From positions 186,001 to 250,000 of the forward strand of contig NZ_FKIF01000007.1 in the NCBI RefSeq assembly GCF_900078705.1: a stretch of 64,000 nt of DNA. Reading direction: 5' to 3'. Below, one piece after another: positions 1-64,000 of this stretch; positions within the stretch are counted from its first letter, which is position 1; each line of letters starts with the position of its first letter. A program made the position numbers and the translations under genes. The notes under the pieces were generated by a model that had not been told where the DNA came from, did no database searches, and worked only from the letters and a program-made list of their open reading frames with translations. This DNA is from Bordetella ansorpii. GTDB taxonomy: Bacteria > Pseudomonadota > Gammaproteobacteria > Burkholderiales > Burkholderiaceae_B.

Positions 1-422
1 ACCGTGGTCATCAAGCCCACCACGCACAGCGTGGGCCGGCCGTCGCGCCAGGCATGCACCTCGGCCTGGCAGACGGTCAGGCGGCGCCCCGGCTTGAGCA
101 CGGTGCCGGTCGCCACGTAGTACTCGCCCGAGGCCGGCGCAAGGAAGTTCATCTTGAACTCGGAGGTCAGCACGTCCTCGCCCGGCTCGAACAGGCTGAA
201 GGCGGCATAGCCGCCCGCGCTGTCGGCGATGGTGGTGGAGATGCCCGCATGCAGGAAGCCGTTCTGCTGGGACAGATCGGCTCGGTGCGCCAGGCGGATC
301 TCGACCCTGCCCGGCGCCATCACGCGCAACTGGGCGCCCATCATCGCCATCACCCCCTGGCGGGCGAAGCTGGCCTGCACGCGCGCGGCCAGTTCATCAG
401 ACACCACCGCGCCGCCGCTCAT
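1..422 (-). CDS. PaaI-type hotdog thioesterase (partial, C-terminus outside window)
   Basis: The gene starts with ATG at 422 and runs off the left edge; 140 codons are visible. The protein reads MSGGAVVSDELAARV and later has QNGFLHAGISTTIADSAGGY, the typical active-site region of PaaI/YbgC-like hotdog-fold acyl-CoA thioesterases, followed by the strand region around TSEFKMNFLAP. Such enzymes release CoA from acyl-CoA intermediates. Its start codon overlaps the stop of the 3-hydroxyisobutyrate dehydrogenase gene by 4 bp (ATGA), so the two are probably translationally coupled and this enzyme belongs to the same catabolic operon. The exact substrate cannot be read from the sequence. Confidence 0.8.
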   Translation of the reverse strand, partial: MSGGAVVSDELAARVQASFARQGVMAMMGAQLRVMAPGRVEIRLAHRADLSQQNGFLHAGISTTIADSAGGYAAFSLFEPGEDVLTSEFKMNFLAPASGEYYVATGTVLKPGRRLTVCQAEVHAWRDGRPTLCVVGLMTT

Positions 423-1309
423 TTGGGCTTCTGGGTATACAGGCGCACGATGCTGGAAAAATCCAGCCCGCCGCTGCCGCCCTGGCTATGCAACGCATAC
501 AGGTTGCGCGCCAACTCGCCCAGCGGCGTGGCCGCGCGGGCCGACAAGGCCGCCTCGGCCGCCAGCCCCAGGTCCTTCAGCATCAGGTCCGTGCCGAAGC
601 CGCCCGCGTAGCCCTTCGAGGCCGGCGTGTCGGGCATCACCTCGGGCCAGGGGTTGTACAGCTCGGTGGCCCAGTTGCGGCCCGAGCTCTTGGCGATGAT
701 GTCGGACAGCACCTTGGGATCCAGCCCATTGGCCACGCCCAGCGCCAGCGCCTCCGACGTGCCGGCCATCAGGATGCCCAGCAGCATGTTGTTGCAGATC
801 TTGGCGACCTGGCCGGCGCCCGACGGCCCCGCATGGAAGATGTTCCTGCCCATCTGCTCCAGCACGGGCCGGGCCCGCGCCAGCGCCTGGTCGGAGCCGC
901 CCACGATGAAGGTCAGCGTGCCCGCCACCGCGCCGCCCGTGCCGCCGGACACCGGCGCATCCACCATGTCCAGGCCGCGGGCCTGCGCGGCCGCGCCCAC
1001 CTTGCGCGCCGAGTCCGGCGCGATGGTGCTGCAATCGATGACCAGGGTGGGCGGCTCGATGCGCGCCAGCAGGTCTTCGCCCAGGTACAGGCCCTCGACG
1101 TGCTTGCTGGCGGGCAGCATGGTGATGACGATCTCCGCGCCCGCCACCGCCTCGGCGGCCGAACCCGCGGCGCGCGCGCCGGCCTCGGTCAGCGTGCGCA
1201 CCGTCGCGGGCACCAGATCGAACACGGTCAGCGCATGGCCGGCCTTGATCAGGTTCTGCGCCATCGGCGCGCCCATGTTGCCCAGCCCGATGAAAGCAAT
1301 ACTGCTCAT
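419..1309 (-). CDS. mmsB: 3-hydroxyisobutyrate dehydrogenase
   Basis: 296 aa, the usual family length. It oxidises 3-hydroxyisobutyrate to methylmalonate semialdehyde with NAD+ in valine breakdown. The N-terminal Rossmann motif FIGLGNMGAPMA is at residues 6-17, the substrate loop DAPVSGGTGGA at 117-127, and the catalytic lysine (K170) lies in GAGQVAKICNNM. The ATG at 1309 is chosen because GAGGAG stands just upstream and the protein begins with the family pattern MSSIAFIGLG; a further upstream frame to 1372 has no such support. It lies 135 bp after the hydrolase gene and overlaps the thioesterase start by 4 bp. Other beta-hydroxyacid dehydrogenases (tartronate semialdehyde reductase) look similar, but the neighbouring hydrolase and acyl-CoA dehydrogenase favour valine catabolism. 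Confidence 0.9.
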   Translation of the reverse strand: MSSIAFIGLGNMGAPMAQNLIKAGHALTVFDLVPATVRTLTEAGARAAGSAAEAVAGAEIVITMLPASKHVEGLYLGEDLLARIEPPTLVIDCSTIAPDSARKVGAAAQARGLDMVDAPVSGGTGGAVAGTLTFIVGGSDQALARARPVLEQMGRNIFHAGPSGAGQVAKICNNMLLGILMAGTSEALALGVANGLDPKVLSDIIAKSSGRNWATELYNPWPEVMPDTPASKGYAGGFGTDLMLKDLGLAAEAALSARAATPLGELARNLYALHSQGGSGGLDFSSIVRLYTQKPK

Positions 1310-1444
1310 GTTGCGTGTCTCCTCGCATTGTCCGGCCCCGTGTCCGCGCCCCGGTCGGGACGCGCGGCCCATCAGGGCACGCGTCCGGCCGAGGCACCGG
1401 CGCGGGGTCCTGGGGTGGTGTGAATCGTCGCGGGCCGCCGCGGG

Positions 1445-2605
1445 TCAGGCGCGGCCCAGGTCCTCCAGCGGATGCGGCACGCCCTCAGGCCACGGTTCCT
1501 GGAAGAATTGCTGCACCCAGGCCGGACTGGCCTCGGCCAGCGTGGCCGGGTTCCACCTGGGGGTCTTGTCCTTGTCGACCAACAGCGCGCGGATGCCCTC
1601 TTCCAGGTCGCCATGCGCCGTGCAGACCAGCGCCGCCACGTACTCGATGCGGAACACGTCATCCAGCGAACGCAGCCGCGTGTGCTGCTGCAGCGCATAC
1701 GCCAGCCGCGCCGAGCCCGGCGAACCGGCCAGCATGGTCTTGGCGGCGCGCGCCAGCCATGGATCGTCGTGGTTCGTCAGTCCGGCGAGTTCGTCATAGA
1801 TGGTCTCCAGCTTCATCTCGCCGCAGATGCTGTTGATCAGGAACGAATGCTGGCGCAACGGGCCGGGTTCGAGCGGTTCGGAGGGCTCGTGCGCCAGCAG
1901 CACCTGACGCAGCAGGCCGTCGTTGATGGAGCGCGGCGCCAGGCCGCCCTGGTTGGGGCCGCCCGCCCAGGGTTGATGCAGGAGCGCCTCGCAGAAACGC
2001 GGCCAGTCGGCCGGGTCGAGCCGGAAATCGGCCATGCCCGCGAAGAAGGCGTCGGAGGTGTTCAAATGCGCGCCCGTCAGCGCCAGGAACAGGCCCACGC
2101 GGCCGGGCATGCGGTTCAGCATCCAGCTGGCGCCCACGTCGGGAAACAGGCCGATGGAGATCTCGGGCATGGCCACGCGGGCGTCGGAACTGACCACGCG
2201 GTGGCTGGCGCCCATCATCAGGCCCACGCCGCCGCCCATGACGATGCCGCGGCCCCAGCACAGCAGGGGCTTGGGATAGCAATGGATCAGGAAGTCCAGC
2301 CGGTACTCGTGCTCGAAGAACGTGCGCGCATGGGTATTGGCCCACGCGCCCTGCCCCGCATGCTCGCGCATGCTGCGATACAGTCCGTGCAGGTCGCCGC
2401 CCGCGCAGAACGCCTTTTCGCCGGCCCCTTGCAGGATGACCAGCGCCACCGAACTGTCGGCCGCCCAGGCCCGCAGCTGCGCGTCCAGCATGTCGACCAT
2501 TTCCAGGGACAACCCGTTGAGGGTCTGCGGCGAATTCAGCGTGGCCACGCCCAGGCGCATGCCGGTATCGGTAAAGCGCTCCTCGAACAGCACGGGTACG
2601 TTCAT
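1445..2605 (-). CDS. 3-hydroxyisobutyryl-CoA hydrolase / enoyl-CoA hydratase family
   Basis: 386 aa crotonase-fold protein. The oxyanion-hole region AFCAGGDLHGLY (residues 65-76) and MGGGVGLMMGASHRV (123-137) are present. Acidic residues E148 and D156 in MPEISIGLFPDVG match the HIBCH subfamily rather than ordinary hydratases, and the length (about 385 aa, against about 260 for hydratases) also fits HIBCH. The enzyme would release free 3-hydroxyisobutyrate, the substrate of the next gene product. Its ATG overlaps the stop of the acyl-CoA dehydrogenase by 4 bp, indicating translational coupling. Confidence 0.88.
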   Translation of the reverse strand: MNVPVLFEERFTDTGMRLGVATLNSPQTLNGLSLEMVDMLDAQLRAWAADSSVALVILQGAGEKAFCAGGDLHGLYRSMREHAGQGAWANTHARTFFEHEYRLDFLIHCYPKPLLCWGRGIVMGGGVGLMMGASHRVVSSDARVAMPEISIGLFPDVGASWMLNRMPGRVGLFLALTGAHLNTSDAFFAGMADFRLDPADWPRFCEALLHQPWAGGPNQGGLAPRSINDGLLRQVLLAHEPSEPLEPGPLRQHSFLINSICGEMKLETIYDELAGLTNHDDPWLARAAKTMLAGSPGSARLAYALQQHTRLRSLDDVFRIEYVAALVCTAHGDLEEGIRALLVDKDKTPRWNPATLAEASPAWVQQFFQEPWPEGVPHPLEDLGRA

Positions 2606-3756
2606 CTTATGTCGACTCCTTTATCCAGCAGTTGTCGGGCCACGATCACACGCATGATCTCGTTGGTGCCCTCAAGTATTTGGTGTACCCGAGTATCGCG
2701 CACCAGACGCTCCAGTGGATAGTCACGCAGGTAACCATATCCGCCATGCAGTTGCTGCGCGTCCAGGCAGATCTGGAAGCCCATATCGGTGGCGAAGCGC
2801 TTGGCCATCGCGCAATAGGTGGTGGCATCCGGCGAGCCGCCGTCCAGCTTGCAGGCGGCCAGGCGCACCATCTGGCGCGCCGCCACCAGGTGCGTGGCCA
2901 TGTCGGCCAGCTTGAACTGCAGCGCCTGGAACTCGGCCAGGCGGCGGCCGAACTGTTTGCGCTCGTCCATGTAGCGGCGCGCGGCGTCCAGCGCGCCCTG
3001 CGCCGCGCCGACCGAGCAGGTGCCGATGTTGATGCGCCCGCCGTCCAGGCCCTTCATGGCGATCTTGAAGCCCTCGCCCTCGGCGCCCAGCAGGTGGCCC
3101 GCGGGCACCCGGACGTTCTCGAAGGTGATGGGCCGCGTGGACTGGCTGTTCCAGCCCATCTTCTGTTCCTTGCGACCATAGCCGATGCCCGCGGCGTCGG
3201 CCGGCACGGCGAAGGCGCTGACGCCGCCCGCGCCCGCCCCCCCCGTGCGCGCCATGACCACCAGCAGATCGGTGTCGCCCCCGCCCGAGATGAAAGCCTT
3301 GGCGCCGTTGATCACGTAGTCGCCGCCCTCGCGCTCGGCGCGGGTCGACAGCGACCCGGCGTCGGATCCCGCCCCCGGCTCGGTCAGGCAGTACGACGCC
3401 AGCTTCTGGCCGCTGGCCAGCGCCGGGCCCCATTCGGCGCGCAGCGCCGGCTGGCCCCACTGGCCCACCATCCACGTGGCCATGTTGTGGATGGTGAGAA
3501 AGGCGGTGGTGGACGGATCGACGGCGGCCATTTCCTCGAAGACCAGCGTGGCGTCCAGGCGCGGCAGGCCCAGGCCGCCGATCTCTTCGCTGGCATAGAT
3601 GGCGCAGAAGCCCATCTCGCCGGCGCGCGCGAAGGCCTCGCGCGGGAAGATGCCTTCCGCGTCCCAATGCGCGGCGTTGGGCGCAAGCTCGCCCAGGGCA
3701 TAATCGCGCGCCGCCTGGGCGAAGGCGCGCTGCTCGTCGGTCAGTTCCAGGTCCAC
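2602..3756 (-). CDS. Acyl-CoA dehydrogenase (probably isobutyryl-/short branched-chain)
   Basis: 384 aa FAD-dependent acyl-CoA dehydrogenase. It has the N-terminal helical domain (DLELTDEQRAFAQ), the middle signature CLTEPGAGSDAGSL, and the C-terminal LHGGYGYLRDYP and QILEGTNEIMR, where E362 is the expected catalytic base. The start codon is GTG at 3756, supported by GGAG 9-10 bases upstream and by the family N-terminus. As first gene of a four-gene set with HIBCH and 3-hydroxyisobutyrate dehydrogenase it most likely acts on isobutyryl-CoA from valine, though a broader short-chain role is possible. Palindromes at 3829-3848 precede it. Confidence 0.88.
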   Translation of the reverse strand: MDLELTDEQRAFAQAARDYALGELAPNAAHWDAEGIFPREAFARAGEMGFCAIYASEEIGGLGLPRLDATLVFEEMAAVDPSTTAFLTIHNMATWMVGQWGQPALRAEWGPALASGQKLASYCLTEPGAGSDAGSLSTRAEREGGDYVINGAKAFISGGGDTDLLVVMARTGGAGAGGVSAFAVPADAAGIGYGRKEQKMGWNSQSTRPITFENVRVPAGHLLGAEGEGFKIAMKGLDGGRINIGTCSVGAAQGALDAARRYMDERKQFGRRLAEFQALQFKLADMATHLVAARQMVRLAACKLDGGSPDATTYCAMAKRFATDMGFQICLDAQQLHGGYGYLRDYPLERLVRDTRVHQILEGTNEIMRVIVARQLLDKGVDIR

Positions 3757-3828
3757 GAAGCGTCTCCAGAGATCGTTATGGTCTTATGGGGATGCGACCG
3801 CCTGATGAAGGGTTCCGGCCGCTGGGTA

Positions 3829-3848
3829 TTACGTTGACGTAAACGTCA
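3829..3848. promoter_or_regulatory. Two overlapping palindromes upstream of the valine-catabolism operon
   Basis: Two perfect dyads overlap here: TTACGT-TG-ACGTAA at 3829-3842 and TGACGT-AA-ACGTCA at 3835-3848. They sit about 75 bp before the acyl-CoA dehydrogenase start codon, where an operator would be expected. The ACGT-centred form resembles sites of the MerR-family regulator LiuR of branched-chain amino acid catabolism; that link comes from memory of the family and is inference. A minus-strand TAATAC lies at the edge of the dyads and could be a -10 element. Confidence 0.5.
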
Positions 3849-3928
3849 CATTCAGCCTTATCTTACGCCGGAACGGCGCCGGGATTTTGTCCCGCGGGCG
3901 ACAATTCCCGCCGGGGACCGTCGGCGGG

Positions 3929-4264
3929 CTACAGCAGTCCGGGCGGACGCTGCCGGGCCTGGCTCGTGCGCCGGTGCTCGACACGGCGGCGGCGCGACTC
4001 CTTGGGATCGAAGCGCAGTTCGCGGTAGATCTCGACGCGGTCGCCGTCGGCCAGGAGCGCATCGGGCACGCAGGCGCGCCCGTAGATGCCTACCCCGTGC
4101 CGCCAGGGGTCGATGCCGGGAAACGCCTGGACGAATCCGCTGGCGGCCAAGGCGTCGGCCACCGTGGCGCCGGCGGGCAGGGTCAGGTCGCGCTGCCAGG
4201 CGCTGGCCGCCGCGGCATGGCAGACCTGCACGCGCAAGGCGCCCGCGATGGCATCACTCGCCAT
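3929..4264 (-). CDS. rnfH: RnfH/RatB family ubiquitin-fold protein
   Basis: 111 aa small beta-grasp protein. The core includes RVQVCHAAAASAWQRDLTLPAGATVADAL, GVGIYGRACVPDALLADGDRVEIYRELRFDPKESRRRR, the typical RnfH/RatB ending with a basic tail. The start ATG at 4264 overlaps the end of ratA by 11 bp, the usual ratA-ratB arrangement next to smpB. The biochemical role is not well defined; in E. coli the pair was first described as a toxin-antitoxin-like unit. No unusual feature is visible except the Arg-rich, Gln-containing C-terminus. Confidence 0.85.
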   Translation of the reverse strand: MASDAIAGALRVQVCHAAAASAWQRDLTLPAGATVADALAASGFVQAFPGIDPWRHGVGIYGRACVPDALLADGDRVEIYRELRFDPKESRRRRVEHRRTSQARQRPPGLL

Positions 4265-4688
4265 ATTTGGTCTGGGCCCGCTTGGTGAACGAATCGATGA
4301 AGCTGGTGGCGATGCGGTTGAACACCGGCCCCACCACCATCTCGAGCGCGCGGTTGGAAAACGCGTACTCCAGGGTGAACAGCACCTTGCAGGCGTCGTC
4401 GGCCAGCGGCTGGAACTGCCAGTTGCCGACCAGGCGCGAGAACGGGCCATCGACCAGTTCCAGGTTGATGCGGTGGGGGTAATCGTGGGTATTGCGCGTG
4501 GTGAAGCGCTGCTTCAGGCCCGCCAGACTGATCATGATGGAGGCCTGCATGCCGTGCTCGTCACGCGACTGCACCTCGGTGCCGCCGCACCACGGCATGA
4601 ACTCCGGGTACTTTTCCACGTCGGCCACCAAGTCGAACATCTGAGCGGCGGAGTAAGGCACGAGGACGGAACGCTGGACTGTGTGCAT
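4254..4688 (-). CDS. ratA: RatA / coenzyme Q-binding START-like protein
   Basis: 144 aa, full length for the family. It begins MHTVQRSVLVPYSAAQMFDLVADVEKYPEFMPWC, the hallmark of the polyketide cyclase/COQ10 group, and ends with SFIDSFTKRAQTKYGE. In E. coli the homologue binds 50S subunits and inhibits 70S formation; mitochondrial and alphaproteobacterial relatives bind coenzyme Q. Position divergent from smpB with 148 bp between them is the classic ratA/smpB arrangement. The small rnfH gene overlaps its 3' end. Confidence 0.9.
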   Translation of the reverse strand: MHTVQRSVLVPYSAAQMFDLVADVEKYPEFMPWCGGTEVQSRDEHGMQASIMISLAGLKQRFTTRNTHDYPHRINLELVDGPFSRLVGNWQFQPLADDACKVLFTLEYAFSNRALEMVVGPVFNRIATSFIDSFTKRAQTKYGE

Positions 4689-4836
4689 CGACTATCGCAA
4701 ATGGCTAGAATGATCGGATTTTACCGGTACAGCGGATCCTGTACGCCGAGACGGGTTCAAACCCCGGGTTTACCTGCCCGGTTTTCACCCCCCTGGTTTC
4801 AGAACTCCGGCCTCGGACGCAGGTATCCTCCCCCTA

Positions 4837-5304
4837 ATGAGCATCATCGACAATCGCAAGGCCTCGCACGATTACTTCATCGAAGACCGCTACGAGGCCG
4901 GCATCGCCCTGCAAGGCTGGGAGGTCAAGGCCATCCGGTCGGGCCGCGTGCAACTGAAGGAAAGCTACGTCATCGTACGCGAAGGCGAGATCTACCTGAT
5001 GGGCATGCACGTCAGCCCCCTGCCCACCGCCTCCACGCACATCCACCCCGACGCGATGCGCACGCGCAAGCTGCTGCTGCACGCGGAAGAAATCAGCAAG
5101 CTGATCGGCAAGGTCGAGCAGCGCGGCTATACCCTGGTTCCCCTGAACCTGCACTACAAGAACGGCCGGATCAAGCTCGATTTCGCGCTGGGCCGCGGCA
5201 AGAAACTGTACGACAAGCGCGACACCGCCCGCGAAAAAGACTGGCAGCGCGAGAAAGACCGCGTGATGAAGCACGACACGCGCAACAGCCGCCGCGACGA
5301 CTGA
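4837..5304 (+). CDS. smpB: SsrA-binding protein SmpB
   Basis: 155 aa. SmpB binds tmRNA and brings it to stalled ribosomes for trans-translation. The family signature is clear: [20 protein letters not shown] followed by [17 protein letters not shown] near the N-terminus, and a basic C-terminal tail with [18 protein letters not shown] that enters the mRNA channel. Divergent from ratA and convergent with a diguanylate cyclase gene 22 bp downstream. Confidence 0.97.
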
Positions 5305-5326
5305 AGCCCGGGGCGGGCCTGTCCAC

Positions 5327-6496
5327 TCAGGTCTTGTACCCCTCCGGCGGCACCATCACCAGGCAGTTGCGCCCGGCCGCCTTGGCCGCATACAGCGCCT
5401 GGTCGGCGCGCACGCTGGCCGACTCCAGCGGCTCGCCGGGTTCGCATTGCGCCAGCCCCCCGCTCACCGTGCACATCAGCGTGCGGCCTTCGTAGAAGCA
5501 CGGGGTCTCCCGTACCGCCTGCATCAGCCGCTGGGCCATGTGCTGGGCCTGCAACAGTGGCGTATCGGGCAGCGCCACCGAGAACTCCTCGCCGCCCAGG
5601 CGGCCCACCACGTCCCCTGCGCGCATCGCCCCGCCCACCACCCGGGCGAAATGCTGCAGCACCGCGTCACCCGCGGCGTGGCCGTGCAGGTCGTTGATCT
5701 GCTTGAAGTAATCGATGTCCAGGGCCAGCAGCGTCAGGACCCGCTCGCCGCGCTGCGCCTGGGCGTGCAGCCGGCTGGTCTCGCGCCACCAGGCCTTGCG
5801 CGTCAGCAGGCCGGTCAGGAAGTCGGTGCTGGCCTCGCGCTCGCGGTCGCCCAGCATGCGGTCGTGGATCATCATGATGACCCCCAATGTCACGCTGGGA
5901 CTCAGCAGCACGCCCAGCGTCAGGAAGGCCACGTTCCAGCCCGCCGGCGACATCAGCGTGTCCACGCTTTCCATGCCCAGCATGTACACCGCCGCACGCA
6001 CCAGGTAGCCGATGGCGGCGGTCAGGGTGATGGCCAGCGTGAACAGATAGCTGTAGCGCGAGCGCACCGCAGGCAGCGCGCGCCAGATGGCCAGCGCGAT
6101 GCCCCCGCTGATGAAGCTGTGCAGCAGCGACGCGGCGACGATGCGGACGTCGGTGGAGGGCCAGACGTACAGGTACAGCCACAGCACGCCCATCAGCACC
6201 GCCACCCCCACGGCCAGCAACCGCACCGGCGCGCGCTGCCCCAGGAAGCGGCAGATGCCGTAGTAATAGATGCTGTAGCCGGCCGAGATCAGCAGATTGG
6301 GCAGCAGGATCGTCAGCCAGCGGACGCTGCCGGACGCCTGTTGCGCGAAGATCGCCAGCGAGCAGATGGTCAGGACGTTGGCCCACACGGCTTCGCGGAT
6401 GCCGGGCATGCCGCTGCGCGCCAGCGACCCCAGCACCGCCAGGCAGATCAGGCTGGACAGCGCAGTGAGGACGAGCAGGTTGACGGGGGCCAGCAT
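5327..6496 (-). CDS. Membrane-bound GGDEF diguanylate cyclase
   Basis: 389 aa. Residues 1-210 form about six to seven hydrophobic membrane segments of no recognised sensor family. Residues 225-385 form a GGDEF domain with DFLTGL (225-230), DIDYFKQIND (260-269) and the active motif GGEEF (301-305). RxxD (RAGD, 292-295) lies five residues before it, a product-inhibition I-site. All active residues are present, so it should make c-di-GMP. It follows qmcA by 37 bp on the same strand and may be co-transcribed with nfeD-qmcA. The ATG at 6496 lacks a strong ribosome-binding site. A c-di-GMP source matters here because the window also carries a flagellar cluster with a YcgR-N-like protein. Confidence 0.9.
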   Translation of the reverse strand: MLAPVNLLVLTALSSLICLAVLGSLARSGMPGIREAVWANVLTICSLAIFAQQASGSVRWLTILLPNLLISAGYSIYYYGICRFLGQRAPVRLLAVGVAVLMGVLWLYLYVWPSTDVRIVAASLLHSFISGGIALAIWRALPAVRSRYSYLFTLAITLTAAIGYLVRAAVYMLGMESVDTLMSPAGWNVAFLTLGVLLSPSVTLGVIMMIHDRMLGDREREASTDFLTGLLTRKAWWRETSRLHAQAQRGERVLTLLALDIDYFKQINDLHGHAAGDAVLQHFARVVGGAMRAGDVVGRLGGEEFSVALPDTPLLQAQHMAQRLMQAVRETPCFYEGRTLMCTVSGGLAQCEPGEPLESASVRADQALYAAKAAGRNCLVMVPPEGYKT

Positions 6497-6533
6497 CCAG
6501 GCAAGGCAGTCAGGCGGCGGCCCCCAGCAGCGA

Positions 6534-7463
6534 TCAGGCGCCGCGCGTGGACTTGACGATGGTCATGGCCGACGCCACCAGGCTGCCCACGTCCGACAGG
6601 TTCGACGGCAGGATCAGCGTATTGCCTTCCTTGGCCACTTCGCCGAAGGCCTCGACGTAGCGCTCGGCCACGCGCAGGTTGAGGGCCTCCATGCCGCCAG
6701 GCTGGCTCACCGCGTTGCCCACCTGCACGATGGCCTGGGCGGTGGCGTCGGCGATGGCCAGCACGGCGGCGGCCTCGCCCTGGGCCTGGTTGATCTGGGC
6801 CTGCTTCTCGCCCTCGGAGCGGGCAATGGCCGCCTCGCGCTCGCCGGTGGCGATGTTGATCTGTTCCTGGCGGCGGCCTTCGGACGCCGCGATCAGCGCG
6901 CGCTTCTCGCGCTCGGCGGTGATCTGGGCCTGCATGGCGCGCAGGATCTCGTTGGGCGGCGTCAGGTCCTTGATTTCATAGCGCAGCACCTTCACGCCCC
7001 AGTTCAGGGCGGCCTCGTCCAGCGAGGCCACGATGGTGCTGTTGATGAACTCGCGCTCTTCGAAGGTGCGGTCCAGTTCGAGCTTGCCGATGACCGAGCG
7101 CAGCGTGGTCTGCGACAGCTGCGTGATGGCCGTGATGTAGTTGGACGAACCGTACGACGCGCGCATCGGATCGGTGACCTGGAAATACAGCACGCCGTCG
7201 ACCTGCAGTTGGGTGTTGTCGCGCGTGATGCAGACCTGGCTGGGCACGTCCAGCGGGATTTCCTTCAGCGAGTGCTTGTACGAGATGCGTTCGATGAAAG
7301 GGATGACGAACCCGGCGCCTGGCGACAGCACGCGGTCGAACTTGCCCAGCCGCTCGACCACCCAGGCATGCTGCTGCGGCACGATCGCGATGGCTCGGAT
7401 CAGGACCAGCAGCACCAGGAAGACGACGATGATCAGGAAGATGGTGGATGGGTCGAGCGTCAT
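6534..7463 (-). CDS. SPFH-domain (stomatin/prohibitin) membrane protein, QmcA type
   Basis: 309 aa. One N-terminal membrane segment (residues 7-27) is followed by an SPFH domain starting at VVERLGKFDRVLSPGAGFVIPF and the conserved IVASLDEAALNWGVKVLRYEIKDL. A charged coiled-coil stretch (about 180-240, rich in AEREKRA and GEKQAQINQAQGEA) mediates oligomerisation in this family. The ATG at 7463 has AAGGGG a few bases upstream; an open frame further upstream is not coding. Such proteins form large rings in membrane microdomains and are commonly paired with an NfeD protein, as here. Confidence 0.92.
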   Translation of the reverse strand: MTLDPSTIFLIIVVFLVLLVLIRAIAIVPQQHAWVVERLGKFDRVLSPGAGFVIPFIERISYKHSLKEIPLDVPSQVCITRDNTQLQVDGVLYFQVTDPMRASYGSSNYITAITQLSQTTLRSVIGKLELDRTFEEREFINSTIVASLDEAALNWGVKVLRYEIKDLTPPNEILRAMQAQITAEREKRALIAASEGRRQEQINIATGEREAAIARSEGEKQAQINQAQGEAAAVLAIADATAQAIVQVGNAVSQPGGMEALNLRVAERYVEAFGEVAKEGNTLILPSNLSDVGSLVASAMTIVKSTRGA

Positions 7464-7524
7464 GTAAACCCCTTCTGTAAGAAAATCAGCGGATTGCGGC
7501 GGCCGGAAGGCGGCCCGGTTGGCC

Positions 7525-7944
7525 TCAGCGCTTGCCAGACAGCACCAGGCGCGTGCCGCGCACTTCGGTGATGAGGTAAGTGCCGGGCGCGGCGGCTTCG
7601 CCCGCGGCCAGCTCGGCCTGCCACTGCGCGCCGCGATACCAGACGCGCGCCGTGCCGGCGGGGGACCACTGCTCGACCTGCACCGTCTGGCCGATGTCGA
7701 GATTGACGTTGGCGTTGCGCGACGCATCGATCTCGCGCTTCTTGAGCACGCCCGTGCCGCGCAGCACGGCCAGGCCCGCCAGCGCGACCACGACGCAAGC
7801 CACCAGTTGCCATTGCAGCGCCATAGCCAGCGCGGCCGCCACACCGGCCGCCGCCAGCCCCAGGGCCACCAGCAACAGATAGAACGTACCGGTCATGACT
7901 TCGCCGATGAGCGCGATCGCCGCCAATCCGAACCAAACCCACAT
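7525..7944 (-). CDS. NfeD-family membrane protein
   Basis: 139 aa from the ATG at 7944, chosen because GGAG lies 9 bases before it. An in-frame ATG at 7971 would add nine residues (MFSRAEYLA) but lacks a ribosome-binding site. Three hydrophobic segments (MWVWFGLAAIALIGEVMTGT, YLLLVALGLAAAG, LVACVVVALAGLAVL) are followed by a short soluble OB-fold domain (GQTVQVEQWSPAGTARVWYRGAQW). NfeD proteins partner SPFH proteins such as the next gene product. It is the short NfeD form without the ClpP-like protease domain. Confidence 0.85.
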   Translation of the reverse strand: MWVWFGLAAIALIGEVMTGTFYLLLVALGLAAAGVAAALAMALQWQLVACVVVALAGLAVLRGTGVLKKREIDASRNANVNLDIGQTVQVEQWSPAGTARVWYRGAQWQAELAAGEAAAPGTYLITEVRGTRLVLSGKR

Positions 7945-8102
7945 CGCAAGGTACTCCGCGCGTGAAAACATAGCGGATTGTACGGATTTCCCACAGAATG
8001 CGCCCTTGATATGCGCATTATCACGCGAGGTTTACGCATTTCCCGGCGCGGGCGCCCTGTCGCCGCCCCTTTCCTGAATCGCTTTTCAAGCCTGTAGCAG
8101 CC

Positions 8103-8843
8103 ATGACCGCATCCCTGTCCGCCCACGCCCTGCCCGTCCTCATCCTGCACACCGGAGACCCGAACGACACGCTGCGCGCGCGTCACGGAGGGTATGGCGA
8201 GCAGTTGCGCGCCGCCGCGGGCCTGGCCCCGGAGCAGGCGCAGATCGTGCCGGTGTTCCGGGGCGAGCGGCCGCAAGCCCCGTCGGCCTACCGCGCCGCG
8301 CTGATCACGGGTTCGCCGGCCATGGTCACCGACCACGAGCCCTGGAGCGAGGACACGGCGCAATGGCTGCGCACGGCCGCCGCGGCTGGCCTGCCCATGT
8401 TCGGCGTCTGCTACGGCCACCAGTTGCTGGCCTACGCGCTGGGCGGCGAGGTCGGCGACAACCCCGCCGGCCGCGAAGTGGGCACGCAAGCCATCACGCT
8501 GACCGAGGCCGGCCTGAACGACGCCATGCTGCAGGGCATGCCCGAGCATTTTCCGGCGCAGACGGTGCACATGCAGACGCTGCTGCGGCTGACCGACGGC
8601 GCCCGGGTGCTGGCCCGCTCGGCCATGGACCCCCACCAGTTGATCCGCTGGACGCCCACTTGCTACAGCGCCCAGTTCCACCCCGAATTCGGCGCCGCCT
8701 TCCTACGCGAGCATCTCGAGTACTACGCCGAACCGTACGGCCGGGAAGGCATCGACGCCCAGGCGCGCGCCCAGGCGGTCGGCGACACGCCGCAGGCCGC
8801 CACGCTGCTGCGCCGCTTCCTGCGGACCTGCGCGGCCGCCTGA
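8103..8843 (+). CDS. Class I glutamine amidotransferase-like protein
   Basis: 246 aa GATase-1 domain protein. The nucleophile elbow FGVCYGHQLL places the catalytic cysteine at C103, and FHPEF near 192-196 gives H193 and E195, so the triad is complete. No synthetase domain is attached, as in the GMP-synthase-like, YfeJ/GuaA-related stand-alone proteins that hydrolyse glutamine or gamma-glutamyl compounds. The partner or substrate is unknown and the neighbours give no help: it lies divergent from nfeD and convergent with ppsA. Confidence 0.85.
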   Translation: MTASLSAHALPVLILHTGDPNDTLRARHGGYGEQLRAAAGLAPEQAQIVPVFRGERPQAPSAYRAALITGSPAMVTDHEPWSEDTAQWLRTAAAAGLPMFGVCYGHQLLAYALGGEVGDNPAGREVGTQAITLTEAGLNDAMLQGMPEHFPAQTVHMQTLLRLTDGARVLARSAMDPHQLIRWTPTCYSAQFHPEFGAAFLREHLEYYAEPYGREGIDAQARAQAVGDTPQAATLLRRFLRTCAAA

Positions 8844-8905
8844 ACCTTGCGCTGAACCGGCAAAGCCTAACGCAACGGCCCGCGTCCGCAGCCCTGCCCG
8901 GCGGC

Positions 8906-11272
8906 TTACTTCGCCGCCAGCTTCTGCCAGGTGTCGACCACGGTGTCGGGGTTCAGCGACATCGACAGGATGCCTTCGTCCTTCAGCCATTGGGCGAAGT
9001 CGGGGTGGTCGCTGGGGCCCTGGCCGCAGATGCCGACATACTTGCCGGCCTTCAGGCAAGCCTGGATGGCACGCTGCAGCATGAACTTGACGGCTTCGTC
9101 ACGCTCGTCGAAGTCGGCGGCCAGCAGCTCCATGCCCGAGTCGCGGTCCAGGCCCAGGGTGAGCTGGGTCATGTCGTTCGAGCCGATCGAGAAACCGTCG
9201 AAGTACTCCAGGAACTGCTCGGCCAGGATGGCGTTGGACGGCACTTCGCACATCATGATCAGCTTCAGCTCGTTCTCGCCGCGCTTGAGGCCACGGGCGG
9301 CCAGCAGGTCGACCACCCGGGAGGCCTGGCCCAGCGTGCGCACGAACGGCACCATGATCTCGACGTTGGTCAGGCCCATTTCGTCGCGGACCTTCTTCAG
9401 CGCTTCGCACTCCATGCGGAAGCACTCGGCGAAGTCCTCGGCGATGTAGCGCGACGCGCCACGGAAGCCCAGCATGGGGTTCTCTTCCTCGGGCTCGTAG
9501 CGCGAACCGCCCACCAGCTTGCGGTACTCGTTCGACTTGAAGTCGGACATGCGCACGATGACCGACTTGGGCCAGAAGGCCGCGGCGATGGTGGCGATGC
9601 CTTCGGCCAGCTTGTCGACGAAGAAGGCGCGCGGGCTGGCGTAGCCACGAGCAGCCGACTCGACGGCCTTCTTCAGCTCGCTGTCCACGTTCGGGTAGTC
9701 CAGGACCGCCTTCGGGTGGATGCCGATGTTGTTGTTGATGATGAATTCCAGGCGGGCCAGGCCCACGCCCGAGTTCGGGATCTGGGCGAAGTCGAACGCC
9801 AGTTGCGGGTTGCCCACGTTCATCATGATCTTGATGTCGATGGGTGGCATTTCGCCGCGGCGCACTTCTTCCACTTCGGTCTCGATCAGGCCGTCGTAGA
9901 TGCGGCCTTCGTCGCCCTCGGCGCACGAGACGGTGACGTTCTGGCCTTCCTTCAGGATGTCGGTGGCCTCGCCGCAGCCGACCACGGCCGGGATGCCCAG
10001 TTCACGCGCGATGATGGCCGCGTGGCAGGTGCGGCCGCCACGGTTGGTGACAATGGCGGCGGCGCGCTTCATCACCGGCTCCCAGTTGGGATCGGTCATG
10101 TCGGTGACCAGCACGTCGCCGGGCTGCACCTTGTCCATTTCGGACACGTCGCCCACGATGCGCACGCGGCCGGCGCCGATCTTCTGGCCGATGGCCCGGC
10201 CGGTGACCAGCACCTCGCCGGTGGCCTTCAGGCGGTAGCGCTGCTGCACGTCGGCGGCGCCTTGCTGCGACTTCACCGTTTCGGGGCGAGCCTGCAGGAT
10301 GTAGATCTTGCCGTCGACGCCGTCGCGGCCCCATTCGATGTCCATCGGGCGCTTGTAGTGCTGCTCGATGATGACGGCGTAGCGGGCCAGTTCGGTGACT
10401 TCCTCGTCGGTCAGCGAGTAGCGGTTGCGCTCGGACACGGGCACCTCGACGGTGCGCACGGCGCGGCCTTCGGTGCGCTCGGGGTCGAATTCCATCTTGA
10501 TCAGCTTCGAGCCGATGCGGCGGCTGACGATCGGATAGTTGCCCTTTTCCAGCGCGGGCTTGAACACGTAGAACTCGTCGGGATTGACGGCGCCCTGCAC
10601 CACGGTTTCGCCCAGGCCGTACGACGAGGTGATGAACACCACGTCCTGGAAGCCCGATTCGGTATCGATGGTGAACATGACGCCGGCGCTGCCCTTGTCG
10701 GAGCGCACCATGCGCTGCACGCCGGCCGACAGGGCGACCTCGGCGTGGGCATAGCCCTTGTGCACGCGATACGAGATGGCGCGGTCGTTGTAGAGGGACG
10801 CGAAGACGTGGCGGATCTTGTCCAGCACGTCGTCGATGCCCACGACGTTCAGGAAGGTTTCCTGCTGGCCGGCGAACGAGGCGTCGGGCAGGTCTTCGGC
10901 GGTGGCCGACGACCGCACGGCGAACGAACCCTTGCCATCGGCATCCAGCGCGGCGAAGGAATCACGGATGGCCTTTTCGAACTCGGGCGACAGCGGGGCC
11001 TCGACGATCCATTGGCGGATCTCGGCGCCGGCCAGGGCCAGTTCGCGGACGTCTTCGGGGTTGAGCGTGGACAGGCGCTGGGCGATGCGGGCATCCAGGC
11101 CCGAGGCCTTGAGGAAATCGCGGAAGGCCTCGGCCGTGGTGGCGAAGCCGCCCGGCACGCGCACCCCCGCGCCCGCCAGTTGGCTGATCATTTCACCAAG
11201 CGATGCGTTCTTGCCTCCTACCGAGTCCACATCCGTCATGCGGAGCTGCTCGAACGAAACGACGTACGACAT
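8906..11272 (-). CDS. ppsA: Phosphoenolpyruvate synthase
   Basis: 788 aa, typical length. It converts pyruvate and ATP to PEP, AMP and phosphate in gluconeogenesis. The N-terminal ATP-grasp domain ([34 protein letters not shown]), the phosphohistidine domain with [15 protein letters not shown] (catalytic H417, regulatory T415 two residues before it) and the C-terminal PEP/pyruvate barrel ending with [10 protein letters not shown] are all present. ATG at 11272 is preferred because AAAGG lies 8 bases upstream; the GTG at 11281 overlaps that site. Divergent from ppsR, whose product acts on T415. An 11-bp inverted repeat lies in the leader. Confidence 0.97.
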
Positions 11273-11303
11273 TGAAGTCACCTTTTACAATGGAATGAAA
11301 GCG

Positions 11304-11341
11304 AGTTTGGTCAGGGCAGGATCTGCTGCGCTGACCAAACT
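11304..11341. promoter_or_regulatory. 11-bp perfect inverted repeat between ppsA and ppsR
   Basis: AGTTTGGTCAG (11304-11314) is repeated inverted as CTGACCAAACT (11331-11341) with a 16-base spacer. The element begins 32 bases before the ppsA start codon and lies in the divergent ppsA/ppsR region. It could be a regulator operator or a hairpin in the ppsA leader transcript; no T-run follows on either strand, so a simple terminator is unlikely. The sequence itself is certain; the function is inference. Confidence 0.5.
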
Positions 11342-11430
11342 GGCCTGGACGCCCTTGGGGTGACTTTTAAGGGGCAGATTGTACCCGGTTGCGGCCTACA
11401 ACTCCCTTTCCTGGTTGGAATCTCTTACAC

Positions 11431-12255
11431 ATGAATGACACGACCCCACTTCGCACCGTCTACATCGTTTCGGACAGCACCGGCATCACTGCCGAGACCT
11501 TCAGCAATTCGGTGCTGGCCCAGTTCGACCAGGTGCGTTTCCGCCCCGTGCGCGTGCCGTTCATCGACACCCTGGACAAGGCCGAGGACGTCGCCGTGCG
11601 CATCAACAAGAATGCCCAGGAAAACGGCGTGCCGCCCATCGTCTTCAGCACCCTGGTCAATCCCGACATCCAGGCCCGCGTGCGCCAGGCCAACGGCATC
11701 TTCCTCGACCTGTTCGGCACCTTCGTGTCGCACATCGAGCAGGCATTGAACCTGAAGTCCAGCCACTCGATCGGGCGCTCGCACATGGCCGCCGATTCCG
11801 AACGCTATACGCAGCGCATCGACGCGATCAATTTCAGCCTGGCCCACGACGACGGCCAGTTCATCCGCCAGCTCGACGAGGCGGACGTCATCCTGGTGGG
11901 CGTCTCGCGCTGCGGCAAGACCCCGACCAGCCTGTACCTGGCCATGCAGTACGCGGTGAAGGCGGCCAACTTCCCGCTGACGCCCGACGACTTCGAGCGC
12001 GGCCAGTTGCCCAAGACCATCGCGCCCTACCGCAAGAAGATGTTCGGCCTGACCATCCAGCCCGAGCGCCTGTCCAAGGTCCGCAACGAGCGCCGCCCCA
12101 ACAGCAAGTACGCCGAACTGGAGCAGTGCCGCTACGAAGTGGCCGAGGCCGAACGCATGATGCGCCGCGAAGGCATCTCGTGGCTGTCCACCACCACCAA
12201 GTCGATCGAGGAGATCGCCACCACGGTGCTGCAGGAAGTCGGGCTGGATCGCTGA
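11431..12255 (+). CDS. ppsR: PEP synthase regulatory protein (bifunctional kinase/pyrophosphorylase, DUF299)
   Basis: 274 aa. It inactivates PEP synthase by ADP-dependent phosphorylation of the threonine near the catalytic histidine and reactivates it by phosphorolysis. The family pattern is clear: RTVYIVSDSTGITAETFSNS at the N-terminus and the P-loop GVSRCGKT at residues 157-164, followed by SLYLAMQYAVKAANFPL. Start ATG at 11431 fits the family N-terminus; the upstream in-frame extension to 11389 is not conserved in character. Its target ppsA is divergent next door. Confidence 0.95.
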   Translation: MNDTTPLRTVYIVSDSTGITAETFSNSVLAQFDQVRFRPVRVPFIDTLDKAEDVAVRINKNAQENGVPPIVFSTLVNPDIQARVRQANGIFLDLFGTFVSHIEQALNLKSSHSIGRSHMAADSERYTQRIDAINFSLAHDDGQFIRQLDEADVILVGVSRCGKTPTSLYLAMQYAVKAANFPLTPDDFERGQLPKTIAPYRKKMFGLTIQPERLSKVRNERRPNSKYAELEQCRYEVAEAERMMRREGISWLSTTTKSIEEIATTVLQEVGLDR

Positions 12256-12260
12256 CGGCG

Positions 12261-12656
12261 TCAGAAGCCCGTCTGCAGCGGCGCGCGCACCGGCTTGCTC
12301 AGGGACAGATAACCCTTTTCGCCAGGCAGGTAGAAGCCGATCAGTTGGCCGGCCAGGATGACCGGAAAGGCCTCGCCCCGGTAACCGCCTTCCAGACTGA
12401 ACATGTCGTCCACGCGGCGATAGACGTCGCCGCGCGGAATGGCGCCGATCTTCTGCCAGCGCGAGCCGGCAGGCAGGTTGATGATGCCTTTCGGCAACTG
12501 CACCTGTACGGGATCGACGAGGCTCACGGGCCGGCGCAGCTCACTGGCCGGCACTGAGACGTAATTGGCCGCGGCACGGGTGTCCAGTCCACCGCAGCCA
12601 GCCAGCAGCGCCGACAATCCGATGGCGACGACGAGGGTACGGGCGTGCAGGGTCAT
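12261..12656 (-). CDS. Hypothetical lipoprotein
   Basis: 131 aa. A signal peptide with lipobox LLAGC places the lipidated cysteine at C21. The mature part (GLDTRAAANYVSVPASELRRP, then LPKGIINLPAGSRW and GYRGEAFPVILAGQLIGFYLPG) is not one I can assign to a named family. It ends 5 bp from the convergent ppsR. Outer- or inner-membrane lipoprotein, function unknown. Confidence 0.75.
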   Translation of the reverse strand: MTLHARTLVVAIGLSALLAGCGGLDTRAAANYVSVPASELRRPVSLVDPVQVQLPKGIINLPAGSRWQKIGAIPRGDVYRRVDDMFSLEGGYRGEAFPVILAGQLIGFYLPGEKGYLSLSKPVRAPLQTGF

Positions 12657-12744
12657 GGCGGCGTTTCCGGCTGGTTTTGCGAATCACGCCAGTATAGGGG
12701 GCAGCGGCCGCGCCGGCTGCGAAGGCAGCCGCCGGGAAGGCTGC

Positions 12745-13527
12745 CTAGCCGGCGCGCCTGAAGCGCCGGCGCTGCTCGAACAGGCAGATGGCGGCCGCGG
12801 CCCCCACGTTCAGCGACTCGACCGCGCCTGCCTCGTGCGCAATGCGCACCCGCAACGCCGCCGCCTCCAGCAGTTCGCCGGCCACCCCCTGGCCCTCATG
12901 GCCGAACACCCAGGCGCAGCGTTCGGGCAGGTCCGCGTCGTACAGATCCTGGGAACCGTCCAGCGCCGTGGCGATGAGCGGCACCGACAGCCGCGGCAAA
13001 AGGGCCGCGAGATCCACGTGTTCGTGGATCTGCATCGCGAAATGGGCACCCTGCCCGCTGCGCAGCACCTTCGACGACCAGGCGGCCGCGGTGCCGGTGG
13101 CCAGCAACACCCGCGTCACGCCGGCGGCCGCGCAGGTGCGCAGCAGCGTGCCGACGTTGCCCGGGTCCTGGATGCGGTCGAACAGCACGCAGCTTTCGTC
13201 GATGCGCGCGGGCAATTGCGGCTCGGGCGGCCGCACCGCGAAGACCACGCCCTGCCCGCTTTCCACGCTGGCGATGTCGCGCAGCACGCGGCTGTCCAGC
13301 CCATGGCAGCGGGACTCGGACACCCTGGCGGCCAGCGCGCGCAATTCGGGGCGGTCCAGGCGTTCGGCGTCGAAGACCGCCTGCTCGGGTTCACCGTGAT
13401 GATCGAGCCAGGCCTGGCACAGATGCACGCCGTCCAGCAGCACCCATTCGCCGCGCCGGCCCGTCCCCGCGGCCAGCTTGCGCAGCGTCTTGACGACCGG
13501 ATTGTCTCGCGAAGTCAGATGGCGCAT
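12745..13527 (-). CDS. TrmH/SpoU-family RNA 2'-O-methyltransferase
   Basis: 260 aa. The SPOUT signatures are present in order: [21 protein letters not shown] (117-137, motif 1), [14 protein letters not shown] (207-220, motif 2) and [18 protein letters not shown] (237-254, motif 3, SAM knot). The N-terminal part ([33 protein letters not shown]) is the substrate-binding domain of RlmB-like enzymes. Target nucleotide unknown. ATG at 13527 overlaps the rnhB stop by 13 bp, so it closes the lpx-rnhB series. Confidence 0.88.
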
Positions 13528-14129
13528 GACGGAAGGTCGAATGCCTTGATGGGCGCGAAACTGCGGCGATGTTCGGGACACGGGCCGAAGCGCCGCAGCA
13601 CGTCCATGTGCTGCTTCGTGCCATAGCCCTTGTGGCGGTCGAAACCGTATTCGGGATACAGCGTGTGCAGGCGCAGCAGGTCGGCGTCGCGCGCCGTCTT
13701 GGCAAGAATGGAGGCGGCCGAGATGGCCGGCACCGTGGCGTCGCCCTTGATGACCGTCTGCACCGCGCACGACAGCCTGGGCGCCTGGTTGCCGTCGATC
13801 AGCGCCAGCTGTGGCGCCGTCGCCAGTCCCTGCACCGCCCGTTGCATGGCCAGCAGCGTGGCGCGCAGGATGTTCATCGAATCGATCTCCTGGACCGTGG
13901 CGAAGGCGACGCACCAAGCCAGCGAATTCGCCTTGATTTCCTCGGCCAGGGTTTCCCGGCGCTCGGCCGCCAGCACTTTCGAGTCGGCCAGGCCGCCGAT
14001 CAGGCGGGCCGGATCCAGGACGACCGCCGCTGCATAGACCGCGCCGGCCAGCGGGCCGCGCCCGGCCTCGTCCACGCCGGCGATGACGGTGGGCAGGGCC
14101 AGACCGGAGAAAAGCTCAACTTGCGCCAT
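13515..14129 (-). CDS. rnhB: Ribonuclease HII
   Basis: 204 aa. It removes ribonucleotides from DNA. The catalytic acidic residues lie in [14 protein letters not shown] (D20, E21), ALIDGNQAP (D112) and [11 protein letters not shown] (D148), all conserved. The C-terminus has the typical [28 protein letters not shown]. Its start overlaps the end of lpxB by 14 bp, and the lpxB-rnhB order is common in proteobacteria. Confidence 0.96.
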
Positions 14130-15330
14130 GCGCCACCTCGAGTATGGCCTGCGCCGCCAGGGCCGGCGTATCGCGCAGCAGTTCCTGGTGCAAGGCGGTG
14201 AAGCGGGCTTCGATTCGCGCGGCCTGGGCGTCGTCCGTCAGGGCCGACCAGGTGGCGGCCTCGAGCGCGTGCGGCGTGGCGTCGTCCTGCAGCAGCTCGG
14301 GCACCGCGAAATCGCGCAACAACACGTTGGGCAAGCCCACCCAGGGCAGATAGGGGCGCTGCTGGCCGGACTTCCACGACATGATGCGCCGCATCCAGGG
14401 CGACAACACGTACGAAATGACCATGGGCCGCTTGTACAGCGCCGTCTCCAGGGTGGCGGTGCCGCTGGTCACCAGCACGGCATTGGCGGCCTCCATGGCC
14501 GACCAGGCGATGGGCTGCGCGGCCTGGCCTTCGGCGGGCGCCTCGGCCATCACGCAACGCAGTCCCGGCACGGGATGCTGCGCCAGCAGGGCCTCGAACT
14601 CGGCGCGGCGCTGTTCATTGACCATGGGCACGATGCATTGCAGCGCCGGATCTCGCCGCAGCAGCCCCTGCGCCGCCAGCAGGAAGCGCGGGCCCATCAG
14701 GCGGATCTCGGACCCGCGGCTGCCGGGCAGGATGGCCAGCACACGGGCCTGGGGATCGATGCCCAGGCGCTGGCGCGCGGCCAGTCGGTCCGGCTGCATG
14801 GGAATGGCGCCCGCCAGCGGATGGCCGACGTACGTGACCGGCACGCGCTCCTTGCGGTAGATCTCTTCCTCGAACGGAAACAGCACCAGCATGTGCGAGA
14901 CCGATTCGCGGATCTTGTGGATGCGTTCATAGCGCCAGGCCCAGATGGACGGGCCGACGAAATGCACCGTGGGCGTGCCCGCCTGCTTCAGTTGCCGCTC
15001 CAGGCGCAGGTTGAAGTCGGGTGCGTCGATGCCGACGAACACCGACGGCGGCTCGGCCAGCCAGCGCTCGCGCACGTTGCGGTACGTGGACAGCAGGCTG
15101 GGCAGCCGCTTGAGCGCATCGACGTAGCCGAACACCGTCAGCGCATGCATGGGATGCCAGGTGGCCAGCCCCTGCTGCGCCATGTGCGGGCCGCCGATGC
15201 CCTGGAAAGCGGCGCCGGGTTCGCGCTGGCGCAGGCCCGCGATGATGCGGCCGGCCAGCAGGTCGCCGGAGGGCTCGCCGGCGACCATGCCGATCACCGG
15301 CCCGCCCGAGTCGTTGCGTTGCGAGGTCAT
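14116..15330 (-). CDS. lpxB: Lipid-A-disaccharide synthase
   Basis: 404 aa. Joins UDP-2,3-diacylglucosamine and lipid X to lipid A disaccharide at the inner membrane. N-terminal [22 protein letters not shown] and the middle region [32 protein letters not shown] are family hallmarks, as is [12 protein letters not shown] at 15330 has AAGGG 7-10 bases before it; a longer frame to 15372 lies in hairpin-forming DNA. It follows lpxA by 142 bp. Confidence 0.96.
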
Positions 15331-15375
15331 GCGGTCCCTTCGGCGCCCGTCATGAGGGCGCCCATGAAGCAAAAG

Positions 15376-15394
15376 CCGCCATCGCGGCGGCTGG
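15376..15394 (-). terminator. Hairpin with short T-tract between lpxA and lpxB
   Basis: AGCCGCC and GGCGGCT form a 7-bp perfect stem around a five-base loop, and on the minus strand TTTTGCTT follows. It lies inside the lpxA-lpxB gap, about 45 bp before the lpxB start. It looks like a weak intrinsic terminator or attenuator within the operon; a role as an RNA-stability element is equally possible. Confidence 0.45.
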
Positions 15395-15472
15395 GAAGGT
15401 CGAGTCGGGCGCGGCGCGCACCGGCCGCCGTCTCCCCGAGGGGAAACGCGCCCCAGGGGAGGATCGTGTGCC

Positions 15473-16267
15473 TCATGGCCGGATCAGGCCCCGTGTGGAG
15501 GCATCGATGAAGTCGAGCATGACCTGCAACTGATCGGCCACTTCGGGCTCGCTCTGCTGGCGGGCGCGGAGTTCGGCGCAGGCCTTTTCCAGCGTCAGGC
15601 CACGGCGGTAGATCGACTTGTAGGCATCGCGCAGCGCCGAAATGGCGGCGGGGGTGAAGCCGCGGCGCTTCAGGCCCTCGATGTTGATGCCCACCGGACG
15701 GCACGGATTGCCCGCGCTCAGCACATAGGGCGGCGTATCCTGCATCAGGGAGCTGTTGCCGCCCGTCATGCTGTGCGCACCGATCTTGCTGAACTGGTGC
15801 ACGCCCGTCAGGCCGCCCACGATGGCCCAGTCGCCCACGTGCACGTGGCCGCCCAGTTGCACCGAGTTGGCCAGGATGGTGTTGTTGCCGACGTGGCAAT
15901 CGTGCGCGATGTGCACGTACGCCATGATCCAGTTGTCGTTGCCGATGGTGGTGACGCCGCCGTCCTGCACCGTGCCGGTGTTGAACGTGGTGAATTCGCG
16001 CACCGTGTTGCGGTCGCCGATGACCAGCCGGGTGGGCTCACCGGCGTACTTCTTGTCCTGCGGCATGCCGCCGATGGAGCAGAAGCGGTAGAAGCGGTTC
16101 TCGCGGCCCACCGTGGTCACGCCATCGAACACGCAATGCGGACCCAGCTCGGTGCCGGCGCCGATGGTGACGTCGGGCCCGACCACGCAATACGGGCCGA
16201 TGCGAACCGTCGGATCGATCCGCGCCGCGGGATCGACAACTGCGGTGGGATGGATGTTTCCGCTCAT
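15473..16267 (-). CDS. lpxA: UDP-N-acetylglucosamine acyltransferase
   Basis: 264 aa left-handed beta-helix acyltransferase that starts lipid A synthesis by adding a 3-hydroxyacyl chain to UDP-GlcNAc. Hexapeptide repeats run through residues 5-190. H119 and H122 in YVHIAHDCHVG correspond to E. coli H122 and catalytic H125. G170 in MTGGNSSL aligns with E. coli G173, the hydrocarbon-ruler residue, suggesting use of a long chain (see findings). The ATG immediately follows the fabZ stop codon with no gap. Confidence 0.97.
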   Translation of the reverse strand: MSGNIHPTAVVDPAARIDPTVRIGPYCVVGPDVTIGAGTELGPHCVFDGVTTVGRENRFYRFCSIGGMPQDKKYAGEPTRLVIGDRNTVREFTTFNTGTVQDGGVTTIGNDNWIMAYVHIAHDCHVGNNTILANSVQLGGHVHVGDWAIVGGLTGVHQFSKIGAHSMTGGNSSLMQDTPPYVLSAGNPCRPVGINIEGLKRRGFTPAAISALRDAYKSIYRRGLTLEKACAELRARQQSEPEVADQLQVMLDFIDASTRGLIRP

Positions 16268-16723
16268 TTAGTCTTCCAGGCTGCGGATGGCGCACATCAG
16301 TTTGGCCTCGGCCACGAGCTGGCCGTCGACCAGTGCGCGTCCCTGGTACTTGCAGATGCTGCGGCTCAGGCGCTCGGCCTCGACTTCGAGGCGAAGCTGG
16401 TCGCCCGGCACCACCGGACGCCGGAAACGCGCGCCATCGACGCCCACCAGATAGTACGCCGTCTTGGTGCCGTCGCACTTCAGGCCGCCCTCTTCGTCCG
16501 AGAACGAGAAGATGGCCGACGCCTGCGCCAGCGCCTCGATGATCAGCACGCCCGGCATCACGGGATGGTGCGGGAAATGGCCTGTGAAGAACGGTTCGTT
16601 GATCGTGACGTTCTTGATGGCCACGATGGACTTGCCCGGCACCATTTCCAGTACCCGGTCGACCAGCAGCATCGGGTAGCGATGCGGCAACCGGTTCATA
16701 ATCCCCGCGATGTCGAGTTCCAT
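16268..16723 (-). CDS. fabZ: 3-hydroxyacyl-[acyl-carrier-protein] dehydratase FabZ
   Basis: 151 aa hotdog dehydratase of fatty acid elongation. The active-site helix [21 protein letters not shown] gives H49 and E63. It competes with LpxA for 3-hydroxyacyl-ACP, and the two genes abut exactly, which helps balance lipid A and phospholipid synthesis. An 81-bp gap with a CGCGAAG/CTTCGCG hairpin (16778-16794) separates it from lpxD. Confidence 0.97.
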
Positions 16724-16804
16724 GTCTTTCTCGTTCCTGCTCAGTCAATGAAGGTGACGGCGCATGCGCGGCGCGCCCGCGAAGCTGCTTCGCGAGACGG
16801 CCGG

Positions 16805-17911
16805 CTACGCCGCCGAATCTTTTTCCAACGCGCGAATCCGCTGGCGCAATTGGCCCAGCTGGGAAATCACCGCGGCATTGCGTTGCCATTGGCCATGTTC
16901 GGCGTAAGGATACACGCCCGTGTACTGGCCCGGTTTGGCGATGTTCGAGGTGACGGCGGTGCCCCCCGAGATATGTACATCGTCGGCCAGCGTCAGATGG
17001 CCCGACAGCATCGAGGCGCCGCCGATGGTGCAGCGCTGGCCGATGACGGTGGAGCCCGCCACGCCCACGCAGGCCGCGATGGCCGTATGCGCGCCGATGC
17101 GCACGTTGTGCGCCACCATGATCTGGTTGTCCAGCTTGACGCCGTCGCTGAGCGTGGTGTCTTCCAGCGCGCCCCGGTCGACCGTGGTGTTGGCGCCGAT
17201 CTCGACGTCGTCGCCGACCCAGACTCCGCCCAGTTGCGAGATCTTGGTCCAGGCTCCCTTGCCCAGCGCGGGGTCGGGCGCGAAGCCGAAGCCGTCGGCG
17301 CCCAGCACGGCGCCGCTATGGATGATGGCGCGCGCGCCCACGCGCACGCCGTGGTAGAGGGTGACGCGGGCATGCAGGCGGCAATCCGGTCCGAGCTGCG
17401 AGCCACGGCCGATGACGCATCCCGGCCCGAGCACGGTGCCGCGTCCGATGCGCGCACCGGACTCGACGACGCACTGCGGGCCGACGCTGACGCCAGCCTC
17501 GAGGATGGCGTCGGGCGCGACCACGGCCGTGGGGTGCACGCCGACGGGCTCGTCCGGACGGCCAGCGGCCTCGAACCATTGCGCCAGGCGGGCGTACAGC
17601 AGATAGGGATTGGCGCAGACCACCAGCACGTAGGGCACCACGGCGTCTTGCGCGCGCAGCGCCTGGACGGCGGCGGGCGGGACGATGACCGCCGCGGCCC
17701 GGGTGCCCGCCAACTGCGCCTGGTAGCGCTTGTTGGACAGGAAACTGATTTCTTCGGGACCGGCGCCCGACAGGGTGCCGATGCCACGAATACGGGGAAG
17801 GTCATTCCCCGCGGCGTTGCCTTCTAGCTGCCAGTCCAGGCCCTGGGTATCGGCGCTGGCCAACAGGACATCGAGGGTCGGCGCATGAGCGAGGTCCAGC
17901 AGAACCGGCAT
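16805..17911 (-). CDS. lpxD: UDP-3-O-(3-hydroxyacyl)glucosamine N-acyltransferase
   Basis: 368 aa. Third step of lipid A synthesis. An N-terminal uridine-binding domain (GIGTLSGAGPEEISFLSNKRYQ at about 43-64) precedes a long hexapeptide-repeat helix (about 120-330) with the active-site region QIMVAHNVRIGAHT, and the C-terminus forms a helix (QLGQLRQRIRALEKD). Length is slightly above the E. coli protein (341). The start is 9 bp after the skp stop, so the two are co-transcribed. Confidence 0.96.
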   Translation of the reverse strand: MPVLLDLAHAPTLDVLLASADTQGLDWQLEGNAAGNDLPRIRGIGTLSGAGPEEISFLSNKRYQAQLAGTRAAAVIVPPAAVQALRAQDAVVPYVLVVCANPYLLYARLAQWFEAAGRPDEPVGVHPTAVVAPDAILEAGVSVGPQCVVESGARIGRGTVLGPGCVIGRGSQLGPDCRLHARVTLYHGVRVGARAIIHSGAVLGADGFGFAPDPALGKGAWTKISQLGGVWVGDDVEIGANTTVDRGALEDTTLSDGVKLDNQIMVAHNVRIGAHTAIAACVGVAGSTVIGQRCTIGGASMLSGHLTLADDVHISGGTAVTSNIAKPGQYTGVYPYAEHGQWQRNAAVISQLGQLRQRIRALEKDSAA

Positions 17912-17920
17912 GGCTATGGA

Positions 17921-18478
17921 TCAGCGGCCCAGGCTCTGAATCACCTTGTCGGTGATGTCGACGCGCGGATTGACCGTGACGGCATCCTGGACGATCAGGT
18001 CGTAGTTCTCTTGCTCGGCGATACGCTTGATGGCCTCGTTGGCCTTGGTCACGATGGACGAGAATTCCTCGTTGCGGCGGCGGTTGAAGTCTTCCTGGAA
18101 TTCGCGGCGCTTGCGCTGCAGATCCATGTCCAGGTTGGACAGTTCACGCTGACGCGACACACGGTCGGAATCGGACAGGACGGGAGAGTCCTTGTCGAAC
18201 TTCTCGGCCTGGGCACGCAGGTTCGTGCTCATGCGCTGCAGCTCGTCGTCGCGGCGCTTGAACTCGGACTCGATCTTGGTCTGGGCAGCCTTGGCCGGGC
18301 CCGACTCGCGCAGGATGCGTTCCGTATTCACGAAGCCGATCTTGGTGCCTTGGGCTTGAGCCTGTGCGGCACCGGCGGCCACGGGCCCCAGCAGCAGCGC
18401 ACCCGCCAGGGCGACCGCCATGCCAAGTTTGCCGCCGCGGACGGGAGCCAGGGTTTTGAGTGCAAAATCAGACATCAT
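17921..18478 (-). CDS. skp: Periplasmic chaperone Skp/OmpH
   Basis: 185 aa. It has an N-terminal signal sequence (hydrophobic GMAVALAGALLLGPVAAGAAQAQA) and a mature part beginning GTKIGFVNTERILRESG. The long charged coiled-coil arms cover about residues 60-150 (RRDDELQRMSTNLRAQAEKF, RQRELSNLDMDLQRKRREFQ). Skp holds unfolded outer-membrane proteins on their way to BamA, whose gene is next upstream. ATG at 18478 has GGTGAG about seven bases before it; the following codon is also ATG (18475). Confidence 0.93.
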   Translation of the reverse strand: MMSDFALKTLAPVRGGKLGMAVALAGALLLGPVAAGAAQAQAQGTKIGFVNTERILRESGPAKAAQTKIESEFKRRDDELQRMSTNLRAQAEKFDKDSPVLSDSDRVSRQRELSNLDMDLQRKRREFQEDFNRRRNEEFSSIVTKANEAIKRIAEQENYDLIVQDAVTVNPRVDITDKVIQSLGR

Positions 18479-18595
18479 GAAAATCTCACCTTCGAATGAG
18501 GTAAAGCAAAGCGGACAAGACGATATTGTGCCATTAAACAACAGCGGCGCCGGGCCGCTGCCGTTTTTCCCATGTTTTCATGCGTAACCGCGCAA

Positions 18596-20983
18596 TCAGA
18601 ACCCCGTACCGATCTGGAACTGGAAGCTCTGCTTGTCGTCGCCCGGCTTGGCATTGAGCGGACGCGCATAGGACAGTTGCAGCGGGCCCAGCGGCGACTG
18701 CCACGACAGGCCCACGCCCGTCGAATAGCGCCAGCCGCACGGATCCTCGACCAGGTCGCCGGGCTTGCCGCCCGAGCAACCCACGCCGCTGCTGGACGAG
18801 ACCTGGCCCGCATCGGCGAACAGGAACCAGCGCAGCGTACGGTCGCGCGAGGCGCCCGGGAACGGCAGGTAGAGCTGCAAGTTGCCCACCAGGCGGCGCG
18901 AACCGCCCAGGTAGTCGCTGGTCTCGGGATCGCGCGGGCCCAGCGAGGCGCCATCGTAGCCGCGTACCGTGCCGATACCGCCCGCGTACACGTTCTTGAT
19001 GATCGGATAGTCGTTGCCGCCGTAGGCGCGGCCGTAGTCGGCCATGCCGTTGAACGCCAGCGTGTACGACCGGCCCAGGGGCAGGTAGTACTGCTGCTGC
19101 GCGGTCAGCATGTAGTACTTCAGGTCCACCGTGCCGAAATCCCCCTTCAGGCGCGTGTACGAACCCTTGGTCGGCGCCAGCGCGCTGTCACGCGTATCTT
19201 TCGACCAGCCCGCGTTGAAGATCACGGAGTTGGTCTTGTCGCCGTACTGGTCGACGAAATTCTTGTAGGCCAGGGGCGAGTTGCTGTACAGGCCGATCTG
19301 GTTGCGTTCGAGGTTGGCGCCCAGGAAGACGCGGTCGTATTCCGAGATCGGCACGCCGAAGTTCATGCCCAGGCCCATGGACTTGACGCGGTAGTCGCCG
19401 TCGTTGTTGTCCCAGGGCTCGGTGGTGCGGTAGTAGATCGACGTGGTGCGGCTGATGCCGTCCTTCGTGAAGTACGGATCGGTATGCGACAGCACGGCGG
19501 CGCGGTTGATCGAGCTGGTGTTCACCTGGAACGTCAGGTTGGTGCCGCTGCCGAACACGTTGTCCTCGCTGATGCCAGCCGACAGGATCGCCTTTTCGGT
19601 CGAGCCGTAGCCCACGCCCAGGTTGATCATGCCGGTGGGCTTTTCCTTCACGTCGACGTTGACGTCGACCTGGTCGGGAGAGCCGGGCACGGGATCGGTC
19701 TTGACGTTGACTTCGTTGAAGTAGCCCAGGCGATCGACGCGGTCGCGCGAGACACGGATGTCGCCCGCGTCGTACCAGGCCGATTCCTGCTGGCGCACTT
19801 CGCGGCGGATGACCTCGTCGCGGGTGCGCGTGTTGCCGCCCACCTGGATGCGGCGCACGTACACACGGCGGCTGGGGTCGACGTAGAACGTGACGTCGGC
19901 CTCGTGCTTGGCGCGGTCCAGCTGCGGGTTCGGGTTGACGTTGGCGAAGGCGTAGCCCAGGTCGCCCAGGTAGTCGGTGATGGCCTTGGCCGAGGCGTTG
20001 GCCTGGGCGGCCGAGAAGACCTCGCCCGGCTTGACCTGCACCAGGTTGTTGATTTCCTTGTCCAGGCCCAGCAGGTTGCCCGCCAGCTTGACGTTGCGGA
20101 CCTTGTAGGGCTCGCCTTCGTGCACGGTGATGGTGACGAAGATGTCCTTGCGGTCCGGCGAAATGGTGACCTGCGGGGGTTCGACCGAGAATTCCAGGTA
20201 GCCCTGGTCGAGGTAGAACGAGCGCAGGCGCTCGACGTCGCCCTCGAGCTTTTCGCGGGAATACTTGTCGGTGTTGGTGTACCAGGTCAGCCAGCCCGGC
20301 GTGGTCAGGTCGAACAGGTCGGTCAGGTCGCTTTCCGAGAAGGCCTTGTTGCCCACCACGCGGATTTCGCGGATGCGGGCCACGTCGCCTTCGAACACGT
20401 CGAAGCTGACGCCCACGCGGTTGCGTGGCAGCGGCGTGACGGTGGAGGTGACCTCGACGCCGTACTTGCCCTTGCCCAGGTACTGTTCCTTCAGTTCGTA
20501 CTCGGCGCGTTCGAGCATCGACTGGTCGAAGATGCGGCCTTCGCCGAAACCGACCTGGTTCAGCGACGTGGTGATCGCCTTGCTGTCGAACTCGCGCATG
20601 CCCGAGAAGGTGATCGAGGCGATCGTCGGGCGTTCCTGGACGGCGATCACGACGACGTTGTTGTCGGTGCGGATCTGCACGTCGCTGAAGAAGCCGGTGC
20701 CGTACAGGCGCCGCACGGCTTCGGTGGCCTCGTCCTCGGTGAAACGGTCGCCCACCTTGACCGGCAGGTAGCCGAAAACGGTGCCGGCATCGATACGCTG
20801 GATGCCTTCGACGCGGATGTCACGGACCACGAAGGGGTTGAACGCCTGGGCGATCGACGGAACCAGCAACGCAGCGGCAAGCAAGGTCGGCGCGAACACC
20901 TTGCTTATCGGCCGCAGGCCACCCGCCGTCAAACCCCGTTTCGTCCAGCCCTGTTCAAACTGAATCTTCCGGCGAAAAGACAT
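18596..20983 (-). CDS. bamA: Outer membrane protein assembly factor BamA
   Basis: 795 aa, standard length. Signal peptide (LLAAALLVPSIAQA near 34-47), then five POTRA domains (to about 440, starting FVVRDIRVEGIQRID) and a 16-strand barrel. The barrel carries the VRGYDGASLGPRD lid-lock region and ends in a C-terminal Phe (FQFQIGTGF), the outer-membrane targeting signal. Two cysteines in a late extracellular loop (GVGCSGG and EDPCGW) could form a disulphide. ATG at 20983 with an AAGGAT element upstream is preferred over an in-frame TTG at 21007. Confidence 0.97.
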   Translation of the reverse strand: MSFRRKIQFEQGWTKRGLTAGGLRPISKVFAPTLLAAALLVPSIAQAFNPFVVRDIRVEGIQRIDAGTVFGYLPVKVGDRFTEDEATEAVRRLYGTGFFSDVQIRTDNNVVVIAVQERPTIASITFSGMREFDSKAITTSLNQVGFGEGRIFDQSMLERAEYELKEQYLGKGKYGVEVTSTVTPLPRNRVGVSFDVFEGDVARIREIRVVGNKAFSESDLTDLFDLTTPGWLTWYTNTDKYSREKLEGDVERLRSFYLDQGYLEFSVEPPQVTISPDRKDIFVTITVHEGEPYKVRNVKLAGNLLGLDKEINNLVQVKPGEVFSAAQANASAKAITDYLGDLGYAFANVNPNPQLDRAKHEADVTFYVDPSRRVYVRRIQVGGNTRTRDEVIRREVRQQESAWYDAGDIRVSRDRVDRLGYFNEVNVKTDPVPGSPDQVDVNVDVKEKPTGMINLGVGYGSTEKAILSAGISEDNVFGSGTNLTFQVNTSSINRAAVLSHTDPYFTKDGISRTTSIYYRTTEPWDNNDGDYRVKSMGLGMNFGVPISEYDRVFLGANLERNQIGLYSNSPLAYKNFVDQYGDKTNSVIFNAGWSKDTRDSALAPTKGSYTRLKGDFGTVDLKYYMLTAQQQYYLPLGRSYTLAFNGMADYGRAYGGNDYPIIKNVYAGGIGTVRGYDGASLGPRDPETSDYLGGSRRLVGNLQLYLPFPGASRDRTLRWFLFADAGQVSSSSGVGCSGGKPGDLVEDPCGWRYSTGVGLSWQSPLGPLQLSYARPLNAKPGDDKQSFQFQIGTGF

Positions 20984-21121
20984 CCTTGCGTATCCTTGGT
21001 AGAGCAAATAAGGCCCCCACGCGCCCCCCGCGGCTCAGGCGCCCGGAAAGCACGGTTTCCAGTCGCCTTTTCGCCCATGAGCGGCCCCGCGGCAAAGCCG
21101 TGGATTTTATTCGATTCGCGG

Positions 21122-22450
21122 CTAGGTGAACAGGCGCGAGAAATCGTTGAACAATGCCAGCCCCATCAGGCAGGCCAGCAATCCGATACCGGCCCGTTGC
21201 CCCATATCGATCCAGTGATCGGATAGCGGACGGCCCCGCACGAATTCGACGAGATAGTACAGCAGATGGCCGCCATCCAGCATAGGAATGGGCAAGAGGT
21301 TCAGTACGCCCAGGCTGATGCTGATCAGGGCCATGTAGGCGATATAGGCAGCCAGGCCGATACGGGCCGTCTGCCCGGCGTAGTCGGCGATGGTGACCGG
21401 GCCGCTGACGTTGCGCCACGAGACCTCGCCCATGACCATGCGGCCCATCATGCGCAACGACAGCAACGCGGTGTCCCAGGTGCGCTGCGCGCCGCGCCAG
21501 ACGCTTTCCAGCACGCCATAGCGCACCGTGACCATGGGCAGGTCGCCGCCCACCTGCACGCCGATGCGGCCGATGGTGCGGCCCTCGACGGTCTCGGGCT
21601 TGGGCGTGAGGGCCAGCGACAGCGCCGCGCCGTCGCGCACCACCGCCAGGGCCAGCGGCTGGCCGGGATGCTTCTGGATCTGTTCGATCAACTGTCCGGC
21701 GTCCGGATCGCGCAAGTCGCCTGCGCCCACGATGCGGTCGCCCGCGCGCAGGCCGGCGGTCTCGCCGACGCTGTCGGCAAACACCTCGACCACCACCGGC
21801 TTGGGCCGGGCCAGGCCCAGGCCCGTGTTGGCCAACGGGTCGTGAGCGGGATCCATGTCGCCACCCGCGATCTGCAACGTGCGCTGCTGGGCGGCGCCGG
21901 CGGCGGTGCGCACGTCCAGCATGGCCTGGCCGCCCGAGGACAGCACGTCCAGCAGGTGCCAGCGTGCGTCGTTCCAGGATTCGACGGGCTTGCCATCGAC
22001 CGCCTGGATGCGATCCCCCGCCTGCACGCCCGCCTGGGCGGCGGCCGTGCCGGCCGCCGGTTGCGCAAGGATGGGCGCGGGCTCTTGGGTGCCGGCGATG
22101 TTCAGGCAGGCATACAGGAAGACGGCCAGCACGAGATTGAAGACCGGACCGGCCGCCACGATGGCGAAACGCCGGCCGACCGGCTGGGCATTGAAGGTCT
22201 GCTTCACCTCGGAGGCCGGCGCGCCCACCGGGGCGTCGTCCTGCATCTTGACGTAGCCACCCAGCGGAATGGCGGAAATGGCCCATTCGGTGCCATTGCG
22301 ATCGACGCGCCGCAGCAGCACCTTGCCGAAGCCGATGGAGAAGCGCAGCACGCGCACGCCGCACAGCCGCGCCACCCAATAGTGGCCCAACTCGTGGAAG
22401 GTGATGAGGACGCCCAGCGCGATGGCGAAGGCAAGCAGCGTGAAAAGCAT
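21122..22450 (-). CDS. rseP: Site-2 protease RseP
   Basis: 442 aa inner-membrane zinc metalloprotease that cuts anti-sigma factors in the envelope stress response. HELGH at residues 19-23 in the first membrane segment is the zinc site, PIPMLDGGHLLYYLVEF near the C-terminus supplies the third ligand, and two PDZ-like domains lie between (about 120-310; AGDRIVGAGDL). The ATG at 22450 matches the family N-terminus MLFTLLAFAIALGVLITFH. Located between dxr and bamA as in most betaproteobacteria. Confidence 0.95.
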   Translation of the reverse strand: MLFTLLAFAIALGVLITFHELGHYWVARLCGVRVLRFSIGFGKVLLRRVDRNGTEWAISAIPLGGYVKMQDDAPVGAPASEVKQTFNAQPVGRRFAIVAAGPVFNLVLAVFLYACLNIAGTQEPAPILAQPAAGTAAAQAGVQAGDRIQAVDGKPVESWNDARWHLLDVLSSGGQAMLDVRTAAGAAQQRTLQIAGGDMDPAHDPLANTGLGLARPKPVVVEVFADSVGETAGLRAGDRIVGAGDLRDPDAGQLIEQIQKHPGQPLALAVVRDGAALSLALTPKPETVEGRTIGRIGVQVGGDLPMVTVRYGVLESVWRGAQRTWDTALLSLRMMGRMVMGEVSWRNVSGPVTIADYAGQTARIGLAAYIAYMALISISLGVLNLLPIPMLDGGHLLYYLVEFVRGRPLSDHWIDMGQRAGIGLLACLMGLALFNDFSRLFT

Positions 22451-22523
22451 GGTCGGGCTTCCGAAGGCGTGTCCGAGACCGAGGATTCGAAACCGGCGGG
22501 CGCCGGGACCTGCCATAGATCCC

Positions 22524-23723
22524 TTACACCACTCCCAGGTTCCCCGCATAGGCGCGGACTTCGGCATCCAGGGCGAGCACGTCGCCCAAGCTGGCGAGGG
22601 TAACAGATGATCGACCCGCCTGCCACTCGATGGCCGCCTGGATCACCCGGGGGATCCAGGTGTAGGGCAGGCGGCCCTCCAGGAAGGCCTGCACCGCCAC
22701 CTCGTTGGCCGCGTTCAGCGCGACGCTGGCCGCCTGGCCGGCGCGCAGCGCCTCGAAGGACAGGCGCAGACAGGGAAAGCGGTCGAAATCGGGCGCCTCG
22801 AAATCCAGCCGCCCCTGCCGGGCCAGGTCCAGCCCCCCCACTCCGCTGGCGATGCGCTCGGGAAAGCCCAGCGCATACGCGATGGGCGTGCGCATGTCGG
22901 GCTGGCCCAGTTGCGCCAGCACCGAGCCGTCCTCGTACTCGACCATCGAGTGGATGACGCTCTGCGGATGCACCACCACCTCGATACGGTCGGGCGGCAT
23001 GGCGAACAGCCAGTGCGCCTCGATGACTTCGAGGCCCTTGTTCAGCATGGTGGCCGAATCGACCGAGATCTTGCGGCCCATGCTCCAGTTGGGGTGGGCG
23101 CAGGCCTGTTCGGGCGTGACGGATTCCAGGTCCGCCGGGTCGGCGCGGCGGAACGGCCCGCCGGACGCCGTCAGCAGCAGACGCCGCACGCCGAGCGCGG
23201 GCTCGGTGGGCGCGCTGGCGCGGGCGCCGTGCGGCAGGCATTGGAAGATGGCGTTGTGCTCGCTGTCGATGGGCAGCAGCTCGGCGCCGCTGTCGCGCAC
23301 CGCATTCATGAACAGCGGGCCGGCGGCCACCAGGGCCTCTTTGTTGGCCAGCAGCACGCGCTTGCCGGCCCGGGCCGCGGCCAGCGCGGAGGGCAGGCCG
23401 GCGGCGCCCACGATGGCCGCCATCACCGTGTCGCACCGGCTGTCGGCCGCCGTGTCGGCCAGCGCCTGGGCGCCCACGCGGACTTCAGGAGGCTGCCCCG
23501 CCCCGTTCCAGGCCGCCAGGAAGCGCGCGCGGGCCGCGTCGTCGGGCACCACCACCACGGCGGCGCGGCTGGCCGCCGCCTGCTCGGCCAACTGTTCCAT
23601 GCGGCTGTGCGCCGACAGGGCATAGACCGCCATCCGCTCGGGATGGCGGGCGATCACATCCAGGGTGCTGACCCCGATCGAACCGGTCGAGCCAAGCACG
23701 ACCACGCGTTGCATTGCGTTCAC
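22524..23723 (-). CDS. dxr: 1-deoxy-D-xylulose 5-phosphate reductoisomerase
   Basis: 399 aa. Makes 2-C-methyl-D-erythritol 4-phosphate, the committed step of the MEP isoprenoid route, using NADPH and a divalent metal. [10 protein letters not shown] (11-20) binds [14 protein letters not shown] and [13 protein letters not shown] hold the catalytic and metal residues. GTG at 23723 is taken as start because AGAGG lies five bases before it; the ATG three codons later is poorly spaced. It supplies precursors for undecaprenyl phosphate made by UppS two genes upstream. Confidence 0.96.
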
Positions 23724-23782
23724 TGATACCTCTGCGGCCTGCGGCAGGCATGGGCCCTGTCAATCATGGGAAGGCCCTGGTC

Positions 23783-24640
23783 TCAAGACATGACGCCGGA
23801 CAGCAGCAGCGCGACCGGCATGACGGGAATGATCGCGTCGATGCGGTCGTAGACGCCGCCGTGGCCCGGCAATAGCGAACTGGAATCCTTGCGGCCGGCC
23901 CGGCGCTTGAGCAGGGACTCGAACAGATCCCCCATGATGGCGATCATGCCCAGCAGCGCGGCCAGCGGAATGGCGCCCCAGACGGTCCAGCGCTCGACCA
24001 GCAAGGCGCCGAAGGTGCCCTGCCACAACGCGGAAAGCAGGATCCAGACGACCGCGCCCGCCACGCCGGCGACCGCGCCCTCGATGGTCTTGCCGGGGCT
24101 GACGCGCGGCGCCAGCTTGTGCCTGCCCAGCGCGCGGCCCGCGAAATAGGCGGCGATGTCGGCCACCCAAACCAGCGCCAGCAGGGACACGACGAACATG
24201 CCGCCATAGGCAAGATACATCAGCGCCAGCACGGCCCAGCCGGTGAGCAGCGCCAGCGGCGCGAACAGCGACCACCCCATGTTGCCCGGCGGCGCGTCGG
24301 CGCGCCCCTTGACGACGGCGCCGGCAGCGAACACCAGCCACACCAGGGCCGATGCCGGCGCGAGAACGGCCGACACGAAGCGCTGCAGGGGCAAGGCGAG
24401 ATCGCCGCCCTGCACCCACAGGCCGGCGGTGCCCAGCATGACCACGAACAGCAGGATGCCGGTGGCCGGGGCCGTGGCGCGCGGCAGTTCCTGGGGCAGC
24501 GTCAGGCGCAGCCACTCCCAGGCCGCGCAGGCCGTGGCCAGGGCCAGCAGCGACAGGAACCACATGGGCTGATCGGAAGCGAGCGCGCCGGCCAGGATGG
24601 CCAGCAGCACGATGGCGGTCAGAATGCGCTGGCCTAGCAT
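23783..24640 (-). CDS. cdsA: Phosphatidate cytidylyltransferase
   Basis: 285 aa, about eight membrane segments. Makes CDP-diacylglycerol for phospholipid synthesis. The C-terminal CDS signature is present around MGDLFESLLKRRAGRKDSS and LLPGHGGVYDRID. ATG at 24640 has AAAGGAG 8 bases upstream. It is 14 bp after uppS, in one operon. Confidence 0.95.
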   Translation of the reverse strand: MLGQRILTAIVLLAILAGALASDQPMWFLSLLALATACAAWEWLRLTLPQELPRATAPATGILLFVVMLGTAGLWVQGGDLALPLQRFVSAVLAPASALVWLVFAAGAVVKGRADAPPGNMGWSLFAPLALLTGWAVLALMYLAYGGMFVVSLLALVWVADIAAYFAGRALGRHKLAPRVSPGKTIEGAVAGVAGAVVWILLSALWQGTFGALLVERWTVWGAIPLAALLGMIAIMGDLFESLLKRRAGRKDSSSLLPGHGGVYDRIDAIIPVMPVALLLSGVMS

Positions 24641-24654
24641 GGGCGGGACTCCTT

Positions 24655-25419
24655 TCAGCGCGGCGCGTCGCCGCGCACCTGGGCGCTGGTGCGGCCGAAA
24701 CGGCGCTCGCGCGTGCGATACCACTCGAAGGCCGCTTCCAGCGCCTCGGCGCCGAAATCAGGCCAGTACAAGTCGGTGAAGTACAGCTCGGTATAGGCGA
24801 GCTGCCAGATGAGGAAATTGGAGATGCGCTGTTCGCCGCCGGTGCGGATGAACAGGTCGGGCTCGGGCGCCCAGGACATCGACAGATGCGAGGCCAGCTC
24901 GGCCTCTTCGATGCGCCGCGGATCGGCCGCCAGCTCGGGACGGGCGGCCAGCATGGCGCGCGTGGCCTGCAGCACATCCCAACGCCCGCCATAGTTGGCG
25001 GCGATGGAAAGATTCAGGCGGTCGTTGTGCGCGGTGCGGGCCTGCGCGGCATCGATCAGCTCGCGCAGCCGCGGCTCGAAGGGGGACAGGTCGCCCACCA
25101 CCCGCAGCCGCACGCCTTGATCCTGCAACTTGTCGACCTCGCGCTCCAGCGCCTGAACGAACAGGCGCATCAGCAGCGACACTTCGTCCGCCGGACGCCG
25201 CCAGTTCTCGGAACTGAAGGCGAACAGCGTCAGGTAACGCACCCCGGCGCGCCCGCAGGCCTCCACCACGCGGCGCACCGCCTGCACGCCCTTGGCGTGG
25301 CCGGCCGTGCGAGGCAGATGACGGCGCGTGGCCCATCGGCCATTGCCATCCATGATGATGGCAACGTGCTCGGGAATCGCACCGGTCTCGGGAACCGCCT
25401 GGGTGGAACTGATGGCCAT
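24655..25419 (-). CDS. uppS: Undecaprenyl diphosphate synthase (cis-prenyltransferase)
   Basis: 254 aa. Builds the C55 lipid carrier for peptidoglycan and LPS from isopentenyl diphosphate and farnesyl diphosphate. [13 protein letters not shown] gives catalytic D24, [14 protein letters not shown] and the late [20 protein letters not shown] are the other conserved regions. It starts 13 bp after the frr stop codon. Confidence 0.97.
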
Positions 25420-25432
25420 GTAATGGACAGGC

Positions 25433-25993
25433 TCAGACCGTCATGATCTCGGCTTCTTTCTGGGCGACCATCTTGTCGATGTCGGCCACGAAGCGGTCGG
25501 TGAGCTTTTGCACGTCGTCCTGCCCGCGGCGCTCGTCATCCTCGGAGATGGCCTTGTCCTTGACCAGCTTCTTCAGGGTTTCGTTGGCTTCACGGCGCAG
25601 GTTGCGCACGGCGACCTTGGCGTCCTCGCCTTCGCTCTTGACCACCTTGGTCAGGTCGCGGCGGCGTTCCTCGGTGAGCGCGGGCATCGGCACTCGGATG
25701 CTGTCGCCCAGTGCGACCGGATTCAGGCCCAGGTCGGATTCACGAATGGCCTTCTCGATCGGGCCGGCCATGTGCTTCTCGTACGGCTGCACGCTGATGG
25801 TGCGCGCGTCGACCAGGTTGACGTTGGCCACCTGGCCCACGGGCACCGGCGAGCCGTAGTACTCGACATGGACGTGGTCCAGGATGCCGGTATGCGCGCG
25901 GCCGGTACGGATCTTGGCCAGATTCGTCTTCAGGGTTTCCAGGGACTTGGTCATCCTGGATTCTGCGGACTTGCGGGTATCTGCGACGCTCAT
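25433..25993 (-). CDS. frr: Ribosome recycling factor
   Basis: 186 aa, the usual 185-186. It splits post-termination ribosomes with EF-G. Conserved [22 protein letters not shown] near the N-terminus and the helical C-terminal half ([31 protein letters not shown]) are present. ATG at 25993; 25 bp after pyrH. Confidence 0.97.
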
Positions 25994-26018
25994 GGTCTTT
26001 TTCCTTGCTTTCTTGGAC

Positions 26019-27712
<1,694 letters not shown>

Positions 27713-27738
27713 GGTTTGCTCCAAATTTCGCTAAGACA

Positions 27739-27760
27739 TGCCCCGGAAAGGACCGGGGCA
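27739..27760 (-). terminator. Hairpin in the rpsB-tsf gap
   Basis: TGCCCCGG (27739-27746) and CCGGGGCA (27753-27760) form a perfect 8-bp stem with a six-base loop, 26 bp before the tsf start. No T-run follows. It resembles the attenuating hairpin known between rpsB and tsf in other bacteria, which lowers tsf expression relative to rpsB; this role is inference. Confidence 0.45.
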
Positions 27761-27894
27761 AGGGTATGGATGTTACGAGGCGGACGGCCCCGCCGGCATG
27801 CGGCGGGCGGGCGCATTCCGTGCGCCGCGGCTTGGCGGCCGGACGGCGGGCGGGTCACCCCGCCCCATCCTAGCCGCCGGACATGACAGGCGAA

Positions 27895-28644
27895 TTAGGC
27901 CTGGCTGTCCTGGACTTCGACGAACTCTTCCTGGCCTTCGCCCAGCTCTTCGACCAGACCGTTGATGTTCTGTTCGCGGCCTTCCAGCACGGCGTCGGCG
28001 ATGCCCTTGGCGTACAGCGCGATGGCCTTGGCCGAGTCGTCGTTGCCAGGGATGATGTAGTCGATGCCGTCGGGCGAGTGGTTGGTGTCAACCACGGCGA
28101 CCACCGGAATGCCCAGCACGCGGGCTTCGGCCACGGCGATCTTGTGGTAGCCGACGTCGATGATGAACAGGGCGTCGGGCAGGCCGTTCATGTCCTTGAT
28201 GCCGCCGATCGACTTGTTCAGCTTGTCCAGCTCGCGCTCGAACAGCAGGCCTTCCTTCTTGATCATGCGCTCGGCGCCGCCTTCGGCGACGACGACTTCC
28301 ATGTCCTTCAGGCGCTTGATCGAGGTCTTGACCGTCTTGAAGTTGGTCAGCATGCCGCCGAGCCAGCGGGCGTCGACGTAGGGCATGCCGCAACGGGCGG
28401 CTTCGGCGGCGACCAGCTCGCGGGCGGCGCGCTTCGTGCCGACGAACAGGATGTTGCCGCCGCGGGCAGCCAGCTGCTTCACGAACTTGGTGGCTTCCTG
28501 GTACTTCTCGACCGTCTTTTCCAGGTTGACGATGTGGATCTTGTTACGATGGCCGAAGATGTAGGGAGCCATCTTCGGGTTCCAGTAACGGGTCTGGTGG
28601 CCGAAGTGGACGCCGGCTTCGAGCATTTCACGCATGAGGGACAT
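27895..28644 (-). CDS. rpsB: 30S ribosomal protein S2
   Basis: 249 aa. Starts [21 protein letters not shown] with the S2 signature, and contains [16 protein letters not shown] and [27 protein letters not shown] at 28644. The acidic C-terminus ([18 protein letters not shown]) is normal for betaproteobacteria. First gene of the rpsB-tsf-pyrH-frr set and divergent from map. Confidence 0.98.
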
Positions 28645-28959
28645 ATCAAATCTCCAAGGGTTGGGTCTTGCATCCATGCCAGTACCAGCGGGGTGAATCG
28701 GGCAGCTCCATGAAATGAGCCTTAAACGCCCTTTGCTTCCCACCGGACCCTTTGCGGCACGACGCGCGATTTCATTTTGGGTAAAACCCCGACCAGGAAC
28801 AGCGTATCGAGCCGCCCCTGACCGTCTCTGACAAGAGGTGTGTTTTTACCCTTCCGTTTCCCGAAATTTCGGGAAAGCCTATAATTCTACTATCTTTCCA
28901 AGCAACTGCTCAAGTCGCGGCGCACACAAGCACCGTGGGGCGAGCCGAACAAGAGATAC
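28645..28959. promoter_or_regulatory. Divergent rpsB/map control region
   Basis: This 315-bp gene-free stretch holds a perfect 20-bp palindrome at 28857-28876 (half-site TTTCCCGAAA) whose left half covers the expected -35 position of a plus-strand TATAAT (28880-28885), the likely -10 of map. GGGTAAAA (28779-28786) and TTTTACCC (28844-28851) form a separated inverted repeat in what would be the rpsB leader, a place where S2-binding autoregulatory structures occur in other bacteria. A weak minus-strand TTGTCA (28829-28834) may be the rpsB -35. No reading frame of interest was seen. Confidence 0.55.
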
Positions 28960-29781
28960 ATGGGACTCGTAACCGATCCGGCCGACCTGGCCAAAATGCG
29001 CGCCGCCTGCCAGGACGCCGCCAAGATCCTCGACTTCATCACCCCCTACGTCAAGCCGGGTGTCACCACGGGCGAGCTCGACCGCCTCTGCCTGCAATAC
29101 CTGACGGAAGAGCTGAAGGTGAAGTCCGCCACCGTGGGCTACGCGCCGCCGGGCTACCCGCCCTTCCCCGGCGCCATCTGTACGTCCGTCAACCACCAGA
29201 TCTGCCACGGCATCCCGGGCGACAAGGTGCTGAAGAACGGCGACTCGCTGAACATCGACGTCACCATCATCAAGGACGGCTGGTTCGGCGACACCAGCCG
29301 CATGTACCACGTGGGCGAACCGTCGATCCTGTCGCGCCGCCTGGCCGACATCACCTTCGAATGCATGTGGAAGGGCATCCAGCAGGTGCGCAACGGCGCC
29401 ACGCTGGGCGACGTGGGCTCGGCCATCCAGAAGCACGCGGAGTCGCATGGTTTCTCGGTGGTGCGCGAGTTCTGCGGCCACGGCATCGGCCGCCGCTTCC
29501 ACGAAGATCCGCAGGTGCTGCATTACGGCAAGCCAGGCACCGGCGTGCGCCTGACCACCGGCATGCTGTTCACCATCGAGCCGATGATCAACGCCGGCCG
29601 CCGCGAGATCCGCCAGTTGTCCGATGGCTGGACCGTGGTCACGCGCGATCATAGCCTGTCCGCCCAATGGGAACACGCGGTGTGTGTCACCGAGACCGGC
29701 TACGAGGTCCTGACCGTGTCGCCCGGCATGCCGCCCCCGCCGGCCTTCATCACCGAGCCCGTCACCATTCCGGCGCTCTGA
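28960..29781 (+). CDS. map: Methionine aminopeptidase, type I
   Basis: 273 aa. Removes N-terminal methionine from nascent proteins. The five metal ligands lie in LNIDVTIIKDGWFGDTSRMY (two Asp), GHGIGRRFHEDP (His), FTIEPMIN (Glu) and WEHAVCVTE (Glu). ATG at 28960 with AAGAGA just before it. The C-terminus has a short Pro-rich tail (PGMPPPPAF). Next to rpsB in the usual divergent order and 27 bp before glnD. Confidence 0.97.
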   Translation: MGLVTDPADLAKMRAACQDAAKILDFITPYVKPGVTTGELDRLCLQYLTEELKVKSATVGYAPPGYPPFPGAICTSVNHQICHGIPGDKVLKNGDSLNIDVTIIKDGWFGDTSRMYHVGEPSILSRRLADITFECMWKGIQQVRNGATLGDVGSAIQKHAESHGFSVVREFCGHGIGRRFHEDPQVLHYGKPGTGVRLTTGMLFTIEPMINAGRREIRQLSDGWTVVTRDHSLSAQWEHAVCVTETGYEVLTVSPGMPPPPAFITEPVTIPAL

Positions 29782-29808
29782 CCCCGCCGCAACCCGTAGG
29801 CCGCCCGC

Positions 29809-32412
29809 ATGGATCCCGTAGACCTCACCCCGATCAAGACGCGCATGCAGGCGGCCCGCGCGGCAGCCATCGCCGAATTCCGCGAGCATCACCGCCCCGA
29901 TCCGCTGCTGGCCGAACTGCGCCGCATCGTCGACCAGGCGCTGCGCGAGCTGGTGCGGCTATGTCCGCTGCCGGCGGGGGCCACCCTGGCGGCCGTGGGC
30001 GGCTATGGGCGCGGCGAACTGTACCCGCACTCCGACGTCGACCTGCTGATCCTGCTGCCGCAGGCGCCCGCCCCCCGGGACGAAGGCGCCATCGAGCAAC
30101 TGGTGGCCTCGCTCTGGGACCTGGGCCTCGAGCCCGGCCACAGCGTGCGCACCATCGAGGATTGCGAACAGGAGGCCCAGGCCGACATCACCGTCGAGAC
30201 CGCCCTGCTCGAATCCCGCTGGCTGGCCGGCAGCCGGTCGCTGATGAAGCGTTTCGAGCAGGCCATGCACGACCGGCTCGATGCCCGCGCCTTCTTCCAG
30301 GCCAAGCGGGTCGAGATGCAGCAGCGCCATGCGCGCCACCGCGACTCGCCCTATTCGCTCGAACCCAACTGCAAGGAATCCCCTGGCGGCCTGCGCGATC
30401 TGCAGGTCATCATGTGGATGGCGCGCGCGGCGGATTTCGGCGGCACCTGGCGTGAAGTCTCGCAGGCCGGCCTGCTCACCCCCACCGAGGCGCGCGACCT
30501 GCGCCGCGCCGAACAGGCGTTCAAGCGCCTGCGCATCGAGCTGCACCTGCTGACCGGCCGCCGCGAGGACCGCGTGCTGTTCGACCTGCAATCGGGCCTG
30601 GCCGAGGTCTACGGCATCCATGCCACGGCCACGCGGCGCGCCAGCGAACTGCTGATGCAGCGCTATTACTGGGCCGCGCGCCTGGTGACGCAACTCAATG
30701 TGATCCTGGTGCAGAACATCGAAGAGCGGCTGTTTCCCCGCCCCGAAGGGGACGCGCGCCAGATCGACGAGGATTTCCGCAACCTGCACGACCGGCTCGA
30801 CATCGTCCGCGACGACTGCTTCGAGCGCAATCCCACCCTGCTGCTGCGCGCCTTCCTGGTGATGCAGCAGCAGCCCGAACTGAACGGCATGTCGGCGCGC
30901 ACGATGCGCGCCATCTGGCATTCGCGCCATCGCATCGACGCGCAATTCCGCCGCAATCCGGTCAACCGCAGGCTGTTCCTGCAGATCCTGCAGCAGCCGC
31001 GCGGCATCGTGCACGAACTGCGCCGGATGACGATGCTGAATATCCTGCCGCGCTACCTGCCGGTGTTCCGCCGCATCGTCGGGCAGATGCAGCACGATCT
31101 GTTCCACGTCTATACCGTCGACCAGCACACGCTGGCCGTGGTGCGCAACGTGCGGCGCTTCACCATGCCCGAGCACGCCCAGGAATACCCCTTTGCCAGC
31201 CAGTTGATCGCCAGCCTGGACGACCACTGGGTGCTGTACGTGGCCGCGCTGTTCCACGACATCGCCAAGGGCCGGGGCGGCGATCATTCCGAGCTGGGCG
31301 CGCGCGAGGTGCGACGCTTCGCGCACGATCACGGCATGGACCCGGCGGACGCCGAACTGGCCGAATTCCTGGTGCGCCAGCACCTGCTGATGTCCGCCGT
31401 GGCGCAGAAGCGCGACCTGAGCGATCCCGCCGTGGTGCAGGAGTTCGCCGCCCAGGTCGGCGACGAACGCCACCTGACCGCCCTGTACCTGCTGACGGTC
31501 GCCGACATCCGCGGCACCAGCCCCAAGGTCTGGAATGCCTGGAAGGGCAAGCTGCTGGAAGACCTGTATCGCCTGACGCTGGCGGCCCTGGGCGGCGCGC
31601 ATCCCGACGCCCACACCGTGCTGTCGCAGCGCAAAGAGGAAGCCGCCAGCCTGACCCGGCTGGCCGGCCTGCGCGACGATGCCCGCGAGGCCTTCTGGCG
31701 CCAGCTGGACGTGGCCTATTTCCTGCGCCACGACGCCTCGGAAATCGCCTGGCACACCCGCCATCTGTACTACCAGGTGGCGCCCGACCGCCCGGTGGTG
31801 CGCGCCCGCCCCACCGAACAGGGCGAAGGCCTGCAGATCATGGTCTACACGCCCGACGTTCCCGACCTGTTCGTCAACACCTGCGCTTATTTCGACGCCA
31901 AGTCGCTCAGCATCCAGGATGCCCGCGTGCACACCACGCGGCACGGCTGGGCGCTGGACAGCTATATCGTGCTGCCGCCCGAGGGCCAGTCCGACCTGCG
32001 CACCCTGGCCCCGCTGGTCGAGCACGAACTGGCCGAAAGGCTCAGCCTGCCGCGCGACGTGGCGGCGCAACTGCCGCCCGTGCGGCACTACCGGTCGCGC
32101 CAGTCCCGCCTGTCCAAGCTGTTCCCGGTCATGCCGCAAGCCGAGCTCGATCCGGACGAGGGCAGCCGCTCGTGGCGCCTGTCGGTCATCGCCACCGATC
32201 GCCCGGGCCTGCTGCACGCCCTGGGCCGCGTGTTCGCCGACAACGGCGTCAGCCTGATCATGGCCAAGATCATGACGCTGGGCGACCGCGTGGAGGACGT
32301 GTTCATCATCTCGGGCTCCGCGCTGGAGCGGCCACGCACGCAGATGCAGTTCGAACGCGCGGTGCTGCGGGCCCTGGCGGGCGACGAGGCACCACAGCAG
32401 GCGGCGGCCTGA
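29809..32412 (+). CDS. glnD: Bifunctional uridylyltransferase/uridylyl-removing enzyme (PII sensor)
   Basis: 867 aa. It senses glutamine and modifies or demodifies PII proteins. The nucleotidyltransferase site GGYGRGELYPHSDVDLLIL is at 64-82 (D76, D78), the HD phosphohydrolase site LFHDIAKGRGGDHSELG at about 481-497 (H483, D484), and two ACT domains at about 675-745 and 789-860 (WRLSVIATDRPGLLHALG). Full length, all active residues visible. The map-glnD order is common in Burkholderiales. Confidence 0.97.
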   Translation: MDPVDLTPIKTRMQAARAAAIAEFREHHRPDPLLAELRRIVDQALRELVRLCPLPAGATLAAVGGYGRGELYPHSDVDLLILLPQAPAPRDEGAIEQLVASLWDLGLEPGHSVRTIEDCEQEAQADITVETALLESRWLAGSRSLMKRFEQAMHDRLDARAFFQAKRVEMQQRHARHRDSPYSLEPNCKESPGGLRDLQVIMWMARAADFGGTWREVSQAGLLTPTEARDLRRAEQAFKRLRIELHLLTGRREDRVLFDLQSGLAEVYGIHATATRRASELLMQRYYWAARLVTQLNVILVQNIEERLFPRPEGDARQIDEDFRNLHDRLDIVRDDCFERNPTLLLRAFLVMQQQPELNGMSARTMRAIWHSRHRIDAQFRRNPVNRRLFLQILQQPRGIVHELRRMTMLNILPRYLPVFRRIVGQMQHDLFHVYTVDQHTLAVVRNVRRFTMPEHAQEYPFASQLIASLDDHWVLYVAALFHDIAKGRGGDHSELGAREVRRFAHDHGMDPADAELAEFLVRQHLLMSAVAQKRDLSDPAVVQEFAAQVGDERHLTALYLLTVADIRGTSPKVWNAWKGKLLEDLYRLTLAALGGAHPDAHTVLSQRKEEAASLTRLAGLRDDAREAFWRQLDVAYFLRHDASEIAWHTRHLYYQVAPDRPVVRARPTEQGEGLQIMVYTPDVPDLFVNTCAYFDAKSLSIQDARVHTTRHGWALDSYIVLPPEGQSDLRTLAPLVEHELAERLSLPRDVAAQLPPVRHYRSRQSRLSKLFPVMPQAELDPDEGSRSWRLSVIATDRPGLLHALGRVFADNGVSLIMAKIMTLGDRVEDVFIISGSALERPRTQMQFERAVLRALAGDEAPQQAAA

Positions 32413-32479
32413 TCGCGGCGGGCCCAGGACCCGTTCCCGCATAAAATCGCCGTTTTCTTCCCTCGTGGGGCCAGCCGGC

Positions 32480-33193
32480 ATGCCGTACAACGAATACCTG
32501 CTCGTCTTCGGCCGCAGTTTTCTCTTCGCGCTGGCCACCTTGCTGCCGTTCCTGAATCCGCCCGCCGTCGCGCCCATCTTCTGGACGCTGACCGAAGGCG
32601 CGTCCGCGCAGACACGCGCCAGCCTGTCCAAGCGCGTCGCCATCAACGTCATGCTGATGATGACCATCGCCATGGTCGCCGGCAACCTGCTGCTGAGCTT
32701 CTTCGGCATTTCGCTGGCCATCGTGCGCGTGGGCGGCGGCATCCTGGTCATCCATAGCGCCTGGCGGCTGGTGAACTCGCCCGACGCCGATACCAGCCGG
32801 GTGGCCCGCATGGCCGAATCGTTCACGCCCGAAATGGCGCGCTCGCGGGCCTTCTATCCCCTCACATTCCCCATCAGTTGCGGCCCCGGCACCATCGCGG
32901 CCGCCATCACGGTCGGCGCCTCGCTGCGCGACCACAATCCGCTGCTCAGCGCGGTGCGGCTGGCCGGCTCGCTGCCGGGACTGGTGGTGGTGTCGCTGGC
33001 GCTGTACGCCTGCCTGCGCTTCGCCGCCCAGATCCTGCACCGCCTGGGCGAAAACGGCACCGCGGTGTTCATGCGCCTGTCCGCGTTCATCCTGTTGTGC
33101 CTGGGCGTGCAGATCTTCTGGGACGGCTCGCGCGAACTGCTGCTGGAATTGATGCGCCAGGGCATGCAACCAATTGCCGCGCCGCCAGCCTAA
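32480..33193 (+). CDS. MarC-family integral membrane protein
   Basis: 237 aa, about six membrane segments. It shows the MarC/UPF0056 pattern: LLPFLNPPAVAPIFWTLTEG near the N-terminus, VRVGGGILVIHSAWRLV in the middle and FYPLTFPISCGPGTIAAAIT, which is strongly conserved in this family. Function unknown; the name derives from proximity to mar genes in enterobacteria and does not imply drug resistance. ATG at 32480 chosen over an in-frame GTG at 32465. Confidence 0.88.
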   Translation: MPYNEYLLVFGRSFLFALATLLPFLNPPAVAPIFWTLTEGASAQTRASLSKRVAINVMLMMTIAMVAGNLLLSFFGISLAIVRVGGGILVIHSAWRLVNSPDADTSRVARMAESFTPEMARSRAFYPLTFPISCGPGTIAAAITVGASLRDHNPLLSAVRLAGSLPGLVVVSLALYACLRFAAQILHRLGENGTAVFMRLSAFILLCLGVQIFWDGSRELLLELMRQGMQPIAAPPA

Positions 33194-33294
33194 TCGAGGC
33201 CCGCGCCGCGGGCCGGCCCATGCCGCCTTACCGTGGCAACCCGCCAGCCAACGCCTGAATCCCCTTCCAACCCATACACCGCGCCCCCCTCGCC

Positions 33295-33777
33295 ATGCCC
33301 TCCTCTCGCAAGCGTCCGTTGCTTCTGATCAGCTTCCTGAGCTTCGCCGCCATCGGCATCGCGCTCATCTCGCAGCACGTCTACGACTATGCCCCGTGCG
33401 CGTGGTGCGTGTTCCAGCGCCTTATCTACCTGACCATCGGCATCGTCGCCCTGCTGGGCGCGGCAGGCGGGCCCGTGGCGGCCCGCATTGCCGGCGTGCT
33501 GACGGCGATCCTGTCGGCCGGGGGGATCGTGGCCGCCTGGTACCAGTACACGGTGGCCGCCAAGATGCTGTCGTGCGACCAGACGTTCGCCGACCGCTTC
33601 ATGGTGTCCACCGGCCTGGACGGCGCGGTGCCATGGCTTTTCGGCATTTTCGCCACCTGCATGGACGCCTCGGTGGAGGTGCTGGGGGTGGAATATGCAC
33701 TCTGGAGCCTGGCGCTGTTCGCCATCGTGCTGCTGGTATCGCTGGCGGCGGCATTGCGCGGCGGCAGCCGGGCATGA
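33295..33777 (+). CDS. dsbB: Disulfide bond formation protein B
   Basis: 160 aa, four membrane segments. It reoxidises DsbA and passes electrons to quinone. The first redox pair is C35/C38 in APCAWCVFQR and the second C94 (LSCDQTF) and C122 (ATCMDAS), so all four cysteines are present. Convergent with purF. Confidence 0.93.
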   Translation: MPSSRKRPLLLISFLSFAAIGIALISQHVYDYAPCAWCVFQRLIYLTIGIVALLGAAGGPVAARIAGVLTAILSAGGIVAAWYQYTVAAKMLSCDQTFADRFMVSTGLDGAVPWLFGIFATCMDASVEVLGVEYALWSLALFAIVLLVSLAAALRGGSRA

Positions 33778-33784
33778 TCCCGGC

Positions 33785-33802
33785 GCCCGGCGAATGCCGG
33801 GC
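33785..33802. terminator. Hairpin between convergent dsbB and purF
   Basis: GCCCGGC and GCCGGGC form a perfect 7-bp stem with GAAT loop in the 57-bp gap between the two stop codons. No T-run follows on either strand, so it is at best a weak bidirectional or Rho-assisted terminator. Confidence 0.4.
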
Positions 33803-33834
33803 CGCCACGCGCCGGAGTGGGCTGACCGTGGGTC

Positions 33835-35358
33835 TTACTGGTCGTTGGCCGCGTAGCCCATGTTGAACTGCAGACCGCCGCTGCGCTCTTCGTCGCCCGA
33901 ACTGCCCTCGCGCGACTGGCTCAGGCGAGCCAGGTATTCGGCGGTGATGTCGCCGGTGATGTACTGGCCATCGAAGCACGAGGCCTCGAAGCGCGACAGC
34001 GCGGGATTGATGTCGCGCACCGCCTGCTGCATGTCTTCCAGGTCCTGGTAGACCAGCGCATCCGCGCCGATGGCGCGTGCGATCTCCTCGTCGCTGCGGC
34101 CGGTGGCGATCAGCTCCTGCTGCGTCGGCATGTCGATGCCGTACACGTTGGGATAACGCACCGGAGGCGCTGCCGAGGCGAAATACACCTTGTTGGCGCC
34201 GGCGGCACGGGCCATTTCGACGATTTCGCGGCTGGTGGTGCCGCGCACGATCGAATCGTCGACCAGCAGCACGTTCTTGCCCTTGAACTCTTCGCCGATG
34301 GTGTTCAGCTTCTGGCGCACCGACTTCCGGCGCACGGCCTGGCCCGGCATGATGAACGTGCGGCCCACGTAGCGGTTCTTGATGAGCCCCTCGCGGTAAT
34401 CCAGGTTCAGGCGGGCGGCCAGTTGCATGGCGGCCGGACGCGACGAATCGGGAATCGGCATGACCACGTCGATGTCGCCCAGGCGCATGTTGCGCGCCAG
34501 CTTGTCGGCCAGGTATTCCCCCATGCGCAGGCGGGCGCTGTACACCGACACGCCGTCGATCAGCGAATCGGGCCGGGCGAAGTACACGTATTCGAAGATG
34601 CAGGGCACCAGTTGCGGATTGTCGGCGCACTGGCGGCTGACCAGGCGGCCGTCCAGATCGATGAACACGGCCTCGCCGGGTTCGACGTCGCGCACGAAGC
34701 TGAAGCCGCTGCCTTCCAGCGCCACGGATTCGGAGGCCACCATCCACTCGACGCCCTCTTCGGTTTCCTGGCGGCCGATGCACAGCGGACGGATACCGAA
34801 AGGATCACGGAAGGCCAGCAGGCCATAGCCCGAAATCTGGGCCACCACGGCGTAGGCGCCGCGCACCCGCTTGTGCAAGGCAGCCACCGCACGGAACATC
34901 GCGTCGTCGTCCAGCGACACGCCATTGGCCGCCGACTGCAGCTCGTGGGCCAGCACGTTCAGCAGGACTTCGGAGTCGGAATTGGTGTTGATGTGGCGGC
35001 GATCGACGCGGTAGAGCGACTCGCGCAGTTCGCGCCAGTTGGTCAGATTGCCGTTGTGGGCGAACATGATGCCGAACGGCGCGTTCACGTAGAACGGCTG
35101 GGCCTCTTCCTCGCTGGCGCTGGAGCCGGCCGTGGGGTAGCGCACCTGACCCACTCCGGTGGAGCCGGGAAGCGCGCGCATGTTCCGGGTGCGGAACACG
35201 TCGCGCACCAGGCCGTGGGCCTTGAACATGTTGAAGGTATTGCCGCTGGACGTTGCGATGCCCGCGGCGTCCTGGCCACGGTGCTGCAACAGCAGCAGGC
35301 TGTCATAGAGCAGCTGGTTGACCGGCCCGCGCCCGATGACCCCGACGATTCCACACAT
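33835..35358 (-). CDS. purF: Amidophosphoribosyltransferase
   Basis: 507 aa. First step of purine synthesis. MCGIVGVIG exposes the N-terminal nucleophile Cys after Met removal; the glutaminase domain continues with [14 protein letters not shown] and FAHNGNLTN. The PRPP-binding loop [14 protein letters not shown] is near residues 362-375. No propeptide is present (the Cys is residue 2). The cvpA-purF order is classical. Confidence 0.97.
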
Positions 35359-35385
35359 GGTAGTTCCTGTTAAATAAAGCGAATA

Positions 35386-35874
35386 TCAGTACGGCAGGTA
35401 TTCCGCCAGCGTAGGCGGCAGCCATGACTTGATATGTTTGACGGCCTCGACCGCCGAATGCGAAAACATGGCCCCTTCCCACCAAGGCTCCTTGGGAAGC
35501 GGCGTATAACCCGCCGCGGCGACCAGGACCACGATGATCAGCAGGCCGCGCGCCAATCCGAACATGGCGCCCAGTCCGTGGTCCGCCGGGCCAAGCCCGG
35601 TGGTGCGGATCAACGCCGACAATGTCATGTTGACCAGCCCCACGCCCAGCAGCACCACGATGAACACCACCGCATAGGACACCGCCATGCGCAGCAACGT
35701 GGTTTCGATATAGGGCTCGAGCCAGCCGTAGACCGTTGGCCCCCACCAGATCGCCGCGGCGAACGCCGCCAGATAGGCGATCAGCGACAGCAACTCTTTC
35801 AGCAGGCCCCGGACCAGCCCCAGCACACCGGAGACCGCCAGAATGGCCAGGACGACGAAATCGAACCCCGTCAC
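35386..35874 (-). CDS. cvpA: CvpA-family membrane protein
   Basis: 162 aa with four hydrophobic segments. It opens FDFVVLAILAVSGVLGLVRGLLKELLSL, the CvpA signature. It is 27 bp before purF and overlaps the SPOR gene by 4 bp, giving an operon SPOR-cvpA-purF as in E. coli dedD-cvpA-purF. In E. coli it is needed for colicin V production and envelope integrity. Confidence 0.93.
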   Translation of the reverse strand: MTGFDFVVLAILAVSGVLGLVRGLLKELLSLIAYLAAFAAAIWWGPTVYGWLEPYIETTLLRMAVSYAVVFIVVLLGVGLVNMTLSALIRTTGLGPADHGLGAMFGLARGLLIIVVLVAAAGYTPLPKEPWWEGAMFSHSAVEAVKHIKSWLPPTLAEYLPY

Positions 35875-36749
35875 TGCGCGGCAATGAAACCGTTGTCGTA
35901 GCCCAGCGTGCGCAAGCGCGCCTGGGCCGCCTGGGCCGCCTCACGCGACGGAAACGGTCCGACTCGCAGGCGGTACTGTTGCTTGCCGTTGATGCTGGCC
36001 TGCTCGACGAATGCATTGGTGATGCCTGCCTGGTGCAATTGCGTGCGGCGCGACTGTGCGTCGGCCTGCGCGCCGTACGAGGCGATCTGCAACACGAAAT
36101 TGCCCGCCTGCGCCGGTTTGGCGGCGGGCGCCTGCTGCGAGGCGGCGGGCGCCGGACGGCCTTCGAGCAGCGCCATGGCGCGCGCGCCGTCGTCGGTGCG
36201 CGTGTTGTTCGCGGGCGGCTTGGCGGGCGTCTCGGGCTTGGCGGGCTCGGGTCTGGGCTCGGCCGGCTTCGTCTCGACCGGCTTGGGCGGCGTGACGGGA
36301 TGCGCGGGAGAAACCGGCACGGTGTTGTTGGCGATCTGGCCCGGCACGGGCGGCGCCGGCGTCTGCGCCGCAGGCGGCGTGGCCGGCTGGCTTTGCGCCT
36401 GCGGGGCTTGGCTTTGAGCCGCGGCCGTATCAGCGGCCGGATCGGTTGCCGCAGTGCCATTGGTGGCGGGCGCCGGGCCCGGCCGCGCCTGCGGATCGGT
36501 GACCTGCGGCTGGTACGGCGTGTCGCGGCTGGGAATGCGGATGGGGATGTCGTCGGCGACCGGCACGGGCTCGGAATCGAGCACCATCGGCAGCACGATG
36601 ACGGCGGCCAGTACCAGCACCACGGCGCCGGCCAGCCGGCGGCGCGCACGGCCACGCAACTCGGCTGCCTGGGCTTCGCTGGAGACGGATGGACGCGGCC
36701 GCGACGAACCCATGTCAGCGGCGGAATCTTTGCGTGTGAACAATCCCAT
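35871..36749 (-). CDS. SPOR-domain cell-division protein (DedD-like)
   Basis: 292 aa. Cytoplasmic N-terminus, one membrane segment at about 38-57 (LAGAVVLVLAAVIVLPMVL), a long Pro/Ala-rich periplasmic linker (about 75-205) and a C-terminal SPOR domain (about 212-290) that binds denuded septal peptidoglycan. The layout and neighbours (folC before, cvpA-purF after) match DedD. Stop overlaps cvpA start by 4 bp. Confidence 0.9.
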   Translation of the reverse strand: MGLFTRKDSAADMGSSRPRPSVSSEAQAAELRGRARRRLAGAVVLVLAAVIVLPMVLDSEPVPVADDIPIRIPSRDTPYQPQVTDPQARPGPAPATNGTAATDPAADTAAAQSQAPQAQSQPATPPAAQTPAPPVPGQIANNTVPVSPAHPVTPPKPVETKPAEPRPEPAKPETPAKPPANNTRTDDGARAMALLEGRPAPAASQQAPAAKPAQAGNFVLQIASYGAQADAQSRRTQLHQAGITNAFVEQASINGKQQYRLRVGPFPSREAAQAAQARLRTLGYDNGFIAAQ

Positions 36750-36810
36750 TCGAGATCAACCCCTGGCGGCCGGATAAGGCATCCGGCCTGTCTGCGCCCA
36801 GTTCGGTGCC

Positions 36811-38118
36811 CTATCCACGACGGCCCAGTGCCTGCAAGACGGCGGCCACGGTCAGGAAGGACCCGAACACGAGAATTCTATCACCCTCGCCCGCGGCGGC
36901 CCGTGCCGCGGCATGGGCGGCGGCGGGGTCGTCGAAGGCCTGCACGGAAGGACCTTCGGCCCCTGCCGGCGTCACCGGCAAGGCGGCCCGGACCTGATCG
37001 GCCAACGCATGCGGCGCCAGCCCGCGCGGTCCGGGAAGGCCCGCGCAATACCAATGATCGATGCGTGTGCCGATCTTGGCGACGACCCCCGCGATGTCCT
37101 TGTCGGACAGCATGCCGAACACCGCATGCGTATAGGGATGGAACCCCATGTTGTCCAGGTTCTGCGCCAGCACGGCGGCCGCGTGCGGATTGTGCGCGAC
37201 GTCCAGGATGACCAGCGGCTGGCCCGGCAGGATCTGAAACCGGCCCGGCAGCGAGGCCTGCAGCAGGCCGATGCGCACGGCCTGCTGCGGAACCGGCAGG
37301 CGATCGCGGACCGACTCCAGCGCGGCCAGCGCGGCGGAGGCATTGAGCAATTGATTGGCCCCGCGCAGCGCCGGATAGGCCAGCGCGGGGCGGCGCTGCT
37401 CGCGGCCGCCATAGGCCCATTGCTGGCGGTCGCCCGAATAATTGAAGTCGCGCGTGAACAGCCACAGGTCGGCGCCGATGGCGGCCGCGTGGTCCAGCAG
37501 CGATTGCGGCGGAACAGGGTCACTGCAGACGGCCGGCTTGCCCGCGCGGAAGATATGCGCCTTCTCGAAGCCGATCTTCTCGCGCGTGTCGCCCAGGTAA
37601 TCCATATGGTCGAGATCGACGCTGGTGACGACGGCGCAGTCGGCGTCCACGATATTGACGGCGTCCAGCCGGCCACCCAGGCCGACCTCGAGCACGACGG
37701 CGTCCAGGCCGGCCTGCGAGAACATCCGCAGCACGGCCAGCGTGGTGAATTCGAAATAGGTCAGGCTGGTGCCGCCGCGCGCCGCCTCGACGGCCTGGAA
37801 TTGCTCGACGAAGGCGGCGTCGGAGGCGATTTCGCCATTGATGCGGGCGCGCTCGTTGAAATCGATCAGGTGCGGCGAGGTGTACAGCCCCACCTTGTAG
37901 CCGGCGGCCAGCAGGATGGCCTCGAGCATGGCACAGGTCGACCCCTTGCCGTTGGTGCCGCCCACCACGAACTTGACCGCATCAAGTTCGATGCCGAGCC
38001 GCTGCGCGACGGCGCCGACCCGCTCCAGCCCCAAATCGATGGTTTGGGAATGCAGGGACTCCAGGTACTGCAGCCAGCCGCTGAGTGGCGTGGCGGCATC
38101 GGGACGCGAAAGCGGCAT
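36811..38118 (-). CDS. folC: Dihydrofolate synthase/folylpolyglutamate synthase
   Basis: 435 aa. Adds glutamate to dihydropteroate and folates. P-loop VGGTNGKGSTCAML (about 52-65) followed by VGLYTSPHLIDFNERARING and DCAVVTSVDLDHMDYLGDTREKIG are diagnostic of the Mur-ligase-like family. ATG at 38118 is the most likely start; the open frame continues upstream to 38193 without a good ribosome-binding site, and none is obvious for 38118 either. Confidence 0.94.
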   Translation of the reverse strand: MPLSRPDAATPLSGWLQYLESLHSQTIDLGLERVGAVAQRLGIELDAVKFVVGGTNGKGSTCAMLEAILLAAGYKVGLYTSPHLIDFNERARINGEIASDAAFVEQFQAVEAARGGTSLTYFEFTTLAVLRMFSQAGLDAVVLEVGLGGRLDAVNIVDADCAVVTSVDLDHMDYLGDTREKIGFEKAHIFRAGKPAVCSDPVPPQSLLDHAAAIGADLWLFTRDFNYSGDRQQWAYGGREQRRPALAYPALRGANQLLNASAALAALESVRDRLPVPQQAVRIGLLQASLPGRFQILPGQPLVILDVAHNPHAAAVLAQNLDNMGFHPYTHAVFGMLSDKDIAGVVAKIGTRIDHWYCAGLPGPRGLAPHALADQVRAALPVTPAGAEGPSVQAFDDPAAAHAAARAAAGEGDRILVFGSFLTVAAVLQALGRRG

Positions 38119-38247
38119 AAACAGCGACACGAAAATGAAACACGCGCAAGTGTACCAGCCGCTTCCGCGTTTACCCGCATGTCCGCACGGCAAGCGGGGT
38201 CGAAAGACGGTTCTCGCCGCCCCTGCGGACAGACCGCCGGGCCCTCC

Positions 38248-38274
38248 TAAAGTTCAGTGCCGGCCTGCCGTTAT
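38248..38274 (+). promoter_or_regulatory. Sigma-28 (FliA) promoter for flaG-fliD-fliS-fliT
   Basis: TAAAGTTC (-35) and GCCGTTAT (-10) are separated by exactly 11 bases, matching the FliA consensus TAAAGTTT-N11-GCCGATAA with three mismatches in total. It ends 58 bp before the flaG ATG, on the correct strand for the filament-cap genes, which are late flagellar genes. Confidence 0.8.
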
Positions 38275-38332
38275 CGGTACTGAGATTTTGCTGACACCGA
38301 ACGCGCCCCCACCTCGCCGGAGCCGAAACATC

Positions 38333-38719
38333 ATGGCCGTAAGTCCGCTTCATCCTGCCGCCGCAGTTGCCGCGGCTCCCGCCCCCACCCCGGCCACGCC
38401 TGTTGCCGTCGATTCCGCCGTGGTCATCACGCCAGTCGGCAACGCCACCGACAGCAGCGGCGCGCGCGACACCGGTTCCGATCCCTCGCAGCAACAGCCG
38501 CAATCGGTCGAGAAGGCGCTCGAGGACATCAATGAGCAGATGAAGGCCTGGTCCACCCAGCTACAGTTCGAAGTCGACCCCGACATCAACCGGGTGGTGG
38601 TGTCCGTGGTCGACTCCAAGACGGGCGACGTCGTGCGCACCATCCCATCCGACGCCGTGCTGCGCATCGCGAAGATGATCGTGAAACTGCAAGGCAACGC
38701 GGTGGAAACCTCGGCCTGA
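38333..38719 (+). CDS. flaG: Flagellar protein FlaG
   Basis: 128 aa. Poorly conserved Ala/Pro/Val-rich N-terminal half, then the FlaG domain: LQFEVDPDINRVVVSVVDSKTGDVVRTIPSDAVLRIAK (about 77-114). FlaG affects filament length. ATG at 38333; first gene behind the sigma-28 promoter and next to fliD, as in many bacteria. Confidence 0.9.
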   Translation: MAVSPLHPAAAVAAAPAPTPATPVAVDSAVVITPVGNATDSSGARDTGSDPSQQQPQSVEKALEDINEQMKAWSTQLQFEVDPDINRVVVSVVDSKTGDVVRTIPSDAVLRIAKMIVKLQGNAVETSA

Positions 38720-38753
38720 CCGGCCGGCAGACACCCTGTATATTGCAACAAAC

Positions 38754-38792
38754 GCACCAAATTGGTGCATTTATTTCAAGTTCTTTGAAATA
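38754..38792. promoter_or_regulatory. Two adjacent inverted repeats upstream of fliD
   Basis: GCACCAA-A-TTGGTGC (38754-38768) is followed three bases later by TATTTCAA-GTTCT-TTGAAATA (38772-38792). The region is AT-richer than its surroundings. They fill the flaG-fliD gap and could be operators, an RNA stability element or a partial terminator; no T-run follows the second stem. Confidence 0.45.
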
Positions 38793-38870
38793 GCCCAACG
38801 TTGTGCCGCTTCCCGGCCGATCGATTGGACGTTTTTTTGACAGAATTCTATCGCTAGCAAGGAGTCTTTC

Positions 38871-40262
38871 ATGGCCACCATTACCTCATTGGGCGCCGGC
38901 ACATCACTGGAACTGGAAACCATCATCACCCAGTTGCAGGAGGCGAACCAAACCACCCTGGACGCGATCACCTCGCGTCAGGAAAGCTATGAGGTAAAAA
39001 TCTCGTCGTTCAGCCAGATCACCAGCAGTGTCCAGTCCCTGCTGGACGCCGCCAAGGCGCTGGGCAAGAGCGACACCTTGAACGCCGTGAAAAGCGCCAT
39101 CACCGGCGACAGCATCACCGTGACGACCACCACGGGCGCCACGCCGGGCCAGTACTCCTTGCAGGTCGATGCCGTGGCCACCGCGCAACGCCTGCAGTCC
39201 GCGTCGCCCACCAACGCCACGGCCAAGCACGGCACCAGCGCCACCCTCGAAATCGAACTGCAGGACGGCACCAAGACGTCCATCAGCGTCACCGACACCT
39301 CGCTGCAGGGCGTGGCCAAGGCCATCAACGCCAATGACGCGGCCGGCGTGCACGCCACCATCATCAACGATGGCAACGGCGGCTCCTACCTGTCCCTGAC
39401 CAGCAAGAAAACAGGCGAGGCAAATGCCGTCTCGAAGATTTCCGTGTCGGGCAACGACGGCAACCTCGGCTCGCTGCTGAACTTCGATGCCGCGAACGCC
39501 GGCGGCGGCCTGACCGAGACCAAGGCTACCGACGCCCTGCTCACCGTCAACGGCATCCAGGTCAAGAGCGCCACCAACAGCGTCAGCGACGCGGTCAGCG
39601 GCGTCACCTTCCAGATCGCGCCCGATGCCGAAGTGGGCGACACGGCCATCGCCACCATCACCAGCGACCCGCAGGCCATCAAGGACGCCGTCACCAAGTT
39701 CGTGACCGCCTACAACTCGCTGCAGACCACGCTGTACAACCTGACCGCCTTCGACGTCGCCGCCGAGCAGCAAAGCCCGCTGACCGGCGACAGCACGGTC
39801 CGCAACATCCAGAGCAGCCTGGCCAGCGCCCTGCAGGTCGTCAGCGGCGAAGGCACGCTGCAGACGCTTGGCGCGCTGGGCATCAATTCCAACCCCGACA
39901 AGGTGGCCGGCGTCGCCGGCACGCTGAGCGTGGACGCCACCAAGCTGGCCGACGCGCTGGCCAACAACCCCGCCGATGTCGAGCGCGTGCTGGCCGGCAC
40001 CAAGGGCCTGGTCGCCTCCGTCACCAAGGCCACGGATTCGATCCTGGGCACCGGCGGTTCCATCAAGAACCGCCAGAACGGCCTGCAGGAAACCGTCGAT
40101 GCGCTCAAAGAGCAGCACGACAACACCGAAACCCGCCTGAACAGCGAGCTGGACACCATGCGCGCCCAATTCGTGCAGCTCAGCGTGCTGGTGGCGCAGA
40201 TGAACAGCACCAGCAGCTACCTTACCCAGCAATTCGCCGCCCTGTCGTCGTCCACCAAGTAA
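38871..40262 (+). CDS. fliD: Flagellar filament cap protein FliD
   Basis: 463 aa. Forms the pentameric cap under which flagellin polymerises. N-terminal ITSLGAGTSLELETIITQLQEAN and the C-terminal coiled-coil end (NGLQETVDALKEQHDNTETRLNSELDTMRAQFVQLSVLVAQMNSTSSYLTQQFAAL) are typical; the middle, variable part is surface-exposed. Ribosome-binding site AAGGAG 6-8 bases before ATG at 38871. Confidence 0.95.
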   Translation: MATITSLGAGTSLELETIITQLQEANQTTLDAITSRQESYEVKISSFSQITSSVQSLLDAAKALGKSDTLNAVKSAITGDSITVTTTTGATPGQYSLQVDAVATAQRLQSASPTNATAKHGTSATLEIELQDGTKTSISVTDTSLQGVAKAINANDAAGVHATIINDGNGGSYLSLTSKKTGEANAVSKISVSGNDGNLGSLLNFDAANAGGGLTETKATDALLTVNGIQVKSATNSVSDAVSGVTFQIAPDAEVGDTAIATITSDPQAIKDAVTKFVTAYNSLQTTLYNLTAFDVAAEQQSPLTGDSTVRNIQSSLASALQVVSGEGTLQTLGALGINSNPDKVAGVAGTLSVDATKLADALANNPADVERVLAGTKGLVASVTKATDSILGTGGSIKNRQNGLQETVDALKEQHDNTETRLNSELDTMRAQFVQLSVLVAQMNSTSSYLTQQFAALSSSTK

Positions 40263-40277
40263 TTACTCCGACGTCCC

Positions 40278-40706
40278 ATGACCTACGCCTCGCGCCGCCC
40301 TACGGGCTCTTACTCGGTTCGTTCCTATACGGACATCGGCCTGGAAACCCAGGTATTGAGCGCCGGGCCGGAGCGTTTGATCACGCTGCTGTTCAGTGGC
40401 GCGCGGGCGGCGATCGCGCAAGCCCGCATCCACATGGAAGCGGGCCGCATCGCCGAGCGCGGCGCGGCCATCAGCAAGGCTGCCCGCATCGTCGAGGAAG
40501 GCCTGAAACAAGGTCTCAACATGGAAGTTGGCGGCGAGATCGCCGCCAATCTCTCCCGCCTGTACGACTTCATACTCCGCGCCCTGCTCACGGCCAACCT
40601 GAAGGCCGATACCGAGCAACTGGACATCGCAGACCAACTGCTGGCCGAACTGGCCGATGCCTGGCAGCAATCCGTGGACGCACACCCGTCCGCCAATCCG
40701 GCCTGA
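40278..40706 (+). CDS. fliS: Flagellin chaperone FliS
   Basis: 142 aa. Export chaperone for flagellin. It has the conserved SYTDIGLETQVLSAGPERLITLLFSGARAAI and the YDFILRALLTANLKAD helix. Located 15 bp after fliD in the usual fliD-fliS-fliT order. Confidence 0.94.
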   Translation: MTYASRRPTGSYSVRSYTDIGLETQVLSAGPERLITLLFSGARAAIAQARIHMEAGRIAERGAAISKAARIVEEGLKQGLNMEVGGEIAANLSRLYDFILRALLTANLKADTEQLDIADQLLAELADAWQQSVDAHPSANPA

Positions 40707-40744
40707 TTCGCGGCCACCCAGCGCGCCTCGATTGCGAGACCTTT

Positions 40745-41095
40745 ATGCCGTCCCTCATGCAGCATGCCCCTGCCCTCGATTTGTATCTAGACATTGCAAA
40801 TATAACCAGTGCAATGCTTAATGCCGCACAGCTGGACGACTGGGATTCGGTAATGGTCTACGGCCAGCAGTATTGCGAAACCGTTGAGCGCCTGCGCGAC
40901 CTCGAACCCGGCCAGCCGCTGGACGAGGCGGGACGCAGCATGAAACATGATCTGCTGGTGCGCATTCTCGAAAATGACGCCGCGGTGCGCGACCTCGCCC
41001 TGCCGCAACTGGCGCGCCTGAGCACCCTGCTGGGCCGCATGAAGCGCCAGCAATCGCTGCTGGCGGCCTATCGGGGTCAAACGGCGGGCAAATGA
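40745..41095 (+). CDS. fliT: Flagellar chaperone FliT
   Basis: 116 aa, helical. FliT is the export chaperone of FliD and in enterobacteria an anti-FlhDC factor. The family is weakly conserved; the call rests on size, position after fliS, and the pattern LDDWDSVMVYGQQYCETVERLRDLEPG with RILENDAAVRDLALPQLARL. Its stop overlaps the next start by 4 bp (ATGA). Confidence 0.85.
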   Translation: MPSLMQHAPALDLYLDIANITSAMLNAAQLDDWDSVMVYGQQYCETVERLRDLEPGQPLDEAGRSMKHDLLVRILENDAAVRDLALPQLARLSTLLGRMKRQQSLLAAYRGQTAGK

Positions 41096-42477
41096 GTATT
41101 GGTCCCCCCGCGCTAGGCAACATCCTGGTCCAGCGGCTCGATGCCGTGCTGGGGACCACGATGGCGGCGCATGCCAATCTGATTTCCGGCGCACGCCCCG
41201 ACGCGGTCACGCAGCCCGGCGAAAGTGCTCGCCCCGACGGAACGGAAAACGCCACGCGCGGCCCCCGCCAGGGGGTGGACACGGTCGACGGCGCCGGCAA
41301 CGGCCGGCAGAACGCCATCACCGATGCCAAGACGGCTGCCGCCCTGGCGCTGGCCGCGCGCGGGCTGGTCACACGTAGCGATCTCACCGCCTCGGCCCCC
41401 ACGACGCTGGGCATGACCGCACGCACGATCCTGACCTTGCTGGCCCTGTTCCCCGAAAAAGCCCCTCCCATTGCCGGACGCGCGCCGCTGTGGACGCCAG
41501 CCGCCGGCGACGACGCTTCCCCGGACTCTCCCTCCGGCCCTCGCACGGGCGCCCCGGCAACGGCGACCGGTGGCGGCAACGCCGGCCAGGCATCCGCCGG
41601 GGCATCCACAGGCGGCGCCACGCCCGCGAGCGCCCAGGCGCCGCAAACAGGCACGGCCTCGCAAGCCCAGGCCGGTACCGCCTCGCAAACGCAGACTGGC
41701 ACCGCCTCGCAAGCCCAGGCCGGCACCGCCCGCCCGGCGCAGGCCCCCGCGGCAGGCGAGACGGCCCCGGTTGCGCCGCGGGCCGACACGCCGCCGCCCG
41801 CGGCGCTGGCGCAAGCCTTGCGCTCGGTGCTGCAGAACAGCGGGCTGTTCTACGAGTCGCACCTGACCCAGATGGCCTACGGCCAGCGCACGCCTGGACA
41901 GTTGGCCGCCGAACCCCAGGCCGGGATGCGCATGCCCCCGGGCCAGGCGGACGCGGCCGCGTCGGCCGCGCGCCAGGCGATGACGGATGCGCTTGCGCCG
42001 CGCGACACGGCCCAGCAGCCCTCCTCCACCAGCAGCGCCACGGTATCCCTGAGCGGCGGTGGCCAGCCCTCCTCGCCCGCCCAGGCATTGGCCAGCATCC
42101 ACCCGGACGCCACGCTGCTGGTGCGCCAGCAACTGGACGTGCTGGCCAACCAATCGGTCGCGTGGCAGGGCCAGCCCTGGCCCGATACCGAAATGGAGTG
42201 GGAAGTCGAGCGCGACCGCACCGCAGGCGGCACGGAAATCGAAGACGGCCACTGGGCCACCCGCATCAAGCTGGACCTGCCGCGCCTGGGACTGGTCGAG
42301 GCGCGCATCAACCTCGTGGACAACCAATTGATGATGCATCTGGCGGCGCCGCGCAGCGCCGCCGAACTCAGCCGCCACGGTGACGGCCTGCGCCAGCGCA
42401 TGACGGCGGCCGGGCTGACCCTGACCCAGCTCAACGTCGACGTCCTCCCGCCTTCGCCTTTCGTCATTGAGCCATGA
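41092..42477 (+). CDS. Second FliK-like protein (hook-length control C-terminal domain)
   Basis: 461 aa. Residues 1-270 are Ala/Gly/Thr/Gln-rich and disordered, with four tandem 8-residue repeats of the type GTASQAQA (187-218). The C-terminus (about 375-455; WATRIKLDLPRLGLVEARINL, MMHLAAPRSAAELSRHGDGLRQRMTAAGLTLTQLNVDV) has the arrangement of the Flg_hook domain of FliK. A canonical fliK is present at 49271, so this is a paralogue. It is coupled to fliT upstream and to an FlhB-C-like gene downstream by ATGA overlaps, which suggests a joint role in export-switching. Function unproven. Confidence 0.75.
   Translation: MSIGPPALGNILVQRLDAVLGTTMAAHANLISGARPDAVTQPGESARPDGTENATRGPRQGVDTVDGAGNGRQNAITDAKTAAALALAARGLVTRSDLTASAPTTLGMTARTILTLLALFPEKAPPIAGRAPLWTPAAGDDASPDSPSGPRTGAPATATGGGNAGQASAGASTGGATPASAQAPQTGTASQAQAGTASQTQTGTASQAQAGTARPAQAPAAGETAPVAPRADTPPPAALAQALRSVLQNSGLFYESHLTQMAYGQRTPGQLAAEPQAGMRMPPGQADAAASAARQAMTDALAPRDTAQQPSSTSSATVSLSGGGQPSSPAQALASIHPDATLLVRQQLDVLANQSVAWQGQPWPDTEMEWEVERDRTAGGTEIEDGHWATRIKLDLPRLGLVEARINLVDNQLMMHLAAPRSAAELSRHGDGLRQRMTAAGLTLTQLNVDVLPPSPFVIEP
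41650..41745 (+). repeat. Four tandem 24-bp repeats in the FliK-like gene
   Basis: Four codon-aligned 24-bp units (starting at 41650, 41674, 41698, 41722) encode GTASQAQA, GTASQTQT, GTASQAQA and GTARPAQA. Units 1 and 3 differ by a single base. In-frame copy-number change would lengthen or shorten the disordered part of the protein. Confidence 0.85.
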
Positions 42478-42797
42478 TCGACACGCCCACGTCCGACGAT
42501 CCGGACCGCCGCGCCGCCGTCGCCATCTCGTACGACGAACAGGACAACGCGCCTCGGGTCGTTGCAAAAGGCTATGGCAAGCTGGCCGACATGATCGTCC
42601 GCAACGCGCGCGAGCACGATCTGTATGTGCACGAATCGACCGAGCTGGTGGGCTTGCTCATGCAGGTGGACCTCGATTCGCAGATTCCGCCCCAGCTCTA
42701 CACCGCCGTGGCCGAGTTGCTTGCCTGGCTGTACCGCCTGGAAGCCCGCGACGCCCCGGCGCTGCCGCCGCCGATCGGCCCGCGCCCCTCGGCCTGA
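42474..42797 (+). CDS. Stand-alone FlhB C-terminal-domain protein (FlhX/FhlB-like)
   Basis: 107 aa. It matches the cytoplasmic domain of FlhB after the autocleavage site: AVAISYDEQDNAPRVVAKGYGKLADMIVRN, then IPPQLYTAVAELLAWLYRLE. No membrane part and no NPTH cleavage motif are present. Such proteins can replace the cleaved C-terminal piece of FlhB in the flagellar export gate. Coupled by ATGA overlap to the FliK-like gene, the natural partner of this domain. Confidence 0.82.
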   Translation: MIDTPTSDDPDRRAAVAISYDEQDNAPRVVAKGYGKLADMIVRNAREHDLYVHESTELVGLLMQVDLDSQIPPQLYTAVAELLAWLYRLEARDAPALPPPIGPRPSA

Positions 42798-42811
42798 CGG
42801 GGACGGCAATC

Positions 42812-43198
42812 GTGCACACCCCGTCCCACGCACCGGATCACGAGGATTGGCTGCAAAGCCCCGCGGACATCCGCGGCGCGTTATCTTCGCTGGCGCACCC
42901 GTCCAGCGCCATCCAGGCGCGGGACAGCCAAGGCATGCAATGGGCGGTGAGGCTGCTGGGCCTGGACGCACGTTCCAGGGTGTTCTTCTGGCGGCTCGAT
43001 GGCGCCCTGCCGCGCTACGCCGATGACCTGGCCAGGCGCCTGGCCAAGGCGCCGCTGGAGTTCACGGCGACACTGCACGACGGCACCTGGCTGCAATTCC
43101 AGACGGGCCAATCTTCGCCGGTACGTTTCGATGACGGCAGCATGCTGATGGTTTCGCCGTTTCCGCACCGCTTGCGCCACGAATTCGGGCCGCACTGA
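42812..43198 (+). CDS. YcgR N-terminal-domain-like protein without PilZ domain
   Basis: 128 aa from GTG at 42812 (GGGGA about 8 bases upstream). The pattern SPADIRGALSSLAHPSSAIQARDSQGMQWAVRLLGLDARSRVFFWRL followed by KAPLEFTATLHDGTWLQFQTGQSSPVRFDDGSMLMVSPFPHRL resembles the N-terminal domain of the flagellar brake YcgR. The protein stops where YcgR would continue into the c-di-GMP-binding PilZ domain; no RxxxR motif is seen. It lies 14 bp after the FlhB-like gene and is the last gene before convergent fliE. The family assignment is by eye and moderate. Confidence 0.6.
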   Translation: MHTPSHAPDHEDWLQSPADIRGALSSLAHPSSAIQARDSQGMQWAVRLLGLDARSRVFFWRLDGALPRYADDLARRLAKAPLEFTATLHDGTWLQFQTGQSSPVRFDDGSMLMVSPFPHRLRHEFGPH

Positions 43199-43245
43199 TG
43201 CCTGGCCGCCCCACGGGACGGCCCCGCCGGGCGGCGGCGCAGAGA

Positions 43246-43578
43246 TCAGATCGACATCGACGAGACTTCGCGGTAAGCCGATACCAGGCGGTTACGGACC
43301 TGCACCGCGGTCTGGAAGCCGATGCTGGCTTTCTGCAGATCGATCATGACGTCGTTCAACGAGACGTCAGGCGCGCCCAGCTCGAACGCCTGCGCCTGCG
43401 CGCCGGCCGCCTTCTGCGCGGCGGACACGCGGCGGATGGAGTCGGCCAGCTCGGAGGCGAAGCCCGACGGCGCGGGCGACAACTGGGCGGGGTCGGACAC
43501 GCCGCTCTGGGCAGTGCGCACCACGGCGCGCATCTGTTGCAACATGCTTTCGATGCCGGACAGGCCAGAAACCGCCAT
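43246..43578 (-). CDS. fliE: Flagellar hook-basal body complex protein FliE
   Basis: 110 aa. Joins the MS ring to the rod. It begins [20 protein letters not shown] and has the conserved end [38 protein letters not shown] at 43578. It is transcribed away from fliF, so fliE and fliF have separate promoters in the 321-bp gap. Confidence 0.94.
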
Positions 43579-43899
43579 GGAAGATACCTCGGACGTCAAA
43601 CGGGACAATGGCAGCAAGCGTACCGCGGCGGCCGATTTCCCATAACGCCTAAAAGGCGGCAAAAACCCGGGCAGTTCCGCTCTGTGCGCAAAGAATGCCC
43701 CTGCCGGCGGCGCCGGGCGGTGCCGATTCGGACAATAGGAGACAAGTAACGCCAAAAAACGGTTGTTTTCGGCGATTGGGATTGCACGGGCGCCCGCCAT
43801 AATCCACGCTCCCCGACCTAAAGCACGTTGCATGTGTAACCTGCCTTCCTCGACCATGTCGTTAGAATCCCTGCTCCGCGAAGCTTGCGGGAGCCACCG
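43579..43899. promoter_or_regulatory. Divergent fliE/fliF intergenic region
   Basis: 321 bp without a gene. It must hold the promoters of fliE (minus) and the fliF-fliR series (plus). I find no good sigma-28 pair and no sigma-54 GG-N10-GC element; early (class II) flagellar promoters under FlhDC would not show one. TAAAGCAC at 43818-43825 is sigma-28-like on the -35 side only. A small hairpin CGCC-TAAAA-GGCG lies at about 43645-43657. Confidence 0.5.
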
Positions 43900-45600
43900 A
43901 TGAACCAACAGGCAACCCTCGGTGCGTCGCTTCTGGCAAGGTTTCCGGTACTCGAGAAAGTACGGACTCTGCCCAAACCCATCCTGCTCGGCGCGGCCGC
44001 GGCCCTCGTGGCCGTCATCGCCGTGCTGGCGATGTGGAGCCGCGAACCCGATTACAAGGTGCTGTTCTCCAACCTGGAGGACCGCGACTCCGGCGCGATC
44101 GTCGCCGCGTTGGGCACCATGAACGTGCCCTACCGTTACAACGAAACCGGCACGGCCATCATGGTGCCGGCGGACCGTGTCTATGACGCGCGCATGCAGC
44201 TCGCCGCCCAGGGCCTGCCCCGTGGCGGCAGCGTCGGTTTCGAGCTGATGGACAACGCGCGGTTCGGCGCCAGCCAGTTCACCGAGCAGATCAACTACCA
44301 GCGCGGCCTGGAAGGCGAACTGGCCCGTTCGATCGAAGCCATGAACGGCGTGCAGAAGGCGCGCGTCCACCTGGCCATGCCGCGCCAGTCGCTGTTCGTG
44401 CGCGAGCGCCAGTCGCCCACCGCGTCCGTGCTGCTGAACCTGTACCCCGGCCGCAGCCTGGCCGACGCCCAGGTGTCGTCGATCACCTGGCTGGTGGCCT
44501 CCAGCGTGCCCGAGCTGACGGCGGACAACGTCTCCATCGTCGATCAGAACGGTCGCCTGCTGTCCGCTCCGCAAGGCGAAGGCCGCGGCATGGATGCCGA
44601 CCAGATGCGCTTCGTGCGTGAGGTCGAACAGCGCGCCGTCGAACGCATCCTCACCATCCTGAACCCGCTGGTCGGCCCGGGCAACGTGCATGCCCAGGCG
44701 ACCGCCGACGTCGACTTCGCCCGCCGCGAGGAAACGTCCGAGGTCTACCGTCCCAACCAGGAGCCCGGCCAGGGTGCGATGCGCAGCCAGCAGACCAGCG
44801 AGTCGCGCCAGACCGGCATGGATCCGGCACGCGGCGTGCCCGGCGCCCTCAGCAACCAGGTCCCGGCGCCGACCCAGGCGCCGTTGAACAACCCGCAGCA
44901 GCCGCCCGGCCAGCAAGGCCAACAACAGCAGCAGCAGCAGCAGCAGGGACAGCAGCCGCAGCAGAACGGCACCGCCACCGGGACGGCGCCCGCCGGCACG
45001 CAGGCGCCCAGCACCTCCACCAGCAGCCGCCACGACTCCACCACCAATTACGAAGTCGATCGCACCATCAGCCACATCAAGCAACCCGTCGGCGTGCTCA
45101 AGCGCATGTCGGTGGCCGTCGTGGTCAACTACCTGCCGGGCAAGGATGGCGGCGAAGCCAAGGCATTGCCGCCGGAAGAACTGAACAAGCTGACCGACCT
45201 GGTGCGCGAGGCCATGGGCTATTCCGAGGCCCGCGGCGACTCGCTGAACGTGGTCAACAGCCAGTTCAACGATGCCGAGCCCAGCGTGCCGCTGTGGCGC
45301 GATGCCGAGCTGATCGCCCTGAGCAAGACCGTGCTGGGCTGGCTGCTGGCCATCATCATCGTGCTGTGGCTGTATCGCCGCATCAAACCGGCGGTCATGG
45401 ATCACTTCTACCCGCCGGTGGATGCCGAGAAGGAAGAACAGGACCGCCGCGACGCCGAGCGCGAGGCCCAGAACACCGCCCGCGCTCGCGAAATCGACCG
45501 CTACGAAGAGAATCTGCAGCGCGCCCGCGACATGGCAACCAAAGACCCGCGCGCCGTTGCAATGGTGTTGCGCACCTGGATGAGCAAAGATGATCAATGA
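43900..45600 (+). CDS. fliF: Flagellar MS-ring protein FliF
   Basis: 566 aa. Membrane segments at about 27-46 and 475-496 bracket the periplasmic ring-building domains ([44 protein letters not shown]). The C-terminal cytoplasmic tail (RTWMSKDDQ) binds FliG. Residues about 330-365 hold a Gln-rich low-complexity insert with nine consecutive Gln encoded by CAA/CAG repeats (44920-44946). ATG at 43900 with GGGAG 7 bases before it. FliG start overlaps by 11 bp. Confidence 0.96.
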
Positions 45601-46600
45601 CGGCAAACCCATGGACGGCATGACCCGCAGCGCCGTCCTGCTGATGTCCCTGGGCGAGGACGCCGCCGCCGAGGTCTTCCGTTTCCTGACCGCGCGTGAA
45701 GTGCAGCAGGTCGGCGCCTCGATGGCCACCCTCAAGCAGGTGACCCGCCGCGACGTCGGCGGCGTGCTCGAAGAGTTCCGCCAGGAAGCGGACCAGTTCA
45801 CCGCCGTGACGCTGGGCTCGGACGACTACATCCGCACCGTGCTGACCAAGGCGCTGGGCAGCGACCGCGCCGCCGGCCTGATCGAGGACATCCTTGAGGC
45901 CGGTGAAGGCGGCAGCGGCATCGACGCCCTGAACTGGCTCGATCCGGTCACCGTCGCCGAACTGGTCGGCAACGAACACCCCCAGATCATCGCCACCATC
46001 CTGGTTCACCTGGAGCGCGACCGCGCCGCGGGCGTGCTCGCCCTGCTGACCGATCGCCTGCGCAACGACGTCATGCTGCGCATCGCCACCTTCGGCGGCG
46101 TACAACCCTCGGCGCTGGCCGAACTGACCGAAGTGCTGAATTCCATGCTGTCCGGCCAGAGCGCCAAGCGCAGCAAGATGGGCGGGGTGCGCACCGCGGC
46201 CGAGATCCTCAACATGATGAACTCGACGCAGGAAGAGGCCGTGGTCAACAGCCTGCGCGAACGCGATGCCGACCTGGCCCAGAAGATCATCGACGAAATG
46301 TTCGTCTTCGAGAACCTGCTGGAAGTCGAGGATCGCGGCATCCAGCTCATCCTCAAGGAAATCGACAACGACATGCTCATGATCGCCCTCAAGGGCGCCC
46401 AGGACGAGTTGCGCAACAAGTTCCTGCGCAACATGTCCAGCCGCGCCGCCGAGATGCTGCGCGAAGACCTCGAGGCCCAGGGCCCCGTGCGCATGTCCAA
46501 GGTCGAGAGCGAGCAGAAGAAGATTCTGCAGATTGCCCGACGCCTGGCCGAGAGCGGCCAGATCGTGCTGGGCAACTCGGGAGACGACGCGTATGTCTGA
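45590..46600 (+). CDS. fliG: Flagellar motor switch protein FliG
   Basis: 336 aa. N-terminal domain ([23 protein letters not shown]) binds FliF; the middle [13 protein letters not shown] motif binds FliM; the C-terminal torque domain carries the charged residues in [33 protein letters not shown]. Full length. Overlaps fliF by 11 bp and fliH by 8 bp, indicating translational coupling. Confidence 0.97.
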
Positions 46601-47342
46601 CCGTGGTTCCGTCGGGCCCTCGCTGTCGCGCCGCGCTGCCTGGCAGCGCTGGCAGATGACGTCGTTCGACGAACCCAAGGTCGAGGAAGCCCCCGTCGAA
46701 CCGGCGCCCCTGCCCGACCCGGGCCCGGACCCCGAGGAAGTGCGCCAGGCGCTGCGCGAACAGGCCCGGACCGAGGGCCGCGTGCAGGGCATGGCCGAGG
46801 GCCGCAAGCAGGGCCTGGCGGCCGGCCGCGAGGAAGGCCGCAAGGAAGGCCTGGCCGCGGGCCGCGAGCAAGGCTACGCCGAAGGCCTGGCCCAAGGCCG
46901 CGAACAGGGACGCGAGGAAGCCGCCCACCTGAACGCCCTGGCGGCCAACCTGGCCATATCGCTGCGCGGCATCGAAGAACAGATGGGCCAAAGCCTGATC
47001 ACCCTGGCGCTCGACATCGCCGCCCAGGTCGTGCGCCAGCAACTGGCCGAGCAACCGCAAGCCATGCTGGCGGCGGTGCGCGAAGTGCTGCACATCAACC
47101 CCACGCCGCCCCAAGGCGCACTGCGCCTGTGGATCCATCCCGACGACCTCGAACTGGTGCGCCTGCACCTGGCCGACGAACTGAAGGAAGGCAACTGGCG
47201 CGTGCTGGCCGACGAGTCCATCGCGCGCGGCGGCTGCCGGGCCGAAACGCCCTATGGAGACATCGACGCCACGCTGCAGACGCGCTGGCGCCGCGTGGCC
47301 GCCTCCCTGGGCCGCAGCGCCTCGTGGGACGACCAGCCATGA
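46593..47342 (+). CDS. fliH: Flagellar export ATPase regulator FliH
   Basis: 249 aa. Residues 62-106 contain twelve glycines exactly four residues apart (eleven linked GxxxG units; e.g. [18 protein letters not shown]), a pattern known for the FliH/YscL helix that dimerises. The C-terminal domain ([34 protein letters not shown]) binds FliI. ATG at 46593 overlaps fliG; the stop overlaps fliI by 4 bp. Confidence 0.93.
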
Positions 47343-48811
47343 ATCCCGCCATGCAGCCCCAGCCCGACGTGGCCGCCGCGCCGTTGCCCGAGCGCTGGAA
47401 GACGCAGTTGGAGATCGGGTCGATCCGGGCAGCGTCGACCGAGCCCTGGCTGGTCACGGGCCGCATTACCCGCGCCACCGGCCTGGTGCTGCATGCCACC
47501 GGTTTGCGCTTGCCCGTCGGCGCCGCGTGCCGCATCGAGATCGCCCGCGGACACGACCACTGGGCGGACGCCGAGGTCGTCGGCTTCGACGGCCACACCC
47601 TCTATCTGATGCCGCAGGCCGACATCTCCGGCCTGCCGCCCGGCGCCCGCGTGATGCCCAGCGAACCCGCGGTGCAACGCCCTGTCCCCTTGCCGCGCAA
47701 GGCCGAGCTGAACGGCAACGCCAAGCCGCAACTGGGCCGCCACCTGCCGGTCGGCAACGCGATGCTCGGCCGCGTGGTCGACGGCGCCGGCCGCCCGCTG
47801 GACGGCCTCGGTCCGCTGACCGGCGCCGAGGCCGCGCCGCTGACCGCCCTGCCCATCAACCCGCTGTCGCGGGCGCCCATCGACACCGTGCTGGACGTGG
47901 GCGTGCGCGCCATCAACGGCCTGCTGACAGTGGGCCGCGGCCAGCGCATGGGCCTGTTCGCCGGTTCCGGCGTGGGCAAGAGCGTGCTGCTGGGCATGAT
48001 GGCCCGTTATACGCGCGCCGACATCATCGTCGTGGGCCTGATCGGCGAGCGCGGACGCGAAGTCAAGGAATTCATCGAGCACAACCTCGGCCCCGAGGGT
48101 CTGGCCCGTTCGGTCGTGGTGGCCGCGCCGGCCGACGTGTCGCCGCTGCTGCGCCTGCAGGGCGCCAGCTACGCCACCCGCCTGGCGGAACACTTCCGCG
48201 ACCAGGGCCTGGACGTGCTGCTGATCATGGACTCGCTGACCCGCTACGCCATGGCGCAGCGCGAGATCGCGCTGGCGATCGGCGAGCCACCCGCCACCAA
48301 GGGCTATCCCCCCTCGGTCTTTGCGCGCCTGCCCGCACTGGTCGAGCGAACCGGCATGGGCGCGCCCGGCCCCAACGGCAAGGCGGGTTCCATCACCGCC
48401 TTCTATACCGTGCTGGCCGAAGGCGACGACCAGCAAGACCCCATCGCCGACTCGGCGCGCGCCATTCTGGACGGCCACATCGTCCTGTCGCGCCACCTGG
48501 CCGAAGCCGGCCACTACCCCGCCATCGACATCGAAGCGTCCATCTCGCGGGCGATGACGTCGCTGATCTCGCCGCAACAGTTCTCGCTGGTGCGCCGCTT
48601 CAAGCAGACCTTCTCGCGCTACCAGCGCAACCGCGACCTGATCGCCGTGGGGGCCTACGCCGCCGGCAACGATCACCAACTGGACGACGCCATCGCGCGC
48701 TATCCGCGCCTGGAAGCCTATCTGCAGCAGGACATCACCGACAACGTCGACTACACGACCGCCATCGATCAACTGCGCGGTTCCTTCGAGATCAAGGAAA
48801 CCTATGCCTAG
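47339..48811 (+). CDS. fliI: Flagellum-specific ATPase FliI
   Basis: 490 aa, about 30 longer than enterobacterial FliI. Walker A AGSGVGKS is near 208-215, [34 protein letters not shown] follows, and Walker B lies in [17 protein letters not shown]. It powers unloading of export substrates. ATG at 47339 overlaps the fliH stop; fliJ starts 8 bp before its stop. Confidence 0.97.
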
Positions 48812-49250
48812 CCAACTCCCTCTGGACATGCTGCTCGGACTGGCCAAGGAAAGCGCCGACGAGGCGGCCCGCGTACTGGGCAAGCTCAACGCCGAGCGCA
48901 CCCAGGCCGAACGCCAGTTGACCATGCTGTACGACTACCGCCAGGACTACCTGCAACGGCTGCAGCAGGCCATGCAAACGGGCATGTCGGTCGCCGATTG
49001 CCAGAATTACCAGCGCTTCATCTCCACCCTGGACGACGCCATCGGCCAGCAGACCAGCGTGCTGCGCACGGCCGACGACCACCTGGCTCGCGGCCGCCAG
49101 CACTGGCAACAGCAGCAGCGCAAGCTGAACTCGTTCGACGCCCTCTCGCAGCGCCAGGTGCGCGTCGAGCAGTTGGCGGAGAACCGCCGCGAACAACGCG
49201 CCAGCGACGAATATTCGGCCCGCATCGCGCGCGGCCAAGCCCACTATTGA
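48804..49250 (+). CDS. fliJ: Flagellar export protein FliJ
   Basis: 148 aa, almost entirely an antiparallel coiled coil ([54 protein letters not shown]). It is the central stalk of the export ATPase. Size and place between fliI and fliK confirm the call. Confidence 0.93.
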
Positions 49251-49270
49251 TTCCCAGCGGGACACCCAAA

Positions 49271-50728
49271 ATGCCTAACACCGCTCCGCTTGCCAGCCTG
49301 CTGCCGATCACCCCGGCGGCCCCCCCGGCCCAACCCGCCATCAAGAGCGACGACAAGAGCCCGTCCTTCTCGAAGACGCTGGCCGAACAGAAGAACGCCT
49401 CGCGCCAGGAAGCGCCGGCCAGGAAGTCCGAGAACAAGCCGGCCACCCAGAAGCCCTCGGAACACGAGCCGGCCGGCCCGCAACAGGAGGCCGCGCCCGC
49501 CCCCCAGGCCGACGCGCAGCAACCGGCCGATCCTGCCGTAAGCGACAAGGACACCGCCAGCGACGCTGCCACGGCGGACGCCTCGGGCGCGCCACAGCCC
49601 GCCCCGGCCGACGTCCAGGTTGCCCAGCCGGTGCCCGCCGCCGCGCAGCAAGCGCCGAGCCTGCCGATCCAGGCGCTCGAGATTGCCGCGCAGTCTGCCG
49701 CGCTGCAGTCCCAGTCGGCGGCCAAGCTGGCCGCCCAGCAAGCCGCCGCGCCGGGTGCCGCGCTTGCCGCGGCAGCGGCAGCGGCAGCGGCCGGCACGCC
49801 GGCGCAGGCCGCCGGCCAGGCCGACAAGACGCCGGCGCCCGCCGCGCAAGCCGCACCGGCACCGGCACCGGCGCCAACACCGGCACCGCACGCCGCCGCC
49901 CTGCCGCAGCAGGCCAGCCAGGCCATCCAGGCCGCGCTGCCCGCCGCGGCACCTGCCTTGTCCCAGGAAAACGTCACGCCCCTGGCCGCGCTGCGCCAGA
50001 CCATCGCCACCGCGCGTGATCCGCGCGCCGCCGGCCACGCCACGGCAGGCAGCCAGACCGCCGCCGCGACGCAGGACGGCCTGCCCCAGGACCAGACCAC
50101 GGCCGTCGAGGCCGTGGCGGCGCAGTTGCCGGACTTCGGGTCCCAGACCGGCTCGCAGTCCCAGCACGACAGCCCGCACGCCCGCGGCGACGTGGCCGCG
50201 CTGACGGCCGCCACCATGCGCACCGCGCCGGCTCAGGCAACGTCCGCGGCCGCCGATGCGCGTCCGGCGCCGGCGGCGCCGCCGCTGGAAGTGGCCAGCC
50301 CCGTGGGCTCGGCGAACTGGGGCCGCGACCTCGGCCGCCAGTTGGTCCTGCTGGGCGGCGATGCCCAGCGCGGGCAGCAGACCGCCGAACTGCGCCTGGA
50401 TCCTCCCGACCTGGGTCCGCTGCGCGTGACGCTGAGCCTGTCCGACGGCGTGGCCACGGCCAGCTTCGTGTCCGCCCATGCCTCCGTCCGGCATGCGCTG
50501 GAGTCGGCATTGCCGCAATTGCAGCAGGCGCTGGCCGATGCCGGCATCTCGCTGGGCCAGGCCGACGTGGGCGAGCAGGAGAACCCCTTCGCCCGGGACC
50601 AGTCCTCCGCGTCAGGAAAGGGTAGCGGCCAGGGCGCGGGCGGCGGCGACGCGCAAGGCGATGGCGTCATCGTCCAGCAGGTTGCCGTGGCGCGTGACCC
50701 CAATGCCCTGGTGGACACCTTTGCTTAA
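49271..50728 (+). CDS. fliK: Flagellar hook-length control protein FliK
   Basis: 485 aa. The first about 350 residues are Ala/Pro/Gln-rich, including a run of nine alanines and the (AP)n stretch PAPAPAPTPAP; this is the ruler part. The C-terminal switch domain (about 360-440) contains LGRQLVLLGGDAQRGQQTAELRLDPPDLGPLRVTLSL and SAHASVRHALESALPQLQQALADAGISLGQADV, the typical Flg_hook domain. Start ATG at 49271, 20 bp after fliJ. Confidence 0.93.
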   Translation: MPNTAPLASLLPITPAAPPAQPAIKSDDKSPSFSKTLAEQKNASRQEAPARKSENKPATQKPSEHEPAGPQQEAAPAPQADAQQPADPAVSDKDTASDAATADASGAPQPAPADVQVAQPVPAAAQQAPSLPIQALEIAAQSAALQSQSAAKLAAQQAAAPGAALAAAAAAAAAGTPAQAAGQADKTPAPAAQAAPAPAPAPTPAPHAAALPQQASQAIQAALPAAAPALSQENVTPLAALRQTIATARDPRAAGHATAGSQTAAATQDGLPQDQTTAVEAVAAQLPDFGSQTGSQSQHDSPHARGDVAALTAATMRTAPAQATSAAADARPAPAAPPLEVASPVGSANWGRDLGRQLVLLGGDAQRGQQTAELRLDPPDLGPLRVTLSLSDGVATASFVSAHASVRHALESALPQLQQALADAGISLGQADVGEQENPFARDQSSASGKGSGQGAGGGDAQGDGVIVQQVAVARDPNALVDTFA

Positions 50729-50870
50729 GCAAATACGTGCCGTAATAGCCTGAGATACCCCGCTTTCGTCCTGTTTTTCGCGTGCCTGGGCACGCGGACT
50801 TTGGGGCAGAATGCTTTCATTCCATCATCATCGGTTCAGTTTCAGCCGCACAACCCGTATCGACAACGAG

Positions 50871-51467
50871 ATGGCGACCTCCAAGACTCCCTCCGCAGCG
50901 CCTGGCGCAGCTTCTTCCTCCGGCGGCATCGGCCGCCTGCTGCGCCCGCTGCTCATGCTGGTGATTCTGCTGCTGGTTGCCGGCCTCAGTGTCGCGGGCA
51001 CATGGTTTTTCCTGCACTGGCAAGGCGCTCGCGACCTCAGCCCGGTTCAGTTGGGCGTGGGCGCGTCGGGCCAGCCCGGCGCCGTTCCCGGCCAGCCGGG
51101 CGCCCAGCCCACCACGTTCGTGGCCCCGCCGGCCGCGCCCCAGCCCGTTCCGGCCCCGATCTTCGTGCCGCTCGAGCCCTTCACCGCGACCGTGGAAGAC
51201 CAGGAGTCCGAGCGCATCGTCCGCGTCGGCATCACGCTGCGCGTCAGCGACGAGCAAACCCGCACGCGCATCGAGAAATACCTGCCCGAGGTCCGCAGCC
51301 GCGTTCTGATGGTGCTGTCGGCGCAGACGCCCCAGACCGTGCGCACGCCGCAAGGCCGCACCGAGCTCGCCAAGTCCATCATGCAAGCCATCAACAAGCC
51401 GTTCTCGCCCATCCCTGACGGCCAGTACGTCACCGACGTGCTGTTTACGGAATTCGTGGTGCAATAA
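50871..51467 (+). CDS. fliL: Flagellar basal body-associated protein FliL
   Basis: 198 aa. Short cytoplasmic N-terminus, one membrane segment (about 25-48, LLMLVILLLVAGLSVAGTWFFLHW), a Gly/Pro-rich linker and the periplasmic stomatin-like domain (FVPLEPFTATVEDQESERIVRVGITLRV). It surrounds the stator. The in-frame ATG at 50811 would add 20 residues (MLSFHHHRFSFSRTTRIDNE) and has GGGGCAGA before it, so the start is uncertain. 142 bp separate it from fliK, so a second promoter may exist. Confidence 0.9.
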   Translation: MATSKTPSAAPGAASSSGGIGRLLRPLLMLVILLLVAGLSVAGTWFFLHWQGARDLSPVQLGVGASGQPGAVPGQPGAQPTTFVAPPAAPQPVPAPIFVPLEPFTATVEDQESERIVRVGITLRVSDEQTRTRIEKYLPEVRSRVLMVLSAQTPQTVRTPQGRTELAKSIMQAINKPFSPIPDGQYVTDVLFTEFVVQ

Positions 51468-51469
51468 GC

Positions 51470-52477
51470 ATGGCTTATGAGGCGTTTCTTTCCCAGGACG
51501 AAGTCGATGCCCTGCTCGCCGGTGTCACCGGCGAGAGCGAAAACGCAACTCCCGCGCAATCCGAAGCCGACGGTACACGAGCCTACGATCTCAGTTCGCC
51601 GGACCGCGTCGTGCGCCGGCGCATGCAGACGCTGGAGCTTATCAACGAACGGTTCGCGCGCGGCATGCGTAACGTGCTGCTTAACTTCATGCGCCGCAGC
51701 GCCGACATCTCCGTCGGCGCCATCCGCATCCAGAAGTACGCCGATTTCGAACGCAACCTGCCGGTGCCCAGCAACCTGAACATGATTCAGATGCGGCCGC
51801 TGCGCGGCACGGCGCTGTTCACTTATGATCCGAACCTGGTGTTCCTGGTCATCGACAGCCTGTTCGGCGGCGATGGCCGCTACCACACGCGCGTCGAGGG
51901 CCGCGACTTCACCAACACCGAGCAGCGCATCATCCGCCGCCTGCTGAACCTGACGCTGGAATGCTACGGCCGCTCCTGGGAGCCCGTGTATCCCATCGAG
52001 TTCGAGTACGTGCGCTCCGAAATGCACACGAAATTCGCCAGCATCACGGGTGACAACGAAGTGGTGGTGGTCACGCCGTTCCACATCGAGTTCGGCGCCA
52101 CCGGCGGCGACCTGAACATCTGCCTGCCGTACTCGATGATCGAACCGGTCCGCGACCTGCTGACCCGCCCCTTGCAGGAAACCGCCCTCGAAGAGGTCGA
52201 TCAGCGCTGGACCCAGCAATTGTCCAAGCAGGTGCGCAGCGCCGACGTGCAGGTGGCCGCCGAGTTCGGGCGCATCCCCTCCTCGATCGGCGAGCTGATG
52301 CGCCTGAAAGTCGGCGACGTGCTGCCCATCGATGTCCCGCAAACCGTAACCGCCCACATCGACGGCGTGCCGATCATGGAATGCGGCTACGGCGTCTTCA
52401 ATGGCCAGTACGCCCTGCGCGTACAGAACATGCTCAACTACGATTTCGAATCCCCCGAGGCCCCTGAAAATGACTGA
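51470..52477 (+). CDS. fliM: Flagellar motor switch protein FliM
   Basis: 335 aa. The N-terminal CheY-P-binding peptide LSQDEVDALLAG is present, followed by the middle domain with GGDGRY (LVFLVIDSLFGGDGRYHTRVEGRDFTNTE) and a C-terminal FliN-like domain (LMRLKVGDVLPIDVPQTVTAHIDGVPIMECGYG). Two bases after fliL. Confidence 0.97.
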   Translation: MAYEAFLSQDEVDALLAGVTGESENATPAQSEADGTRAYDLSSPDRVVRRRMQTLELINERFARGMRNVLLNFMRRSADISVGAIRIQKYADFERNLPVPSNLNMIQMRPLRGTALFTYDPNLVFLVIDSLFGGDGRYHTRVEGRDFTNTEQRIIRRLLNLTLECYGRSWEPVYPIEFEYVRSEMHTKFASITGDNEVVVVTPFHIEFGATGGDLNICLPYSMIEPVRDLLTRPLQETALEEVDQRWTQQLSKQVRSADVQVAAEFGRIPSSIGELMRLKVGDVLPIDVPQTVTAHIDGVPIMECGYGVFNGQYALRVQNMLNYDFESPEAPEND

Positions 52478-52994
52478 CCAGACCGGCGACAGCAGCACGC
52501 CCGCCTCCTCGGCCGCCGACGATTGGGCCGATGCGCTCGCGGAGCAGGCCCGCGTCCCCAATCCTCCCACCCAGGCCGACGGCCTGAAATCCCCCGAACC
52601 CGTCGCGGCCGCGGCCAGCGCCCCGGCTGCCAGCACGCCGGCGCCCAGCGCGCCCGCCCCGTCGTCGGCCAAGCCGGCCGCGGAGTCCGTCTTCAAGCCG
52701 CTGGTCGGCAAGGACGGCGTCACCGGCACCGACATCGACCTGATCATGGACGTCCCCGTCCAGCTCACCGTCGAACTGGGCCGCACCCGCCTGACCATCA
52801 AGAGCCTGCTGCAGCTGGGCCAGGGCTCCGTCGTCGAACTCGATGGCCTGGCCGGCGAGCCGATGGACATTTTCGTCAACGGTTACCTCATCGCCCAGGG
52901 CGAAGTGGTCGTGGTCGAAGAAAAGTACGGCATCCGCCTGACCGACATCATCACCCCGTCGGAACGGCTGAACCGCCTGAACAACCGCCGTTGA
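52470..52994 (+). CDS. fliN: Flagellar motor switch protein FliN
   Basis: 174 aa, longer than the E. coli protein (137) owing to an Ala/Pro-rich N-terminal linker (about 35-75). The C-terminal SpoA domain (IDLIMDVPVQLTVELGRTRLTIKSLLQLGQGSVVELDGLAGEPMDIFVNG) is complete. ATG at 52470 overlaps fliM by 8 bp. Confidence 0.96.
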   Translation: MTDQTGDSSTPASSAADDWADALAEQARVPNPPTQADGLKSPEPVAAAASAPAASTPAPSAPAPSSAKPAAESVFKPLVGKDGVTGTDIDLIMDVPVQLTVELGRTRLTIKSLLQLGQGSVVELDGLAGEPMDIFVNGYLIAQGEVVVVEEKYGIRLTDIITPSERLNRLNNRR

Positions 52995-52998
52995 CCCG

Positions 52999-53370
52999 AT
53001 GACGCAAGCCGACGTCCTGCGCGTCGCGGTCGCCCTGGGGCTGATCGTGGCCGCCATCCTGCTGGCGGCCTGGCTGGCACGTCGGTCCGGGTTGTTGCCG
53101 AGGCAGGGCGCGGGCGTGTTGCGCATCGTCGCCAGCCAGACGGTCGGTCCGCGCCAGAACATCCTCATCGTCCAGGTGCGCGATACCTGGGTGGTGGTCG
53201 GCGTCACGCCCAATGGCATGACCCCCTTGCATACGCTGCCCGCCGAGTCGGGCACCGATTCCGCCGCCGAGGGCGACGCGTCCATGGCCGTTGCCGGTCC
53301 GCCGGCCAACGGCACCTTTGCGACGACGCTGGCCAAGCGCTTCACCGAGGCGCTGAACAAACGCCCGTAG
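52999..53370 (+). CDS. fliO: Flagellar biosynthetic protein FliO
   Basis: 123 aa. One membrane segment (about 7-27) and a small cytoplasmic domain with [33 protein letters not shown], the FliO pattern. It helps assemble the FliP ring. Four bases after fliN. Confidence 0.9.
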
Positions 53371-53384
53371 CCTTCCCGGACACC

Positions 53385-54173
53385 ATGTTTTTCCTCTATC
53401 GCCGCTGCCCAGCACGCCTGCGTTCGGCCTGGCCCCAGGCGGCCGTGCTGTTGCTGACCGCGCTGGCCCTGTGGCCCGGCGCCACGCTGGCCCAGGCCAC
53501 GCTGCCCGCCATCACGTCCACCCCCGGACCCGGCGGCTCGGAAACCTACTCGCTCAGCATGCAGACGCTGCTGCTGATGACGTCGCTGTCCTTCCTGCCG
53601 GCGGCGTTGCTCATGATGACCGGGTTCACCCGCATCATCATCGTGCTGGGCCTGCTGCGCACGGCGATCGGCACGCCGACCTCGCCGCCCAATACCGTCC
53701 TCATCGGCCTGGCGCTGTTTCTGACTTTCTACACGATGTCGCCGGTCTTCGACCAGATCTACACCGAGGCCTATCAACCGCTGAACGCCGGCACCATCAA
53801 CTTCGAGACCGCCGTGCAGCGCGCCTCCGCGCCGCTTCAGACCTTCATGTTGCACCAGACGCGCGAGAGCGACCTGGCGCTGTTTGCGGACATGGCCAAG
53901 CAGCCGGCGATGGACAGCCCCTCGCAGGTTCCCATGCGGGTGCTGATTCCCGCCTTCATCACCAGCGAATTGAAGACGGCATTCCAGATCGGGTTCACCA
54001 TTTTCATCCCCTTCCTGATCATCGACATGGTCGTGGCCAGCGTGCTGATGGCGCTGGGCATGATGATGGTGCCGCCCGTGACGGTCTCGCTGCCGTTCAA
54101 GCTCATGCTGTTCGTGCTGGCCGATGGCTGGCACCTGCTGCTGGGCTCGTTGGCGCAAAGCTTCTACCAATGA
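53385..54173 (+). CDS. fliP: Flagellar export gate protein FliP
   Basis: 262 aa with a cleavable signal sequence ([20 protein letters not shown]) and the conserved [57 protein letters not shown] and [25 protein letters not shown]. Forms the export pore with FliQ and FliR, whose genes follow. Confidence 0.97.
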
Positions 54174-54192
54174 CCCGGAAGGAGGACGCCCC

Positions 54193-54462
54193 ATGACTTC
54201 CGAAACCGTCATGTCCATCATCTATCAGGCGATGAAGGTCGCGCTGATGATGGCCGGTCCGCTGCTGATGATCACCCTGATCGTCGGCCTGGTCATCAGC
54301 GTGTTCCAGGCGGCCACGCAGATCAACGAAATGACGCTGGCCTTCATTCCCAAGCTGCTGGCCATCTGCGGAGGCCTGGTTCTGCTGGGCCCGTGGCTGC
54401 TCGGCCTGATGACCGACTACATCCGTCAGTTGATCAGCCAGATACCGATGCTGACCTCCTGA
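54193..54462 (+). CDS. fliQ: Flagellar export gate protein FliQ
   Basis: 89 aa, exactly the family length, with two membrane helices (VALMMAGPLLMITLIVGLVISVFQ and LLAICGGLVLLGPWLLGLM) and the conserved QAATQINEMTLAFIPK loop. AGGAGG-type site before ATG at 54193. Confidence 0.96.
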   Translation: MTSETVMSIIYQAMKVALMMAGPLLMITLIVGLVISVFQAATQINEMTLAFIPKLLAICGGLVLLGPWLLGLMTDYIRQLISQIPMLTS

Positions 54463-54486
54463 CCGGGCCGGGGGCCGGCGCACGCC

Positions 54487-55275
54487 ATGATCTCCTTCAC
54501 ACTGGACCAGCTCACCGGCTGGATCGGCCAGTTCCTGTGGCCGTTCGTGCGCATGCTGGCCCTGGTCGGCGCCTCGCCGCTGTTCGCCGAGTCCAGCATT
54601 CCCAACATGGCCAAGATCGGCCTGGCAGTCATGCTGACGGTGGCGGTCGCGCCGAGCCTCGGTCCCATGCCTGCCATTCCCTTGAACTCTTACGGCGCGC
54701 TCTGGATCCTGGTGCAGCAGATCCTGATCGGCATGTCCATCGGACTGGTGATGCGTATCGTGTTCGCCGCCGTCCAGACCGCCGGCGAGTTCGTCGGCCT
54801 GCAGATGAGCCTGTCTTTCGCGTCGTTCTTCGATCCCTCGATCGGCGCGAACACCGCCGTGCTGTCGCGTCTGTTCAATATCGTCGCAACCCTGCTCTTC
54901 CTGTCGCTGGATGGCCACCTGCTGATGCTCGCTGCGTTGATGCGCAGTTTCGAGGTGTTGCCGGTCGGCCTGGATGGACTGGATCCGAACGGCTGGGGCG
55001 TCCTGCTGGAATGGGGCGGCACCATCTTCACGGCGGGCCTGCTGCTGGCCCTCCCGCTGATCTGCTCTCAATTGACGGTCAACCTGGCGCTGGGGATCCT
55101 GAACCGCGCGTCGCCGCAGCTGACGGTCTTCGCCATCGGCTTCCCCATCCACTTGATAGGCGGTTTGATACTGCTGTCGGTGGTGCTGCCGCACTCCGGG
55201 CCTTTCTTCGAAGACCAGTTCCAGGCCGCGTTCCGCACCATCAGCGACCTGATCCTGCGGCTGGCCGGCCGATAA
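54487..55275 (+). CDS. fliR: Flagellar export gate protein FliR
   Basis: 262 aa, five to six membrane segments. Conserved FVRMLALVGASPLFAESSIPNMAKIGLAVMLT and GEFVGLQMSLSFASFFDP. Last gene of the fliF-fliR series; flhB and flhA are not in the window. A palindrome follows 98 bp downstream. Confidence 0.96.
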   Translation: MISFTLDQLTGWIGQFLWPFVRMLALVGASPLFAESSIPNMAKIGLAVMLTVAVAPSLGPMPAIPLNSYGALWILVQQILIGMSIGLVMRIVFAAVQTAGEFVGLQMSLSFASFFDPSIGANTAVLSRLFNIVATLLFLSLDGHLLMLAALMRSFEVLPVGLDGLDPNGWGVLLEWGGTIFTAGLLLALPLICSQLTVNLALGILNRASPQLTVFAIGFPIHLIGGLILLSVVLPHSGPFFEDQFQAAFRTISDLILRLAGR

Positions 55276-55373
55276 CGGCTGCCAAGGCAAAAAGGGCGCG
55301 GCGGGACGCCGCACCATCGGGCAACGCCGCCTCGGGCATGATCGCGCAACACCATCATTGGCACGTCAAAGTA

Positions 55374-55409
55374 GAACGGGCCGGGTTCCCGCGGGAACCC
55401 GGCCCGTTC
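55374..55409. terminator. 36-bp perfect palindrome between fliR and the chemoreceptor genes
   Basis: The half-site GAACGGGCCGGGTTCCCG is followed directly by its exact inverted copy, with no spacer. It lies between the convergent ends of fliR (55275) and the first chemoreceptor (55464). In RNA from either strand it can form a long GC-rich hairpin, so a bidirectional terminator is likely, though no long T-run follows; on the minus strand TACTTTG comes next. Confidence 0.7.
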
Positions 55410-55463
55410 GAGCCGCCATGACTGGCCGTCAAGCCAGGCGATGACGGCCTGCGAGGCGGAGCA

Positions 55464-57218
55464 TCACCCCTGCGTCACCATCGGCGCAGTGCCATAGCCT
55501 TGCAGTTGCGCGGACGGCAGATCGATGACCTCGCCCGCATTGATGCGGAACACCGCCACGGCTTCGGCCAGGCGCTGCGCCTGCTCCTGCAGCGAACCCG
55601 CCGCCGCCGCCGCCTCTTCCACCAGCGCCGCGTTCTGCTGCGTCACCTCGTCCATCTGCGACACCGCGCGGTTCACCTGGTCGATGCCCCCGGACTGCTC
55701 TTCCGACGCCGCCGAGATCTCGCCCATGATGTCCGTCACGCGCTTGACCGAACTGACGATCTCCTGCATCGTCGCCCCGGCGCGTTCGACCTGCTGCGAA
55801 CCCGTGCCCACCTTGCTGACCGAGTCCTCGATCAGCACCTTGATCTCCTTGGCCGCCTGCGCGCTGCGCTGCGCCAGCGAGCGAACCTCGCCCGCCACCA
55901 CCGCGAAGCCCTTGCCCTGCTCGCCCGCGCGCGCCGCTTCCACCGCTGCGTTCAGCGCCAGGATGTTGGTCTGGAACGCGATGCCGTCGATCACCGACAC
56001 GATCTCGGAGATCTTGCGCGAGCTCGCCGAGATGCCTTCCATCGTGTTGACCACCTCCGACACCGCCGAACCGCCGCGCTCGGCCACCTGCGACGCGCTG
56101 GCCGCCAACTGGTTGGCCTGGCGCGCGTTGTCCGCGTTCTGTTTCACCGTCGACGCCAACTGCTCCATCGAGGCCGCGGTCTCTTCCAGCGAGGCCGCCT
56201 GCTCTTCGGTGCGGCTGGACAGGTCGGTGTTGCCCGCGGATATCTCCTGCGCACCGACGTTGATCTCGTCCACGCCGCGGCGCACGGTGCTGACCGTGCG
56301 CGTCAGGCTTTCCTGCATGCGCTTGAGCGCCGCGAACAACTGGCCGATCTCGTTGTTGTTGCGCACTTCCACCCGCGCGGTCAGGTCTCCACCAGCGATG
56401 CGGTCGAAATGCTGACCGGCCTCGACCAGCGGACGCACCACCAGACGGCCGAAGACGATGCGGGCCATGATCATCAGCAACACCGCCAGCACGACGGCGG
56501 CCACCACGGCGATCAGCGCCCGCTCGAAGCTGGTCTGCGCCTGTTCCGTGGTCGCGTTCTGAGCGTCCTGGATGTAGTTGGTGAACTGGCCGATGGCCTC
56601 GATGAACGCCGCGCTGCGCGGCGTGCCGTACTCGTTGTTCACCATGTAGAACGTCGAATAGTCTTCGCTGCGCAGAGCTTCGAGCATGGTATCGACGCCG
56701 TCGTCGATATACGACCGGTAGCGGCGCACCAGGTTCATGGAGAGCTGGCGGCCCTTCTCGTCTTCCAGCATGTTCTTCTGGAAATCGGAGAAGCGGTTGC
56801 GAACGCCATTCAGCAGATCCGTGGCGTCCTTCAGGGCATCCTTGGCGGCCTGGTTCGACGAGGAAGCGGCGCCCTGGCCAGTGCCGCTGCCGCCGCCGCC
56901 CCAGCCGGCTTCCTGCAGATGGCGTGCCGCCACCATCAGGGAGACCCGGGCGCGCAGCATGTCGCTGTTGATGATCTCGACCTGCTTGCCTCGATCGGTC
57001 AACTGCGTGATCTGCAACACCGATTGGTAGTTCTGCTGCAGGAAATAGGCAGCCATCAGGCCCATGGCGGCGACGAGCACGGCGAACAGACCCATAACCC
57101 ACATCAGCATGGTTCCGACGCGTGCGTCACGCAACTTCATGGAACGCTTCTGCTTGGGTGCGCGTTTGCGCTTCTTGGCCTTGCCTTTTTGCTCGCCTGC
57201 TTCCAGATTCGTGTCCAT
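55464..57218 (-). CDS. Methyl-accepting chemotaxis protein 1
   Basis: 584 aa. A basic cytoplasmic start ([14 protein letters not shown], 13-26), membrane segments at about 36-60 and 233-256, a helical periplasmic sensor with a Gly-rich insert ([12 protein letters not shown]), a HAMP domain (about 257-310) and the signalling domain with hairpin tip [56 protein letters not shown]. It ends [22 protein letters not shown] and lacks the WESF-type tether seen in the two neighbouring receptors. Ligand unknown. Its signalling part is nearly identical in DNA to the other two (see repeats). Confidence 0.93.
55541..56351 (-). repeat. Copy 1 of the near-identical 811-bp chemoreceptor signalling module
   Basis: Colinear without gaps with 58151-58961 and 60107-60917. 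By eye only scattered single-base differences separate the copies, while the sensor domains before and the C-terminal tails after are unrelated in sequence. Confidence 0.85.
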
Positions 57219-57302
57219 AAGCCCCCCTGTTTCCAGGAATAATTCATAAAAAGAAAAGCCGCCTTCCGTGCGTCCGACCTGGTGGCCGTACGGAGAGCGC
57301 CA

Positions 57303-57319
57303 CCGGGCATTGCGCCCGG
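57303..57319 (-). terminator. Small hairpin after the lipoprotein gene
   Basis: CCGGGC and GCCCGG form a 6-bp stem with a five-base loop, 11 bp beyond the stop codon at 57330 on the minus strand and upstream of chemoreceptor 1. No T-run; weak evidence for termination. Confidence 0.35.
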
Positions 57320-57329
57320 GTATCGTGGA

Positions 57330-57772
57330 TTACTGCGTCGCCCCCGGTGGGATGACGATCCAACCGGACTCGGGTACGGTTTCCTGCGGCGCGATGGCCA
57401 CCGGCGCGATCGGCGCAGGTTCCGGCCCCAACAACTTCTGCCGCTCCCAGGGTTCCAGCAGGATATTGGTGCTATCCACCAACCTCATCAGCCGTCCGTC
57501 GGGGCCGAACTGCAGCAAGGCTTCCTTGCGGCTGTACAGTCCGTCTGGCACAAACGTGACATGAAAACGCCAGAGCGCCAGCGTGGTGCCGTCGCTCTGT
57601 GCGTAGACCTGATCGGGCGCGGCCGTCAGCGCGCGCGCGCCGCCTCGGCGATCGTCGTACGGCCCGGCGTCAGCGAGGACAGCTTGCCCGGGTCGAAGTT
57701 GTGGCCCGAGGCCAAGCATCCTCCCAGTGCCAGCATCCCGGCCATTGCCATGACTTTCAGATATCGCATCAT
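57330..57772 (-). pseudogene. BamE/OmlA-like small lipoprotein gene with a 2-base frameshift in a (GC)6 tract
   Basis: From ATG at 57772 the frame gives a signal peptide with lipobox LALGGC (C19), then [25 protein letters not shown] and a stop (57626-57628) after 48 codons. The continuation is in another frame: [21 protein letters not shown] and later [33 protein letters not shown] up to 57330. Together they make a normal small lipoprotein with the TPGRTT start of the SmpA/BamE-like fold. Removing one GC unit from the (GC)6 run at 57629-57640 restores a 146-codon frame (443 bp minus 2 = 147 codons with stop). It may be a true phase-off state, a fixed pseudogene or a sequencing error. Confidence 0.8.
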
Positions 57773-59699
57773 TTACCCCATGGTTGCCGCGCGTCGCGCG
57801 GTCAAAAGGATTCCCAGTCGTCTTGCGCAGCGCTGGCTGGCCGGCCGGCTTGGGCGCCAGTGCGGCCGGCGCCTTTTTCACCGCGGGCGCTGGCGCCGCG
57901 GCATCCTGGGCAGCCTGCTTCGCGGCTCGCCGCTCGGGCTGGCGCACGGAGGCGTCCTCGCCCGCCATGGAGATATCGGACTGCGTCAGGCGCTCGGGAC
58001 GGCGCTGCGCGGGCGCCGGCTTGATCGGATCGGCTTGCCGCGCAACGCTCTCGGCACGCTTTGGCGGTGCCGGCTTCTCGGCTGCAGGAACACGCGGCGC
58101 CTGGCGCTGCGCATCCAGCTTCGCGGCCACATCGATGACCTCGCCGGTGTTGATGCGGAACACCGCCACGGCCTCGGCCAGGCGCTGCGCCTGCTCCTGC
58201 AGCGAACCCGCCGCCGCCGCCGCCTCTTCCACCAACGCCGCGTTCTGCTGCGTCACCTCGTCCATCTGCGACACCGCGCGGTTCACCTGGTCGATGCCCC
58301 CGGACTGCTCTTCCGACGCCGCCGAAATCTCGCCCATGATGTCCGTCACGCGCCTGGACGAGCCAAGCATTTCCTGCATCGTGACGCCCGCGCGTTCGAC
58401 CTGCTGCGAACCGGTGTCCACCTTGCTGACCGAGTCCTCGATCAGCACCTTGATCTCCTTGGCCGCCTGCGCGCTGCGCTGCGCCAGCGAGCGAACCTCG
58501 CCCGCCACCACCGCGAAACCCTTGCCCTGCTCGCCCGCGCGCGCCGCTTCCACCGCCGCGTTCAGCGCCAGGATGTTGGTCTGGAACGCGATGCCGTCGA
58601 TCACCGACACGATCTCGGCAATCTTGCGCGAGCTGGCCGAGATGTCTTCCATCGTGCTGATGACTTCCGACATGGCAGCGCCGCCGCGCTCGGCCACCTG
58701 CGAGGCGCTGGCCGCCAGTTGGTTGGCCTGGCGCGCGTTGTCCGCGTTCTGTTTCACCGTCGACGCCAACTGCTCCATCGAGGCCGCGGTCTCTTCCAGC
58801 GAGGCCGCCTGCTGCTCGGTACGGCTGGACAGGTCGGTGTTGCCCGCGGATATCTCGCGCGACCCCACGTTGATCTCGTCCACGCCACGGCGCACGGTGC
58901 TGACCGTGCGCGTCAGGCTTTCCTGCATGCGCTTGAGCGCCGCGAACAACTGGCCGATCTCATTGTTGCTGCGCGCGTCCACCCGCGCGGTCAGGTCGCC
59001 CGCGGCGATGCGGTCGAAATGCGCGCCGGCTTCCTTCAGGGGGCGAAGCACGCCCCGGATCATGAACAGGAACGCGCCACCGGCAATCGCCAGCGTCATG
59101 ACGATCATGACGAGATAGACGATATCGACCAGACGGACCTGGCGGCGGAATTCAGCCAGCGTGCGTTCGCTCATTGTCTGGATGTTGGCGCCGAACTGAT
59201 CGAGCCTGCCCGACAATGCCACGCTTGCCGCGCTGACCTTGGTGTTCTTCAATTCCAGGAAACGGCTGGCGTCATTGGCGGACAATGCGGCCTGCATTTC
59301 CTGAATCGAAGCGGCCAGGCCATGGAAGGCCGCCACCAGATCATCCGCCGTCGCGCGCCCCACGTCGGACAATTTGGGAATTTCGCGGAAAACCTCGACC
59401 TTTTTAAGACCATCGGCCACCTGCGACTGCAGCATGGACATGCTTTGCGAGAATCCCGCCGAGTCCCCTGCCTGCTGCTGCGCGGCGGCGATGTCAGCCC
59501 GGATGATCGAGCGCAGCATCATCACGTAGCTGTCCTTCAGCAACGCGTTCTGGCGCACGCTCAGGCTGTCCAGCCGGTTGAGCGCGGCCTCCCCATCATT
59601 CGCATTGACCCAACCCATGCCGATGGAAGCCAGCGCCATGGCCACCATGGCCAGCAGCGCGGACAACAAACCGGTTTTGACTTTCAAGTTCGAGAGCAT
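57330..59699 (-). CDS. Methyl-accepting chemotaxis protein 2, C-terminal frame lost and fused to downstream lipoprotein sequence
   Basis: The open frame from ATG 59699 encodes 789 aa, but only about the first 600 are receptor: membrane segments at about 8-30 and 189-213, a helical sensor between them, HAMP, the shared signalling domain, then an Ala/Pro/Lys-rich linker. The natural end, AAQDDWESF and a TGA at 57802-57804, is present in the -1 frame, so one base is missing upstream. As written, the frame instead runs through about 60 unrelated residues into the last about 100 residues of the lipoprotein. ATG 59699 begins [10 protein letters not shown], the same start as receptor 3 ([10 protein letters not shown]). 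The intact gene would be about 632 aa and end at 57802. Confidence 0.8.
57629..57640. repeat. (GC)6 dinucleotide tract at the lipoprotein frameshift
   Basis: Six GC units in a row lie exactly where the reading frame of the lipoprotein breaks. Five units would keep it open. Dinucleotide tracts of this kind can slip during replication and also cause sequencing and assembly errors. Confidence 0.85.
58151..58961 (-). repeat. Copy 2 of the 811-bp chemoreceptor signalling module
   Basis: Same length and order as copies 1 and 3. It carries a few more differences than copies 1 and 3 show between themselves, for example around 58353-58382 (protein [14 protein letters not shown] in place of [14 protein letters not shown]). 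Confidence 0.85.
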
Positions 59700-59759
59700 A
59701 GGACCTCGCATGAAGGACAGTGGGCAAGGCCGGCGGACCAGCCTCAGGATGTCACCCTG

Positions 59760-61649
59760 TTAGAAAGATTCCCAATCATCGGACGCCGCGGGGGCCTTGC
59801 CGCGCGAGGGAGCCGCAGCAGGCGCCTGAGGCTTGGCAGCGGTTTCCGGGGCGGCGGGGCGGCGCGGCGGACGGCGGACGGTGGCGGCCTCGCCCGCACC
59901 CGGTTCGACCACACGGGCCGTTGCCACCAATCGCGGCGGCTGGACGGCAGGCTTGGCTTCGGCGAGCTTGGCTTCGGCAGGCTTGGCTTTGGCGGGCTGG
60001 GCTTTGGCGGGCTTGGCCGCCACGGGAGCCGGCGCGGGAACCGCCACGCGCGGCACGGCCTGCGAGGCCAATTGCTGCGCCGGCGCGTCGATGACCTCGC
60101 CCGCATTGATGCGGAACACCGCCACGGCTTCGGCCAGGCGCTGCGCCTGCTCCTGCAGCGAACCCGCCGCCGCCGCCGCCTCTTCCACCAACGCCGCGTT
60201 CTGCTGCGTCACCTCGTCCATCTGCGACACCGCGCGGTTCACCTGGTCGATGCCCCCGGACTGCTCTTCCGACGCCGCCGAAATCTCGCCCATGATGTCC
60301 GTCACGCGCTTGACCGAACTGACGATCTCCTGCATCGTCGCCCCGGCGCGTTCGACCTGCTGCGAACCCGTGCCCACCTTGCTGACCGAGTCCTCGATCA
60401 GCACCTTGATCTCCTTGGCCGCCTGCGCGCTGCGCTGCGCCAGCGAGCGAACCTCGCCCGCCACCACCGCGAAACCCTTGCCCTGCTCGCCCGCGCGCGC
60501 CGCTTCCACCGCCGCGTTCAGCGCCAGGATGTTGGTCTGGAACGCGATGCCGTCGATCACCGACACGATCTCGGAGATCTTGCGTGAGCTCGCCGAGATG
60601 CCCTCCATCGTGTTGACCACCTCCGACACCGCCGAACCGCCGCGCTCGGCCACCTGCGACGCGCTGGCCGCCAACTGGTTGGCCTGGCGCGCGTTGTCCG
60701 CGTTCTGTTTCACCGTCGACGCCAACTGCTCCATCGAGGCCGCGGTCTCTTCCAGCGAGGCCGCCTGCTGCTCGGTACGGCTGGACAGGTCGGTGTTGCC
60801 CGCGGATATCTCCTGCGCACCGACGTTGATCTCGTCCACGCCACGGCGCACGGTGCTGACCGTGCGCGTCAGGCTTTCCTGCATGCGCTTGAGCGCCGCG
60901 AACAACTGGCCGATCTCATTGTTGCTGCGCACGTCCACCCGCGCGGTCAGGTCGCCACCGGCGATGCGGTCGAAATGGGCGCCGGCCTCCTTCAACGGGT
61001 GCAGCACGTTGCGGCTGATGAAGAAGCCGCAGCCGACGCAGACCAGCAAGGACAGCACGAACAGCACGATCGTGACCAGGCGCGAACGGTCGAACTCGGC
61101 GAAGCCGGCCTGCACCATCTCATCGGTGGCAACATCGACATAGTTCAGGAACGTGTCGAGCGTTTTCTCGACCTCCTGGCTGCCGCGCAGCACGACCGGG
61201 GACAAGGCAGCAAAATCCGCGGGTGAATTGGCGCGCAGCGTGCCGATCTGCCGTTCACTGGCATCGGCGTAGCCGCGCAGCGCCGCCAACATGGGTTGCG
61301 CGAGTTCCGCCACGTCAGGCGTCATCTTGGACTTGCCCAGGTCTTCGATCTGCTTGCGCGCCTGGCCGAGGTAATCCGCGCCACGCTGCAGGGCCGCATC
61401 GGAGTCTGTCTGGCGGTTCTCTCCCATGGCAACGCGGGATTCGTTGAGATTGATGCGCGTGCGCAGCAGGTTCACGTAGCTGGCATACGCGGGAACGACC
61501 TGATCGGTGTACGCGTTGTTGACACCATCCAGCTTGTCGTTGCTGACGGTGAAGCTCAGCAGCGACAACCCATTCGAAACCGCCATGAACAGGCAGAACA
61601 AGCCCAGCACGATACCGATGCAGGTGCGGACCTTCAAATTGGATAACAT
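59760..61649 (-). CDS. Methyl-accepting chemotaxis protein 3
   Basis: 629 aa. Membrane segments at about 9-33 and 190-211, a four-helix type sensor between them ([18 protein letters not shown] is like the ligand-binding helix of Tar/Tsr-type sensors), HAMP, the shared signalling domain, an Ala/Lys/Pro linker with repeated [14 protein letters not shown] and the end SDDWESF, an xWxxF tether for CheR/CheB. ATG at 61649; an upstream in-frame extension to 61727 runs through a terminator and is not used. 60 bp before receptor 2, so the two are probably co-transcribed. Confidence 0.94.
60107..60917 (-). repeat. Copy 3 of the 811-bp chemoreceptor signalling module
   Basis: Nearly identical to copy 1 at 55541-56351, including the stretch around [16 protein letters not shown], and colinear with copy 2. 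Confidence 0.85.
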
Positions 61650-61665
61650 GACTTGCCTATCTATC

Positions 61666-61695
61666 AAAAAACGCGCTCCTCTATTGGGAGCGCGT
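61666..61695 (-). terminator. Intrinsic terminator after flgL, just before chemoreceptor 3
   Basis: ACGCGCTCC and GGAGCGCGT form a 9-bp perfect stem with a seven-base loop (61671-61695). On the minus strand TTTTTT follows directly, the best Rho-independent terminator in the window. It lies 45 bp after the flgL stop and only 16-22 bp before the ATG of chemoreceptor 3. Confidence 0.85.
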
Positions 61696-61739
61696 ATAGG
61701 GGATCTCAGCTGAAAACGGTCAGTCACGCCGGGGCAATG

Positions 61740-63002
61740 TCAGCCCCTGCGGAACAGGCTCGTTCCTTGAATAAGCGTGAATGCTTGGGCGGCCGCGTCC
61801 AGCGCGGTCTTGCGCATCACCAGTTCGCTGGTGACTTTATAGGGATCCACATCCTCCAGATCAGAGAGTTGCTTGGTATAAGACAGGCCCTTCTGATCGC
61901 CGGTCGCATCCAGGGCATCCAGTTCGTTCATGCGGGCGCCGACCGAAGCGCGCACGGTCAGCACGTTGTCGTACGCCAAGGACATCTGCTTGTTGGCCGA
62001 CGCCAGTTGGTTGACCAGCGCGGCAGTCGCCTGCGGGTTGTTTGCCGACGGCGTCTTCAACGTATTGATCAGTTCGTTCAGCGTGCCGAACATGTCCATG
62101 TTCGACGACTTGGGCGTCTCGACCGTGAAGGAGTCGCCGTCGGCGGGTTCGCCGGAAATCTTGAGCGACACGCCGCCCATGTCGATCGTGCTGCCCGCCA
62201 CGTAGGGCTGGGCCGGCAGCGTGAACGGCGGGGGCGTGGGGACGGACGGATCGCTGGAGGGCGGCGGCGTGACCGTCACCGTGTACTCCAGTTCGCCTGT
62301 CGTGGCGTTGGTGGCGAAGTCGATGGAGAAATCGCTGCGCACATTGTTGGTGGCGCTGGGCGTATCGAACGACACGGTGCTGAACGTGCCGCTGCCGGTG
62401 TTGCCCGAGTCGGCCTGCGCGATGTAGGCCAGCACGCCGGCCGCGGCCTTGCCGAAAATATCGGCGCCGACATCGCTACCCGCCATCTGGCGGGTCTGGT
62501 CCACCTGGATCATGCGCTGGCCGCTGTCACCCGCATAAGTGACGTTGCCATCGGCACCGATGACGAACGGCGCGGTGTTGCCCTGGAAACCGGAGAACAG
62601 GTACTGGCCATTGCCGTCGGTGGTGTTGCCCAGGCCGACCAACTGGTCGCGGGCGCTGGCCAGCGCGGTGGCCAGCGATTGGCGGTCGGCGTCGCTCATC
62701 GTGCCGTTGCCGGCCTCGACGATGCGCTTCATCACGTCCTGCATGGTCGTGACGATGGAATCCAGTGCGTTGTCTTCCAGGCCCAGCGTGGTGTTCGCCT
62801 TGGCGCGGTTGGCCGCATAGGTCTCGTTCATGCTGGCCGTCTGCGTGATGTTCACGGTCAGGGCGGCCGCCAGGGGATTGTCGGCCGGAGACAGGAACGC
62901 GCGGCCCGAACTCAGTTGCTGTTGCAGTTTCGACAGCGTGGATTGCTGGTTCAGCAGACCGTTCAGGCCATTCTGGTAAATCAGGGAGGTGCTCAGACGC
63001 AT
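61740..63002 (-). CDS. flgL: Flagellar hook-associated protein FlgL (HAP3)
   Basis: 420 aa, longer than E. coli FlgL (317) because of a larger middle domain. It opens MRLSTSLIYQNGLNGLLNQQ with LSSGRAFLSPADNPLAA, flagellin-like, and ends with KTALDAAAQAFTLIQGTSLFRRG. A Pro/Ser-rich loop (TPPPSSDPSVPTPPPF) lies in the middle. Connects hook and filament with FlgK; starts 43 bp after the flgK stop. Confidence 0.95.
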   Translation of the reverse strand: MRLSTSLIYQNGLNGLLNQQSTLSKLQQQLSSGRAFLSPADNPLAAALTVNITQTASMNETYAANRAKANTTLGLEDNALDSIVTTMQDVMKRIVEAGNGTMSDADRQSLATALASARDQLVGLGNTTDGNGQYLFSGFQGNTAPFVIGADGNVTYAGDSGQRMIQVDQTRQMAGSDVGADIFGKAAAGVLAYIAQADSGNTGSGTFSTVSFDTPSATNNVRSDFSIDFATNATTGELEYTVTVTPPPSSDPSVPTPPPFTLPAQPYVAGSTIDMGGVSLKISGEPADGDSFTVETPKSSNMDMFGTLNELINTLKTPSANNPQATAALVNQLASANKQMSLAYDNVLTVRASVGARMNELDALDATGDQKGLSYTKQLSDLEDVDPYKVTSELVMRKTALDAAAQAFTLIQGTSLFRRG

Positions 63003-63045
63003 GACTATGCTCCGGATTTATGCGTATGGTGTCGGCGGTCGTCGA

Positions 63046-64000
63046 TCAGCGCAGGCCCAGCAGGGCATCGAACACCGTGCCGGCGATCTCGAGGATCTTG
63101 GCGCTGGCCTGATACTGCGTCTGATAGATCTGCAAATTGACGTACTCTTCGTCCAGATTGACGCCGGACACGGACTGCTGCGCTGCATACTGCTGGTCGA
63201 TCAGGTCGCTCTGCGCCTTGCTCGATGACTGCAAACGCTGGGTCTGCACGCCAACGTTGTTCACCATGGTGGAGAACGACTCGTTCAGGCTCATCGTGCC
63301 GTTGCCCAGCACCTTGGCCGTCTGCAGATTCGCCAGCGCCAGCCCGTTGTTGCCGTTGCTGGTGCCGCCCGACGCATCGGCCAGGGCCAGCTTGGCGGGA
63401 TCGCTGATCACGACGGCGATGTCCCGGGCCGCGTCACGGGTGCCTTCCAACTGCCAGCTGTCGCCGGGAGCCGGCACGCCGGAGGGGGTGATCGACAGGC
63501 CGTCGAATTCCAGCGCACCGGTGGTGGCGTCGGGCGTCGAGGTGAAGGCCTGGCCATCGGACAGCCGGGTGACCTGGTAGTCGGCGCCATCGAACACGAT
63601 CTTGTAGGCGCTGGCCTTGATCTGATTGGCGTCCGTGTACTCGGCCGTCAGGCCGGCCGTGCCCGCATTCTTGCTGTTGGCCAGCGCGGCGGGCGCGGCC
63701 AGCGAAAACATCGGCTCGCCAGCGTCGCCGTTGAGGTCTATACCCTGCGCATGCTGTTCGTTGACGGCCATGGCCAGGCCCACTGCCAACTGGCCCAGCT
63801 GGTTCTGGATCGGATCCAGCGAATCGCGCCGGAACGCCAGCAGTCCGCCCAGCTTGCCGCCGGAGACTTCGCTGTCGGACAGTTCGACCGTGACCGTGGT
63901 GCCGCCGCCCGCCGGCGTGTCATACGCCAGCGCGGTGCGACGCGGATCGGCTTCGGAGGGCACCGCCTTCAGGGGACGCACCGTGGTGCCGGACAGCAGG
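63046..64000 (-). CDS. flgK: Flagellar hook-associated protein FlgK (partial, N-terminus outside window)
   Basis: The last 318 codons are visible; the gene runs off the right edge. The C-terminus is diagnostic: MSLNESFSTMVNNVGVQTQRLQ, then SGVNLDEEYVNLQIYQTQYQASAKILEIAGTVFDALLGL. The upstream part contains LGQLAVGLAMAVNEQHAQGIDLNGDAG, also a FlgK hallmark. First of the flgK-flgL pair on the minus strand. Confidence 0.95.
   Translation of the reverse strand, partial: LLSGTTVRPLKAVPSEADPRRTALAYDTPAGGGTTVTVELSDSEVSGGKLGGLLAFRRDSLDPIQNQLGQLAVGLAMAVNEQHAQGIDLNGDAGEPMFSLAAPAALANSKNAGTAGLTAEYTDANQIKASAYKIVFDGADYQVTRLSDGQAFTSTPDATTGALEFDGLSITPSGVPAPGDSWQLEGTRDAARDIAVVISDPAKLALADASGGTSNGNNGLALANLQTAKVLGNGTMSLNESFSTMVNNVGVQTQRLQSSSKAQSDLIDQQYAAQQSVSGVNLDEEYVNLQIYQTQYQASAKILEIAGTVFDALLGLR

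Follow-up and report, generated by a model that had tools for sequence, protein, structure and literature searches.

Two frame changes join a tethered chemoreceptor gene and a small lipoprotein gene in a Bordetella assembly: a probable local consensus error

Chemoreceptors of the Tar/Tsr type are the closest described relatives of the gene considered here. According to PMC7390727, pentapeptides at the C-terminal end of such receptors, carried on flexible tails, recruit CheR and CheB. The receptor gene at this locus, MCP2, is like them in its TarH sensor, HAMP and MCP signalling domains, and it also encodes a long tail and an aromatic-xx-aromatic end, DDWESF, as in its relatives; unlike them, it has its tether out of frame as assembled, and about 160 other residues follow. 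The gene behind it belongs to a lipoprotein family found beside chemoreceptors in Bordetella, Achromobacter and other genera of the bacterial family, and both halves of the window's copy match this family; unlike members elsewhere, the copy is split over two frames, in this genome only, with the signal peptide apart from the body. A third point of comparison is technical: according to PMC12007338, long-read assemblies, and even some made from short reads, can retain indel errors that disrupt genes. The present case resembles the gene-fragmenting errors treated in that paper in that frame breaks occur in otherwise well-conserved genes and are found by comparison with relatives; it differs from them in that there are only two breaks, close together, with no homopolymer evident at the first of them. 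A literature search at the level of title listings found nothing on point for frameshifted Bordetella chemotaxis genes or receptor-lipoprotein pairs. Here, we describe the two genes and their frame changes, compare them with related genomes, and weigh the possible causes, among which we favour, with modest confidence, a local error in the consensus sequence.

Two genes in one open frame

The window, that is, the whole 64,000-nucleotide stretch of DNA analysed, is part of contig 7 of a 6.2-Mb genome in 10 contigs; a search of plasmid records gave no match. On its minus strand MCP1, MCP2, a small lipoprotein gene and MCP3 follow one another between flagellar genes, which their translations identify as fliK to fliR on one side and flgL and flgK on the other. 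Each of the three receptors contains MCPsignal, HAMP and TarH domains. MCP1 (59760..61649, minus strand; start codon chosen by codon score) is intact and ends in DDWESF, and MCP3 (55464..57218, minus strand; open frame and Pfam domains) is intact and has no tether. Ends of the DWE[ST]F type, searched for with the single pattern of DWE, then S, T or similar, then F and a stop, are coded at only two places in the genome: in frame in MCP1 and out of frame in MCP2.

The chimeric open frame (57330..59699, minus strand) starts with an ATG at 59699, extends over 789 codons and a stop, which is that of the lipoprotein, and joins MCP2 out of frame to the lipoprotein body. An earlier note on this DNA had described one frame running through both genes to the lipoprotein stop at 57330, and our reading of the open frames agrees. 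Pfam finds MCPsignal (PF00015, E=2.8e-55), HAMP (PF00672, E=8.5e-13) and TarH (PF02203, E=9.6e-15) in this frame, all in the receptor part, and no domain in the lipoprotein part; with a signalling domain, a HAMP domain and a periplasmic sensor domain, the 789-aa frame classifies as a chemoreceptor. The natural extent of MCP2 is 57802..59699 (minus strand), with the DDWESF tether as its end, and as written its frame is lost in the tail. The tether codons and stop (GACGACTGGGAATCCTTTTGA; 57802..57822, minus strand) lie in a frame other than that of MCP2, as the note had said of the receptor leaving its natural frame ahead of DDWESF-TGA. Judged by an in-frame C-terminal xZxxZ pentapeptide, the criterion given in PMC7390727, the assembled MCP2 has no tether and the receptors of the relatives do.

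The lipoprotein gene (57330..57772, minus strand) starts with an ATG at 57772 and stays in its own frame for 48 codons, in which a signal peptide and an LGGC lipobox can be read by eye, and then reaches a stop at a (GC)6 tract (57629..57640, minus strand), where the note had likewise placed the loss of frame. The signal peptide and lipobox are thus in the natural frame and, as assembled, not in frame with the body. The arithmetic of the note also holds when checked by hand: 59699 to 57802 comprises 1898 bases, one short of a multiple of three, and 57772 to 57330 comprises 443, two over. Its picture of a receptor without an in-frame CheR/CheB tether and a lipoprotein body without an in-frame signal peptide is therefore an accurate description of the assembled sequence.

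There are two frame changes, one in each of the adjacent genes and less than about 300 bases apart, the first in the MCP2 tail upstream of the out-of-frame tether and the second at the (GC)6 tract. Counted from a motif that both receptors share, the MCP2 tail has 341 nt and the MCP1 tail 339 nt, the latter a multiple of three. Residues in the receptor frame match those of B. genomosp. 13 down to about 57925 when the translations are compared by eye, and the first change must therefore fall within about 57925-57823. This stretch (57823..57925, minus strand), delimited with codon scores, a DNA alignment and translations read by eye, has a net length that is not a multiple of three, and no homopolymer or comparable repeat tract is evident in it on inspection. 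Codon scores are weak in the tail, where one 24-codon window (start 58108) slightly favours a different frame, and the exact base of the change cannot be fixed. They are clearer further on: in 24-codon windows the lipoprotein's own frame is favoured from about 57770 to 57640 and the fused frame from about 57650 on. The break pattern is more than chance, since in the relatives the lipoprotein lies in one frame and the codon-usage scores switch frame accordingly. On the opposite strand, MCP2 and the end of MCP1 are overlapped by a 1101-aa antisense open frame (57282-60587, plus strand), most likely a by-product of GC-rich coding DNA.

The locus in related genomes

Judged by this gene, Bordetella genomosp. 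13 and B. ansorpii stand closest among the named relatives; a scan of genome contigs found no second isolate of the window's species. With the B. genomosp. 13 lipoprotein as tblastn query, the matched part lies in a single frame in 26 of 26 related genomes, several of the matches being partial (e.g. residues 17-114), so that 'one frame' holds for the matched part. These are distinct genomes, 10 of the genus and 16 of Achromobacter, and L020, L021, L032 and L035, which duplicate records among them, do not add to the count. A split into two frames is confined to the window's own sequence (L001, L002 and the window), and seven loci fetched by weak DNA matches (L013-L019) had no lipoprotein match by tblastn. 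A profile search of 121 genomes of the bacterial family found the lipoprotein in 66, and only the window's own genome has one lipoprotein in two adjacent pieces (G030 and G108 have a second, weaker match elsewhere). The halves of that copy, found in a search of the genome itself, are 90% and 77% identical to the B. genomosp. 13 protein, and no second intact copy was detected there at E<=0.001.

The receptor tether is likewise in an open frame in all 20 named loci, in 13 of them in the same frame as the signalling motif; the contigs of the other seven end before that motif. In 24 of 29 relatives' loci a tethered receptor stands directly before the lipoprotein; the remaining five have no tethered receptor by the rule used, and one of them (L121) lies near a contig end. 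A previous count had given a DDW-type tether upstream of the lipoprotein in 21 of 26 relatives' loci, with L007 and L008 lacking a tether of that pattern (the genome of L008 has DEDWQSF) and L010-L012 not parsed. In each of six regions fetched closer, chosen for long open frames or as complete contigs, the receptor stops in its own frame before the lipoprotein begins.

These comparisons bear directly on whether the 789-aa frame could encode a genuine fusion, a receptor with a C-terminal cytoplasmic extension derived from lipoprotein sequence. The frame is indeed open through 789 codons, but open out-of-frame stretches are common in this GC-rich DNA: the lipoprotein frames of relatives also extend far back into the receptor, by up to 843 codons in one genome. 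That 843-aa frame, in G043, whose region is one of the six above, was considered as a fused homologue and rejected, as it is an out-of-frame reading past a receptor ending in EEEWEEF. Fused-frame codon scores, moreover, are negative at about 57820-57700, and from about 57796 on they are exceeded by those of the lipoprotein's own frame. A single protein with the same junction was sought in related genomes and not found, given the 26 single-frame lipoproteins and the six receptors that stop first, and by this test the locus is not a conserved fusion of receptor and lipoprotein. We give a functional fusion almost no credence; the earlier note had already taken the frame for the product of two separate changes joining two genes and probably not a functional fusion, and relatives that keep the genes apart bear this out. 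The 789-aa frame is not a gene and does not warrant annotation as a new fusion protein. The case carries a warning for annotation, in which a 789-aa chemoreceptor fusion would be listed and the lipoprotein would drop from the gene list.

Decay, base composition and the origin of the frame changes

In DNA alignments the tether is identical to that of both nearest relatives, and the lipoprotein aligns closely with both on either side of the tract. Read in the natural frames over 141 codons, changes on the window's branch (n=33) comprise 24 silent and nine amino-acid-changing ones, with silent-to-changing counts of 5:5 in the 43 N-terminal lipoprotein codons and 19:4 in the 98 C-terminal codons; the branches of the two relatives have 17:4 and 9:5. 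These comparisons show no decay at the locus, and the frame changes are therefore either recent or not real.

Frame breaks elsewhere on the contig are rare. In a first survey the window's contig yielded 11 two-frame candidates and B. genomosp. 13 yielded 13, mostly wrong-frame or antisense open frames and over-long starts; base composition by codon position exposed them as such, and the genes were therefore rechosen by codon usage. The resulting survey covers 367 genes with B. genomosp. 13 orthologues in the fetched stretches (135,665 codons), and would miss a shift near a gene end, such as that of the receptor. Two of the 367 read in two frames: the lipoprotein, whose recovery serves as a positive control, and one doubtful N-terminus of low coding score at contig position about 336,600. 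In the reverse direction, none of 369 genes on the B. genomosp. 13 side is split. With no more than one case, itself ambiguous, among the 366 other genes, the assembly does not look error-rich as a whole, a possibility we reject and a point that also counts against error as the cause; because breaks are so rare elsewhere, two of them within about 300 bases are not independent background and have to be treated as a local matter.

The region is, by its composition, hard to assemble. The MCP2 tail has 73% GC, and 57601-57700 has 74%, at the 89th percentile of the contig. Among the 20 named relatives, seven (L029, L032 and L034-L038) have a contig that breaks off within the MCP2 tail, 15-212 nt short of the tether, where the DNA is 79-87% GC. 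A collapse of repeats was considered as the cause, as the three receptors match exactly over up to 201 bases. Of 12 loci, however, five gave a value for where the last repeated 40-mer begins, and these values range from 113 nt ahead of the point where the tail starts to 13 nt past it. Since repeats give out before or near that point, they alone do not explain the contig ends of the relatives, and repeat collapse was rejected.

Of the three causes that the note had offered, error, fixed mutation and phase variation, the GC-rich tail and tract, together with the relatives' contigs that end in the tail, incline us, if without great assurance, towards consensus error. An ordinary tethered receptor gene and the ordinary lipoprotein gene next to it would each have been thrown out of frame once within about 300 bases, by local consensus error in a GC-rich stretch that is difficult to assemble, first the receptor tail and then the GC-dinucleotide tract. 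In the living strain both genes would be intact and would work as in the relatives. Against this, no obvious homopolymer marks the site of the receptor change, and unbroken genes on the contig contain four other (GC)6 tracts, which shows that such tracts are not miscalled as a rule; the 5:5 changes in the first 43 lipoprotein codons would, taken alone, also allow relaxed selection.

The main competing reading takes both frame changes as real and recent, so that the lipoprotein and the CheR/CheB tether of the receptor are gone from the strain. Signalling by the receptor may then continue with reduced adaptation, and the message would read into lipoprotein sequence that never reaches the membrane. 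The scarcity of frame breaks in the rest of the assembly speaks for such a loss, and the (GC)6 tract is a plausible slippage site, being one of only six tracts of >=6 repeats in 864 kb of contig. Receptor and lipoprotein are conserved neighbours, as the 24 of 29 loci attest, so that joint loss of a functional pair would make sense, and the other tethered receptor, MCP1, is intact and could make the loss tolerable. This reading nevertheless requires that each of two neighbouring genes acquired its own indel recently while nothing else points to decay, the tether DNA being unchanged and 24 of the 33 window-specific changes silent, and the assemblies of relatives break at the same spot. A real loss is quite possible, and we rank it second, behind consensus error. 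Real changes would leave the strain with a single tethered receptor of the DWE[ST]F type in place of two, by the pattern used, and would make it a simple natural experiment on how far adaptation depends on the tether.

Dinucleotide tracts can slip, and under phase variation the length of the (GC)6 tract, perhaps along with that of a site in the tail of the receptor, would change and so switch lipoprotein and tether on and off within the population. The tract does sit at the frame break of the lipoprotein. It is short, however, and the GC stretch found in its place in the two nearest relatives is shorter still and interrupted, so that the tract is not kept there as a phase-variable gene would require; the four other (GC)6 tracts on the contig are in unbroken genes and the one tract of 8 repeats is intergenic. 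No comparable tract is visible at the receptor's change, where a second, independent switch would be needed. We regard phase variation as very unlikely, and no more credible is the specific case in which both changes are real and reversible. The population would then alternate between two states, one with a tethered receptor and its lipoprotein partner, the other with no lipoprotein and a receptor whose tether is replaced by a long foreign tail. If true, such a switch would turn off adaptation and a periplasmic partner together.

The lipoprotein family and the neighbouring receptors

A by-product of this analysis may be worth more than the case itself, namely an undescribed lipoprotein family whose genes lie directly behind a tethered chemoreceptor in the 24 loci counted above. 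The family, represented by 57330-57772 and loci L003-L012, L020-L039 and L115-L144, has no Pfam or NCBIfam name. Pfam and NCBIfam searches with three members gave no match, scanning 20 members against Pfam produced no more than two hits at chance level, each in a single member, and a sequence search of the PDB found no match to the lipoprotein up to E=1. The fold predicted for the B. genomosp. 13 protein (pLDDT 70.8, pTM 0.57), a model of moderate confidence, consists of two short helices followed by four strands and a helix, an order that may resemble that of BamE/SmpA-like domains. The lipoprotein is possibly a periplasmic or outer-membrane partner of the receptor.

Two further observations concern the receptors. 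In their signalling part, the three genes (59760-61727, 57330-59699 and 55464-57218) have exact stretches of up to 201 bases in common, which suggests gene conversion or recent duplication. MCP3 begins with a long cytoplasmic stretch rich in lysine and arginine, and its N-terminus is similar in the relatives L004, L005 and L006.
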